Positions 1-64,000 of a DNA stretch of 64,000 bases are shown here, one piece after another; within the stretch, counting starts at the first letter, position 1; every line of letters begins with the position of its first letter. Below the pieces are notes generated by a model, which was not told the DNA's origin, ran no database searches, and saw nothing but the letters and a program-made list of their open reading frames with translations. The stretch lies in NCBI GenBank assembly GCA_963921795.1, contig OY997647.1, positions 52,298,458 to 52,362,457 of the forward strand, in the 5' to 3' direction. The position numbers and the translations under genes were made by a program. The DNA is from Nannobrachium achirus. Lineage: Eukaryota; Chordata; Actinopteri; Myctophiformes; Myctophidae.

Positions 1-39
1 AGCAAGTAACCAAACATAAAATGACTTTCTCCTCCACTA

Positions 40-212
40 GTCCCTCCCTAACATTTTAGTCTAGTTTTTATTTTGTTGACGAAATTGTCAATATATTTAG
101 TCTTAGTTTTAGTCATCACAGCTTAGTTTTTATTTAGTTTTCGTCAGTGAAAAGGACGCTGTCGACAAACATGTTTCGTCATAGTTTTAGTCGACGAAAT
201 CAACACTGTTCC
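40..212. mobile_element. hAT-like non-autonomous transposon end
   Basis: This T-rich stretch repeats TTAGTC/TAGTTTTAGTC words and ends in GACGAAATCAACACTG, which reads like a transposon terminus of the AGTGTTG...GACGAAAT kind common in fish genomes. The left end is not visible. The family assignment rests on memory of such termini. Confidence 0.35.
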
Positions 213-1381
213 CTGCATCGGGGTCGACTACAACAGGTCTACCCCTGGCTATTCCGGCAACCCAACGCACCAACCCTCCACCACCACTACAGCCTTCCTC
301 CTCGCAGGAGAGGAGAGTGACAAATGCCAGCGCCGAGTGGGAGGCCTTGACATCCACTTCCTCCGTGCTCTCTAATGGCGCTCGGCCGAAATGTCAGGCC
401 AATTAGTAGCTCTCGCTCTGACATTTAACTGGCAGCTAGCAAAAACAAACGCATCAGGACTGCGGAGCGGACGAGCAGACAAAGAACACAAGCCAGCTGG
501 CGTCCTGTACGCGTCCAACATGCTAATGTAGCTTTTAGTGCTGAGCGTAGCGTTTGCGTTTAGCGTCGTTATGCGAATTGCGCGCGCGTCTTTTGTGCGT
601 GTGCCATTTGCATTCAAGTGTGCCGCGCGGTAATGGAGGCGAGTATGAAAATATTATCTGTGTGATCAGCCGCTCGGCATCCCCGGCTGACATTTCAAGG
701 CGGCGCAGACATCAAGGCTACCGCGCTTCTCTCCAACCTCTTTGTGCGTCTACTCTTTCGTCTCGCTCTCTCTCTTTCTCTCTCCCTCCCTCCCTGCAAT
801 TGCCATCTCTCTCTCTCTCTCTTTTTCTTCCACTCTTGACAGACATCAATCAGGAGAGCGCTGAAGCACCACTCCTAAGACAGCGACGACAGAGCCACGC
901 TCGTTTAAAGGACCACTCCATCCGTGTCAGCAATCTGCTCCTGTCCGTCTTCATTTCAGCTGCAGGGGGAGCAGCGTGCGTTTGCGCGCGCTAACTCAGA
1001 CCCTGCACTTTGTGGATAAGAGCATCGGCTAAGTGCCTAAATTGTAAATCGTGAACGGCAGTCGCGCGTGACCGGCAAAAATATGTGTTTGTTTTGGAGA
1101 ACAGTTAGATGTCCAGCGAGCAGAACAGAGTACCAGGCACTTCTGTCCTTTTAGCTGTTAATTAATTGGATTGGTGAGAGAGAGGCGAAGCCTGTGCACA
1201 CAGCAGACAATAAATAAGATGACACACACACACACACACATACACACACAACAAGACGATGCAACAACACAGATGATGCGATGTGCAACCTTCACAACAA
1301 CACTCCCCATGGGCCTCACAACTTATTCACATCTTTTCTTTTCTTCCTCTGGTTAAAGGGTCACGTCCCTCATTCTAGCTC

Positions 1382-1384
<3 letters not shown>
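213..1384. other. unique sequence, no gene recognised
   Basis: The sequence is moderately GC-rich and mostly non-repetitive. It includes TAATTA-like words near 400 and 1160 and a CT-rich stretch at 765-830. The open frames here have no recognisable domain and no convincing splice sites. It may lie in or beyond the 3' untranslated region of UBE2QL1, which runs toward low coordinates. Confidence 0.4.

Positions 1385-1425
<41 letters not shown>
1385..1425. repeat. (AC)n microsatellite
   Basis: A perfect dinucleotide array, followed to 1488 by impure CA/CG words. Confidence 0.9.
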
Positions 1426-1430
<5 letters not shown>

Positions 1431-1823
1431 ACGCATGCGCGTGGGCACACGCACACCCACAACCACACGCGTACATGCACACACACACTGAGGCTTGGCC
1501 ATCGGCTATATACCATCTGGTATCTAAATCATGGGAATTACAAGTCGTTTTTCCTCTCCTGCACACATGATAATATGAGAGGAGAGAGCGAGAGAAAGGA
1601 CAGAGAGAGAGAGAGAGAGATACAAAAGAGAAAGAGAGACAGAATGATGATTGACTGTCGTTCTATTTATCATACATTGTCTGCACGAAGCAAACGTGTG
1701 ATATATTATTTATATATATATATATATTTCAATCAATATCCATCTACAACAGTGAGCTCTAAATTTAGCCACGAGAGAGACAGAGTGAAAAATGAGAGAG
1801 ACAAAGTAAGCGAGCGAAACAAG

Positions 1824-1826
<3 letters not shown>

Positions 1827-1874
<48 letters not shown>
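1827..1874. repeat. (AG)n microsatellite
   Basis: A perfect AG array in a purine-rich belt (1575-1880). It explains the arginine/glutamate-rich open frame seen here. Confidence 0.9.
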
Positions 1875-1875
<1 letters not shown>

Positions 1876-2050
1876 ACAGCTCCGCATAAATTACAATCTT
1901 CGTGTTGCATTGAACTGTGAACAACAGCACAGTCGAAGGGAATGAAGAAAGAAAGGGAAAAGAAACAGCAAATGAGTGAGTATAAACGCCAGTGCGCTGC
2001 CCGTCTATTAACCCATTTAGGCCTAGGATTATTGAATGCTTTAACCAGTG

Positions 2051-2123
2051 AAAAATAGCAGATATACAAGCTCACAGCGCGGCACCGAGTGCCGCGCTGC
2101 GAGCTTGTAGATCTGCTATTTTT
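2051..2123. repeat. hairpin module, copy 1
   Basis: The arms start AAAATAGCAGATATACAAG and return as CTTGTAGATCTGCTATTTT around a 3-nt centre. The stem is about 35 bp with very few mismatches. Confidence 0.85.
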
Positions 2124-2381
2124 GAAAAATCATGATTTTTCTTTGCAAGTCTTTGAATATATCTATTTAAAAGCGAACATTTGTAACTCAAATATTTGCT
2201 TCTGGGGGGTCCCTGGAACAACATATTTTGAGATGGGGGTCCGTGGCCAAATACCTGCAATTTTGGGGGTCCTTGACATGAAAAAGTTTGAGAACCACTG
2301 ATTTAGAGGAAGGATTTAGAAGTCGGGTCAAAGATCGGGTCAAAGATATTCAAAGACTTGCACTCATTTTCACAATTTTTC

Positions 2382-2454
2382 AAAAATAGCAGATCTACAA
2401 GCTCGCAGCGCGGCACTCGGTGCCGCGCTGTGAGCTTGTATATCTGCTATTTTT
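2382..2454. repeat. hairpin module, copy 2
   Basis: This is the reverse complement of the copy at 2051-2123, including that copy's stem mismatches, so the two were duplicated as the ends of one element. Confidence 0.85.
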
Positions 2455-2467
2455 CCAAAGTTAAAGC

Positions 2468-3464
2468 ATACTATAATGGTTAAAGTGGTTAAAATCTAAC
2501 GTGACTCGGGCGCGTTCCAGGTATTTGAGAGTTAAACATTAACGGCTTCATTTATATGTAAATGATCCCACAGCCCGTGAGACGATGGAAAAGGTAATGG
2601 TGGATCAGTGCCGTGTCGTCAGCGTATTGTCGCCGGCGTGCAGAAACCTCGTATCTCCACGTTTCGTCCTTTTTTAGTTTTTCTCCTTTTGTTTCTTTTC
2701 ACAAAGTAATGCCCTACTATCCCCACCTATAACGACATGGCCCGGAATAGGGATGCCAAGTTGAAGGTGGTGAAGTTCTGTCCGGCTATGGACACAGAAG
2801 GGTTTCTGCACAACAGCTACAATACATAAGAATGAGAGGGGGGGGGGGATAAAGGGAGGACAGGGGAGTGTGTGTGTTGGGGAGGGGGGGGGGGGGGGGC
2901 TCGAGCCTTGTCCATTCAGTAGTCTATCATGCGGTCCCACGCGGTCCCACAACGCTGTGTCCCTTTGCACGTGCGTGCGTTCGCATGCACCTGAAATCCG
3001 ATCCCAGTAACCCACACTCCGAGGCACGCACTCTCGGCGGGCAGGTTGTCCCGGCGACGCGCGCGCACACACACACACACACACGTACACACAGATGCGC
3101 ACACACACACACACACACACACACACCTCACTCTCGAGACTCTGCAAACTCCTGCTGAGGTTATCCCCGCGGGGGGTAAATCTCTCAGGGAGAGATGAGA
3201 GAGGCGGGGATGAAACGAGAGGCGTCGCTTCTGGAGGATGAGTGACGATGACAGCAAATGTTCACTCTTCAAAAGTCTTTTTTTTTTCTCTTCTCTTCTT
3301 TAGGTGACATGAGAAACAAACAAAAAAATAATAATAATAAAATAACGAAAAGCACCCTCGGGGTGAAACGTAAGGGGTGAAGTTGAGTTAGCGTGACATG
3401 TGTTCCACGTCGGGCGCCAGCCGGGCCGTGTCCGGCTGGCACCCGGGGGTCTGGGTCCGGACCC
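2468..3464. other. UBE2QL1 3' flank and probable 3' UTR
   Basis: This lies downstream of the UBE2QL1 stop codon, so part is expected to be 3' UTR transcribed toward low coordinates. No minus-strand AATAAA is obvious, so the transcript end is not placed. It contains a fragment (2640-2700) matching the transposon copies at about 14.4 kb and 38.0 kb, a run of about 20 G at 2882-2900, and (CA)n at 3063-3126. Confidence 0.45.
3063..3126. repeat. (CA)n microsatellite, imperfect
   Basis: Two CA arrays separated by a short GTACACACAGATGCG interruption. Confidence 0.85.
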
Positions 3465-3596
3465 TCAGCCGTCTGACACGGGAGGAGACACCCAGCCGTA
3501 CTTCTCATGGGTCTTCACCAGGGATTTGAAGGTGGCCTCCGCCTCCTTGCGGCTGAACGCCTTCTTGGACTTCCCTGCTTTTCTACAAATTCGTCC
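3465..3596 (-). CDS. UBE2QL1: UBE2QL1 coding exon 2 (C-terminal 43 residues)
   Basis: This last coding exon of the ubiquitin-conjugating enzyme E2 Q-like protein 1 encodes the C-terminal helical part of the UBC fold. It begins GRICRKAGKSKKAFSRKEAE and ends with the family's terminal VSPPVSDG before a TGA at 3465-3467. From memory, the human protein differs here at only one residue or so. The acceptor AG is at 3597-3598 and joins in phase 0 to exon 1, giving the continuous junction VKGQ|GRIC. The intron end upstream is an unbroken (CT)n run of 87 nt (seen as GA at 3603-3689), so a microsatellite serves as the polypyrimidine tract. Identity is very secure. Tissue expression cannot be judged from this sequence. 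Confidence 0.95.
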   Translation of the reverse strand, partial: GRICRKAGKSKKAFSRKEAEATFKSLVKTHEKYGWVSPPVSDG

Positions 3597-3599
3597 CTG

Positions 3600-3602
<3 letters not shown>

Positions 3603-3689
<87 letters not shown>
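3603..3689. repeat. (GA)n microsatellite next to a splice acceptor
   Basis: A perfect 87-nt GA array on the plus strand. On the minus strand it is the pyrimidine tract of the UBE2QL1 exon 2 acceptor, only four bases from the AG. Confidence 0.95.
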
Positions 3690-3690
<1 letters not shown>

Positions 3691-4734
3691 GTTATGACAC
3701 ACTGCTGGTTGACCAATACAAACAGCCGTTGCCTCTGGCCTTTAGGAAATGGCTTGGTGAAAATTGCAAAAATTGCCTTTCAGCAAGCTCACAGTGCGTC
3801 ACACAATGACCTCTCTTTTCTAACTGGCCTCCTGTGGACCAAGATTTGATAAATGTCTGTGGCCAGTGGGGCCTTTTAGAGCAGTGTTTCTACTAGGAGG
3901 GGATATCTTCAGAAATAGTATCAAATCCTGGAATAAATTCCTTACCAAAACATTTCTTCACCAATGTGTTTGTAAAGGTCTCTAGTAACACATCTCACAA
4001 AGACTGAAATTCAGTTTCCCTAGGAGGATCCGTCACAGCTGCTGAAAGTTGGGGTCCCATTAAATTAACTATATAGGATAAAACACACCAAAAGAATGTG
4101 AGGGTCAAACTAGCGGTTTTTCATGATTCTGAATCCATTGCAAGCATTTGTTTCGCACGAAAAACATTCCTTGGCCAAAAAACAGCCCGTCAAAACTATG
4201 GTTTAGTGATGAGTCATCACTTTTTACAGTTTTGTGGGAGCCGCCTTTACCCCAAGGAATATTTTTTGTATTCACTTGGTGAGATGTGTTACTAGGTAAG
4301 GACTTTATTCCAGGAATTTTTAAGATATTCCCTTACTATTCTCAAACTTTCAAATTTCAAGGTCTCTCCTTAACTCTGACATTGTACAAATGGAACCAAA
4401 TGAACCCGCAATAGGAGCAGTGTCCACATAGGAGTGCCTTTTGAGCTGAGGAGCACTTTTGGACATCATGTCCATAGCACTTTGCACACAGCCTGCTGCC
4501 CGCACTGCTCCAACCTATCAACCACTGAGATGCTAGTAAATGATTCAATGTCGAGTTGTAAATGCACCAAAAAGAACGCTGGGCATCAGGAGTACTGAAG
4601 CGCAATGGTCAAGTGTTGGGAAGTGAAGCGCACAGCACGCCATATATATACATGGAAGACTACCAACTTAAAAGGCATTCTATGTGGACACAGCCACATA
4701 CAGAGGGAAGTCTATAACAACCTATTTTAGAGCA

Positions 4735-5102
4735 TATATGGGCAACTGGCGGCCCGGGGGCCACATGCGGCCCACACCTTCACTTAATGCGGCCCGCAAG
4801 TTAATATTGGAATACTCATATATTACTGATTTAAGCTATTACAATTCCAAACATGCAAAATAATAATAATAATAATACTTTTCAGGATTCCAATAAAACA
4901 TTGGTAAAAAATAATTAAGGATTCCATAACAAAAATAGCAAAAATTGCTGATCTACAAGCTCAAAACGCGTCGCACGACACGTTATGAGCTTGTAGATCG
5001 GCTATTTTTGCTATTTTGGGCTGTATATGCATTGTGGCATGCTGGAGTGAATGTGAAAATAAAGTGTGGCCCTCTCCATCATCAAAGTTGCCCACCCGTG
5101 TA
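4735..5102. mobile_element. hAT-like non-autonomous element carrying a hairpin module
   Basis: The ends read GGGCAACTGGCGGCCCGGG on the left and AAGTTGCCCACCCGTG on the right, giving a GGGCAACT inverted repeat. Flanking TTAGAGCA (4727-4734) and TTAGAGTG (5103-5110) look like a decayed 8-bp target duplication. It contains the hairpin at 4931-5016. Confidence 0.6.
4931..5016. repeat. hairpin module, copy 3
   Basis: Core GCTGATCTACAAGCTC returns as GAGCTTGTAGATCGGC around an ACGCGTCGCACGACACG loop. Additional AAAATAGC/GCTATTTT words extend the stem. Confidence 0.8.
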
Positions 5103-6760
5103 TTAGAGTGAATGCTTGCAGATATATATGTGATTATTACACAGCTTCGTTGTATGCTCGATTCTGATTGGGAAAAATTGAATATATTGCATCTTTTGAA
5201 AAAAGAACACCTGGACCATCTTTTGGGGGACAACATAAGTACTTTTAGAGGCAAGATTGCCTTCTGGGCTGAAATTCTCCTTTAAGTGGTTTCAAGACCC
5301 CTCCACTTCGTGTCAGGGTCCTACATCAGCCTGTCAGGGTTTAGTCAATAATGAACACCTCACAATTCATTATCATTCACATAAATGAAGATATTACCCT
5401 CTAATGACTGCATTGCATTCAGAATACTATAGTATTCTGAGAGAAGATGCAGAAGGTGAAAGCCATCTTCTCTTCTACACACTTAATACATGCAATGAAA
5501 AACAAAGACACACAAAACAAAAAGAAATGTGTGGGCGTCTTTGTGTGACAATAAAGTTGCTTGTTCTTATGCTGGCAGCAGCATCAGATGGCGCAGAGAC
5601 TCTGGGGCAAGACAGGTGGGAGGAACAGCTTTGTTAAAAGTAGACAATTATTGAGACGTGTGGCCGTGACACAGAACCGTGAAATACATGCGATTCACGG
5701 GTGAGAGCATCGCTGGATTTCTAATAGCGCTGCTTGACATGAACAAAAATCTGTAATAGTATTTTAGAGGCCATGTTGCTTACAAAGAGAAGGGCACACA
5801 CAGCGCAGACACGGCTGGCTAGCAGGCTATAACAGCAGACGGTAAACCAATTGTCTGTCACTCTCACTTCAACCACATAAATGGTATAATCCCCCCAAAT
5901 TAGGCTCTTGTGTAATGTGTATGTGGCAACATCTGCGTTCAAAAGAATTTCACACACTTGTTCTTACAAAAGGAGATTAAACAGCCGCCCTTTGCATTAC
6001 TGCAATGGGCTGCTGTGACTGCCTAATAGGGGATGCTGCTGTAGAAAGTCACGACACCACTCTATTTTCGACAATCTCTGTGCGAGAGCAGTTTTAGGCC
6101 AACTGCAAAAAGAAAGGAAATGTTGGCACCTCCACAAGGGCTTCCGAAGCATCATTTTAGGCCTTGGTATTAAAACTCCCCTTAACCCTATAATATACTT
6201 GTGTATACTTTATGTACTTTGGGTCCCCCATTGCTTTAGACTAGGTCCGCTCTTTTGTTTTAAAGTTGTACTATGTAACTTTTTTTATAAAACAAATCTT
6301 AAAATTCTCCTAACTATTAAATCACAAAAGTTTTAGAAGATCCGCGCCGTGAATTTCAGCCTGTAAAGCCTTCTCTGTATGTAAACTGAGATCCTTGCCG
6401 TGGACCGGATCTCGCGCGAAAATTGCGTCATCACACTACCGGCCAATCACAGCGAGGGTTATACAACTGCCGGCCAATCACAGCGCATCTTGAAGTGGGG
6501 TCGCTATGGCAGCCATATTTGTTGTCGCCCGTTTGTACCATCCCTTCTCTAGGTAATTTCGCCTACCAGGCAGGGTGAAGGAGTCCGTATCTCTGGAATT
6601 ACTGAACGCACAGGAACAAGGGACCCCTTAAAAGATAGATCTCAGCGAGGTGGAGGCAGACGCGGGGGTCTGAAGGTACGAAAAACGTCCGAAAGACGCG
6701 GACGCGACCGCGGTTTGCTATAGGGCTAATGACCACTAGTTGGGCATCTTACACAGTATG

Positions 6761-6812
6761 GCTTTAAATCTACAAGCTCACAAGACAATGCTTTTGAGCT
6801 TGTAGCTATTTT
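6761..6812. repeat. hairpin module, copy 4 (short form)
   Basis: Arms AATCTACAAGCTCA and TGAGCTTGTAG lie around a short AT-rich loop, ending in CTATTTT. Confidence 0.7.
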
Positions 6813-8088
6813 CACCAAATGTTCACCCTTGAATAGGGATGTTATTGGGTTCATGTGGTTAAAACTAAAACTAATGAGACTCCTTGAGGTGGGATGGGAA
6901 CCCTTCCAGGCAGCAGGGACGAATAACAACTATTCCCCTCAAGTGGTCGTTATTGTAATGATCTGTCTCCCTGTTTAGTTTTTTATTCTATTCTTATTCT
7001 ATTCTTATTTATTGTTTTATTCTGTAATAACATTTTGCTGTGTTTCCTGCTGGTTTTAAGGCTGTGTTCCGTTCATTTTGGAGTAGCCTAATGTTCACTA
7101 AATAAAAGGAGCTCTAGAATCTAGTGCGTTTCCTGTTGTCCTTGCAGCTATTACCTGTCCTTACTCCAGTTTCCTCAGTCTGTCTTTCTCCTCCAGCCAA
7201 TTAGCCTGTGCTAATTGTTAATCTTGTTCGCCCAGTGCCCTTGTCTGTACCAGCCGATCATTGTTGATTGTCCATTACACTCACATGTGTCTTGCTAGCC
7301 CTTGTGTCTTTAAAAGCCCTGTCTCTGTCAGTTTGGCAGATGGTCTGTTGATATTAGCCTGTTTCCGGAAGCACGTTTGTGCCAGCCTGTTTATGTATTT
7401 AGTTGAGCCTGCACCTAATCTCAGCCTGTTGTCGAGCAAACTCGTTTTTTGCCCCACAATTCCTGCCCGCTTACTACTGCACTTGGGTTCAGCTTCTGAA
7501 TCCTGACCCTATGTTTTAACAGCGGGTAACAGCCGGCGAATCTGGGGGCGATGTCGTCCAACAGATAAACAATTTTCATGGTTTTGGGCCTCATCGCCTG
7601 CTAACGGCAGCAGTTGCCGGGTCCCATTGACAAATAACGCACTTCCTGGAAAATACATCGCCAGCCGTTAAAATGCACCGTGACAGTTAAACCATCACAT
7701 TCTCCATTTAGGCCCCTTCGTTCCAGATGACCCTCGGACTAACCTGATTTGTTAATTTGTTACTACTTTTGTACGCTGTCTGTCGCCGTGTGTGCTTCTC
7801 AGGAATGTTTATGGTAATTGTCTGCCCCCATTCTGTCTTGAGTGTTATAATATTACAATACAAGGTTTCAATATTGTCGGCATGTCACAATAGAAGGGAA
7901 TTGTGAGGCTTAAATGGAGAGGAGGTGACACTGTAATACTGAGCGAGCTGGTGAGCAGGGTTACAGTTTCCATCCCTGTAACAACTTTGGCCTAATTTCA
8001 GCATGGCATCTCGTGACGCTAACCCTAGTCCTGGTTTCCACTTTCTCCCTTTTTCACGGGCGGGCAGTCAAACGCCCATGGCACTCAG

Positions 8089-8278
<190 letters not shown>

Positions 8279-8415
8279 AAGCACCACAATGGAAATAAAG
8301 TTTTTTTTGTTTGTGTTTTACAGGTGACAGAGAGGTAAACATAGGAGTTCATGTGAATTTTTGTCAAAACCGTCGATCAAAACAAACAGCCTGGGTAATG
8401 TAATGATCAAGAGAC

Positions 8416-8694
8416 CACTGGTTCTCAATGTGAGTTCTGGTGACCTGTAAGGGTCCTTTGGGGTTCCAGGGGGAGGGGGGGAATGATTGATAGTTGGGAA
8501 CCATGGAACCTTACCGGTATGTAACTCTCGAGTGCACAAATATGGAACCAAATCAACACATACGGGTCCTTTTGAACACTCTCAGAGCATTTTACTGCAT
8601 AGATTGAGGTTCAAGAAATACAAGTCTGTGGCCGAATGCAATAAAAGCATATCAAAATAGGGGTCCTTGAAATTAAAAAGGCTGAGAACCAGGT
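8416..8694. mobile_element. hAT-like non-autonomous element
   Basis: The left end CACTGGTTCTCAATG and right end GGCTGAGAACCAGGTG form imperfect inverted repeats of the CAGTGGTTCTCAA type. The interior has the GGGGTCC blocks seen in sister copies. Confidence 0.6.
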
Positions 8695-8902
8695 GAGAAT
8701 TTCATGGAGGCCATGAAGGCCATGGCCACCGTTGCCCCTCAGTTTGGCCTTGTGCCCCTCAGACTAATGGCATGGCCTGAGGCCACAGTGGCCTTAATGC
8801 CCCAGCTGACTGTACCACTTTCTCCTTATTGTCAATATGTAGACAGTAGACACCGGTGTCTCTTTCTTGTCATGTAGACACCAGTGTCTTTTGTTGAGAT
8901 TT

Positions 8903-9235
8903 GGAAATCTTAACTCCCCCAAGTCCCCATCTTTAAACCAATCCAGTGACTTTGATTGGTGCAGGGCTGAGCATGGATCAGATTGTAAATACCATCATTT
9001 ATCTATTTCACTACAGATTAGGTTATCATGACTAACCCTTAAATTCAACACATTTTTTTTCCCCACTTTTTTTTGGGAAATCTTAACTCCCCCAAGTCCC
9101 CATCTTTAAACCAGTCCAGTGACTTTGATTGGTGCAGGGCTGAGCATGGATGAAATTGTAAATACCATCATTTATCTATTTCACTACAGATTAGGTTATT
9201 ATGACTAACCCTTAAATTCAACATTTTTTTTCAAT
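8903..9235. repeat. tandem duplication, 173-bp period
   Basis: Two nearly identical copies (8903-9075 and 9076-9235) both start GGAAATCTTAACTCCCCCAA and end in a T-rich tract. They sit within a larger GGCC-rich repeat spanning about 8695-9360. Confidence 0.8.
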
Positions 9236-9806
9236 AAACTACCAGTAAAATCTTGCTTTATTTGATGGCCTTCCTGCCCTGGCCTTTGTGCCCTCAAAAA
9301 ATGGACAACATCAAAGGCCAAGTGGCCTTGCCCCTAAAATGACGAAATTCCAGGCCTGCTGAGAACACTGACTGCACTAAAAACATATAGATCCTGAAGT
9401 CAAGCTGGAGGGAAAGCCCACAAAATGTGGCAGAAAAGCCTGCACCGCAGTGCATGATGATAGACATTGATAATGTAGACAGCCATAATTGAAAACTTGA
9501 AGAACCCTCGACAATACCACTAAGACGTGTCATAGTGTCATTGAAATGCAATAGATCATACGTTATCTCCATAGACATGTCATGCGATATCTATGATTAT
9601 CTCTGCACATCTTCACATTCCGCCATATGGTCGCTGTCACCATCTCAAAATGGCTGCCGCCATCTTGGAAATTGATTACTACGGTTGATTGATGACATCT
9701 AGCGTTGAACATCATGCCTCCATTAAAGGAGTGGCTATGAACAGGATGTACCAACACTGCCACACAACTACACAGTTTCACACGCTCGCACACAGTAAGC
9801 TCTAGA

Positions 9807-10234
9807 TAGGCCTTTCACAATTATTACATAATCGTCTAATCGCAATTATTTGACATAATCGCAATCATCTTGTCATAATCGTTTCCATGTTGAAAACAAC
9901 ATGTTTTCATATATTTTCAAACAATTTAAAAAATAGTGGAAATAGCAGATCTACAAGCTCACAGCGCCTCACAATGCGACGCGTTGTAGATCGGCTACTT
10001 CCACTATCAATGTTCTTTTTTAAGTATACAGTTAAGTTATGCCAGTCATTTATTTGTATATTTACTAGGTTATGTGTCATATCTGCCATGTGCAACTTCA
10101 AAGCCTACAAGCCAAACAGAAATGTAATTGTCGACGACAAAAACACAATTGAATCGTTAATCGCAATTATTTGAGTGACAATTAATCATCATTTGTAAAA
10201 TCATTAGTAAAATGACGTAATCGTGCCAGCCCTA
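9807..10234. mobile_element. hAT-like non-autonomous element carrying a hairpin module
   Basis: The left TAGGCCTTTCACAATTATTA and right ATCGTGCCAGCCCTA ends are imperfect inverted repeats, with CGCAATTATTTGA words inside both ends. No coding capacity is present. The hairpin at 9933-10007 is near its centre. Confidence 0.6.
9933..10007. repeat. hairpin module, copy 5
   Basis: Outer stem ATAGTGGAAATAGC/GGCTACTTCCACTAT and inner stem GATCTACAA/TTGTAGATC. The right arm lacks the GAGC block, so it is a slightly deleted copy. Confidence 0.75.
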
Positions 10235-10702
10235 TACGTGTAGCTCCAGAGTGTGTGTGTGAGGCTTTTACAAAACCCTGTGATTGGACAATGGAAGGGT
10301 GAAGTTGGGCTTTTTTTTAATTAGCAGCATTGTGCTGTGGTGTGCATCCTAAACAGAGTGCATATTTTGTCCCCTGCATGCTGGGTGTTGTGCGTGTGAC
10401 GAGAACACAGTGGCCCCCCTCAGTGTTTCCACTGAAGATAAATTGGTTAAAATTTAGCTCGGAACTGGAAACAAATAAATACTTGTTTTTTTCTTGCAGT
10501 GAACTGGGAACCAAAGTGGGTGACTGGGCGCGTCGTTTTTCTACAGGTTGGAAAATGCAGATGCGATATAAACAATGGCAAAAGCAAGCGAAGAATTATC
10601 ATTAAAAAAATAAATGAAATCAGAAACTGTAAATGCCACCGGCATTCAAATTTCACCAGTGAGATGGACACTTGGACCGGTCATATTCAACACATTTGCT
10701 GG

Positions 10703-10790
10703 CCAGGCCTGGAATGGAACCTGGGGCAACTGTAGACTCCTGATCCCCAAGATGGCTCACTAACCATTCAGCTATGCCACCCCCAATTTC
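10703..10790 (-). mobile_element. tRNA-derived SINE head
   Basis: Read on the minus strand, this has a Pol III A-box-like GGCATAGCTGAATGGTTAG followed by a B-box-like GGTTCCATTCC. The 3' part of the SINE is not clear. Confidence 0.5.
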
Positions 10791-10899
10791 AATGGTTCCG
10801 CTTAAAACTGGTGGAAACGCAAGCCGCTCCGTTGCTATAGTTCTGTGAAAGCACCAAGGTTATTTAGGTGGAAAATGGGCCTGTGAGATACAGCAAGGT

Positions 10900-10902
<3 letters not shown>

Positions 10903-10988
<86 letters not shown>
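10903..10988. repeat. (CA)n microsatellite
   Basis: A perfect CA array of about 86 bp. Confidence 0.95.
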
Positions 10989-10992
<4 letters not shown>

Positions 10993-12110
10993 AGAGTGCG
11001 ATGAGTGCATGCTCAAGGCCTGTATGCGGTGCCATGTCAGTGTTTATCTGTCTCAGCTAAGCGCTTCGCTCTTTGAAGAGGGACACACTTGTGTAAAGTG
11101 GCTGCTGGGTAATCTTGTGAATGGAGATCAGTCAATGGGCTGGGAGGGGGAACCCAGTGCATGTTGGGAAGCGGCTCTGGGCTGGCAGGGGATTGCGTAA
11201 TGTCAGACATGTACCGGGGAGGGGGCAAATGGGTAAACAAAATAGGATCAATGGCACGACCATAATATGGCCCTCAGGATAGTACTGTACATGGTTGGGG
11301 TTAGCGTTGGTGTGTAAGATCATTCAAGGCTTCTGCGCATGTTAACTGTTTAGATGCTGCTGTCCGGTCAGCGAAGCTGCGATGCACAAGTATGCTTATG
11401 AATCAAAACATAGATAAAATCTTAGTCAGAGATAAAGGTCCATACTCTATCATTCCATATGCCACAAGATGATTCGGCTATCATCTGTCTGGGTAGCCTA
11501 TACTGTAAGTCTGTCATCTTGTCATCTTGAGGCAAATGGAACAATAGAGAATATGGACTTTTATTTCTGAGCGTGATGACACTGAGATGTTCCGATTTAT
11601 CAAACAGTTTATTTGGACAACGCGCCAGAGTGTGATGGTAGAGATACGTTTGTTCAGGATAACTTACTTAAAACGAAACATTGGTTCTAACCTTTTATAT
11701 GTTGCCTATTTTGACAGATGCCTATGGATACTACATACGCTGGTTTATTCGTTCAGATGTGCTTTTTTGATTTATTTTGGCTTGGTGTAGTTTCTTTAAG
11801 CCCTTTAATCTGTTTTCTTTGCAATCTACTTAAGTGACCATTTACCTTGTAGTTTTTTGGCTAGGTTTCATTCCATTCACTCTTGATGTCGCACTTGTTA
11901 AGTCACTCTGGATCAGAGTGTCTTCTAAACGGTAAATGTCAGAGAGTCCCTAAATGGAAGAGTTTAGGGACGGTTCTCGACAGTGGCATGACCACAAGAG
12001 TGGTGTTGGTGACGTCTCTGTCCCTAAGTGCTATCTACTTGAAATGACACCTGATTATGTGCTCTGTCCCTGCAGTGAGAGCGGAGAGCGCCGTCTCAAG
12101 GTTGAAGCTG

Positions 12111-12111
<1 letters not shown>

Positions 12112-12196
<85 letters not shown>
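12112..12196. repeat. (GT)n microsatellite
   Basis: A perfect GT array of about 85 bp. Confidence 0.95.
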
Positions 12197-12197
<1 letters not shown>

Positions 12198-12495
12198 GCT
12201 GTTGTCATGGTCATCAGACTGCATTTGAAGCTTTCTGTCCAAGCAAGCATTGATGATAAAAAACAGGCACAAGAGATGTATGTTTAGGACTCAGGGAGCG
12301 TGTCATCATTTCGACATAGCATATTTTCGACGCGGGTGAATGTTAACCTGGTGAAATGCTAACCTGCTGACGCTGGTGAATGTTAACCACTATGCCTAAA
12401 CCTAAACCTAACCCAAACCCTAACCTCAGTAAAACTATGCCTAAACCTAACTCGAAATGATGGGCCGTCGAAAAAGCGAGATTTCCCCTAGTACT

Positions 12496-12721
12496 CAGTG
12501 GTTCTCAAAGTGGGATCCAGGGACCTCCAGGGGTCCCTGGGGGGGGGCCAAAATGAGTATAGCATCAAAATAATTAAAATAGCTGATCTACACCTTCTAG
12601 GAAAATCTTTACAAAGTGAGAAAAGATTTTAATAATTTTGAAATGTTTTAACAAAACAAGTCTTTTATGAGTGAATACATGTCAATTGGGATGTCCTTGA
12701 CATGAAAATGTAGAACCACTG
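12496..12721. mobile_element. hAT-like non-autonomous element with half a hairpin
   Basis: CAGTGGTTCTCAAAGTGGG at the left and TAGAACCACTG at the right are terminal inverted repeats. The interior includes the left arm of the hairpin module (AAAATAGCTGATCTACA, 12577-12594) without its partner. Confidence 0.7.
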
Positions 12722-13658
12722 GTTTAAGTGTACTCCCATGTCCGCCGAGGTGCGTTTGTGTTTTTTTAACATGTGTATACACGCACATACACGTAGCGAC
12801 GCTTACAGTATGTGTGTTCATGTACATCTGTGAGCGAGGACACAGGTTTGTTGACTTTCAGCTCACCTGTTTGTCACTCTGCACATCCACGCACACTAAA
12901 AATAGAGGCAGCTTCTAAAAAAGCCTCCTCCACATCGACACACGGAGCCAGTGTGAAAGAACATGTCTATATTTATACATGAATATCTATATTTAAGCTA
13001 AAGCCTTGTGTCCTATGACGGCTTGTTTGTCATTTACACAAATGCAGGGGAGACCAGTAAGTCAGCCAGACAATCAGGGCATGTATGCACAAGCCCTGAA
13101 TGTGTGTGCAGTACACACACAAATACACGCTGACAGGTCACAGGCACACACACGTATGCATGCACGCACGCACACATACAGACACACACACACACACACA
13201 CACACACGGACAGACAGACGGTCAGACGGACAAAATAGACAGACAGACAGACAGACGCACGCACGGGTCGCACGCACGCAATTAATCAATATTGCTTCCA
13301 TTAGCTACAGGGGGAAGACACTGCACTATAATTAGGAAGCACTGCAGAGCAGCAAGCTCGTCACCCCAAGCAACACATCTATACTATAATTTTGCGAATG
13401 TCTGAGTGAGTGAGTGTCTGTCTGTCTGTCTCAGTGTTTCTCCTCGGTGGCTGGAGCAATTGATCTGAAATCGCATCACCATCAGCATATGAACACACCT
13501 GACATAACTGTGAAGCCCGTTTGTCACTTTCACAAATCGTATGCTGTATATTAGCATTTTTATGGTGTATCTATATCTATTTAGCCTACAGTACCTTTTG
13601 TGACCACACATGTTAAGGGAGGGGCGCTGTTGTTCAGGCCATGCACAATCACACACAA

Positions 13659-13659
<1 letters not shown>

Positions 13660-13694
<35 letters not shown>

Positions 13695-13731
13695 GGGGGG
13701 GGGGGGGGGGGGGGGGGGAGTGTGTGTGTGT
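13660..13731. repeat. compound (CA)n-(G)26-(TG)n tract
   Basis: A CA array, a run of 26 G (13693-13718) and a short TG array. Such G runs can form quadruplexes and are also prone to sequencing error. Confidence 0.9.
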
Positions 13732-14097
13732 GCAGGCGGGCAGGCGGGCGGGGTGGGGGGTTCTGGCCCTGTTACAGATGTTGTCCAAAAATCATGCAGA
13801 TCGGTACACAGTATCTCTGTAGCCGTTACATGGAACGGGTATTTCTTACATTGATGCTCCTACATATTGGCATGCAAGCACCAGTTAAAGTTACTTTCCA
13901 TCCCTCATATACTGTGTGCACAGTGCACATCCCATAACCCACACACTGCACATCATTTCGGAGCTCATATCTTTGAACGGGTAAGGGCTAGTCTAGATAA
14001 ACAGGGAGCTATTTTAGGGGAGAAGAACCCATGATTTTTCATCATATATGAACTACGAAGTTTGAACAAATGATTCACACACTGACCGACAGACGGA

Positions 14098-14450
14098 GTG
14101 GTTCTCAACCTGTGGGCCGTGAGGATATTGCATGTGGGCCCCCAAATAATATACAAAACACTTAAGATTTTCATGATAATATAACGTAGTTGTCGGGTGA
14201 AAACCTTTTATGTCCAAAACCGTTTTGTATTTATCATTTAAAAAATGAACTAAACCAGTGAACAGCCAATCTACAAGCACACAACGCCTCGCACCGCGAG
14301 GCGTTGTGTGCTTGTAGATCAGCTGTTTTCACTACTTTTGTGCGATGGCCTTGTGTGCTGAAGCAGTGCTTTACTTTGCTTTTACAAATTTGAAACTTGG
14401 AGATATACGAGGTTTCTGTCCTACTGTGACGATAACATTCATTAATTCAC
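14098..14450. mobile_element. hAT-like element carrying a hairpin module (copy A of a pair)
   Basis: The left end GTGGTTCTCAACCTGTGGGCC is followed by sequence that recurs, inverted, at about 37975-38245. Shared words include TTGTATTTATCATTT, AGCAGTGCTTTACTTTGC and ACTTGGAGATA. The right end is not defined. Confidence 0.55.
14261..14327. repeat. hairpin module, copy 6 (AAGCACACA subfamily)
   Basis: Perfect inner arms CTACAAGCACACAACGCCTC and GAGGCGTTGTGTGCTTGTAG. Both arms carry the GCACACA/TGTGTGC variant instead of GCTCACA/TGTGAGC. Confidence 0.9.
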
Positions 14451-14483
14451 AATCGATCGACTGATCATTAAAAAAAACACGGC

Positions 14484-14710
14484 TGCCATGTTAAGTGCAG
14501 AGAATGTTAGAGGGGCAGGGGCTGAAATATCTATAAGGGCCTTTTTTGTGAAAATATTGAAAATAGCCGACCTCCAAGCTTGGAGCTTGGAGGTCGGCTA
14601 TTTTCACTACTTGCATTCATGGTCTGGAGAGGGCACTATTTTACAGACGGATAAAAGGGCTGGGGCTCAAGCCCCCTTTGATGTCTGTGTGTGCACGTGC
14701 CTGATCTGGA
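14484..14710. mobile_element. GTGCAGAGAATGTTAGAG-family transposon, copy 1
   Basis: This shares GCAGAGAATGTTAGAG, GGGGCTGA and AAGGGCC words and the right end ACAGACGGATAAA...TGTGTGCACGTGCCTG with copies at 39.6, 40.4 and (inverted) 48.9-49.25 kb. The complete copy at 39.6 kb suggests terminal repeats of the GGCACGTGCA type. Confidence 0.6.
14560..14604. repeat. hairpin module, copy 7 (CCTCCAAG subfamily, loop-deleted)
   Basis: AAAATAGCCGACCTCCAAGC pairs perfectly with GCTTGGAGGTCGGCTATTTT around a minimal centre. It looks like a copy collapsed to a nearly perfect palindrome. Confidence 0.9.
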
Positions 14711-15888
14711 CTCCAAGTCCCCTCTATCAGATTCATGATGACACAAGGACAAAAGAGTGACGTTCAGTTACATCATCACATCACTGAAAAGAAAAAAAGA
14801 ACACTCTGGGTCTTTGGTGGTGCGGTGTTTGGTGTTGGTGGTGGGAGGGGGGGGGGGGGGGGTTCCGGCGGTGAGTTTACATAATGCATAATATTTCCTG
14901 CCATGAGGCTGTCATAACAGTGACGTCAAAGGGTATATAGAGCGGAATGCGGACGAATAGAAAATATCATTGCTTGTGCATTATGAGACACCACCACCAG
15001 TCTATTCTGGGTGACAAACCATGACATGTAGTTAAAACATGTAATTAGGGACGACTATAAAACGATAACCTCCCCTATAGTGAGTTTGCAAATAGATCCA
15101 TAGGAATTGCGTTGCCGCAGCTGGTGCAGTGCACTGGGAAACGTGAAATACAGATTTAACAGGATTACATAATATGGTCAGCTATATGGATGGGCGGCTG
15201 GTATACCAGCTGACTACATCTTTCCGTTTATCTATCCATCTACATGTCCCTTCAAGAGATATGATAGGACAACGGATAAGGTTTCTATTAAGGATACATG
15301 GCTGCCTGCCATAAAGCTTTTGGATAGCTGAATGGTTTCCCTCCCTGTATTATACAATAAATACACAGCATTACTATCACTATTATACAACTATATAACA
15401 CGGTTTGGATGTGGAATTGTAGCCTGTGATAGCTACAGCTATATCATTTTATGGAAGCCATCATTTAAATCAAATGATGACACCATGTGAAACAGATAGA
15501 TATTAATAAATGAGAGCAAGAGGGGAATCTTGTATCAACCAGCTGCTCATTCCAAGTGTGTTCATTCCATGAAATGGCCGCCGAAATGTCACATAAAAAC
15601 TAATATCTGAGAGCAGGACGTTCCCTAAAAGGAAGACCTTGGCCTCCTCCAGCATTAAAACACACAGCAGCGTTCAATTCAGGGCAGATAAGACACATAG
15701 TAACTATACACCTGTATGCGTATAAAGCGGTTATAGCGCATTAATAACGCATGATGCTGACATGCATGGCCATGGGTGTCCAATGACAACGCTCTCAATT
15801 CAGAGCGTCTCGTGTTTCAAAACATTCATTCACAGTGAGGGCGATGAAGGTAAAAAAGAAAAAAGCAGAAACCCCCTCCTCACTCACA

Positions 15889-16070
15889 GAGGCGTCAATT
15901 GGGTATGGCAAGTTATGGCAGCTGCCATACCTTGGCTACACAGGGGGAAATAATAAAATGTACTTTTCATCGTGCCTGTTGCTAAGGTATGGCAACATGA
16001 CTGGTGTCTTGCACGCGCGCCAGACACCAGTCATGTTGCCATACCTTAGCTTTTTATGAATTGACGCCAC
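15889..16070. mobile_element. multi-hairpin MITE beside the UBE2QL1 exon 1 donor
   Basis: The ends are GAGGCGTCAATT and AATTGACGCCAC. Inside is a perfect 28-bp stem (15981-16008 with 16023-16050, loop of 14 nt) and a smaller GGTATGGCA/TGCCATACC fold at 15901-15932. The right edge lies about 25 bases inside the intron from the exon 1 donor. Confidence 0.7.
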
Positions 16071-16099
16071 TCGTGGCCACTGCACACTCACTGACTCAC

Positions 16100-16867
16100 C
16101 TGTCCTTTTACGAGGCTCGCGGCGAACTGCCTCATGACGGCCTCCACCGTGTAGGCGCTGGACCACCCGCGGGGGGTCAACAGTTCCATGCATATGGCCC
16201 CGCCGTCCAGCACGTAGCCGTTCTCCAGGCGCGGCGTGAGCACGCGCATGAAGGGCGGCGAGAAGGGGAAGTTGTCGGGGAAGGAGACGTTGAGCAGGAT
16301 GAACTCGGTGTTGGTCTCCTTCATGTCCTGCCACAGCGCCGAGTCCTTGTCCACCTGGTGCAGCTTGACGTTCCAGTCGAACAGGTTGTCGTCGACCAGC
16401 TCCACGCTGATGAAGTTGTCCCCGAGCCGCCGGATCTCCTGCAGCTCCTTCATGAGCCGCCGCGTCCGCACCTGGGTGCAGTGCTGCCGGTGCGGCGGCG
16501 GCGCCAGCGGCGCCAGCGAGGAGGGCGTCGCTTTGCTGCCGCCGATCACGCCGCCGACCCCCGCCGTGTGCTGCTGCTGCTGCTTCTCCTTGGCGTCCTT
16601 GTTGCCCTTATCCTGCTTGTCCTTATCCTTGCCGGAGGACGGCTTGTCCTTGCCGTGCTGGTCCAGCTTCCTCGCCTTGATCTCGGGCGTGCTCAGGATG
16701 TTGTTGGTGTCGTTGTTGCTGGTCTGACAGTGCTTCGTGGCGTTGTTGTTCTTGTTCTGGTGCGTGCCCCCCTTGGTCCCCTTCAGCGAGCCCTGGTGGT
16801 GCTTGGGGTCCTCCGTGTCCCGGTCGTGCAGGCGGATGAGACCGATCTTCCGCAGTAAGGTGGCCAT
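16100..16867 (-). CDS. UBE2QL1: UBE2QL1 coding exon 1 (residues 1-256)
   Basis: Ubiquitin-conjugating enzyme E2 Q-like protein 1 accepts ubiquitin from E1 as a thioester. The UBC core starts at about residue 139 (MKELQEIRRL) and includes the family motif LVDDNLFDWNVKLHQVD, the proline-rich NFPFSPPFMRVL and the active-site segment GGAICMELLTPRGW with Cys226. The exon ends KGQ and a consensus GTGAGT donor follows at 16094-16099. I chose the ATG at 16867 (MATLLRKIGLIRLHDRDTED); an ATG 24 codons upstream is also open. The annotated human protein as I recall it starts at the MKELQEI methionine (161 residues), so this fish reading adds 138 residues: a conserved-looking head, a Lys/Asp/Gln-rich linker (about 66-100) and a Ser/Pro/Ala-rich stretch. 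The region is GC-rich, consistent with a CpG-island first exon. It is divergent from MED10. Confidence 0.93.
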
Positions 16868-18232
16868 TATCTGTTTATTGTTATGATCCTCCGCCGCGGA
16901 GCGAGCGAGCGCAGCCTGCTGCAGGGGGCGAAGATGCACCGCCGTTCGTTGGAGAGCCCCTTAATTGTGCCGCAATCCACCGTCCGTTATAGACTGACTG
17001 CCGCAGCCTTTAAATGAAGACAACTGCTAGTGTCTCTCTCAGTGCAGCATCTTGATAAGGATCGGCTAAATAAAAAGAAGGAAAAAAAACACATGAAGAA
17101 TATGAAAATAAGAAAGGCAATGTCATCAATTATAGCATAGTCATGTAGTATTAGGCTATAGAAGATATAGCACAATTTCTCAACACAGACAGACCGTTGA
17201 ATTCTCTTTTTTGGGACAACACAGTAAACTCTCCAGTGTTGATTTATCCGTTTTACATTTTTTTTTACCCCGAGAATGTATAAATGTAACCACCAAGCAT
17301 GGGTCCATTTTGTTACATTTTTACACTCTCTCAGTGTTAAATGAACGCAGAGGGGTTTTTTAGCCTATGTGAACGTAGAACGTGACTGCAGCAGCGACTG
17401 GAATGATGCGTGCGCGTTTAATTGGAACAGGTTCCAGTGAGCCCACATAGAATAATCTACATTTCAAATGACAGGTTATAGCCTATAATTAGGCATTCTT
17501 CACACACTCACCCGAGACGGGGTGGGAGACAGTCGAAGCTTATCTCCGCTTCTTTGCTGTGAGTGAGTGAGTGAGTGAGTGAGAGAGAGAGAGAGAGAGA
17601 GTCTGGCACGAATTCTGTGGTGAAATAGAATCCAACAGAGACGCTCCGGTCGGTCGCTCGGTCGGTTAAACAGCGGGACCTGCAGAGGAATAAAATGCCT
17701 CTGAATCGAGCGCAGCAGCTGCGGCAGCGACACAACAAGACAAGAAGCCCGTTTAATAATGTGTGCGCGTTGGAACGGACCCACCACCAACACCACAACC
17801 CCCAGATTAATCCTCTCTCTCTCTCCCTTCCTGAGTCCTGACCGACGCGATCACCCTTGTCGAAGTCCTAGGTTTTGCTTCCGTCGGATCTCGGATGTGT
17901 GTGTACCTGGCCTGAATGAGTAATGACGGCTCAAACCAGATATACCAGAGCCAGGGCCAGGACGCCAAGTGAGGAGGAGAAGGGAGGGAAAAAAAGAAAA
18001 GAAAAGTGGGCTGGGACTCTCGACGTCATAGCTAAGCAAGCGGCTCAATACAATACACCCTCCCCCCTTCCCCTCGCTTGTTAATCACACATTGGAGTAC
18101 ATCCTACATGGCTATTCTGGGACTGGGTAGGAGGATAAACTACAGGCCATGACTGAATTAATACATGCATTCATTAATTAATTACTTAGTAGGAAATAGC
18201 CTAATAGGCCTTTTAATTCATTCATTTAAGAA

Positions 18233-18255
18233 ACGTGCACGCGCACGCGCGCGCG

Positions 18256-18305
<50 letters not shown>
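18233..18305. repeat. (CG)n(CA)n alternating purine-pyrimidine tract
   Basis: About 73 bp of uninterrupted purine-pyrimidine alternation, with a CG-rich first half and a CA second half. Such tracts readily adopt Z-DNA. Confidence 0.9.
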
Positions 18306-18307
<2 letters not shown>

Positions 18308-18404
18308 CCTATACTGTAACAATAGCCTACTGTGGGGTTTCATTGTGTGATCTGTGGTTTTAAAACACATAGTGTGTGAGCAGTGCTATTATGAATTAAT
18401 TTCA

Positions 18405-18895
18405 TTAGGCGAAGCTTGGCCAATGTGGGCGTACACCAAACTTTGAGTGCTTTGTGCAAAGATGTAGGCCAGTCAGGCCAGATGCAGTCCAACTCCAATG
18501 TGACCTTGGGCATACAACAAACTCTGAGCGCTTTATGCAAAGATATAGGCCAGATGTAGGCCAAGCGTTGTGTTCTGCAAAGCTTGGCCATAATGTGCGT
18601 GACCCACTGACCCTGGGGCGTACAACAAACTTTGAGGGGCGTTGGCTCAGGGGTAGAGAAACCATCATTAGAACACGGAGCGTTCCCAAGGGGTTCCCAG
18701 TTCGAAATCCGGGCTACCCCAGAGTTAGTGTTGAAGAGTCCTTGAGCAAGACTTTGAACCCTGGGTGAATGTAATTCACAATCTCTGTAAAGAGCCTTCG
18801 ATAAAGGCACTATACAAATGCACCATTTACCATTTATTTGAACACTTTGTGCAAAGATGTAAGGCCAGATGTAGGCCAAGCTTCATGTCCTGGAC
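18405..18895. repeat. degenerate tandem repeat interrupted by a SINE
   Basis: Units contain GCGTACAACAAACTTTGAG, TTTGTGCAAAGATGTAGGCC and AAGCTTGGCC words, at least three times before the SINE and once after it (18834-18890). Confidence 0.7.
18636..18833 (+). mobile_element. tRNA-derived SINE
   Basis: A-box-like GTTGGCTCAGGGGTAGAG and B-box-like GTTCGAAATCC are spaced as in a tRNA head. The body contains AGTCCTTGAGCAAGACTTTG and the tail GGCACTATACAAATGC. Sister copies lie in opposite orientation at about 35.75-36.0 kb and 55.57-55.73 kb. Confidence 0.75.
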
Positions 18896-18947
18896 AAAGC
18901 CAGATGTTGTAGCATAGGCTGCATAGCTCCTTCCAGGGAAAACATAT

Positions 18948-18979
<32 letters not shown>

Positions 18980-19432
18980 AATTGATTGATTGAATAAGTC
19001 CGTAACATTTTGCAGATACAGTGGTACTATTTTACAATGAATCTAAAAGGATAACCCAAAAAGCCTTGTTCACAATGCAGGGCTTGTTTCCATTGTGGTC
19101 CTGTGTACATCAAGACATAGCCTACAATAGGGCTAATACAGTAATATGCAATACAAGACATCATCAACATTAGTAGAACTAAACGTAGGCCTATACCTAT
19201 GTACAGTAAACCACTGGGAGACAATGAACTCAATAGCCTATAGGATATATTCAAAACATTCATCTTCTACTGCAATATACCTACTACTACTAATAATAAT
19301 GTTATTATTATTGTTATGCCTATTATAATTTACCTGGTATTCAGTCTGGAAACTGGTACCCACTACCCACCTATGGACCTTTCTCACCCGTTTCCCCATT
19401 TTCATATCTAAATAAACAGTTAGTCAATCTTG

Positions 19433-19561
<129 letters not shown>

Positions 19562-19604
19562 GTTATTATTATGACACAGTAGTAGATGTAGCAAAGCAGC
19601 TTTG

Positions 19605-19696
19605 CCAATCGGCAGCACGACAGTTTACGATGTTTAGTATCGAAAGGTGGTAATTTCTGACTGTCTGTTACCATGGATACTGAGCAGCGATTGGCT
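19605..19696 (+). promoter_or_regulatory. probable MED10 core promoter elements
   Basis: A forward CCAAT (19605-19609), an RFX X-box-like GTTACCATGGATAC (19667-19680) and an inverted CCAAT in GCGATTGGCT (19687-19696) lie 150-240 bp before the MED10 start. No TATA box is apparent, which suits a housekeeping gene. These are motif matches only. Confidence 0.45.
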
Positions 19697-19846
19697 GACA
19701 TACTGCCGGAAAGTGCTCCGTGTGTTGGTGTGTGGCTTTTGGGTAATGGAGCGGGTTGTCAGGAGACGGTGATGAATCAAAAGGTTTAATTTGTGATTTA
19801 AATGACCCGTGTTTCACACAAAGCGATCTGATAACGGTTTAAAAAC

Positions 19847-19968
19847 ATGGCGGAGAGATTTGACAACCTCGAGGAGCACCTGGAGAAATTCGTCGAGAAC
19901 ATTCGACAGTTGGGAATCATCGTCAGCGATTTCCAGCCCAGCAGCCAGACGGGACTCAACCAGAAACT
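19847..19968 (+). CDS. MED10: MED10 coding exon 1 (residues 1-40 and part of 41)
   Basis: MED10 is a subunit of the middle module of the Mediator complex, which links activators to RNA polymerase II in the nucleus. The exon begins with the methionine of MAERFDNLEEHLEKFVENIR and continues QLGIIVSDFQPSSQTGLNQK, almost residue for residue the vertebrate N-terminus. It ends after two bases of Leu41 at a consensus donor GTAAGT (19969). The ATG is preceded by AAAAAC and followed by GCGG, a reasonable translation context. The start lies about 3 kb from the start of UBE2QL1 on the other strand. Identity is very secure. A second copy of the donor sequence lies at 20568-20582 (see findings). Confidence 0.96.
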
Positions 19969-19984
19969 GTAAGTAGTTCACGTT

Positions 19985-20570
19985 CAGTGGTGGAAAAAGT
20001 ACTCACATTTGTTACATGTGTTAAAGTATCAATACTGCAATGTTGATATACGCTTTTACAATTACAAGTAAAAGTCGGGAATTCAAAATGTAGGCTACTC
20101 GAGTAAAATTACAAAGGTAGCATCATTATAATACATGTCTTGTTACTTGTATGTGTTGGAACAATAAAAACGTATAGATTAAAATGTAGTTAAAGTAAAA
20201 GTACTCATTGTGCAGAATGTCCTGTTTAAAGTTTCCAAATGTATGCAAATCTTTTGAAAATAGCAGATCTACAATCTTGTAGATCGTAGCCTATATAGGA
20301 CTGAATAGCTGCAAATTGCAACACTAGATTTTAGTTTTCAATCTGATGATCCTAGATTCATCAGATTAAAAACAAAAATCTAGTGTTGCAATTTGCGGCT
20401 AAGGGCTGAATGAAAATCTACAGTAACTAGTAAATAAAGTTTCAAATAAATGTAGTGGAGTAAAAGTACAATATTTGGATCCGAGAAATAGTGGAGTAAA
20501 AGTATTGGCATTGGAAATACTCAAGTAAAGTTCAAATACCTCAGTTGTACATAGTTACTTTACACCACTG
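19985..20570. mobile_element. CAGTGGTGGAAAAAGTACT-type non-autonomous element
   Basis: CAGTGGTGGAAAAAGTACTC at the left and AGTTACTTTACACCACTG at the right are terminal inverted repeats. Interior words such as AAGTAAAAGTCGGGAATTC recur near 26.3 and 45.5 kb. I recall this as a very common fish hAT-like repeat. Confidence 0.65.
20311..20398. repeat. inverted repeat inside the MED10 intron 1 element
   Basis: GCAAATTGCAACACTAGATT returns as AATCTAGTGTTGCAATTTGC with an internal CTGATGA/TCATCAG fold. It adjoins a degenerate short copy of the hairpin module (20256-20290). Confidence 0.75.
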
Positions 20571-22256
20571 TAAGTAGTTCACTTTTATGTACTGAGTGCA
20601 GTTTGCAGTTTAACCGGTTTTCAATAGGGGGGTTTATATTAATATGATTTCTATGAACAGAAAATAGAATATATATATAAAAAAAAGAAATATAATTAAT
20701 TCAGTAAGGACTGGGTGGACAGGGGCACAAATGAGCAAGTGTTGGGCCTTGGGGTTGGGAGAGGTGTGTGTAGTAGTAGTTGTAAGCCTACTGTCTACAT
20801 TGTAATTGGGATCATGCCAGGTTGTATTAGGAAAATGTGTTATTAGATTAATTAAATTGGTAACTTAAATAAGCTTTATTACATTATTCCAATCCACACC
20901 TCACCTTCTGACCACTCCTCATATACAAATACATGATCTTCTGACCCCCCCCCCCCCCCCCCCCCTCAATTCAAAGGGCTTTATTGGCATGAGAAAACAC
21001 ATTTACATTGCCAAAGCAGAAGTGTACACAATACAGTACAATTAATGCTCATAGTTAGGAATAGACTACGTGACAACCAGGAATAGTCTGGTGACCACCA
21101 GAGAGACTGGTGACAGCCGGAGTGTAGACGGCACCCGGGAGTAGGTTGGGTTAGCGCCTCAGCCTGTGTCTTCCGTGAGGAAGAAGCCCAACAAACCCAC
21201 GTTAGGCCTTTAGTAGGGCCATTCAAGCTGCAAGTGGAGCCTGCAGCAGCAGCACCACTGCTGGGCCAGGTGTAGCCTGTGTAGTTACTCAAGAATCCAC
21301 GCTCCTGAGTGAAATGTCTGGGGCTGGCAGTCTAGTGCAACGCACAGGTCCTGACCTGGTGAGAGCAGGAGTGGACCTGGTGAGACGTAGGAGGGGCCCG
21401 GACAGGAGTCAATCCACAGAGCCTAGTCCTTCCATGCGCCAGATTTCCTCTCCCAGTCTCGGCAGAGTAGTTCCGGAGCGGAGGAGTGAATGTGAATGGT
21501 TCTGTCTTTCCCTAACATGGGACTGATCGTGGGTAGCTACTGGGACGTAAGTCGGGACTTGATCAACCCCGGCTGGGTCACCCAAGTGAGGGGTATGATG
21601 TTGCGAGACCCGAAACCCTGATGAGCTTGGGCGACATAGCCTACATCACGGAGGATACGTCCCAGGTGCATCCATGCAATGTTTTCTTTTGTTATAGTTA
21701 ATACTGGTACAATACAATCGGAACAAAATATGTACAAGTGAAAGGAGTGTTACAGTTTTCATGTATCAAGCTTACATGCAGGCAGACCATGGGAAAGCCT
21801 GGTGATCATTTAAAGTGGGCCATTTGATCCGGTCTAGGCGGAAACCACAAGCAGAAGAAGTGGCGTCGCTTTGTTTTGGTTCCCCCCGTTTGTTTCCCCA
21901 ATCTCTATTAAAATGCTCGAGTAGCCTAGTGTAGTTTTGCCAGTCACTACGAGTTGGACTAAAATATGCATATACCAAACTAATTTTCCAAAAGCAAAAC
22001 TACGCCGCATCAAGGGGTTTATTAGGTAGGCCCTAAAAGTATGTCCTTGAGAGCAGGGGAATTATTTTGGGTAAACTGAATCCGGTTTGATCTTTCCAGC
22101 CAAATTGTAGTCCTTTGAGAACTACAGCATGACGTAAAGTGGTTTCCGCTCCCGACCGGATCAAACCCCGAAAAGTGAAGGGATCCCAGACTACATTTGA
22201 TATCCTTCTCCTATCACAGCAGCTCACTCTCTCTCTCTCTATCTCTCTCATTGACA

Positions 22257-22279
22257 CCACACACACGCACGCACGCACG

Positions 22280-22347
<68 letters not shown>
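22257..22347. repeat. (CA)n microsatellite with CGCA start
   Basis: A CA array preceded by CGCA units and a CT-rich stretch at 22226-22250. Confidence 0.9.
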
Positions 22348-22348
<1 letters not shown>

Positions 22349-23821
22349 GATGAACAGGCCTAACAGAGTGGGGTGTCATAGGCTAGGGCAGTGGTTCTCA
22401 GCCTCTTTCGGCCATCACCCCCCAAAATAATCCTGTTTGAACTGGGGACCCCCCACCTTGACAAGCACTTGGAATTGGAGGGGGTGAGACAAGACAATAC
22501 ATATTTTTTCTCTTAGTTCCACAAATACATATTTTACAGTGCAGATCTAGAAGATCTACAACCACTGGGTAAGGGAGACCACATTTGAAGTGCCCCATCC
22601 CCCCTCCTCCTGCTTACACATAAAACATTGACAACATAAAACATTGACAATTACTATGGTTGTGACTTGTGAAGACCATAGATTTACATTAACTTTTGAT
22701 TGATTGATTCATTGATTGACTTTATTGATCCAAGAAATGTACAACAATAGATTGTACTGTCTTGGTAGTCAGAAGGGCAACACAATAAGCCCTAGGGGCT
22801 TGTATCCACTGTGGTTCCATTAATATTAATGTGTGACCTGGGGGGATGACGAATAGCAATGGTCAGAACATTTCCATCACGTATGTATGTACAAGGCAAC
22901 ATGTCCAGCCTACCGGAATTTCTCTACTTATTGTACTTCCAGTTAGACTTTCAGTAGCTTAATACCAACCACTAATAATCATCACAATAATTCAGTAACG
23001 ATACAGACTTGAAAAACATGTCACGTGGATTGTGGAGGAACATGAGCATTGAACCCAATAAAACTCTGTTAGATAGCCTCTTATACCCACCAATAATCCT
23101 ATATTTTAAGTGCAGCTATAGAATCAAAGTACTGGGAGCTGATGGTAGGTGTGGCGCTCCACCTCAGCAGTCCATCTCCCAGGGGTCTAGCGCATTGTAA
23201 CGGGGACGGACTCCCGCGTGTTACCGGCTGATACCGACAATAAGCCACTCCCGACCTACTTTATAGAATCAAAACAAGGGTCCAATCCAAGTAGGGAGTG
23301 GTTGCTCTTATCTCTCCCTCAGAGCCCAGGAGGAATGCCCCAGCTTTGAACAGCATTGCAGTATTTATTAGAGAAAACTAGAATGGACCTGCCGAGGGAT
23401 TTGCTCATCAGGAATTGTAACCACTTTAACCCTGACATTCTTATTTTGTGCACATTATTATGTGCAAAAGATTTTCAAAAACTTTCAAATTACTCCAAAA
23501 TAGCAGATACAGGTGATTTCAATAACAGATTATTTAATAGTGATAATAACTTCAGTCTTTCTTTTGTATTGATTGATTGATTGATTGGTGGGCCAGTCAA
23601 AATTGTGCCACGCGACGCGGGCCTGAGTTTGAGTATCACTGCCTTAAGCAACATGATTTATATAAAACAACATGCGATGAATGAATAGATTAATTTAGCC
23701 TAATTTATGTCACATTTGTTTTTGGTTGCTTGAACACACCCAGTCCTGACTGACACAATATCTGTACAAGAAGCCACAAAGTTACATTCAGAACGTTCTA
23801 ACTTTACATGTTACCTTTCAG

Positions 23822-23905
23822 AAACTACATGATTTCCGGATTACAAGACATCGAGAAGTGTCGTCAGCAGCTTCATGAGATCAATGTTCCACTCGAGGCC
23901 TTTGA
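23822..23905 (+). CDS. MED10: MED10 coding exon 2 (residues 41-69)
   Basis: This continues the Mediator subunit 10 helical region: NYMISGLQDIEKCRQQLHEI followed by NVPLEAFE. It is preceded by acceptor TACCTTTCAG and followed by donor GTGAGT at 23906. Both boundaries are split codons (CT|A for Leu41 and GA|G for Glu69) that join cleanly to the neighbouring exons. Against the mammalian protein as I remember it, differences are conservative, for example Ile/Val and Glu/Asp. The exon is 84 nt long. Confidence 0.96.
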
Positions 23906-24001
23906 GTGAGTCACCTCTCATATTCCTGTAAACTATTATATGACCCCTTTATGAATGCAAAATTATCCATATCTATTTATTTACCAAATAAGTTCTGGGT
24001 A

Positions 24002-24058
24002 AGAAATGGATGATCTACAAGGTCACAATGCATTGAAGATTGTAGATCAGCCATTTCT
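24002..24058. repeat. hairpin module, diverged copy in MED10 intron 2
   Basis: AGAAATGGATGATCTACAA returns as TTGTAGATCAGCCATTTCT. The outer AAAATAGC words are altered in both arms together. The remainder of the 367-bp intron 2 (23906-24272) shows nothing else. Confidence 0.7.
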
Positions 24059-24272
24059 GCCGTTATTGTACGACTATGATGTTATTCATGGGTTTCATTT
24101 GTACACGGCCATGTTGAGGACCAACACAGGTGTTTCAATTTCTCTGAATGGCATAGAACTAATGTTCTCCTTTAAGAGTGTCCTTCTCGTCACGTCACTG
24201 ATATCAGACGCTGCCTGTCACACCATGTCTTTATTCTCCTGAGCTGTCAGCTGGTGTTATTTGTGTTCATAG

Positions 24273-24375
24273 GTACATCGATCAAGGTCGGAACCCTCAG
24301 CTATACACAAAGGAGTGTCTGGAGAGAGCCTTGGCTAAGAACGAGCAGGTCAAAGGAAAGATCGACACCATGACG
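24273..24375 (+). CDS. MED10: MED10 coding exon 3 (residues 69-103)
   Basis: This encodes YIDQGRNPQLYTKECLERAL followed by AKNEQVKGKIDTMT, the most conserved stretch of MED10. The acceptor AG is at 24271-24272 and the donor GTGAGA at 24376-24381. The exon ends on a complete codon (ACG, Thr103), so intron 3 is phase 0. The usual residue at the exon end is, from memory, lysine, so Thr103 is a small lineage difference. Confidence 0.96.
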
Positions 24376-25065
24376 GTGAGAAATTATTGTCTGTCAGGGT
24401 GAAATCATTCAACATTCAACCGGGCCTAATGTCGTTGTTGCAGTCTGTCGGATTGTATTGTATTGCTCAGACGTCACGTTGTATTGGAAGATGTATTTCT
24501 CTATTCTATATGCTTAAGAGTTGAGCTGTCTTGACACGCATTCCCCCACAGATACACCTACGCACAACAAACTGCAGGATGGTATGAATCAAGCTCAATC
24601 AAACTATTATTGAATTTGATAGTGTATATCTGTCACATGCTCACATGTTTATAAAGACGGTGCAGTTTGTGAAAAAGAACAGAGGAATACGAATATGGGG
24701 GGGGGGGGGGGGGGGGGGTTAGGCTATGTTTTATTCATAAAAATAAAGATATGCTGCTTCAATAGCTTTGATCACTGTTATTCATATAGATAGATACAGT
24801 AAATGGTGCACTTCAATATCTCTTCCATTTCAATCAAATGGGACGCTTTCACTCTCAGACCACTGGCACTGGCAAACATTAGTGCTTAATGTTTACCTTT
24901 TATTAGAATAGGACAAAGTATTTTGTCAGCTCCAAATCTTCCTTTCGAAGGCCACGAGTGCTTTTGGATCCCTTTTGAGTAATTGAATATTTGTATCAGG
25001 GCTTGAGACTAAGGGACTCCCGACGTCCCAGGGACGTAAAAGTAAGCAATTTACCCCGAGTGAGA

Positions 25066-25147
25066 GGACATTATGCTCTGATAATGTCCTGTGTGAGGGG
25101 GTGATCGATAACACCCTCACACAGGACATTATCAGAGCATAATGTCC
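25066..25147. repeat. inverted repeat
   Basis: GGACATTATGCTCTGATAAT returns as ATTATCAGAGCATAATGTCC. The arms are about 34 bp around a loop near CGATAACA. Confidence 0.85.
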
Positions 25148-26484
25148 GACCCCGAGTGGTAAATAGCTTTTCTACCACTTTTTTCCGTATACATGAAAGA
25201 AAACACATAGTTGTAACTTGCAAGGATATTAAGTTACAATCATTATTGCCTATAAAACTTCCGCGACGACAGCAAATAGTTCCACAAACAACATCTTCTA
25301 CTCACCACCAGATGACGCCAACTCCATGCAGAGAAAGATGTCTAGCATACAGCTAAGCTAACGTCAGTTAGAAGGACCGTTCCGGCCGTAAATAGAGGCT
25401 GTTCGCTTCCAGAAAGGCATAGGTTCAGAGAAAAGGGGCTTTAAAGTTGGCGGATTGCATTGGATCCAAATAAATCGGCGACGTCGTACGCACGTTAGTA
25501 AACATAGGACCGCTACGACCGTCATATGTTGGTTGGGGGAAAGGTGTTCCGACTACCTCCTGAAGTCCCCGGATGTACACTGAGGCGCATTGATCTCGTC
25601 CTCACACAACTGCGGCGGTTGTTCTGCCATAACCTCCGGAATTTAGCCAATCAGAATCCAGTATTTGAACATGTGACTAGAAAAAGTGGTAGAAATATAT
25701 ATTTGGGACGCAAATTAATCTCCCCTGGGACGCAGACGGGACGTAGAGGATTCTTTTTGAGCCAACGGCGTGTATCAATGTCACTGCTCAAATGATGTGC
25801 AAACTCGCAGCATGAGAGACACAGAAAATAAATATGATGTAATCAGAAAAAGCCTGTGTCCTACGACGCATATTTTTAATCCAGGACTCATTAAGCCACT
25901 CGACAGCGTCCCTCGGACGCATACAACCTTTCATCCATGCGAGAGTCTGACAGGGGGACATTCGCTCTGTGTTAGCCTCTTGCTAACGTAAGCTACTTTC
26001 TCCCAGGGTCAGTCTGAGGCTCATAAAGTAATTAAGTCATAAAAAGGCTAGTTTTCAAAGCGGAGAATCTAACTATCTGTGATTTACAACCGCCGTACGT
26101 TCTAGCGAGCGTCTCTGTCTATGAACGTCCTATCGTGTGTCGCTCTCCCAAGCGCTCCCAAGCCGCAGTGTGTCCCAGTGTTGCCTTGTGCGCGCGTGTG
26201 TGTGTGTGTGAGTGAGTGACAGTGAGTATGTGCGTGTACGCATGCATGCTCGGCTAGCTAGCACCAGTGGTGCAAAAAAGTACTCAAATGTTTACTTGAG
26301 TAAAAGTATCAAATACAGCAATGCAGAAATACTCGTTACAAGTAAAAGTCCGTAATTCATTTTACTTGAGTAAAAGTACAAAAGTATTGGAATAAAAATA
26401 TACCTAAGTACTAAAAGTAGGCTACTCATCCATAATATCCTGTTTCACAGATACAGAAATTAATAAAAATCCTGTGGTTAATGT

Positions 26485-27020
26485 TAGCTCCTTTCGGAAC
26501 CCCTCACTCCACTGCTACGCAGCTCCGAGATGGGGTTCCTACTGGTCGGCTGCCGAAATCCTGTTGTTGGATCCACGATCCGCCGTTAGCGATCACTTCT
26601 TACCTTTGTTGAACACTCTATCCAAAAAGTAACCGGCCTATGTGAAAGTATAATCGTTTTACTTTTTAAGCGTGGAACAACCTCGTGGCTGTGAGCATTT
26701 GACCAAATCGCGGAGGCAACAGTCTGGCCACGCGAGACTACAACGGGGGAAAACACGGGTAAACACAGAGCCGGCTGGTCTTTCGAGCGATATAAAGTCT
26801 TCATTTCACCCCAGTGCTTCGAGGTTGTTCCACGCTTAAAAAGTAAAACGATTATACTTTCACATAGGCCGGTTACTTTTTGGATAGAGTGTTCAACAAA
26901 GGTAAGAAGTGATCGCTAACGGCGGATCGTGGATCCAACAACAGGATTTCGGCAGCCGACCAGTAGGAACCCCATCTCGGAGCTGCGTAGCAGTGGAGTG
27001 AGGGGTTCCGAAAGGAGCTA
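26485..27020. mobile_element. element with 201-bp perfect terminal inverted repeats and 9-bp target duplication
   Basis: Positions 26485-26685 and 26820-27020 are exact reverse complements by eye, with no indel. The ends are TAGCTCCTTTCGG and CCGAAAGGAGCTA. A 134-bp unpaired centre lies between. GGTTAATGT flanks both sides (26476-26484 and 27021-27029). Long TIRs with 9-bp duplications fit Mutator-like elements best, but the family is inferred from architecture. It has no coding capacity. Confidence 0.8.
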
Positions 27021-27173
27021 GGTTAATGTATACTTCCCAAAATACCTAAAGCTTCAAATAATTGTAGTGTGTAGGCCTACTTAACATTTTAAGTAGGGTA
27101 GCCTACTTAAGACCTTTTTAATAGGCCCTACCACAAGAAAATAAAAAAATCACACTTGTGTGAACTGAGCGGT

Positions 27174-27231
<58 letters not shown>
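27174..27231. repeat. (GT)n microsatellite
   Basis: A perfect GT array. The following GCGCCCCTCCCTTAACATGT also occurs inverted near 13.60-13.63 kb, so the array belongs to a dispersed repeat. Confidence 0.9.
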
Positions 27232-27232
<1 letters not shown>

Positions 27233-28199
27233 AACAGCGCCCCTCCCTTAACATGTGTGGTCAGAAAAGGTTACTGCAGGCTACAGACAGACACGGAGAC
27301 ACGGAGACAGACAGACCCACACACACGGCCACGTATAGGAGCGTTGTGACCACCGCTCAAAAAGACCATTACTGCATAATCAACACACTATGTTATTTAA
27401 AAAAAAAATGATTATTAGCCAAATTGTAAAAATAAAATAAAGAGGCAAACATTTTGTAAAAAGCCGATCTAAGAGCTCACAACGCTCATTTTTTTTTATT
27501 ATTGAGGACCCATACATTTCTTTTAATAAATATTATTATAATAGTAATTCTAATAGACCTGCATTAATTTTTTTGGGACGGATTACATTCATTTGGGGAC
27601 GGTTTAATTTGTATTTTGGGACGGTCCCGGGACGTAGGTGAAAAAAGTTAGTCTGGAGCCCTGATTTGTATTTACATTAAGTAGACAGTGTAACAATTAA
27701 AAAAACAACAAAATGGATAAAAACACCAAAAAGCCATAATCTTGTTTCCATTGTGGTCCCCCCAAAACAGTGTGGCTAACATCTCATAGCCCGAGGAGAC
27801 ATCGATTGCAGTGTCCGAATAACTGAACAGTAAAAGGATATAAATTCTTACTTCAAGTGTAAAACCTCACCAGATATCGCTCCCAGCAGCTTGGTATTGG
27901 AATTTTAGATTATGGGTCTTTTGAATAGGCTTTTGGTTAAAGGCATGCCCTAAAATAATGTTTGTGTTAACACAGGCTTATGGGATTTTTGTTTTGTTTT
28001 CTTAATGTTTTTTTTTCTTTTCTGCTAGTTGCTTCCAACTACAGACGTTGTCAGGGACATTATTACATATCACGCTGAACAGCAACAACTTTTTATTTTA
28101 TGCAAAAAGAAACAAAAGTATTTATTAAATGTCACTTTGAAGAAGAAAGTACTTATAATGTACAATATTAATTAAACATTTTCATCATTGTTGTTGCAG

Positions 28200-28295
28200 A
28201 AATTCAAGAGCCTTTTAATCTCGGAGCTTGGCAAAGTCTTCCCAGAGGAGATGGCCAAATATAAGGCCATACATGGAGATGACCCCCCGTCCTAG
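28200..28295 (+). CDS. MED10: MED10 coding exon 4 and stop (residues 104-134)
   Basis: The last exon encodes KFKSLLISELGKVFPEEMAK followed by YKAIHGDDPPS and a TAG stop at 28293-28295. The C-terminal DDPPS matches the conserved DHPPS-type ending of the family. The four exons total 405 nt (134 residues plus stop), about one residue shorter than the human protein as I recall it. The frame is intact throughout, so this is a functional-looking gene. Confidence 0.96.
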   Translation, partial: KFKSLLISELGKVFPEEMAKYKAIHGDDPPS

Positions 28296-29275
28296 CGCCC
28301 CCCTGACTCCTGAAATCAACGCCTTCATGGTGGGTGGTGGCTGCCAACAGAATATTAACCACACAAACCTCACCTCCCAAAGCTTGTGAGCTTGTAGATT
28401 GGCTATTTTCGGCAAAGACACTTGGTGTAGAGGGGATAAAAGGAGGGGGCCAAGTACAAACCCTTGGGGGACACCAGGTCAACGAAGTATATGGGGTTAA
28501 TTTAAAAGTAATTATCATGGTGTTTTTCTGTGTGTGCGTGTGTGTGTGTCGTTTAGTTTTTGCTTTGGTTGTTGCTGACTACGATCCTGTGGGACAAGCT
28601 TTAATTTCAGCTCAGCAGCCATATTTCTGACTCCATTAATCACCTCTATTTTGTTTTCGTGAAAATTGGAATTTTTCTATTTGAAGGAACTCGATCAGAG
28701 CGTTGATATGTAAAATGTTAAACAGCTGAGCTCATCCCTAGCCAATACACATTAATTTCAAACTGTTTACGTGGTATAGTTTGAACTGTTTGTACTGGAT
28801 CTCTCTCGCGCTCTCTGGTGTTACAGCATGCTGTTATAGAAGAGAAAGTCATTTCTGCAGTGGGTTGGCAAGAACTTGTTAGGAGTTATGCTGCTTTTTT
28901 TAATGACCACATTGATGTCATGTCTGAAAATATGGTGTTGGCAACAGAATGTCTTTAACCCAACTGTACAGTAGATAGATTTGGGTTTCTGCAGTTCTGA
29001 GGAAATTTCATCCACTATTTGTACATATGTTTATACAATATTTCAGTGTCCTTTTTAAAACCTTGTCTCAGTGTCCAACATAGCAAGTTTATACCGCAAT
29101 TCATACCGTTTTGTATCCAACTCAGGTTTCTGACAGCCATGAAAACTGAATGCAAATGTTCTGTGTGTAGTAATTTTGCGCCTGACAAATTGACATTGCC
29201 AGAAAGCATAATTAACCCTTTCTTTGTTATGTATTTGCATTATAATTTTGGTTAATAAATCAGCCTCTTTTTTGA
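28296..29275 (+). other. MED10: probable MED10 3' UTR
   Basis: The region after the stop runs to an AATAAA at 29254-29259 with T-rich sequence following. The first 230 bases include a transposon fragment with half of the hairpin module (28380-28411), so part of the UTR is transposon-derived. The transcript end is inferred from the signal alone. Confidence 0.5.
28380..28411. repeat. half hairpin module in the MED10 3' UTR
   Basis: AGCTTGTGAGCTTGTAGATT then GGCTATTTTCGG is the right arm of the module; the left arm is missing. It is followed by a CTTGGTGTAGAGGGG word shared, inverted, with the element at 48.5 kb. Confidence 0.6.
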
Positions 29276-30598
29276 GTGAAATTTAGTTTGGCAAATTTTA
29301 TTGGCACCAGTTTAAATTCAGTTTCATTACATTTGTGTATGCAACATATTCTGTTCATAAGAAGATTCTTATCTGTATGCATACGATTCTCACTACGTGA
29401 AAAGTTTGCTACAGTAATATTGTGTATTTCTTTGTACATTATATGAGAGCATGCTAAAGGATCATAGACTGTATAAAAGATATGGACAAAGCGAAGCCAT
29501 TGGTTTCTATGCAGCGCAAATGACACAATATGGGTCCTTGGCATGGGTGTTGCCATCATAGATTGTAAAGGCACCAGAGGATGCTATTGGCTGCCAATGG
29601 TCACGTGCAACCGCAGAGATACATGGGAGAATGTGGTCGGAGCCTCCCGAAATACAGCACACAAAGAAGAACACAGCCGGCTGGTATCAATTTAGTTGGC
29701 CACGCCCCCCCGCAACTTTATCATCAATTTTAACATAAATGGGACCTTATTTTCACAAAACGCATATGATCGTGATTGAAAGGCAATTTTTAACTAGCGA
29801 TAGGAACCATAAAGTATTTATGAAAATGTTAATTAATAAGGTTAGAAAACGAAAGGGGAAAATGAATGGGGTCCAATGGAGAACAATTCTTTTTGCGATC
29901 GGCCGGGGGGGAAAACAGCGCAACTAGCGGCCAATCATAGGAAGTTTTAGTTTCGTATTGGAGTCATTTTAAATCGGCGGAACTATGCCCCTGTAAAGGA
30001 TGCTAGCAGTAAAATATCAGACAATAAGAACGTTATCCACTAGCCTAACTACCCTGAAAAGTAAGTTTAATATACCGTAATTCTCCAATGACATTTTGGT
30101 GTCTTATTATTGTCTTGTATTGTTGTCCTGTCCAAGCATCCCTATTTCAGACCACCAATTTATGCTCAGTCGTGCAACGGTGTCACGTGCAGAAAATACC
30201 CGGTCTATTGTATATCTACTGTTGTAATAAAAGGTTACAATTCCTATGTAGTGACTTGAAAAGTAGAACGACATTTTAAACAATAATAGTACTGTGTGAT
30301 ATAATGCTCTTTGGAACTGTTAATCCTTTATTTGCAGGAATGGAACTATTTAATGGGCGTTGTTCAAATTGGTTGCCTTCACTGAATCCCTTTTTATGAC
30401 ATCTCATCCAAATACTGGCTTGTGATGTCCATGTTAATACAGTACAGCCAGGAAGAGAGGGAAACGCAAGCCACCAGCTAACAGGTTAGTTGCAAGTGAT
30501 ATTTCTTGTTCAAACGTTTTTTCTTTTTTTTTTGTAACGCAACATTGTCGTCTAAATCAGGATATAAACTGTTTTATCGACAGTCTTTGTCTCATATG

Positions 30599-30789
30599 TT
30601 AAAGGAGTAGATCACCCCCGAAATGACTTTTTCTATTGACTAGTAAGACGCCTCAGGCCGACAAGCGACCTCGCCCATGGTAAACTGCGACCTTCGGTCG
30701 CAATTACTCACGCCATGGAGACTTTAGTCCAATAATATGTAATGGTAATCAAAAGAAAAGTCACTGTGGGGCTGAACTACACCTTTTAA
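30599..30789. mobile_element. TTAA-type MITE (TTAAAGGAGTAG family), copy 1
   Basis: It is bounded by TTAA at 30599-30602 and 30786-30789. The left end TTAAAGGAGTAGATCACCCC matches the copy at 55158-55435. The interior contains the palindromic word GCGACCTTCGGTCGC, which also occurs in the CArG-box elements. Confidence 0.65.
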
Positions 30790-30863
30790 GTTGAGCTGTT
30801 CTTCTACCTCCACATGCAGTTGGAGTTCTGTATTGTACTTTAGTTCTGACCTGAAATATGAGG

Positions 30864-31489
30864 TTAAAGGGATATTACACTTTCAAAGTCATTTTATCGT
30901 CTAATCAGGCTTTTATGAACACCCTGAACAGTTTTTAATTTGCTTGATTCAATATTTAGATATTTGATGTAAATGTTACCAGCTCCAACACGCCCAGGCC
31001 CTCTCCACATACACACCCATTGTAACTTCAAACTCCATTTTAACCATGATAGATTCATTAAAAACACACATTATTTTTTTCTGGTGACTCACAATACCCT
31101 CCTAATACGTGAGCAGCCCGTGTTTTTTCAATAACTTTTTTCATTTATTTTCAATAAAATATTATTGTATTTAATGTTTTCCATTTTCCCAAAGAATTAT
31201 TAAAAATAAAAGAAAAAGGTTATTGAAAAAACACGGTCTGCTCACGTATTAGGAGGGTATTATGAGTCACCAGAAAAAATAATGTGTGTTTTTAATGAAT
31301 CTATCATGGTTAAAATGGAGTTTGAAGTTACAATGGGTGTGTATGTGGAGAGGGCCTGGGCGTGTTGGAGCTGGTAACATTTACATCAAATATCTAAATA
31401 CTGAATGAAGCAAATTAAAAACTGTTCAGGGTGTTCATACAAGCCTGATTAGACCTAAAAGTTTGTTTGAAAGTGTAATATCCCTTTAA
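30864..31489. mobile_element. TTAA-type fold-back element with ~277-bp arms
   Basis: The ends TTAAAGGGATATTACACTTT and AAAGTGTAATATCCCTTTAA are exact inverted copies. Pairing continues through about 277 bp on each side (30864-31140 and 31213-31489) with a few mismatches, leaving a short AT-rich centre. TTAA at both ends suits piggyBac- or Kolobok-type insertion. There is no coding capacity. Confidence 0.8.
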
Positions 31490-32671
31490 CTAAAATGTGT
31501 CAGTAGGACCTTATCTGCGGCGGTAACATGAGTAAATGTGTCAGTACCCTACACAGGTCCCTGGTGACTTTGTTATGAACTTGTAGAGAAGTGGTTATTG
31601 TGAAATATATACCAGTGAAAGATAATATCAAAAATAACTTGAAAAAGTTACAAAGTATGACTTTAAAAAAAAGCAGAATCCATCCAGTCTGACAGCACAC
31701 ACTCCTTGCACCTAGGGTTACACAACTTGTGTCTTTGTGTTCCCGTTTCATGTACTCGTGAGCCGCAAACCAACTGGTTGTTCAGTTTTTTTCTTATTAC
31801 AATATACTGTATATAATGTAACATCACCCGAATGGTTCATGTACACTTCACAACAAATCATAGAACACAAAACAAGCACAGAATACAAAGTGTGCCTGCA
31901 TGTTTGATAAAACAATCAATATTGCTATTTAATTTCACTACTGAAACTCTAAACAATAAAATGTAGTATCAGCTCAACCACCCAACCATGTCTGTCTGGT
32001 AAAGATAGCTTTAACCTTGTAAAACATTTGAACTTAAAATCTTAGTAGTGCTGAAACATGAGTAAATGTGTCAGTGGGACAAATGCAGATGTGAGCTGGG
32101 TGTCACAATGCCTCAGTGACATCACTTGACAGGGTCATGCAGGTCATGTGTCTGCGGGTGTCAAGTGAAACTGCACTGCGCGCGTGTGCGCCTACATGTC
32201 TGTGTGCAGGCCGGGGGGACAGATGCTCCAGAACCACCTCCCCGTCACCAGAACAGACCGCAGCCCAACACGCCTCCTCGCTCCACCTTCTGGGGGATTA
32301 AGCCCAATGACAGACACGCCCCACTGACCCTGAAGGCCCGTCCTCTGGGACAGAGGGAGGGGGAAATGAGCCCCATTACCGGTTTTTGATCTGTGTTGCT
32401 GATGATGCAGCATGGTAATAGAGACACTAGCCATCTTTCATCTGTGTCTCTTGAACAGGTGTGTAAGCTATGTTTCGGGGAAGATGGCTGCCGACAGCAG
32501 GCACGGAGCAGGAACGGAGCGTGTAACACGCAACAAATTTCGCTTGCTCGGCAGTGTCTCACGTGGATCAAATCCGCTTGAGACGACGTGCCTCCGTCGT
32601 CTCCACTGAAAACAAGCTTTCCCTTACATCTCCCCTTCTACGTAAACAATAACAGCTTCCGGTTACCATAA

Positions 32672-33183
32672 GGCGGGGGTGGGCAATAATCTTTTCCATG
32701 GGGCCACATGGAAAAGAAAATATTGTGGAGGGCCGGGCCAAAAGGCACATCCCTGCAAGATGTGCTCCCCGCAAACTAAACACACAGCTATACCTCCGAC
32801 TTTGGTAAATAAATACTTTTTAAAGTCCAATTGTTGTTGAAAACCTGGCATTCGGCATCGACTTTTCTTTTTTTTGCCACTTTAGACATTTTTGATGGGT
32901 AAGGTAAGGCAGGTCGTCTTGACGTGACCAGTCTGACCACCTACTTGTTATTGAGACAACATCAATGATCACGCACACAAGCAGATGTATGCATTGCGTC
33001 CGTCCATATGTACGTGAATACAAAAAACTACAAAATAAAAGAAATGCAGCTTTGGTCCATGCATGGGGTAAAATTTGAAAATGTGTTTATTTTGTAATTT
33101 GCCATTAACCCTATACAAGGGCCGGTCAGAGTGAACCAAGGAGCCGCATACGGCCCCCGGGCCGCACAATGCCCAGGTCTGCC
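32672..33183. mobile_element. hAT-like element (GGGTGGGCAA family)
   Basis: The left GGGGGTGGGCAATAATC and right AATGCCCAGGTCTGCC ends, and the GGGCCACATGG/CGGCCCCCGGGCCGCAC blocks, resemble the element at 4735-5102. Confidence 0.55.
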
Positions 33184-33455
33184 ATTAGGGGATGATCGTT
33201 TACTGTAGATATGCAATTACACTATTATCACTGAAGAAAGGTGGATGAATATACCCTAAGTGCAATATCATTGCCAATGATCTATCTATGGATTGCTTTT
33301 GCACTCTGTAATAAACCGCCACTAATCCGAAGAAGATCTGTCATCTTTGAATCAATTGTTCTTTCCTCTCAATAGCTTGTAAAAGCTCCTGTATGAACAC
33401 TGCCGATGAAGTAATACTAATAAATGAAGCTTAGGTTTTCATACTGTATGTCCAG

Positions 33456-33910
33456 TAGGGCATTCATGAATAGTGATTTTTAGTATTCGAATTATTCGAC
33501 CTCAAAGTATTCGAATATTCGACAGGACTGGCTAAACTGGCAAATATTAAGTAAGCAAGAGGCGGACATTGTGAAAATAGCCGATCTACATGCTCACAAC
33601 GCCTCGCGTTGTGAGCATGTAGATCTGCTATTTTCACAATATTTATCTGCGGAACCAAGTGCTTGTCAGGGTGGGGGTCCCCAGTTCATATATGTTTATT
33701 TTGGGGGTCACGGCCTAAAAAGGTTTGAGAACCTGGTATAGAGCATTAACAAATTCATCCTCCAGGGGCATTGACAACTCATTCTTGTGACTTCCTATCT
33801 AGCCAAGCTTTATAAACTATAGAGAAAACAATAACAATAAGCGAATATTCGACTCCGGTGAACAACGTCGAATAGTGACTTTGATATTCGAATATTTGGT
33901 GAATGCCCTA
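33456..33910. mobile_element. hAT-like element (TAGGGCATTCA family) with a nested hairpin element
   Basis: The ends TAGGGCATTCATGAATAG and TTTGGTGAATGCCCTA are terminal inverted repeats. ATGTCCAG (33448-33455) and AAGTCCAG (33911-33918) look like an 8-bp target duplication with one mismatch. A second element ending TTTGAGAACCTGG (about 33738) and carrying the hairpin is nested inside. Confidence 0.7.
33568..33640. repeat. hairpin module, copy in the TAGGGC element (CATGCTCAC subfamily)
   Basis: ATTGTGAAAATAGCCGATCT returns as AGATCTGCTATTTTCACAAT, with inner ACATGCTCACAACGC/GCGTTGTGAGCATGT arms and a 3-nt loop. The stem is about 35 bp, nearly perfect. Confidence 0.9.
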
Positions 33911-34260
33911 AAGTCCAGAGGTATAATAACACTTCTAATACCATTAACAGGCTAGGCTTGAAGAGTCACTCAGCATTATTTACACAAACACGTTGAGGTT
34001 TTTCAGTGGTACTTTGAGATTGAGCTGCCTGCTATAAAGCACTGCTGCCATACAAACAACCTGTTCATCACCTATATGGTTCTTCAGTTTAGTTTAAGAA
34101 TCAGCTTTATTGTCACGTCGCTGGTTTACAGCTGTAAAGAAGTGGGTGAGATGTGTTAAGCTCCAGAGAGAAAAACATCTAAAGGCACCTATATGGTTCT
34201 ATATAACACCACTTGGCAAAGGCGCAATATTGCCTTTAAGATAGTTGCTACAGTATATAA

Positions 34261-34519
34261 CAGTGGTTCTCAAAACGTTTTCATGTCAAGGACCCAATGT
34301 TTTCAGGTCCGGATCCCCATCTGAAATTATTTTGTACCATGGACTTTGTACCGCCATACAATATTTTTGTATGGTTACAAATTAATGTTGTTCAAATATT
34401 CCACGTTTGAAACATATTTTCAAGACGTTTTGTTAAAATAGCAGAGATGAGGGTCCACGGCCAAATACAAAGCCTATCATTTTGGGGCTCCTTGAAGTGA
34501 AAAAGTTTGAGCACCACTG
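34261..34519. mobile_element. hAT-like non-autonomous element
   Basis: CAGTGGTTCTCAAAACG at the left and AAGTTTGAGCACCACTG at the right are terminal inverted repeats. The interior includes AAAATAGCAGA, the start of a hairpin arm without a partner. Confidence 0.7.
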
Positions 34520-35250
34520 ATTTTTTTCAGTTTTTCAGAAAACTTTTAGGCTTTAGTAGAAGACATTTTTATAATCGGCCTCTGGTCTTCATGGGTTAAG
34601 CATCAAGCATCACTTCCACTTGTCTTTGTGCTGCTTCTCGGTTAGTTCTGTCCAGCGTTTAGGCTACCTTCTGACCCAGGCTGTCTTGCATCCGCAGGCG
34701 AGCTGCTGATGGAATTGCTTACGAAATTGCAGTGGGGATCAAGGACAGCCTTTTCGATCCAATAACAGGGGCGACGCTGTGAGATGTGAAATAAAAGGAA
34801 CCGATATGTTTTTTTTAGCCTCGGTGGTGTATGTGCGTGCGCGTGTGCGTGCGTGTCGTGTGCAACTGTGTTTCAATATAGGTCAGGCCGTTTCTCTTAC
34901 AAGGATGATTCTGTTCAAGAAATGCATGTGTGGTTGCGTGTGTGTGTGTGTGTGTCTGCAATGAACGAATGAGAGGGAGGCTTATTCTACTCTGTGCAGG
35001 TGGGTAGGCTAGGTATCTGTGCCTATAGAGCAGAGCATTGAGGAGTTTGCATGACTCACCCAAGGTGACTTGGTCTCTGTGTTGTCTTCTGTACACTTGC
35101 CTCCCCCTCTTGTTCGCTCAGGCACCCCCGGCCCCCTCCACACACACCCTTCAGTGTTACCAAGGCTACCTTCACAATGCCCTCCTGGGTAACACTAAGC
35201 TAGTATGTACCCATGTACACTCTATCTATGGTAAATGGTGCATTTATATA

Positions 35251-35749
35251 CAGAGTTCCCACGGTCATGAAATTCCTGGAAATATTTTGAAATTAGAAAA
35301 ATTAAAAAAAGTTTTGGAATTTATCAAGGGTCCTGGAAGGTCCTGGAAAAAATAGCTATGCATTGTCTTTGGTTATTGATTTTATTAATACCTCTGAAAT
35401 GACGAATTAAACATGGGCCAAATTGTCAAATATTAGAGGAAGAAATTGTGAAAATAGCCGATCTACGAGGCGTTGTGAGCATGTAGATCGGCTATTTTCA
35501 CAATAGAACCGTGTTATGCAAAATTCCTCAACTCTTAGTGCTCGTCGGGGTGCCGGTTAAAACATGATTATTTTGGGGGTCACGGCCTGAAGAGGTTGAG
35601 AACCACTGGCTGGCATACACTACCTTCTTTGGGCATTGCGCATAGTGACCTGTTATTGAGCTGAATTATTGTTCTATAGTCCTGGAAATTGGGTTAAATA
35701 TTCTGGAAAGGTTTTGGAAATTAATTGGTAAAAATGTGTGGGAACCCTG
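35251..35749. mobile_element. hAT-like element inserted in a SINE, itself hosting a hairpin element
   Basis: The ends CAGAGTTCCCACGGTC and TGTGTGGGAACCCTG are imperfect inverted repeats. The flanks TTTATATA and TATATAGC appear to be halves of one SINE tail. The interior contains the hairpin at 35445-35504 and a nested right end GTTGAGAACCACTG at 35595-35608. Confidence 0.6.
35445..35504. repeat. hairpin module, left arm shortened (CATGTAG subfamily)
   Basis: ATTGTGAAAATAGCCGATCT pairs with AGATCGGCTATTTTCACAAT. The left arm lost its inner ATGCTCACAACGC block while the right arm kept it. Confidence 0.85.
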
Positions 35750-36003
35750 TATATAGCGCCTTTATCCAAGGCACTTTACAGAGATGCATTACATTCACAC
35801 ACACACACACATTCATACACCGATGGCGGAGGAAACCATGCAAGGCACCAACCTGATCACTGGGAGCAACTAGGGGTTCAGAGTCTTGCTCAAGGACTCT
35901 TCGACACTAACTCTGGGGGAGCCCGGGATCAAACTGGGAACCCTTCGGGAACCCTCCGTGTTCTAGGACTGTTTCTCTACCCCTGAGTCACAGCCGCCCC
36001 TAC
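35750..36003 (-). mobile_element. tRNA-derived SINE (minus strand)
   Basis: On the minus strand it reads GGGGCGGCTGTGACTCAGGG then GTAGAG (A-box-like), with a TTTGATCCCGGGCT B-box region, AGTCCTTGAGCAAGACTCTG, and the tail GCCTTGGATAAAGGCGC. It is the same family as 18636-18833. The tail continues left of the hAT insertion at about 35230-35250. Confidence 0.7.
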
Positions 36004-36330
36004 AATCTATAATGTGCTCTAAACATTCTTATAATGCATTATAATGTGCTTAGAACAATGTATACCGGTAATTATAGTTATGAGAACTCATAAATGCTTT
36101 ATAACATCACTTTAGAATGACTTGCAAGTATAAACGCAATCTGCTTATAACACTGTATAATTACAGTTATACATCACTCAAGCAATCATTATAAAGTGTT
36201 TTATTTAAAATGTGTTTTGATTATTAAGCATAAAGAGTATTTATGACATCTTTTGACAATAATGATACAGTTATAAGCAGATTGTAACGCATTATTAACT
36301 TATGCTTATAATGCATTATAGACATTTCAG
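36004..36330. repeat. AT-rich repeat with ATAATGCATTAT palindromes
   Basis: Repeated words such as CTTATAATGCATTATA and CAGTTATAAGCAGATTGTAA occur several times and in both orientations. It is likely a dispersed repeat of unknown family. Confidence 0.5.
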
Positions 36331-36358
36331 AGTTAAACTCTCTAGTCTAGTCTTAGTA

Positions 36359-36545
36359 AAACGGACCTGAGTTACAAGGTTTCCAGGCTACACTTGGACC
36401 GTGTTTTTCCCAAATCTCTTCCAACGATCTACAAGCCCACTCGTGGCGCGTTGCGAGCTTGTAGAGCGGCTATTTTTGGCAAATACTCCCCCCGGAATAG
36501 GCCAAGTATTAACCACTTGAATAGGGGTTCAAGTGGTTAAGGGTC
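36359..36545. mobile_element. TTAACCACTTGAA-family element with a hairpin module
   Basis: ACGGACCTGAGTTACAAGG...ACTTGGACC sequence followed by the hairpin (36426-36477) and TTAACCACTTGAATAGGGG. The same words in the same order occur at 55848-55994 without the hairpin. Confidence 0.55.
36426..36477. repeat. hairpin module
   Basis: GATCTACAAGCCCACTCGTG is followed by GCGAGCTTGTAGAGCGGCTA. The left AAAATAGC block is missing. Confidence 0.7.
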
Positions 36546-37974
36546 CTTTAATGAGGAGTGGTATAGCTACAGTGTGAGACACTGAGTGATGGATGTACTG
36601 TAGGCCTATAAACGCCATCCATTGTGGGGGATGGATTGTTCTGCGTGGCTCTTTTACGGGCCCGTCCTGATTGGTATTTAACAAGGACTGACACTGACAG
36701 ATTTTAAAGCAATACCCAGGACGGAGAAAATATTGTCCAGAGATCTCGTAAACTCCATCTGCCCCGAGATTTTGCCTGCAACTGTCCAATTTGTTGGACA
36801 GTTGCAAACTGAAAAGCTCTGCAAATGACTTCTGCAATGCAGTGAGCCACTGACCTTGGGCTGCTGTAATAAGTAATCATTACACATAGGATTTTTGGTG
36901 TCAGGTTTCGATACAAAAAATGATACAAAAATAAGAAACATCCTTGATTTCTTTGAAATTAGTTTACCCAATTATGTGCCCAACTTCTAGGGCAGTGGTT
37001 CCAAAATTTGGGTCTGCGGATTTCGGTACGGGCCATTTGGTTTGATACTTTGGTTCTGTATTTTACACCCCATACATATTGTAGCCTACATAGGATGTTT
37101 AGAACATTAGTAACATAACGTACTATGTCGGTTTTCATGGGCAATTAGTAATGTATGCACGTATTTTAATTGAGAAGTGTGGGTATCACTGCGGTGGGGC
37201 TTTTTGGTGTAGTGTTAGGTTATCTATTGTTAGTTAATTCCTCTCCTGTCTGCGAACAAAAGTACCACTAATTGTGATTCAGGCACTGCAGTCCCTGGCT
37301 TCACATTGTAGATGCTTGGCGGGTGCTTTAGGCCACACCGTTTGTGAAATGCATGACATTTTAACTGCTTCGTGGCGATGCTTTAGGGAGTTTAGGGGCC
37401 AAAAGCGTCGGTTGAAATGTAAAATTCTCCCCGTGCCCTTGGGTTATTGAGGAGCAGGAAACACAATGGTGGCTATAGGGGGCTGCCGCCTTTGATGCTA
37501 TTAGCATAATGTCTTTCTGATGCTAATACTAAGTGCTTCTGACTGACCGCTGGGGCTTTGCACACTGCCCAGGCTCACTGCTTTGGCTACTGATCTGTTT
37601 CCCTCCAGCCTATGGGTGACCATATTTTTTCAAAGACCACAACAAGTTGTGATACGGTTTTCGTAAGGATGGGTTGCCATACTTTTTTGCGCTTAGCTAC
37701 ACCTAATGACTGCACCTGTTCAACAGAATAGGGCATGATAAAAGTCTATGTTGTGTGCTTAAAACAACTATTATAGTTTTTCTTTTTTCTTTTCTTTTTG
37801 ATGAGCAAATCAATTCTATTATTTCAATTGTGATGAAAACTTTGGTGGTGAATTTTGAAAACCGGGAAATGTGTGTTTTACAGTCTGATGTTTGGTCACC
37901 ATATCCTAGCCCCCATCTAGTGCCCCTCTCGTTCCCATTCTCGTTCTCTCTCCCTTCCTCCCCTCTCTCTTCTC

Positions 37975-38245
37975 TCCGTTGTGTGAACATATCGTCACTG
38001 TCGGGGAGAGACCTCGTATCTCCAAGTTTCAAAATGTTGTACATTTTTTCGCAAAGTAAAGCCCTGCTTCATCATACAAGACTGTCGCACAAAAGTAGTG
38101 AAAACAGCCTATCTACAAGTACACGAGGCGTTGTGTGCTTTTAGAACTGCTGTTTTCACTAGTTTAGTTCATTTTTAAAATGATAAATACAAAACGAACG
38201 GTCTCGGACATACAAGGTTTCCACCCGAAAAACGACGATATTCTC
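37975..38245. mobile_element. inverted copy B of the 14.1-14.45 kb element
   Basis: It contains, in reverse complement, the same blocks as 14185-14430, including the hairpin and the ACCTCGTATCTCCAAGTTTC word. Confidence 0.6.
38094..38163. repeat. hairpin module
   Basis: AGTAGTGAAAACAGCC returns as GCTGTTTTCACTAGT, with inner CTACAAG/CTTTTAG arms partly eroded. Confidence 0.75.
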
Positions 38246-38582
38246 CTCTCCAGCACTGTGGGGACCATGATAGCGGCTGCCCTGCCAAGGTTGTGTCAGG
38301 CCCAGCTTTAGTGCGGCCGGGCGGTCACCTTCTCGTTAAAGCCTTGATTTATTCCTCGGCACACGAGGGCGGGTGTGGGTGAGGAGGAGGAATCAGTTAT
38401 TTCCGTGGTGTGACACCGGTCGGCGGTGCACCGGGGTATAAATTAGGGTCAGGAGGCAGGCAGACACCAGGCGGGCCCCCTCTCTCTCCCTTCTGTCGCC
38501 AAGGGTCACCATGGTAACACTCCTCCCCACTCCCCACGCACTCCCATCCCATACCCTGTTCCATCCGCCGCCCTCCAACCAC

Positions 38583-38584
<2 letters not shown>

Positions 38585-38641
<57 letters not shown>
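38585..38641. repeat. (GT)n microsatellite
   Basis: A perfect GT array. Confidence 0.95.
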
Positions 38642-38642
<1 letters not shown>

Positions 38643-38857
38643 TGGGGAACAGACACGTGCATCACACTCATGGCCCCTACAACAGGAACACATGCACACA
38701 CACACACACACACGCTGTGCCTCAACTCTATTGCAGCCCCTCTGCGGCATGGAGTGGCGGCTGATTGTGTCGTGAGTGACACGTGCGCACACACACATAC
38801 ACACATTACCGGGGAAATGGGCAATTGTACCTTCAGTACCCACCCAGGGGTGTCATT

Positions 38858-38986
<129 letters not shown>

Positions 38987-39350
38987 CACATGTGCGACTG
39001 CATCTGCAGAAGTGCGCAGCAGCAGCCGGTAATGGGATGATAAAGACACTAAATGAAAACTATAAATTAAGTCAACGATGTCTGTCTGCCACTTGGTGAA
39101 ATGAATGCATGATGCTGCCCCCCCCCTTCCCCCACCCCCCCGTCCTTCCAACACAGAAGCACGTACTGTCTGCCGCCGCCACCAAGTTATGGTACTGATA
39201 ACACCGCCGCAGATGGAAGTTAATAGATGGAAAATATCATTTTCAATCCGGCTCCGCTCGGCTCTCGACTGTCAGGACTTTGAAAGCTCACTTCGTTTTG
39301 TTTTTGTTTTGTTATGCACTGCACTCCATCTGTAGGCCGCCCTTCATCCC

Positions 39351-39354
<4 letters not shown>

Positions 39355-39387
<33 letters not shown>

Positions 39388-39392
39388 CTTCT
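39355..39392. repeat. (CT)n microsatellite
   Basis: A CT array followed by TTTC units. A matching GA-rich belt follows at 39478-39618. Confidence 0.85.
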
Positions 39393-39626
39393 TATTCTTA
39401 CTCGGTTGCTCACTCAGGGCTGCCATTTTAATCTGCAATCACACTGATTAGCTGACAAGCGGTGAGGAGGGACATTTGAGAGGGATGGAGAGAAAGAGAG
39501 AGAGAGAGGGAGAGAGCGAGAGAGAGGGGGGAGAGAGAGAGAGAGAGGGACACAGAGGGAGAGAGACAGAGACAGACATGGAGAGAGGGGAGCAATCGAG
39601 AGAGAGAGAGAGAGAGACTGGCAGCA

Positions 39627-40078
39627 GGCACGTGCAGAGAATGTTAGAGAGGCAGGGGCTGACATTTCTAAAAGGGCCTTTTTGGTGAAAATATAGAAAC
39701 TAGCAGACCTCCAAGCTCACAACGCGTCGCGCTGCGACTGGTTGTGAGCTTGGAGGTCGGCTATTTTCGGTGCTTGATACCACACTGAACTAAGCATAAT
39801 CAAGTCAATACTGGAGCTTATGGCATGGATTTCTACACAGAGAGGGCAATTCTTTCAACATAAGACGCTGCATTCAAGTGTAGGAGATTATTTTAGACAA
39901 GGCAATTATCTTAAACGCTGCCTTCAGGTATATGGCATGGAAAGAGGGCATTTGCATTTCTTTCATCATAGTAAAAACTGCATTCATGGTCTGCAGAGAG
40001 CACTTTTTACAGACGGATAAAGGGGCAGGGGCTCAAGCCAGCCCCCTTTGATGTCTATGTGTGCATGTGCCTGACTGG
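39627..40078. mobile_element. GTGCAGAGAATGTTAGAG-family transposon, complete copy
   Basis: The ends AGGCACGTGCAGAGAATG and TGTGCATGTGCCTG form GGCACGTGCA/TGCATGTGCC inverted repeats. It includes the hairpin at 39696-39767, a CCACACTGAACTAAGCATAA block and ACAGACGGATAAAGGGG near the right end. It is non-coding. Confidence 0.65.
39696..39767. repeat. hairpin module (CCTCCAAG subfamily)
   Basis: AGCAGACCTCCAAGCTCACA returns as TGTGAGCTTGGAGGTCGGCT around a CG-rich loop. Confidence 0.9.
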
Positions 40079-40167
40079 CAGAAAGAGAGACAGAGGGATG
40101 GAGATAGAGAAGGAGACGGATAGAGGGAAAATATAGAGAAAGATCGAGAGACGTGCAGACAGTGCAA

Positions 40168-40170
<3 letters not shown>

Positions 40171-40204
<34 letters not shown>
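40171..40204. repeat. (GA)n microsatellite
   Basis: A GA array. A CT array follows in inverse sense at 40337-40391, giving a potential GA/CT cruciform pair. Confidence 0.85.
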
Positions 40205-40208
<4 letters not shown>

Positions 40209-40334
40209 GGGGAGTAGGGAGAGAAACAGAAGTGAGAGAGGGAGAAAGGAAAAGATGGAGAGGGAGAAATGGGGGGGGGGGCCTAGTTGTTATAATTTCC
40301 CTCTGGTTTAATTATCTGAGCTTGTAGACAGCCC

Positions 40335-40394
<60 letters not shown>

Positions 40395-40436
40395 GTCCTC
40401 GTTAAATGTTAGAGGTGAAACTGGCGTGTGTGTAGG

Positions 40437-40625
40437 GACGTGCAGAGAATGTTAGAGAGGCAGGGGCTGACATTTCTAAAAGGGCCTTTTGGTGGGAATA
40501 CCGAAAATAGCAGACCTCCAAGCTCACAACGCGCCGTGCTGCAACGCGTTGTGAGCTTGGAGGTCGGCTATTTTCAGTGTGTGAGACCACACTGAACTAA
40601 GCATAATCAAGTCTATACTGGACTG
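40437..40625. mobile_element. GTGCAGAGAATGTTAGAG-family transposon, 3'-truncated copy
   Basis: It matches 39630-39815 closely through the hairpin and the CACACTGAACTAAGCATAAT block, then diverges. Confidence 0.7.
40503..40575. repeat. hairpin module (CCTCCAAG subfamily)
   Basis: GAAAATAGCAGACCTCCAAG returns as CTTGGAGGTCGGCTATTTTC, with perfect inner GCTCACAACGCG/CGCGTTGTGAGC arms. Confidence 0.9.
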
Positions 40626-42776
40626 AGGATTTTACTGTGCAATGCCTAATTTGCTGTAGCATGCCATCCTCGCACACATAGCCTTCTTGAATTACTATTC
40701 AGAAATGTTCTATTCTGCTTTTAACATCCGATTCCATTCACGTAATCTATATCTTTGTAGCCAAAGGGCGACAAATATCACACTGCATTTAAGTAGACTA
40801 TAGATAGCCTAACTGCCCTGTTTAGTATCGCCGTGGCAAGGTTCACAATAGCAAATAAAAGAGGCCATGCAAGAGATTATGTTCGGTCCTGAAACAGTGG
40901 ATGGGAAACTGGGTAGCGAGGATTCTCACTTTTGTCTAAGAAGCATCTTGTTGCTCTCATAATAGTATCGGCCTGGGGCTGTTTTGGCCTCAGGCGTTGG
41001 GTTATGTGAGGATATCCATACATAAGAATTAACCTAGTAAACAGTTTTATCTCCCTGTCACAGGGAGATAAAGCCTGGAAAAGAACAGGAAAGTACAACG
41101 ATTTTCGTAACTTTTAGCGTGGGCGCGTGTGATTACAAAAGACCCCAGCTTAATCCATGCTAGCTATGTTTAGCTAGCAGCAGTGATGTTTACAAAGAGC
41201 AGGAAGATCGGAAGCACTAGCTCGAGGTTACTTGGTAACCGCGGAGCGGCGTTCCGATTTTTGGATTGTTTTTATAAATAAAATCGAATTAAATTCTCTG
41301 GTTTCTCGGGCGGAGCAGCCTGGACCAACAGCCTTGTCTCTGGATTCTCGGGTTGGGCCAGTAAATGAGTTAAGTAACCTTACAGGAAGTAAGATGCGAT
41401 GGCCAGCCTTTAACTTCCTGTAGCCCTGTACATTAAAATCCATTCAGACTACTACGGTGTCCAAACATCCCGGCTCAATAATGATTTTTCTGGCTTCAAA
41501 CTAAGTGTCCCAATAACGCCCCCGCCCACTCAGCAAATTTCTCAGCAACTTCCTGGTGCTGACGTCAGCTTTGAAGGGTAAACCCTGCTATTTTAACACA
41601 GAAATTGCTGGACTTATTTTTTGACACAATAAGCTGTCAATATCTTTTTTACTATTTACACCAGCCCCCATAAGTCACATCTGCCCATGAAGGATTGCAG
41701 TGCATCTTGGGAATGGGCTTATCGTGTCTAAAAAGACACTTGCATGCATGCCCCCAACCTGGGGGCATGCATCAAAATCGTTTAACGATCAAAATCGTTA
41801 AAATCACTAAAAAGATAGAAAGAAAGAACACTCATCTTTTCTTTTCTCTAATGACTATCTAAAATATGAATCCTTGTTGTACAAAAACAGAGTTGTCCTT
41901 TAATATACCTTGGTAAGGTAGGCTATACCATTTTCGGTGTTTGAAAATAATATGGCCATGGAGTGCAGTAACTACGTACAAGAATGTCATTAAAAAATTG
42001 GTTTAAAACTGTTACAAATGGTCAGTCAAATGAGATAAAGGCATTAAAGTGATATTACACTGATTGTATATTCTGTTCTTGAGCTAATTGTTCATCCCCT
42101 AATATCACAAAGGCTTATTTGACCTTTGGGCAACACAAATAAGTCGGTGTGTCTGAAAACGTAGTTACTGCACTCTGCCATTGTAGCGCAGCATAGGTTA
42201 GACACTTTCGGCTGTATATCTTGTCCAGCCTATATAATAATAATATTATTATGGAGATAGATGACGGCTCTTGTCAGTCTGTTTTGTTTGCGTTCTAGAA
42301 ACATTATGCATTGATATTTGGTGCTCCTGAGAAGGTCTCACTGTAAACCCATCCACCGCTGTGTGGGGTTAATGGGTGAAATGTCCCAAATGGCAGGACG
42401 AAATGTTAATTTGTTTCTTGAATAATTCCTCTGTAGGCAGCTGCCACACCTGCTCTCGATTGCCCTCAGGGGTGTATCTCCTCATCCCTGTGGACACGCG
42501 TACCACTACCAACCCCCCCACAAACACACACGCGCGCACACACCCTTCAGGCTCCATAACGCTTTCGGCTCCGCCCCGCCTTTGTTTGGCCATTTGGCTG
42601 CAAGTTCTGTGTTTCCGATGTGACCCCCCCCACAGAGGTCGCCATACGAATGACACCCCCCACCCACAACCCCACCAAACCCATACACACAAGGTGACCT
42701 GGTCACAATCACATCACATGCATATGTCACACTTAGACCCACACACATCTGACCACAGCCTGCCCTATGGTAGGAG

Positions 42777-42780
<4 letters not shown>

Positions 42781-42820
<40 letters not shown>
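42781..42820. repeat. (GA)n microsatellite
   Basis: A perfect GA array of about 40 bp. Confidence 0.9.
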
Positions 42821-42823
<3 letters not shown>

Positions 42824-43688
42824 GGAGAGAATAAGGAAGAGCTGTGCCAAACACCATTTAAAGGTTAGTTTAGGACATTTCTTCTTCTTTACTGAGACAG
42901 GACAGTGAAGAGAGAGAGAAAGAGAGAGAGAGAGATAACTTAATCTGAAGCAAATCCATTCTCTGCACCCAACGGTAAACAACAAACAATGCATGCAGAG
43001 CAGAATTAGGACGATACTCATTATAAAAATGACAAACCAGGCACACTCCATACCATAATAAAGCCCTCACCTACAGGGATGCCCACTCAGCCAGCTGGTT
43101 CGAGGACTCTGTGCACAAACACAAGCACAGCCACCAAAAAGAAAATCCACTGCACCAAACCAGACTATAACAAAAAAGAAGAAAATGGCCCTAAATAATA
43201 GGCAATATACAGTGACAGAATACCTGAGCAGGGTGACTGATTCAAAACGAAGGGAAGTTTTCTTTAGTTTCTGACTCAGTCAGAGAACACAGCCTTGCAG
43301 TAGAGAAAGTCCACCACAGGCAACCCTGTCTCCCAAGAGCAGACAGGCTGTGCACCTTTGCATAACGCACACAAAATGTGGTGGAAAACGAGTTACAATT
43401 TCTACCCTGCCCGTCTGAGACACAAACTTCCCAGAGATTACACGCAAAGAGAGTTTGAAAAGTAAACATGACAAATAAAATAAAAAAACTATTGGGTGAA
43501 GGGCAACAATGTGCAAACACAGTGCAGACAGCAGCAAGATGTGTGAGCAGCTGTGACAGGAAGGTGTAGCAATGTAGATTCCGGGTACCCCCATGGGGGA
43601 CCTTAATGGGGTTGGGGTCCCCAGCAAAATCACGTAATATTCAATCAATCAAAACATGTTCAACTATATAAGCCTATCAGTACTACAC

Positions 43689-43726
43689 GCCCTGATGATG
43701 ACCAGTTCTTGGTCGAAACATGTCGG
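43689..43726 (+). other. hammerhead-ribozyme-like core in a retroelement tail
   Basis: CTGATGA (43692-43698), a GACCA/TGGTC stem, GAAAC (43715-43719) and GTC (43722-43724) occur in the order of a hammerhead catalytic core, followed at 43740-43746 by AATAAAG. Stem III would be only 2 bp with a 2-nt loop, so single-copy activity is doubtful. Similar motifs are known in Penelope-like elements. Confidence 0.35.
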
Positions 43727-43939
43727 TTTTTAATACTATGAAATAAAGCTGTTCCTCCTTTTTAAACTTGAGAGAGTGCCTGGATCACTTTTTTCTTTTT
43801 TGATGACTTGATCCCGTCGATCCAAGAGCACCATTATACTCGGTTTTACTATTATATCATCTGGCGAGCACCTGGTTTCTCTCTCTTTCTATATAAGCCT
43901 ATAGTTCTTAAACAATTTGGAAACTTTTGCAAAACTATG

Positions 43940-45591
43940 TTAAAGGTGATACACCATGCATTTAAAAAGTATTTATGTCATATTGTTTGTCCCAAAAACG
44001 TTTTTCAAAAGGTTTGAGGCTAAATTACCACTCCTGAATAGAGAGCCGCTCTCATTTTTGAATGGCTCTCAGAGCATTTTTAGCTGGTCAGCAGGACCAG
44101 CTCTTTAAACAGATTACATTGTCCTGAGACATTCAGGGGACCTAGGGGACCTATTTGCCGATTGGCTGTCCATGTCACATGGTCACCGAGCTCATGATCC
44201 ATTGGCCAGGCCCTCCAGATCTGTACTGCTGTAATGACATATTTTGTCCAGCAGGGAGCACCATTCCTTCACACTGAGGCGGTGCCTGTGGCCAGCCTGC
44301 TTGTGATAAATGAAACAGAAGAAAAGAGAGGTCTATACTTGAGTAAAAGTACAAAAGTATTGGCATCAAAGTACAAAATGTTTGTATGATTGCTTGTAGA
44401 TCGGCTATCATTCTTTGATTTTCACAAGTCATTGTTGACATCATCATCCATTTAAGCTTTATAATTAGCTTCATACTAACATTAACATTATTTTTCTTCT
44501 TTCAATTCTAAACGTAGAGATTAGGTTATGAAAGGAAGGTGATTAGGTGATGAAAACTAGCAAAACTATAGCAGCCATTCACTTTAATCAACGCGATGCA
44601 TCCAATGTAATTGTGATGAGGATGTCAAACAAACATTAATCACGTCGTATTTAATTATACTTCATCTGTTACAGATGATTGTCCAAATAAACCGTACGTT
44701 ATTTAAACTGTGAGCCATTTATAGACAATATGCAGTGTTGCCCTGGGCATCGTTGTAGGCTGTAGTAGGTGATGTGTCACACCATCTGCATACCATCTGC
44801 ATTAACATATGAACTGAACGAGTATGCAAGTTGTCAATGATTTAACTCTATGACCATGATATGGGCTTTGGTGTGAAGTCATGAAAATATCGTACCCTAC
44901 ACAATTTACAAAAGCAACACAAAGTACATTCATTGATGAGCTGCTTCTTCCTGTCATCTGATCAGTGTCCACACAGTAGATTCATTCGAGTTGCATTTTA
45001 ATATCAAATGAAACAGAGCAAAAACGATGTGCTGAATGAACCAATGCGAGTCTTTGAGAATTACAGTTAGTATCTTCACAAATAATGAGCACATTTCTAG
45101 AGACACGGTAACACATTCATTGTACTAAATGACAAGAAAGCATATATTTAGAACGATATGTAGCAGTGAAATACCACAAGATTTTGGAAAATGCCTACAA
45201 TCAATACACTTATTTGAACACCTTGGTTACATTAAGTTCTGCATAATGCGTACTTTCTGCTTTTGGTACATTTCAATACAAATACTTTTTATACTTGTAC
45301 TCAAGTAAATTTTGAATACAAGTCTTCCACTTGTATGATACTTAAGTAAAGAATGCGAGTACTTTTCCCACTACTGCCTAATAAGCATGCTAGTTTTAGT
45401 AAAATCAGACATCACAGATAGATTTATAGAGTAATAGGCTATATGGCAACTGTAAACTTAGCAGGAGTCCTCCAGGCTATGGGGGAAAGTAGCTGTTGGA
45501 AAAAGTACTCAAATGTTTTACACTTGTTTTTTTAAAAGTATCTTAAAAGTATCAATACTGCACTGTAGATGTACTCAGTTATAAGTAAAAG

Positions 45592-45668
<77 letters not shown>

Positions 45669-46184
45669 GGGGGGGGGGAGTGACAAAATTCATAGATCTA
45701 GAACACAGACTTCATAGATATAGAACACAGAATATGTACAGTACAGTACAGTGAGGTACAGTATACAGTACAGTAAAGTACAGTAAGGTAATACGCAGTT
45801 ATTACTGTTGTTTGAGCACGCCCGAGTTTTTTCAAAACTTTTTTATTCCAAAAAACATTTTTTTCCAAAACTTTTTTTTTTTCAAAAAACATTTTTTTTT
45901 TTTTTTCAAAAAACATTTTTTTTTTCATCTGACCAGCTTATATATTGACTGTGTCAATTCTTGTTTTTATTCTTTTTTTTTATTTATGATGACGTCACAA
46001 TCGGCAGCAAATCTGGATAGCCTGTTTTGAGAACCTGTGGTATACTTTTAACCTTCGCCTTCTCAAAACCAGAGAAAGACACAACGGTCAGAAATGGGAC
46101 TTTGTGAGGATAGAAGGTGCTAGTGGGACCCCAAAAAAGGTTTTAAAATAGGAAAAGTGAACTTTCATGGTGTATCACCTTTAA
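43940..46184. mobile_element. 2.2 kb TTAA-bounded composite element
   Basis: TTAAAGGTGATACACCATG at the left and CATGGTGTATCACCTTTAA at the right are exact inverted repeats ending in TTAA. The interior contains GTACTC/AAGTAAAAG-type repeats (44335-44360, 45270-45380, 45490-45590), a CA array and A/T runs. No transposase frame is seen. Confidence 0.65.
45593..45661. repeat. (CA)n microsatellite
   Basis: A perfect CA array followed by a G run. Confidence 0.95.
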
Positions 46185-46780
46185 CAACACAAAAATGTTC
46201 TCTTATGGGGGTCTCTGGCACAAACTCCTGGGGATCAGCAGCCAAACACGTATCAATGTGGGGGTCCTTCCTTGCGTGAAAACACTTGAGAGGAGACCTG
46301 AAGGCAGAGTGTGGTGCTGCTGGTGGGGCTGGCTGGTGGCAGGGTGGAGGGACCATAGGGGGGCCGCAAGGAGTACAATGGGCATGTGTCTTCGTTTGCA
46401 GGGGTCTTGCGTGTGTGTGAGGAGGGGAGAGGGGGGTTGATTGTTGCCAGTGTAATGAGGGCAGGGGTGTGAATGTGTGTGCTGTGTGTGCTGCGTGCAC
46501 GTGTGTGTGCGTGCTCATGGGTTTAGATGTGATTGGCCCCTTTGTAACGGGCAGAGGAGGCCATTTTGTTTCCGGCTCGTGCTGCGTGGTTCCCTGCCGC
46601 AGCAGATGTGGTGTTACACACAGGAACAACACAGCCTCATTAATCACTGTCTTCTGTCTGCTGTGTGTGTGTGTGAGTGCGTGCGCGTGTGTGTGCTGTT
46701 ATTCAGCTCGGCTGGTACACGCACCTTTTTTACGCGTCTGCATTTTCTCTCTGTGTCTGAGTATAATAAGCATGAGTGCC

Positions 46781-46892
<112 letters not shown>

Positions 46893-47112
46893 GCACGCAG
46901 TCACACAGGCACACAGTCAGTCACGGGTGTATTTTGACCCCTCGGTGAGCTGGAAGTGTGCAGCGCTGTTTGAGCTTCCTCTTCTCCCAGGGGACTTAAG
47001 AGGTGTGCGTGTGTGTGTGTGTCTGTAGGGGGGGGTGCTGCGGTCTTTACAAAGCCTAGCTGGGGGGCTATTATGTGACCCTACAATCATGAAACACCCG
47101 GGGCAGCCATCA

Positions 47113-47114
<2 letters not shown>

Positions 47115-47170
<56 letters not shown>
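47115..47170. repeat. (CA)n microsatellite
   Basis: A perfect CA array. Confidence 0.95.
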
Positions 47171-47174
<4 letters not shown>

Positions 47175-47407
47175 TCATTATCTCCCCATCAGCTATCATT
47201 CGCCAGGCGTGCATGTGTCAGCAACTAGCCCCACAGACTTGATTTACAATACAAAGATTATTACCCACAATGGTGTGTGACGACGCACGCGAACACTCCA
47301 GGAAAGGCAGACAGATATACGTATATGTATGTATGTCACCAGATCCAGCACCCGCAAATGAGCAAAATGAATATTCAGCAATATAAGAACAGAGTGGAAC
47401 CACTGTG

Positions 47408-47531
<124 letters not shown>

Positions 47532-47959
47532 CCTCTTGAAAACCAAATAACAATGTAGTGCAGGGGTCCCTGCTTTGTCTCTCTGTCTCAGATAAATGGT
47601 CCTTGGCCTGACAAACGAAAAGTAAAGGACTCATGTCTGGAAAATATTGTCCATGTATTTATCTTCAGTAGTCTCAACTTCTGTAACGGTCATCTTGACA
47701 GCTTGACAGCTGATTTATCTAAGAATCAATTTCACAGTGGTACTGTGGGTTTATAAAGCTGTGATCATTTTCAGGGCCAAAATAAATGTCTGATCTTGTG
47801 ATCTTGAGCCCGCTGGGCCTCTATCATGAACCATTCAGACTTCTCAGGTTGTTGTCTGTCGTTGGGAGTTAGCAAGGATGCAATTTAGCAAATTTGTATC
47901 CGTAGTTTTTATCCACCATGTACATAGCACGAGATATTGCAACAATATATAAAGTACAC

Positions 47960-48170
47960 ACATCAAATCAAAATGTATTTATATAGCACATTTACAAGTT
48001 ACAACAATAGAAATTGACTGAAGTGCTGTACATGGAAGGCGTCAGTAAAAACAGGCCTGTGCAACAATCACAGGACAGAGCAAAAAAGGAACATAAAACA
48101 TATGAAACCATATGAAAACAGATTCAAGCAACATTAAAGAAAATGGCAATAGAACCAAACTCTACATCTG
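47960..48170 (-). mobile_element. LINE 3'-end-like repeat
   Basis: AATGTATTTATATAGCACATT, GAAGTGCTGTACATGG and ACAACAATAGAA resemble the inverted 3' tails of common fish LINEs. The family cannot be named from this fragment. Confidence 0.4.
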
Positions 48171-48269
48171 TGTTAAAAAAATAAAATAAAAAATAAACGT
48201 ATACTTACAAGAGGTAAAATCACAACAAGGTGAAGGCAACGCTAAAACAATATACAGTATACTGTATGT

Positions 48270-48712
48270 CAGGGGTCTTCAAAGTTTTCAGGCCAAGGAC
48301 CCCTTAGTTGATAGAGAGATGAAGCAGGGACCCCCCACTACCTTTCGTAGGTTCCATATAGTTTAATCGTTTGACAGCACGATCATCAGTGTATTTTGGA
48401 TTCGTGTCAATTTGTGTTTTCAGATATTTAACCACTTGAACCATCAATACTTAATAAACGTGACCTATCACTCTGTACTTTTTGTGCTCTTTTTTCCCCT
48501 CTACACCAAACCTCTTTGCCGAAAATAGGCAATCTAGAAGCTCGTGAGCTTGTAGATCTGCTATTTTTGGATAAAGTTCTCAGTATATGGACGCTATAGG
48601 GTTCAAATGGAGAAAGGAGAAAAAAAAGTGTTATCACACAAAGATTTGAAGGACCCCTTGTAGTAACTCTGAGGACCCCCTAGATGTCCTGGACCCCCTG
48701 TTGAAGACCCCT
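48270..48712. mobile_element. hAT-like element (CAGGGGTCTTCAA family) with a hairpin module
   Basis: The ends CAGGGGTCTTCAAAG and TGTTGAAGACCCCT are terminal inverted repeats. The GGACCCC blocks occur at both ends. The interior includes the TTAACCACTTGAACC block and the hairpin at 48522-48567. Confidence 0.7.
48522..48567. repeat. hairpin module, short loop-deleted copy
   Basis: AAAATAGGCAATCTAGAAGC is followed directly by GAGCTTGTAGATCTGCTATT. The central CG-rich block is absent. Confidence 0.8.
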
Positions 48713-48929
48713 AATATATGTAAACAATCAACTCTATTTGCAAAGCTTTACAATAGAGGCATTTAGCAGACACTCATGATCCAGAATGACTTACAGTAAG
48801 CAGTTAAACACATACGTCATGCAGAGACAGTGGAGTGCCTCAGTAATCTAGGCTCAAAGGCAAACCATCAATCTAAAAAATGTGCCTTAACATCAAAGAA
48901 TTATAATCTGCACACAGTGAAACTACAGA

Positions 48930-49252
48930 AACTATAGGAAAGTGCACACATAGACATCAAAGGGGGCTTGAGAAGCAAATGCCCTCTTTCCATGCCATAC
49001 CTGAAGGCGGCATTCGAGAGAATTGCCTTGTCCAAACTCTCCTGAAGATGAATGCAGCATCTTATGTCTCCAGTATTGACTTGATTATGCTTAGTTTATT
49101 GTGGTATCAAGCACCGAAAATAGCCGACCTCCAAGCTCACACCGCGTTGCGCTGTGACGCGTTGTGAGCTTGAGTTCGGCTATTTTCGATATTTCCACCA
49201 AAAGGCCCTTTTAGAAATTTCAGCCCCTGCCTCATTCTCTGCACGTCCCTGC
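48930..49252. mobile_element. GTGCAGAGAATGTTAGAG-family transposon, inverted copy
   Basis: It reads in reverse complement relative to 39.6 kb: TAGACATCAAAGGGGGCTTG at its left, the hairpin, then AAAGGCCCTTTTAGAAATTT and CATTCTCTGCACGTCCCT at its right end. Confidence 0.65.
49116..49188. repeat. hairpin module (CCTCCAAG subfamily)
   Basis: GAAAATAGCCGACCTCCAAG returns as CTTGAGTTCGGCTATTTTC, with inner GCTCACACCGCG/CGCGTTGTGAGC arms. Confidence 0.85.
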
Positions 49253-49485
49253 CAGGTAACTAATGAACCTATACTTCAGTTAAAATGACATGCTGTCTAA
49301 ATGACATTTTAACATTTGCATAATATGGTCGTCAAGACTAGGTCAAATGCTACGGGCCAAAGACAGTAAAGAGGGGTCTGAAGAGGTGAGTCTTATGGCA
49401 GATTATCTTCATAGCTTTGGTAAATATCTCTAATTATCTCTAAATCCATAATTGTACCCAAAACGAGTCTGTAACTAGCCTTTAT

Positions 49486-49841
49486 TCAGTTGAATCTCTG
49501 TGTTGCATTTTTTCTGTAACTGGTTAAAACGGGCCTGTAACTGGCCAAAACTGGCCTGTGACTGGCCAAACTAGCCTGTAACTGGTCAAAACGAGTCTGT
49601 AACTGGTCACAACTGCTTTGTAACTGGCCTTTCTCCTCAGTCAGCTGGTTATGTCTTGTCTGTAACTGGTCACAACTGCTCTGTAACTGGGCATTCTGTT
49701 CCCTCAATTGGTTGTGTCTTGTCTGTAACTGGTCAAAACCGGTCTGTAATTGGCCTTTCTCTGCAGTCAGGTTGTCACGTCTGTTCTGTAACTTGTCGAA
49801 ACTGCTCAGCAGTTGTTGTCTTTCCACCTTGTTGGACTGAT
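49486..49841 (-). pseudogene. C-type-lectin-like receptor, coiled-coil neck exon (frameshifted)
   Basis: The exon starts after acceptor TTTTACAG (to 49842) and joins in phase to the membrane exon. It encodes a neck of repeated heptads: ERQQLLSSFDKLQNRRDNLT, then several QLQSSCDQLQTRHNQL-type units. This is the usual stalk of fish type II C-type lectin receptors of the CD209/CLEC4 type. Near 49568-49571 one A is missing from a repeated CCAAAACT word. The frame then reads SLASHRPVLASYRP until a stop, while the next frame would keep the QLQ periodicity. Either frame stops by about 49450-49490 without a good donor. No lectin carbohydrate-recognition exon is visible downstream; a transposon copy (48930-49252) occupies that place. 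A one-base sequencing error could explain the shift but not the missing lectin domain. Confidence 0.6.
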
Positions 49842-50065
49842 CTGTAAAATGAGAGATCCATTATTTAAAAAAAAAAAAAACATTTAAAAAAATATATAAT
49901 GTCCAACTCCTAATGCTGCTACATCTTACTTTTGCGGCTCCTAAAACTATTACTGCAACTAATAATATGCAGTATATTTTGAGGTATCATCTATGCTAAT
50001 TTATGTATTGAAAACACCATGTTGGATCGCCACAGATCAACATATTGTTGTGAAACCTGACTTAC

Positions 50066-50155
50066 AGAGATAGAGTGGGATAGCAATGCTGAGGAGAGCT
50101 AGAACAGCACAAAGCAATCCAACACCGACTCCAACCTGCCTGTTCTGTCTTCTGT
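50066..50155 (-). CDS. C-type-lectin-like receptor, transmembrane exon
   Basis: The exon encodes DRRQNRQVGVGVGLLCAVLA followed by LLSIAIPLYLY, a short basic segment then about 20 hydrophobic residues, as expected of a type II membrane anchor. The acceptor CCTCCAG ends at 50156 and the donor GTAAGTC starts at 50065. The split codons match both neighbours (phase 1 on each side). The intron between this and the cytoplasmic exon carries a CA/CGCA array at about 50170-50257. Family assignment comes from architecture together with the neck exon; no lectin domain is seen. Confidence 0.65.
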
Positions 50156-50169
50156 CTGGAGGACACACG

Positions 50170-50196
50170 TACACACACACACGCACGCACGTCGCA

Positions 50197-50245
<49 letters not shown>

Positions 50246-50257
50246 ACACACACACAC
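50170..50257. repeat. (CA)n with CGCA units
   Basis: A compound CA/ACGC array in the small intron between the tail and membrane exons. Confidence 0.9.
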
Positions 50258-50339
50258 GCGGTCAGTTAAGTATTTGAACCTCTTGTTTAAAAGTTTAAAA
50301 AGTATTTATTTATTTATGTGATTTTTAGTCATATCATAC

Positions 50340-50553
50340 CAGACTGCAGTATCTTCTGTGTATTTTCCTTTTTCTTGGTCTCAATAGTTTCATAGGTTGC
50401 GTCGTCTATCTGTTGGAGGTCAAGGTTGGCATAAGGGCCTTCCTCAGTAATTTCATCTTGAATTCTTCTAGCTGCTGTCATGGTTTCAGCATCAAGGTTG
50501 ACATAAGGGCCTTCTTCGGTAATTTCAGCTTCAATTCTTCTCGCTGTTGTCAT
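50340..50553 (-). CDS. C-type-lectin-like receptor, cytoplasmic-tail exon
   Basis: From the ATG at 50553 it encodes a roughly 71-residue tail with two successive copies of a 24-residue unit: MTTARRIEAEITEEGPYVNL and, after four residues, MTAARRIQDEITEEGPYANL, then DDATYETIETKKKENTQK. It contains three tyrosines in YVNL, YANL and YETI contexts, which could dock SH2 proteins. They lack the hydrophobic residue at -2 required for a classical ITIM. The donor GTATGA at 50339 splits a Gly/Asp codon that joins to the membrane exon. A possible acceptor TCAG sits just upstream of GACGATCAC, so the true start may lie in an earlier exon. No close named relative is recognised. Confidence 0.6.
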
Positions 50554-52410
50554 GGCGTCAGCAATATCGAAGTGATCGTCCTGACTTTATGAAATGTAAT
50601 TCTTGAAGGTTTGAGGTAAAGGTATGTATGGTCCACCTCATCACGGCACACTATTGAGATGTGCGTTGTGTCTTTTATTTCTTTGCCTCTTCCTCTTTTA
50701 TTTGGTCTGTTCTGCCTTCCTCTTTTGAAATAAAGACAACACATTGCAGGTCTTTCTTTCTTCCTTAAAGGGGTCATGACATCAAAAAAATTAAAATAAA
50801 TATATTTTGTGTGGCTTTTTTCATGTTTTCTGACCTCAATTACAAAAGAAATCAACATTCAACATTCAGTGGTTTTTCTGTAATCTGTAATTTTTGGAAT
50901 ATAGGCTCGGAAAAGTGGGTTATTTTGCCTCTGGACTAACACATCACATAAAGACACTTCATAGTGAATTAGTGATTATAATAAATAGCCTATGTCATTG
51001 TTGTTATAGCTAGATCAGATTGTGTTTATAATATAATGCTGGCGCGCCTCTGCCATCTCCACCGAAAACAAGCGCTCCCCCCTTGTTCCATTGTTGGAAC
51101 CGGGATGCTGTTTTGATTCACGCTATATGGGCATTCCCAGATCTGCGCTTAATATTGATGACATCGGGACAGGGATCTCCATATATGGGCATAAAACGGA
51201 CAAGGACAATATTAATTTGCAAGTGTGACTCGTGATGACATCAGCGATCTCCATATATGGGCATAAAAGGGACATCAAGCCAGAGCGTGATGTCAGAGCG
51301 GCAAACCAATTCTGTTAAGAGTGGTTCCCCTGATATCACAGTCACATTCAGTCATTGCTAATTTATATATACCATTCTGATGAGTCTGAGTCACAGACAG
51401 TGATGTGGCACAGAGTCACAGTGATGACACAGTGATGTCACAGTGATGTGGACATCAGGGATCTCCATCCCCTGACATCACAGTGACATCAGAGCATGAT
51501 GTCAGAGCGGCAAACCCATAGACCGTAAAAATGTGTACACGACTACACGTCTACACACGGACAAGCTGTGGCATTTCTCATGGTAAAGTGTGAACTTCGG
51601 TCGCAATAAAACCTCTTTTGCAAGTGAGACCTGACCAAGACATAATTACAACATAACTGTGAGTTACAGTTGTAACTGTAATTACAACATCACATCATTA
51701 TGAGAATAAGGAAGCTGTCCATTTCCGTCTTACAAAACACGTATGGGAACTCTCCAAATTCACATGGCAGGAAGTGTTTGAAAGTTGAGTCATCATCCCA
51801 TTTATCAGCCTCAGAGGTGAAAAAACATGCTATTTTTGTTTAATAAACCATTTGAAAATAAAACAGAATAGTTCAATTTCAAAAACTGTCTACACATTTA
51901 TAAATGGGTACACAAGCTTTTTTTTTTTTTTTTTCCAGCCATCAAACTCAACAACTTGAATCACCATAATATGACTAAATGCGTCCAAAAATAGCCAAAA
52001 TGGCAAATTGACATGGGTAGCCAGCATGAAATTTCATCTCTGTAACTTGCTGTTTCTGAGCAGTTATTTTCATAATATCATTTAGATTTTCATTATGTGT
52101 CACCTGTGAGTGCAGTTTGGATATTGCGTTCGAGCTAGAATGAGTCCAGATTCATAGCCAGGTATTGTTTGGGCTAGTCCCAGTTGGGCGGTGCAGCGAT
52201 AAGGCGGTGGGGGAGCCTTTCCAACAGACTGTAAAGCAAGCGATCTTCATCCCATTCATGCGTTTATCGTGCGCTTGCACGATTGCATTCACCACGGCTT
52301 CTTAACTCGCGCGGTGCTCCGCCGGCCGCGCGTGCGTGCGTGCGTGCGTGCGTGCGGATTCAATGGATGCAAATTTATTGTAATCAAGAGAGAGAGAGAG
52401 AGAGATTACA
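50554..52410. other. upstream flank of the lectin-like locus, repeats
   Basis: 50554-50760 may be 5' UTR of the lectin-like gene. From 50765 a TTAAAGGGGTCATGACATC word looks like a TTAA-type transposon end. 51120-51620 contains CArG-box elements (CCATATATGG at 51179 and 51251) with TGATGTCA words. 51700-52400 shows nothing recognisable apart from a CGTG array at 52331-52356 and a GA array at 52387-52406. Confidence 0.5.
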
Positions 52411-52419
52411 TTGAATGAA

Positions 52420-52800
52420 TGTAGTGGACAAAAGTGGGAAAGGTCTGCCTTCTGAACCCAGAGCCAGAACTAAAGGTGGAGAAGCATCATTGATTTTATT
52501 TTGCACCACTTACCTGGAACAAACTCCTAGAAACACTGCAGGTCTGCTACAACTTTCTTCTTTTAAATCAAAGCTGAAAACTTTTCTGTTTGCCAGCGCC
52601 TTTTACTCATTATTTCTTATGGACTGTCATTTTATTCTCTCATCTTGCTGTTCTATTAAGAACTAAGAATTTGTATTGTTTTCAAATGTCCTTTTACAAT
52701 GTCTTAATGCTCAGTGTCTTTATGTTTTGGGTAAAGCACTATGAATTGCCTAGTTGTTGAAATGTGCTATAGGCTACAAATAAACTTGCCTTGCCTTCAT
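52420..52800 (+). mobile_element. LINE (L2-type) 3' end fragment
   Basis: A degenerate frame reads EASLILFCTTYLEQTPRNTA then LQLSSFKSKLKTFLFASAF, which resembles the extreme C-terminus of fish L2-like LINE polyproteins. The 3' end AATAAACTTGCCTTGCCTTC carries the short tandem tail typical of such LINEs. It is 5'-truncated and inactive. Confidence 0.65.
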
Positions 52801-53119
52801 CATCTTTAGAAGAAAATAAGCGTTATTTGTAAAGAACTTATCAAAACCAGAGTTACAAATAAGTGCTTTGCATAAAACTTAAAGTCCTACTGTTCAACTT
52901 TTTCAATGAAACAAAAGTTATTTCTGATATAAACTTTCCCTGGTATATTTTTCACAATAGCCATTCCACACTAAAGCGTTTTTTTGACATCTTCTCTACA
53001 CAATCGTTTTGTCTGTGGCACAGACAATTCAGACAGACGCTGTAATGACAACAGTGCATTGAAAAATGAAAACACGAGGGGAATCGAACAATAAAATGTC
53101 AAAATGGTAAACCATGGCA

Positions 53120-53240
53120 AGGCCTTCTGATAAAGAATGATGCTTTAAGAAGGGTTTTAAAAGAAGAGTAGTGATTCGTCAGGCCTAAGCTCCCCAGGCA
53201 GGTTGTTCCAGAGCAGAGGAGAACTGACAGCAAAGTGATG
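53120..53240 (-). mobile_element. LINE/SINE-like repeat fragment
   Basis: GCTCCCCAGGCAGGTTGTTC followed by CAGAGCAGAGG resembles a widespread fish repeat. The boundaries are not defined. Confidence 0.35.
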
Positions 53241-53439
53241 ATGTTCACCCATTGTCTTCAGTCTGGTCTCATGAACAGCCATGCTCACATAGGCTCATAA
53301 TAAGAGCTCATTCAGACCGTTGTGACTTTCCTCCTTAACGTTCTAATGCTTAATTTATGCTCTACTAGTCCTTGCCTGGGGGGGGATTGAATGTAGGAGT
53401 CTCAGAAGTAATGGTGGAGAACCCAGATGTATCAGTGAT

Positions 53440-53945
53440 GTCAGTCATCTCCAAATGTGGGCATTGTTTCAGCATGCGGCTGTTACCATGGCGGGTACGC
53501 ATGCGCAACTGTATCAGTGATGTCAGAAATCTGGGTACTGTTTCACCCGTTTATGCCCATATATGGTGTTCCATGTCCAGGCCAGTCTGTGACGTCAGTA
53601 AATTAATAGTTGCGACCGTAGGTCGCCGTTTAGTATACGAACGGTCACAGCTTGACCGTATCGCTGTCTGTAACGCCTGACACTGTGGTTCCCCTGACAC
53701 ATCACTGTGACATCACATGTGACATCACATGTGACATCACATGTGACATCACATGTGACGTCAGATCCTCAGGGCAGGGATCTCCATATATGGGCATAAA
53801 AGGCTGACACTGATCACTGTGACATCACAGGTGACTTCACAGTGATGTCAGACACTCAGAGTAGGGATCTCCATATATGGGCATAAAAGGGATTGTATGT
53901 ATGATGTCAGACGACAGAATCCATATATGGCCAAGACAGATGGCC
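53440..53945. repeat. CArG/CRE-word dispersed repeat cluster
   Basis: CCATATATGG occurs at 53557, 53784, 53871 and 53931, usually as GATCTCCATATATGGGCAT then AAAAG. A 12-bp unit GTGACATCACAT repeats about four times at 53707-53757 and runs into a perfect TGACGTCA (53756-53763). TTGCGACCGTAGGTCGC lies at 53610-53626. Confidence 0.75.
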
Positions 53946-53986
53946 AAGACATATGGCGCATCCTCGCCGCTTTTCGCCCCATCCCG

Positions 53987-54008
53987 AAAATAGCAGATCT
54001 TCAAGCCG
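53987..54008. repeat. half hairpin module
   Basis: CGAAAATAGCAGATCTTCAA is a left arm without a right arm. Confidence 0.5.
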
Positions 54009-54084
54009 CCAGATTTATCAGCACTCGAACATTCTTATGCTGTGATTGGCAGGATACGAACGTTGAATAAATCACACTTCATGA

Positions 54085-54527
54085 TGTGACGGCCCTGCCC
54101 CTCTCTGCCTCACTGTTGGCTAGGCGCCTGCCTCGGTGTCATGGCAGGGAGGGGCAGGCCGTCAGCTCATTTGCGCACACCTTGGAGGGGTGTGGTCTGG
54201 GGAGTATAAAAGGAAGGCCTCCTGCCCAGCTCACACTCTCTCTCTCTCTTCCCAGGAGCAGGTCATGCTCAGGGAGCCACATGGCCTGTTTGGGGCCTAA
54301 GCCTTTTGTTTAGTTCTCTTTTACACACCTTACTACAACACGCACACGGCACACTACACACATGCATACACTGCAGACACCACTGACTACTGACTTGCTC
54401 ACACCTCACTTGCCTTTATGTTGACCATTGCTTTATTTCATTTAATTTAAGTAATAAATAATAATTTAAACGTTTTTGACTTGTGTGGACTCCCTCTTTT
54501 GTACTGCATTATTCCTGGTGCATGACA
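54085..54527 (+). mobile_element. LTR, full copy (left half of the palindrome)
   Basis: A 443-bp LTR beginning TGTGACGG and ending GACA (TG...CA rule), with a TATA box (TATAAAA, 54205-54211) and an AATAAA signal (54453-54458). The primer-binding site follows after three bases. It is a retrovirus-like or Gypsy-type LTR; the family is not determined. Confidence 0.75.
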
Positions 54528-54530
54528 AAA

Positions 54531-54547
54531 TGGGGGCTCGTCCGGGA
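54531..54547 (+). other. primer-binding site, tRNA-Pro type
   Basis: TGGGGGCTCGTCCGGGA is complementary to the 3' end of tRNA-Pro, the primer used by many gammaretrovirus-like elements. An inverted copy lies at 54553-54569. Confidence 0.8.
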
Positions 54548-54572
54548 GTTCATCCCGGACGAGCCCCCATTT

Positions 54573-54852
54573 TGTCAGTGTAGTGTGCCGTGTGCGTGTT
54601 GTAGTAAGGTGTGTAAAAGAGAACTAAACAAAAGGCTTAGGCCCCAAACAGGCCATGTGGCTCCCTGAGCATGACCTGCTCCTGGGAAGAGAGAGAGAGA
54701 GTGTGAGCTGGGCAGGAGGCCTTCCTTTTATACTCCCCAGACCACACCCCTCCAAGGTGTGCGCAAATGAGCTGACGGCCTGCCCCTCCCTGCCATGACA
54801 CCGAGGCAGGCGCCTAGCCAACAGTGAGGCAGAGAGGGGCAGGGCCGTCACA
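54573..54852 (-). mobile_element. LTR, internally deleted copy (right half of the palindrome)
   Basis: It is identical to the left LTR for 275 bp from its TGTGAC end, then jumps directly to the terminal TGACA. It lacks 163 bp that in the left copy hold the polyadenylation signal and most of the 3' part. Confidence 0.75.
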
Positions 54853-55157
54853 ATGAGATTATTCCTGCGCTCCGATGTGCTCTGGTTTCTACATTCCATT
54901 GATAAATGAGGGCCACTCTGTGTGGCCTCTCACTGGGGGAAGGATAGAGATTCTAATGACTTCAGATGGAGCGTGCGTCAACAGGATTCATTAGAATCCT
55001 AATGATTGTGGATGACGTCCAGATGTGCTCCATTGGACGTGGTGAACCTCCTGATCAGTTTGATTTTCACATAGTGTTCAGACTGAGCCCGGAGCGAGAT
55101 GCTGCTGTCTTTGCCACAGAAAAGGGGAATGATCAATGTGGTGCTGTCTGGCTGGAG

Positions 55158-55435
55158 TTAAAGGAGTAGTTCACCCCCAAAATGACCTTTTTGCTATTGA
55201 TTACTCACGCCATGGAGAATTGATTTGTCGCATTCCTGAGAGTCAATTTACCACCACTGATTCTGGATGGGGGCCCAAATGCATTTCATGGATTCAATGG
55301 ATGCAAATTTATTGTAATCAAATTCTTTTTTTTTTAGGAATGCAATAAAAAACATAAAATATTGTTGAACTCAAGTCTCCATGGCGTGAGTAATCAATAG
55401 AAAAAAAGTCATTTGGGGGGTAAACTACTCTTTAA
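55158..55435. mobile_element. TTAA-type MITE (TTAAAGGAGTAG family), copy 2
   Basis: TTAAAGGAGTAGTTCACCCC at the left and GGGGTAAACTACTCTTTAA at the right. The inverted arms are about 60 bp and include TTGATTACTCACGCCATGGA. TTAA is present at both ends. It is non-coding. Confidence 0.75.
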
Positions 55436-55565
55436 GCACTCCAACCACACAATGCTTCAGCAGGTCTAACCAGAAGCCAAGCAGTACTGTACTTTCGCTT
55501 GTAGCCTAGTTCTTTTCTAGACTTTATCTCCTTGGAGATACGTCTGGGAATGAGGCAAGAAAGAT

Positions 55566-55735
55566 GGTAAATGGTGCATTATTTAGGCTACATAGCACCT
55601 TTATCCAAAAGTGCTTTTCCATGGAGGCAACCAACCTGGTTTGGTATCTTGCCCAAGGACCCAACACTGACCCAAGGGGTAGCCGAGGGATCTAACCGAG
55701 GACCTTTCTGATTCCCAAGAGGCTGCTCTACTGAG
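55566..55735 (-). mobile_element. tRNA-derived SINE, diverged copy
   Basis: It shares GGTAAATGGTGCAT, TAGCACCTTTATCCAA and the TCTTGCCCAAGGAC block with the other two SINE copies, in minus orientation. A GA array follows at 55735-55760. Confidence 0.55.
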
Positions 55736-55847
55736 AGAGAGCGAGAGAGAGAGAGAGAGGGCTGATGCTGGTGTCAGCATGCATGCCATGTAATGGTTTC
55801 AATGGTGAGTTCATAAATGTGTGTGTCTTGCCGTGACCAAATCCTTA

Positions 55848-55994
55848 ACCACTTAAACCCTCTATTCCTACTAAAATGGACCTGAGTTATAACTGTACTT
55901 GGACCACTTTTTCTTTTGTTCATCTACACCAAATATCTTCACCAAGGGCTGCTTTTTTTGGGCCAATATGCTACCCACAATAGGTGGTTAAAAG
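55848..55994. mobile_element. TTAACCACTTAAACC-family element without hairpin
   Basis: CTTAACCACTTAAACCCTCT at the left and CCCACAATAGGTGGTTAAAA at the right form inverted repeats. The ATGGACCTGAGTTATAACTG and CATCTACACCAAATATCTTC blocks match the hairpin-bearing relatives at 36.36 and 48.4 kb. Confidence 0.6.
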
Positions 55995-56059
55995 CTGCTC
56001 TTAGCCACAGGGTTGCTGTGTATCTCCCCAAAGCCTGTTCAACATGCACGCACGCACGT

Positions 56060-56081
56060 CGCACACACACACTCACACACA

Positions 56082-56177
<96 letters not shown>
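56060..56177. repeat. (CA)n microsatellite, ~115 bp
   Basis: A CA array with two ACTC interruptions at the left. Confidence 0.95.
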
Positions 56178-56180
<3 letters not shown>

Positions 56181-56523
56181 AGGCCAAACTAACCCCATGC
56201 ACCGCAGACTAAACCCGTGTCGGCGGTGTTTCTTTCAGTTGGTCAGTGTACCGCTGCCCGGTCAACTTAAAGCATGGCATTTAGAGCCAGTTAACTGCTG
56301 CTCACACACGGGGCTCAGCAGCAGCTTAATGGCTTGTCACCGTGGCTGCCTCAGGGACAGGGAGGGAGCCTTACATAAGCCTAGCTACGTCATGGAGGTG
56401 GACATGTAGGTTCACTGTGTGACTCACAGCTGTGGGGAGAGCAGTGTTCTTGGAATCTCTGTTGAAGGACACTGGTCTGAAGCAGGGTCAGTAGCCCTTA
56501 GACAAGCTAAGCTGGTATTAAGA

Positions 56524-56524
56524 C

Positions 56525-56556
<32 letters not shown>

Positions 56557-56606
56557 GTGCGTGTGTGCGTGTGTGCGTGCGTGCGTGTGTGTGTGTGTGT
56601 GTGTGC
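56524..56606. repeat. (GT)n microsatellite with GCGT units
   Basis: A compound GT/GTGC array. Confidence 0.9.
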
Positions 56607-56686
56607 GCCACGGTGACTCACCACTGGATCATTTGGATTGATTGGCCTGAGAGAAAGACAGGGCTGCATGTTTACTAGTGTGGTTT

Positions 56687-57135
56687 AGGGCTGCAACTAT
56701 CCATTATGTTCTTAGCGATTATTAATCATACCTTTTTGATTAACCGAATAATCGAGAAGCATGTTCATTGTATTTCTTTTTCATATACCGTATTAAGTTA
56801 ACTAATCGACAGGAAAACCATTCTTATTCTAATGTTTGTTTTTATTAATAATAACTAAACCTTTCAGTATGATCAACCTACTAAAGCCTAGATTTGTATT
56901 CATCATACAACGGTTTGACAAAAAAATTGTGGAAATATGATACTGCATCGTGATGTATTGCTATAGTAGAGCAGCTCTTTGCATACATTTTTTACTCTAT
57001 TTTCTTTAAAGTTTTGTAATTTCGTATATATATATTTGTCTCCACCAGCCAAAAGCATGGGGGAGAGTATATTTCCCCCTTCGTCCGTCCGTCCGTCCGT
57101 CCGTCCGTCCGTCCGTCCGTCCGTCCGTGCGTGTG

Positions 57136-57185
<50 letters not shown>

Positions 57186-57570
57186 ATTAGCTTCCAAAGT
57201 TTGCAGGATTGCTCCGTTTTTGAACAAAATGCCTCAAATCATCAACGCAGCTTGCGATTACCGTGACATTTGCCACACATATTCCCACTATGTCAAGGAA
57301 CAAATGCTACTCTTTTCACATTGGCCTGTTATAGCGCCATCAGCAGGTAGACTTTAGCAAAACACATTTTTGGAACACAATGCCTCAAATGCATGCAGTG
57401 TCCGATTGCCATGAAAGGTCTAAGGTGAAGAACATATGCCACCCTTTTTACATTGGCCTATTATACAGTAGCACCACCAGGACGCCTGGCCTGGTGGAGA
57501 CTTGTGATCGGAAGAGCACTGCTTCTAGTTTTACTATTTAATCGATTAGTTCAATTAACTGTTATAGGCC
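56687..57570. mobile_element. hAT-like element with a nested CTCCACCAG element
   Basis: The left TAGGGCTGCAACTATCCATT resembles a hAT terminus. AATCGATTAGTTCAATTAAC near 57540 may be its right subterminal region. Nested inside, GTCTCCACCAGCC (57038-57050) and GGCCTGGTGGAGAC (57488-57502) bound a second element. That element carries a (CCGT)12 array (57081-57128), a GT array and a twice-repeated CAAATG/CATTGGCCT block. Confidence 0.5.
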
Positions 57571-58016
57571 TAGTTTACGGGGTAGATTTATGTATACTGT
57601 ACACTGCTTCTATGGATTCAAGTATGACTTTGTGTACTTGTATTAGGCCTATATGCTTGTAAGAGTATATATGCTTGGGTGCATGAACTGTATCGCACCA
57701 GCTGTTCATCTTATGTGACGTTAAGGAAATGTACAATGGTGAACATTATAATTGCCTCATTGCTTGGGCCCTTGGGAGGGGGAGGGGGGAGAAGGGGTGG
57801 TGGAAGGTGGTGCTGTTCTTAAATACACCAACCTGAGCTGGCCAAATTTAGATTGCCAGTGGGACGGCGACTTGCCTACACAGTCAGCACTTATTTCTGT
57901 TCAGGGAATAGACACAGAGATGGAGAAATTAGCAGAGCAAGAGGAAACAGGCTCACCCCTCCTTAAATTCACCTCAATGAGTGAAGAGGGAAAAAAGATA
58001 CAGCACTCTGTCCGTC

Positions 58017-58645
58017 CAGGGGCGCTGGAACTCCCAAATCCCAAGGGGAGCTGAGCCTGGAGGAGTTCATGCGTGCGGTCAAAGGCCGCACGCCGAAAAA
58101 TTCACGTTTTTTATCCGGTTTTGGGTTATTTTTATTACGGTTTCGGGTGCTTATTCCCCGCACAACGGTGTAACAAGGAGCTGTATAGTTACTAGTTATT
58201 TTAGCACACAGTGCAACACACAGCACGCATGCACACACACAGTCACTCACGCACACACTACAAAATCGGGTATTATTTTTGTAACAGTTTTCTACTGTTT
58301 TTTATTCCCCGTATACAACAGTGTTAGTTTGCAACAATGAGCCTATAGACGGGTTCTAGTTCTCAAATAAATAGACTTTGGTGTGCCATCAAAGCGGGAT
58401 TTAAATTTGACTTCCCTTCTGACCGGAAGTGGCAAGGTGACCATGTGATTAGGTCACCATGTGATAATCAAATACCTTTTTTCAACATATTTTATTCCCC
58501 AAAGTCAAATACATTATTGTTTTAATATAGCTCTGTGTGTGTGTGTAGGCTTATTTAAAAAAAAAAAAAAAAAAACTTTTTTTCCCCCCCTCCCCACCAC
58601 CAGGGGAGCTGCAGCTCCCTCAGCACCCCACTTCCAGCGCCCCTG
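58017..58645. mobile_element. element with CAGGGGCGCTGGAA terminal inverted repeats
   Basis: CAGGGGCGCTGGAACTCCC at the left and CACTTCCAGCGCCCCTG at the right are inverted copies. The interior has GTTTTGGGTTATTTTTATT and TATTCCCCG words repeated, and a run of about 17 A. There is no coding capacity and no clear target duplication. Confidence 0.6.
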
Positions 58646-59279
58646 GTCTATCTATCAGTTTGTTAGCTCTAGTGTTTTTTGTGAAATTGCCAGTGGAATC
58701 GGGGCGCCAACTCAGGATGTGCCCATCAGGTAGAGAACATACTGTACATTATAAAAGACAAAACCTTAACCCGCCGAGAAACTAATAGCCCACAGTTACC
58801 TTGAGAAGTTATAAAAGTATAACATTGTCAGATTCTGTGGGCGTGCGATTGTGGGTTCGCTGTGCATTGACGAGGTGAAGAATATGCTTGTCAGTTTGAG
58901 GAATCTATCATTTTACAGTTATGAAAAACTAAACACAAAATGGAAATCTAGATTGTCATAAGTATTTATGTATAAGAAACACAAGGGGGTTGTAATCTGG
59001 ACTTGAGAGATGTTACTACTAAAAGAATTATGATAGGCCTATAAACATAAACAAACATAATAAATGAAAAACCCAAGGGAGGGCCATGGGCAGCTATAGG
59101 GTCCAGACACCAGCCTGACCGCATGACTCCAGATCCCAACGACCTTTGCTGCGTGTCTCTCCCCATTTTCTGTCAGACTAACTGTTCACTATCAACCAGT
59201 AAGACTCCCTAATCACAAATAGGCCAAAAGTTTGTTTTACCAATTATCAAGACATACGGGCAGTTGACAGTTTGCCATG

Positions 59280-59600
59280 GTTACTCATTGAAGTTGAATC
59301 TCCATATATGGAGATAACCTACGCATCACACTAAGTCTGACCTCACCAGCCCATATTTGGGCATGAGCAACTTATGTCTCCATATATGGAGATATGATGA
59401 CATCACACAGTCCTCAGCCGATGATGTGGCGTGATGTCATACAATACACAAACGAGCCCTACAGTATAAAGGGGCAATTCTTGCCAGGAAAGAAGCATTT
59501 CTTCGACTCAGACCTTATCGCCAGGGTTGGCTTATAGCAGCTGTCGGTAGGACCATATATGGATTCTGTTAGTGTGGATCTCCTAACAGGGCATCATCTG
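59280..59600. repeat. CArG-box dispersed element flanking the tandem array
   Basis: CCATATATGG occurs at 59302, 59380 and 59553, with CTAAGTCTGACCTCACCAGC and GCCCATATTTGGGCATGAG words shared with 62830-62880. Confidence 0.7.
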
Positions 59601-59608
59601 GGATACAA

Positions 59609-60045
59609 TCCCTTTTATGCCCATATATGGAGATCCCTAACAGAATCCCTTTCATGCCCATATATGGAGATCCCTAACAGAATCCCTTTTATGCCAATAT
59701 ATGGAGATCCCTAACAGCATCCCTTTTATGCCCATATATGGAGATCACTAACAGCTAACAGAATCCCTTTTATGCCCATATATGGAGATCCCTAACAGAA
59801 TCCCTTTTATGCCCATATATGGAGATCCCTAACAGAATCCCTTTTATGCCCATATATGGAGATCCCTAACAGAATCCCTTTTATGCCCATATATGGAGAT
59901 CCCTAACAGAATCCCTTTTATGCCCATATATGGAGATCCCTAACAGAATCCCTTGTATGCCCATATATGGAGATCCCTAACAGAATCCCTTTTATGCCCA
60001 TATATGGAGATCCCTAACAGAATCCCTTTTATGCCCATATATTAT
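59609..60045. repeat. 37-bp tandem array with CArG boxes, 12 units
   Basis: The unit is about 37 bp and contains CCCTTTTATGCCCATATATG then GAGATCCCTAACAGAAT. Ten of twelve units keep a perfect CCATATATGG; one has CAATATATGG and the last has an inserted TTA. A further unit-like copy lies at 60085-60125. Units are nearly identical, so expansion is recent. Confidence 0.9.
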
Positions 60046-60130
60046 GGAGAAATCCCTGCTCTGAGTATCTGACATCAGTGTGATGTCACCTGTTTATGCC
60101 CATATATGGAGATCCCTGCTCTGCGTATCT

Positions 60131-60253
60131 GGTTGCTATGGTAAACAGTTGGTTGCTAGGGTAAAAAAACATGGTTGCTATGGTAAACAGTTGGTTGCTA
60201 GGGTAAACAGTTGGTTGCTAGGGTAAAACCATGGTTGCTAAGGTGGTTGCTAA
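60131..60253. repeat. GGTTGCTA(T/G)GGTAAACAGTT tandem repeat
   Basis: Six or seven units of about 20 bp, immediately following the CArG array. Confidence 0.85.
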
Positions 60254-60284
60254 CGTACATTAACAGACCAGCAACAATGTGGTG

Positions 60285-60392
60285 TGATGTCATACTGATG
60301 CGGAGATATGAGCAGGGCAAAGGTGTGACGTGTGACGGACGGACGGACGGCCGGTGGAGGTTTTCATAGTAAACTGCTCCCTGACGGTCGCA
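60285..60392. repeat. duplicated block shared with 63.0 kb
   Basis: GTGTGATGTCATACTGATGC, GGAGATATGAGCAGGGCAAA, a GGAC array and GGCCGGTGGAGGTTTT run in the same order and orientation at 62995-63122. It ends in a GGTCGCAAT word. Confidence 0.8.
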
Positions 60393-61403
60393 ATAAAGGC
60401 ATCGAAAAAGCCAAAAATATCTAAAAAAACAAACAAAAAAAAACAATAAGAGGGTATAGTCTGGGCTAGAGGGGTAGCTATATTCTGGGCTAACCTTTTT
60501 ACCCCAGGTATTCGTAGACTTAGACTATATAGCCCCGAAGATAGGCTATCCCAAGGTATAAAACAGGCTAGCTCACTTTAACCCCCGGTATGATTCTGGT
60601 GGGGGCTGTTTCCCCACCCAGGGTGTCAGATGCTTATATTAATCTGACCATGAAATAATAAAGTTGACTATATGCCACCTAGGTTGAAGTCATGCCATAC
60701 CTGCAACTTTTCCAGCTAAATATGTAGATACCTAGATGTCTTTCTTTCATTTTGTCTTTTTTTTTTTACAATAAAGATGATTCTGATGACTGGAGACATC
60801 GCTGGAGGGGCTCGTCAGGGGATGAACTAGAGGGAGAGATGAAGTCAAGGTAGGAACCTTCCCTTATTTGTGCTTTGCTGCTGCTGCTTGTGTTGTAAGC
60901 TGTGTGTATAGTGATGTGATCCAAGCTGTTATTGCTGTCATGTTGGGACCCAATGACTGGGTGGCAATGAAAAATGTTCAGTGACTGTTTCTGGCTCTGG
61001 AATTGAACGCTGCTGTTGAAGGTAGTGAGTTGTAACAGGGATAGGTTTTGGGCTTAACAGCCATCGATTCCAAATGTTCACTTGGAATTGAAGACTGTGG
61101 ATCTTGGTGGATGTATTGATTCATGACTGGCTTAGTTGGTGGCAAAAACCTACAGTATCTACGCCTAGCCTGATTATCAGACTGAGAAGCAGTCTCTGTA
61201 TACTAATGGGATTCAAGCTGTTAATCTATGTTCAGTCAGTGTTTTGCCTCTGGATGTGAAGCCTGATGTGAATCTCTACCGTGTGTCTTGTGTTGTTTCT
61301 GTTGTTTAAGGTTGTGAGTTGTAACAGCGAGAACAGTATAATTATGTAGCTCTTGACCACTTCAGTTATCCTGTGTGTGAGTTTGTTATTTCCTTTAATA
61401 AAT
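60393..61403. other. no gene recognised
   Basis: Mostly unique sequence. A short exon-like frame at 60778-60850 is flanked by acceptor- and donor-like words but matches nothing I recognise. Confidence 0.4.
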
Positions 61404-61761
61404 CAGTGGTTCTCAACCTTTTTCTGGGTCAGGGCCATCTTGAAAATCTTGAAAGCGTTCGCGGCCCACCCATCTGACCACTTACTGTAACTGTTAAATG
61501 GTCAGGTGGGTGGGCCGAGTGCATATCTAGAGGATGTTTATTTTTATGCTAAATCGATCAATTATGTCCTGGCTTTGATCAATTAAATGGAACCAACGTT
61601 GTAAACTTGGAAGTTCTTATATATTGGTACTTTGAAAACACGTTTCTTAAGATTTTAAGGAAATAATATTTTCTAATATTAATGTTATATTATCAGCCCA
61701 CTTGCAATGCCCTCAAAGCCCACCAGTGAAATCATTGCCATAAATAATATTATTGAACCCT
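61404..61761. mobile_element. hAT-like non-autonomous element
   Basis: CAGTGGTTCTCAACCTTTTT at the left and TTATTGAACCCTG at the probable right end. The interior has CGGCCCACC and AGCCCACC blocks. Confidence 0.55.
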
Positions 61762-62542
61762 GAGTTATTTGCAACAGTGTCTTACTTCTCTGTACTCTCA
61801 TCTCATAGTCCTATAGCTATGGTGCTGACTAGTGCTAGTGTTCACCGTAAAGTGTAAACTATTCCGTAATTCAACTCTGGGAGTGTTCCAATTGATTTCT
61901 ACACTCAAGAGTTGAATAATCACCCATGCTTTTACTGTGTAACCATTGTCCGAGGAAGTTAGGAACAGTACAGTACGCAAGCCTCTGCTGTTCTCATAAC
62001 AATTAAGTTAACACACCACCTCAGCAGTTGCTTGCATAGGCTTATAATACAATATGTTGCATTCAGTAAACGCACAGTGATCACAGGATTCAAAGTAGCA
62101 TCATATGGCGTTCACACATTTCTCTGAGTGACAACTCTGATTGTATTCTCACTTATTATGGTTATTGGTTGTTATGGTTATTGGTTGTTAGTACAGCAAT
62201 AAAGGCTTCATAGCATTCATTTGCTTTTTCAAAATGTCGTTGTTGTCTGAACGGAAGGCATATCTGACATTTCTTTTAGCGGATTTCTCATGGAAGCGGC
62301 ATCGTCTGAACGCCGCCTTAGTGTGTTCACTTTTGGAGTGTGCCTGCTTGTTGCTTCCACTATTTATTATGTACAGTAATAGTCCATGCCTGCAGTTCCA
62401 CCCACCATCTGTCTGGGCAATGGGGCCAAGACTGCGACTACATATCCCATAGCCTGCAGGGGCCACCGCGACAGTGACTGTGGTGAAAATGCTAATAAAC
62501 AGAATCAGCTCAGTTTTTTGTGTTATCCTTTTAGCCTTAATG

Positions 62543-62546
<4 letters not shown>
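61762..62546. other. no gene recognised
   Basis: This stretch has no long open frame and no transposon end I can define. TATGGTTATTGGTTGT repeats twice near 62157-62190. Confidence 0.35.

Positions 62547-62614
<68 letters not shown>
62547..62614. repeat. (AT)n microsatellite
   Basis: A perfect AT array of about 68 bp, self-complementary. Confidence 0.95.
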
Positions 62615-62616
<2 letters not shown>

Positions 62617-62620
62617 CATG

Positions 62621-63123
62621 AACAACATATAACTCCATATATAGAGACATAGCTGCTGACATCAGTATGACATCACACTGCTGACATCAGTATGACATCA
62701 CACCGTACACAAATGACCCTTATATAAGACCGGCATTATCTACCGACAGATTAGATGCAAGCAGGATCTCGACTCTGACACAACTCATCGGCTCATAAGC
62801 TGGTTCTCCCTCCATATATGGAGATAACCGACGAATCTCACTAAGTCTGACCTCACAAGCCCCATATTTGGACACGAACAACATATAACTCCATATATAG
62901 AGACATAGCTGCTGACATCAGTATGACATCACACTGCTGACATCAGTATGACATCACACCGTACACAAATGACCCTGACGGCACACACCAAGCAGTGTGA
63001 TGTCATACTGATGCGGAGATATGAGCAGGGCAAAGGTGTGACGTGTGACCGATGGACGGACGGACGGACGGACGGACGGCCGGTGGAGGTTTTGATACTA
63101 AACTGCGACCTCACGGTCGCAAT
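62621..63123. repeat. CArG/CRE-word element with an internal duplication
   Basis: A 100-bp block (62621-62720) recurs at 62877-62976. Both contain ACTCCATATATAGAGACATA and repeated TGACATCAGTATGACATCAC words. A perfect CCATATATGG is at 62812. The right end has a GGAC array (63055-63080) and the palindromic GCGACCTCACGGTCGC. Confidence 0.75.
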
Positions 63124-64000
63124 TAGTGACCTCAAACATTGTTTAGATGTACAAAAAAGGGTAAAAACATTTGTCAGCTGGCAGCTCTCAATATGAACCT
63201 TACTGAATGTCCCTGAGGTAACAGAGTTACCTGGTTTCTTCAGGAGCAGTACCAGTCTAGTCTTCACAGAGTCTTCATATACTGTAACATTCAAGCTAAC
63301 AAAATGTACAGTACACTCATAATTGCTACATATCATAATACAGAGGCCACAATACGAAGTGTTGCGGTAAATGTAATTTCCCCATTATATGTGGTTGTTG
63401 ATTATTGTGTTAATTTAGTATGCCATGTTGATGAATTGAATACATAGGACCACAATGGAAACAGACTTTTTTGTGTTATCCTTTTAGCCTTAATGTTTCA
63501 CTGTACCGTCATGCTCATTTCATTTCTGACTAACAAAGTATTCATTCAATCAAAGTCAGAAAAATAATACAACAATAATACAATAATACAACAATAAAGC
63601 CCTGCAGGCGATGGACTGACATTGTGTGATGTGTCTAGGCCTCGGTTACCTCCTAGCCCAGGGCCTGCGTGGGTTAATCTGTTCATTTAATCAAATCCCC
63701 TTCGCCCTATTCTTAGCTAGCGTACTGCCTTAGCTTACTTTAAGTGATTGTAAAAGTGTGATGGAGATCATTTGTAATACTCCAGTCCTGCTGTTGAAAT
63801 AACAGTATCAAGGGCAAGCATGTTACATTATTACTAAGGCTTGATTTATATTGGTGTTGCATACCGAAAATAGCTCTGCAAGCTCACGATGCTTCGCACG
63901 TCATGAGCGCGCGTACACACACACAAATGCACACACACCAACACGGGTTCTCAAAGTGGCGTCCCTCAGGGTTCCTCGAGGGTGTTCCAAAGGGACCCTT
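63124..64000. other. no gene recognised; degenerate hairpin near the end
   Basis: Mostly unremarkable AT-rich sequence. At 63865-63910 a worn copy of the hairpin module (CGAAAATAGCTCTGCAAGCT) is followed by a short CA array and then a hAT-like GTTCTCAAAGTGG word at the window edge. Confidence 0.4.

Follow-up and report, generated by a model that had tools for sequence, protein, structure and literature searches.

Inverted LTRs joined through tRNA-Pro sequence in the genome of Nannobrachium achirus: a probable integrated dimer of plus-strand strong-stop DNA

We analyzed a 64,000-nucleotide stretch of the Nannobrachium achirus genome (contig OY997647.1, forward-strand positions 52,298,458 to 52,362,457), referred to below as the window. 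The data comprised one assembly of one genome (1.66 Gb). A base-by-base check of the window identified an insert at 54085-54852 that consists of two inverted LTRs, with their U3 ends outward, fused at their primer-binding-site ends. The features of the locus are as follows.

54081-54084, no strand: target duplication ATGA, left copy
54085-54527, plus strand: complete left LTR, 443 bp, TGTGAC...TGACA, U3 end outward
54205-54211 and 54453-54458, plus strand: TATAAAA and AATAAA, respectively, within the left LTR
54528-54530, plus strand: AAA linking the left LTR end and the tRNA copy, as in ordinary copies
54531-54547, plus strand: left tail, TGGGGGCTCGTCCGGGA, 17 bases copied from the 3' end of tRNA-Pro as far as tRNA position 60
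54548-54569, minus strand: right tail, GTTCA plus TCCCGGACGAGCCCCCA, a 22-base tRNA-Pro copy
54570-54577, minus strand: AAA and TGACA, the last 5 bases of the right LTR (54573-54577)
54577-54578, minus strand: joint of a 163-bp gap in the right LTR (equivalent of 54360-54522)
54578-54852, minus strand: right LTR, first 275 bp (U3 and part of R), U3 end outward
54853-54856, no strand: target duplication ATGA, right copy

The outer arms (54085-54359 and 54578-54852) are identical at 275/275 positions and the inner arms (54523-54547 and 54553-54577) at 25/25, around an axis that reads on the forward strand TGGGGGCTCGTCCGGGA (54531-54547), GTTCA (54548-54552), TCCCGGACGAGCCCCCA (54553-54569), TTT, TGTCA. 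Both outer ends of the insert are TGTGAC, exactly the U3 start of other family copies, and ATGA is present on both outer flanks. An earlier reading of the sequence (the original prediction) had already described identical 275-bp LTR arms in opposite orientation, the TGTGAC ends, the flanking ATGA and the loss of 163 bp from the right LTR, and all four descriptions held on recomparison. The joint of the 163-bp gap has no microhomology and no base in common, and a genome search with up to 3 mismatches returned the window itself as its sole match. With a joint unique at this stringency and, by eye, without intron-like ends, we ruled out that the gap is a splice or a shared variant. To the left of the insert, positions 53701-53890 of the window contain a 12-bp unit repeated in tandem (TCACATGTGACA) and a 49-bp direct repeat with its copies 87 bp apart, and at 55194-55400 there are inverted arms of 33 bp, 94% alike and 141 bp apart, which are possibly a small inverted-repeat element.

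The anatomy departs from the familiar forms of LTR insertions. Like a solo LTR, the insert has a target duplication around an LTR and no internal genes, but a solo LTR is a single LTR between target duplications, with no second, inverted LTR and no tRNA copy in between. An ordinary provirus has direct LTRs around internal genes, and the window insert has inverted LTRs and contains no internal element sequence. Two-LTR circles and autointegration products have a U5-U3 junction or internal sequence at the break, and the junction here runs tail to tail.

The window LTR was compared with 19 other loci of its family, which align from base 1 to base 443. Seven of these are 5' LTRs and the remaining 12 are 3' or solo LTRs. 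All seven 5' LTRs read AAA-TGGGGGCTCGTC and then AAA.., which is a 12-base match to tRNA-Pro. In the dimer, the match to tRNA-Pro is 17 bases long on the left arm and 22 on the right. The right tail reads TGGGGGCTCGTCCGGGATGAAC on its own strand, passes position 58 and reaches tRNA position 53, having kept just one of the three A at 57-59. The host tRNA-Pro genes, counted as eight distinct copies after a recount of 28 matches on 11 overlapping fetched loci, all carry GGTTCAAATCCCGGACGAGCC and an A at position 58, and the pattern GGTTCNNNTCCCGGACGAGCC gave 233 genome matches, nearly all of which, among the matches listed, read GGTTCAAATCCC. Because none of the eight distinct gene copies is followed by CCA, the CCA is added later, in the tRNA.

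A 24-base query made of the LTR end and the long site matched 21 places in the genome with up to 3 mismatches. The exact matches were both window arms and loci on C12 and C24, each with a still longer tRNA copy. Several other long-site places are elements with a long site of their own, and the 30 bases that precede it are unlike the LTR end of the window family. Among these 21 places we found no provirus of the window LTR family with a longer primer-binding site. A genome pattern search for an exact palindrome of two 12-base sites with a spacer of 0-30 bases returned only the window. The axis matches tRNA-Pro beyond the 12-base site of the family and is therefore a copy made from the primer tRNA. 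Plus-strand strong-stop DNA is defined by a tRNA-copied end of this kind, and the insert has such an end, absent from the element's own RNA, together with a start exactly at the U3 end. The original prediction had described two primer-binding sites 5 bases apart. Their position and symmetry stand, and the sites themselves are now better described as tRNA copies that are longer than the 12-base site of the family; the supposed spacer, GTTCA, reads as part of the right-hand copy.

The outer ends of the insert point to integrase. Six of the seven two-LTR pairs of the window family have a 4-bp target duplication (C3, C10, C12, C15, C17 and C24) and the seventh has one of 5 bp (C9); the pairs on C12 and C24 are 23 and 14 kb apart, and nested insertions were assumed for both. 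The duplication agrees at 4/4 bases in three of four solo LTRs and at 3/4 bases in the fourth, where two of the four (L017 and L019) resemble copies of one duplicated site. The ATGA/ATGA of the window is thus of the usual size. When the flanks of the insert were fused with a single ATGA, the search gave 35 non-self matches, 18 of which read through the point without an insert. We fetched and aligned five of these 18; all five were continuous, four with a few extra bases just left of the point, and ATGA was kept at one (L100). These uninterrupted places are paralogous repeats of 74-79% identity and not the same locus in another individual. Given the 19 full-length family loci and their mostly 4-bp target duplications, the structure in the window is far beyond chance.

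The internal genes of the family were examined in one copy, on C9. An open gag frame near its 5' end (L002) contains a SCAN domain (PF02023, E 3e-18), the integrase domains (H2C2, rve, p58_C) lie at 62912200-62913800 on the minus strand, and RVT_1/RNase H follows at about 62910660-62911817 on the minus strand, that is, 3' of the integrase. Integrase upstream of reverse transcriptase is the hallmark of the Gmr1-like group. SCAN and the domain order of this copy would fit a Gmr1-like Ty3/gypsy element as the parent of the window LTR, where SCAN itself is reported in only over half of Gmr elements (PMC4131045). The dimer differs from this putative parent in carrying none of its genes.

The genome contains at least five further inverted LTR joints with tRNA tails, on C17, C24, C7, C13 and C23. 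Three of these five have exact 4- or 5-bp target duplications, making four with the window. On C17 (L035), part of a U3 leads through CCC into the tail of a complete inverted LTR; the insert is 641 bp long and flanked by TTAC/TTAC, and its arms agree at 98/102 bases ahead of a G run. On C24 (L066), two full LTRs, whose arms differ by one gap in 381 bases, flank a complete tRNA-Pro copy and an 11-base filler (TCGTTGAACAA) in an 852-bp insert with CTGG/CTGG. On C7, an LTR with a 17-base tail is followed by GGGGGG, CCA and an inverted two-LTR copy, flanked by ATACC/ATACC; a 5-bp duplication was also present in both other copies of that family that were tested (TGCAC on C18, GGAGG on C5). In the C13 case (L088), one LTR has a tail of exactly 18 tRNA bases and the inverted LTR joined to it a tail of 9; this case tests little, with the right U3 end lost and the arms alike at 291/331 aligned bases. 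On C23 (L080), a 17-base tail links an LTR to a truncated inverted LTR, which continues into element sequence; the arms are identical at 564/564 positions, and the GAAC after the tail may belong to the tRNA or the LTR. No target duplication was found for C23: the predicted far end (..GGGATGTAACA-CCCGT) gave 0 exact genome matches, and a further 1.8 kb of fetched sequence contained no LTR match.

How these joints were found bears on their weight. C17 and C7 came from mostly-LTR queries that included axis or tail bases, and C13 alone came from an LTR-only query, with the best 40 candidates considered in each search; the best 40 candidates of a fourth LTR search contained no further inverted pair. 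C24 and C23 were found via the tail-plus-CCA search described below, so that their tail and CCA are not independent evidence. The six joints, including the window, are all different and come from several LTR subfamilies. The arms meet end to end in the window, with three shared bases (CCC) on C17, with GGGGGG on C7 and with an 11-base filler on C24. The joint tails end at tRNA position 60 (window left, C7 and C23), 59 (C13), 1 (C24) and 53 (window right), and on C17 at 61, or up to 64 as three bases are shared. In five of the six joints the point at which the other arm is truncated varies; the window joint has two whole tails, and what is missing there is an inner part of the right LTR. The results thus exceed the original prediction, in that the anatomy recurs, longer tRNA copies exist, and a strong-stop LTR is in one instance linked to a two-LTR copy.

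Longer tRNA-Pro copies are not restricted to inverted pairs. A query of the tRNA-Pro T-arm plus CCA matched 17 places in the genome, and the reversed control matched 0. The 17 places were counted as 13 loci, since five form one tandem array on C23, and a CCG A variant beside an LTR-like end (L065 on C3) was added, giving 14 loci: three dimers (window, C24 and C23), the array, and 10 others in which a longer tRNA-Pro copy follows an LTR-like end. At most of these loci CCA is present by query design and is not independent of the tail. The LTR beside the tail was checked by sequence match on C5 and by terminal bases plus duplication at C18:60827309; the others are LTR-like by eye. Tails reach the tRNA 5' end on C24, C12 and C3 and at C9:66164678 and C18:60827309, and come within 3 bases of it on C5. 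Others end earlier, at position 38 (C15, C18:848218) or 52-53 (C8, C9:65685574), and two end near 41 (C2) and near 33 (C23 array).

We compared the tails with the host gene at modified tRNA positions. Position 58 is substituted at seven of the 14 loci, by G on C5 and C12 and at C9:65685574 and C18:848218 and by T on C2 and C3 and at C9:66164678. It is missing from the window dimer and possibly from C23, and the other five tails (C24, C8, C15, C18:60827309 and the array) keep it unchanged. Three near-complete copies were compared ungapped with the host gene. The only difference of L063 is at 58, and those of L079 are an A-to-G change at 34 and a G-to-T change at 37. L061, which is flanked by GGAGG on either side, departs from the gene at 58, at 34 (again A to G) and in its final 3 bases, and nowhere else. 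By eye, L060 has one G fewer and L066 one G more in the 35-37 run (gene-like comparison CTTCGGGTG). We take positions 34 and 37 of eukaryotic tRNA-Pro to be I34 and m1G37, with partial support in the literature. tRNA-Pro carries m1A58 (PMC13191261), and work on zebrafish describes misreading at m1A, m1G and inosine and counts 34, 37 and 58 with the best conserved sites of modification (PMC11574265). Changes confined to 58, 34 and 37 point to a modified tRNA as the probable template.

Several tRNA-tailed loci have their own architecture. The 929-bp insert at C18:60827309 (L079 670-1598) is bordered by TAGCC at each end and contains one LTR-like sequence and a whole tRNA-Pro copy, without internal sequence; beyond the tRNA copy a short fold-back, CCCAATTGTTACA, precedes an LTR-like end. 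ARAGORN scored this copy as a tRNA-Pro(GGG) gene, and therefore such copies can be mistaken for tRNA genes. At C12:29882480 (L060), an LTR-like end and a whole tRNA-Pro copy with G at 58 lead directly into a zinc-knuckle-like coding stretch (by eye), as if the second strand transfer had gone to the wrong place. C18:848218 (L078) and C16:33448393 (L056) have a doubled primer-binding site, with a tail in between that extends to position 38 or about 13 bases, as if the second strand transfer had slipped. The array at C23:27852758-27869123 (L081-L085) repeats a unit five times at intervals of about 4 kb. Every unit carries a tRNA-Pro copy with T at 37 that is broken near 33, and no recognisable LTR was found in the array. 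At C2:9399442 (L064), a palindrome is bordered by inverted, outward-facing U5-like ends, and a partial tRNA tail (T at 58) is present at one of the two sides.

Our preferred reading, to which we assign a probability of about 0.8, is that two plus-strand strong-stop DNAs of a Gmr1-like Ty3/gypsy element were joined 3' to 3' to form the window insert, which integrated via its two U3 ends. The inverted strong-stop dimer proposed originally is supported by the tails, the target duplication, the uninterrupted paralogous sites and the five further joints. Plus-strand synthesis would start at the polypurine tract, copy U3-R-U5 and enter the tRNA-Pro primer still present on the minus strand. Its normal halt would be immediately ahead of the methylated A58, which would leave 17-18 tRNA bases as a tail, and it would sometimes read further. 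With recycling of the polypurine tract, the first plus-strand product would be displaced and become a dead end. The tails of two dead-end DNAs in opposite orientation could then be joined, producing a linear DNA with U3 at each side, and integrase would act on the two U3 ends and insert the joined piece with the usual 4-bp target duplication. The 12-base site followed by element bases in all seven ordinary copies fits the polypurine-tract recycling scheme, which we infer for the window family.

For the joining step, we give about even odds to reverse transcriptase having jumped from the end of a tail to another plus strand. The sealing of two tails by host end joining is a serious but less probable route, and snap-back of one strand an improbable one. 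The pattern of tail ends can be read as the primer end and the template end of such a jump, but the fillers and shared bases are accounted for just as well by host end joining. We also considered mutual annealing of the two tails via CCGG and dropped it; it would yield a shorter axis without GTTCA. Some observations weigh against the strong-stop-dimer reading. The GTTCA at the axis is only five bases long, the 163-bp gap in the right arm requires a second event, and the C23 case lacks a target duplication and has a right arm that continues into the element. Against it we also count the five tails with an unchanged position 58 and the two tails, near 41 and near 33, that end off the stops listed for another retroelement (see below).

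It is possible, though on balance unlikely, that the U3 ends of two separate cDNAs integrated at one target and that host end joining then sealed the tRNA-tailed break ends, which would give the same anatomy. The variety of the joints (end to end, shared CCC, GGGGGG, 11-base filler) is typical of end joining and favors this scenario. However, C17, C13 and C7 keep one tail near the stop before m1A58 with the other arm cut variably, an asymmetry that suits one arm acting as primer, though in only three cases. We consider it improbable that both arms derive from one molecule, a single plus-strand strong-stop DNA that folded back and served as the primer for its own copy. The arms are indeed identical in the window (275/275) and on C23 (564/564) and differ by one gap in 381 bases on C24, and the CCCAATTGTTACA that follows the whole tRNA copy of L079 is the continuation expected of a folded-back acceptor-stem copy. 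Yet the complete left LTR and the right LTR that is 163 bp shorter, with two tails end to end, would need a further jump, a hairpin offers one open U3 end and not two, and C7 joins an LTR to a two-LTR copy.

A later rearrangement, in which a deletion followed either the insertion of two oppositely oriented LTR elements close together or the inverted duplication of a solo LTR, is very improbable for the window. Inverted pairs and deletions are common in genomes, and such an origin may apply to C23, which has no target duplication. In the window, however, the axis has tRNA bases that are absent from ordinary copies, one matching target duplication lies on outer flanks that match paralogous uninterrupted sites, internal sequence is absent, and duplication-flanked inverted joints were seen four times including this one. 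Perfect palindromes are a known long-read artefact, but a fold-back read has a negligible chance of explaining an insert whose symmetry ends exactly at the LTR ends, whose arms differ by 163 bp, whose flanks are continuous in paralogous sites and whose anatomy recurs with different LTRs and joints. Equally far-fetched is a distinct family that replicates in inverted form, for although several inverted pairs exist, the six joints all differ and belong to several LTR subfamilies, and the window palindrome and the deletion joint were each found once.

Returning to the strong-stop dimer, its parts have precedents in known systems. In the polypurine-tract recycling model of Ty3 and Ty1, displacement turns the first plus-strand strong-stop DNA, with its tRNA copy, into a dead-end product that builds up and plays no part in making the final element; new copies do not inherit the tRNA sequence (PMC5371799). 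Like the dimer arms, this product consists of U3-R-U5 plus a copy of the tRNA end, and the non-inheritance fits the 12-base site of all seven ordinary copies here. The Ty3 by-product is found in particles, whereas here it would be integrated, doubled and inverted. The Ty3 tail of 12 bases (PMC5371799), compared with 17-22 in the window and a whole tRNA on C24, counts against our main reading.

A review places the stops of plus-strand synthesis on tRNA-Lys3 before m1A58, at psi55, m5U54 and position 37, and at the 5' end of the tRNA (PMC13191261). These HIV-1 stops (before m1A58, near 54-55, 37 and 5' end) resemble the tail ends at 59-61, 52-53, 38 and 1 described here, and the stop list, as that source gives it, lacks the two ends near 41 and near 33 (PMC13191261). 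The HIV-1 data concern tRNA-Lys3 synthesis products with ms2t6A at position 37, in contrast to our genomic insertions with tRNA-Pro (PMC13191261). Ty1 cDNA captured at double-strand breaks consists of pieces mostly from the 3' LTR region (PMC11724301), as here; that capture is break repair, whereas the 4- or 5-bp duplications and the U3 borders of our inserts point to integrase.

Strong-stop DNA, tRNA read-through and rearranged proviruses are known. We found no description of integrated inverted tail-to-tail strong-stop dimers in our searches of the open-access literature. Overall, it seems rather likely that strong-stop DNA, joined 3' to 3', is itself a substrate for insertion and that, together with the direct LTR-tRNA insertions, it has left a genomic record of stops and errors at positions 58, 37 and 34. 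This would be an insertion route with two U3 ends and no complete element, starting from a by-product that is discarded in models of Ty3-type replication. The tRNA tails read like a chemical record, in which past stops and misreadings at modified tRNA bases may be counted in any genome. Since the primer-binding site of the window family matches only 12 tRNA bases, the tails also bear on polypurine-tract recycling in animal gypsy-type elements.
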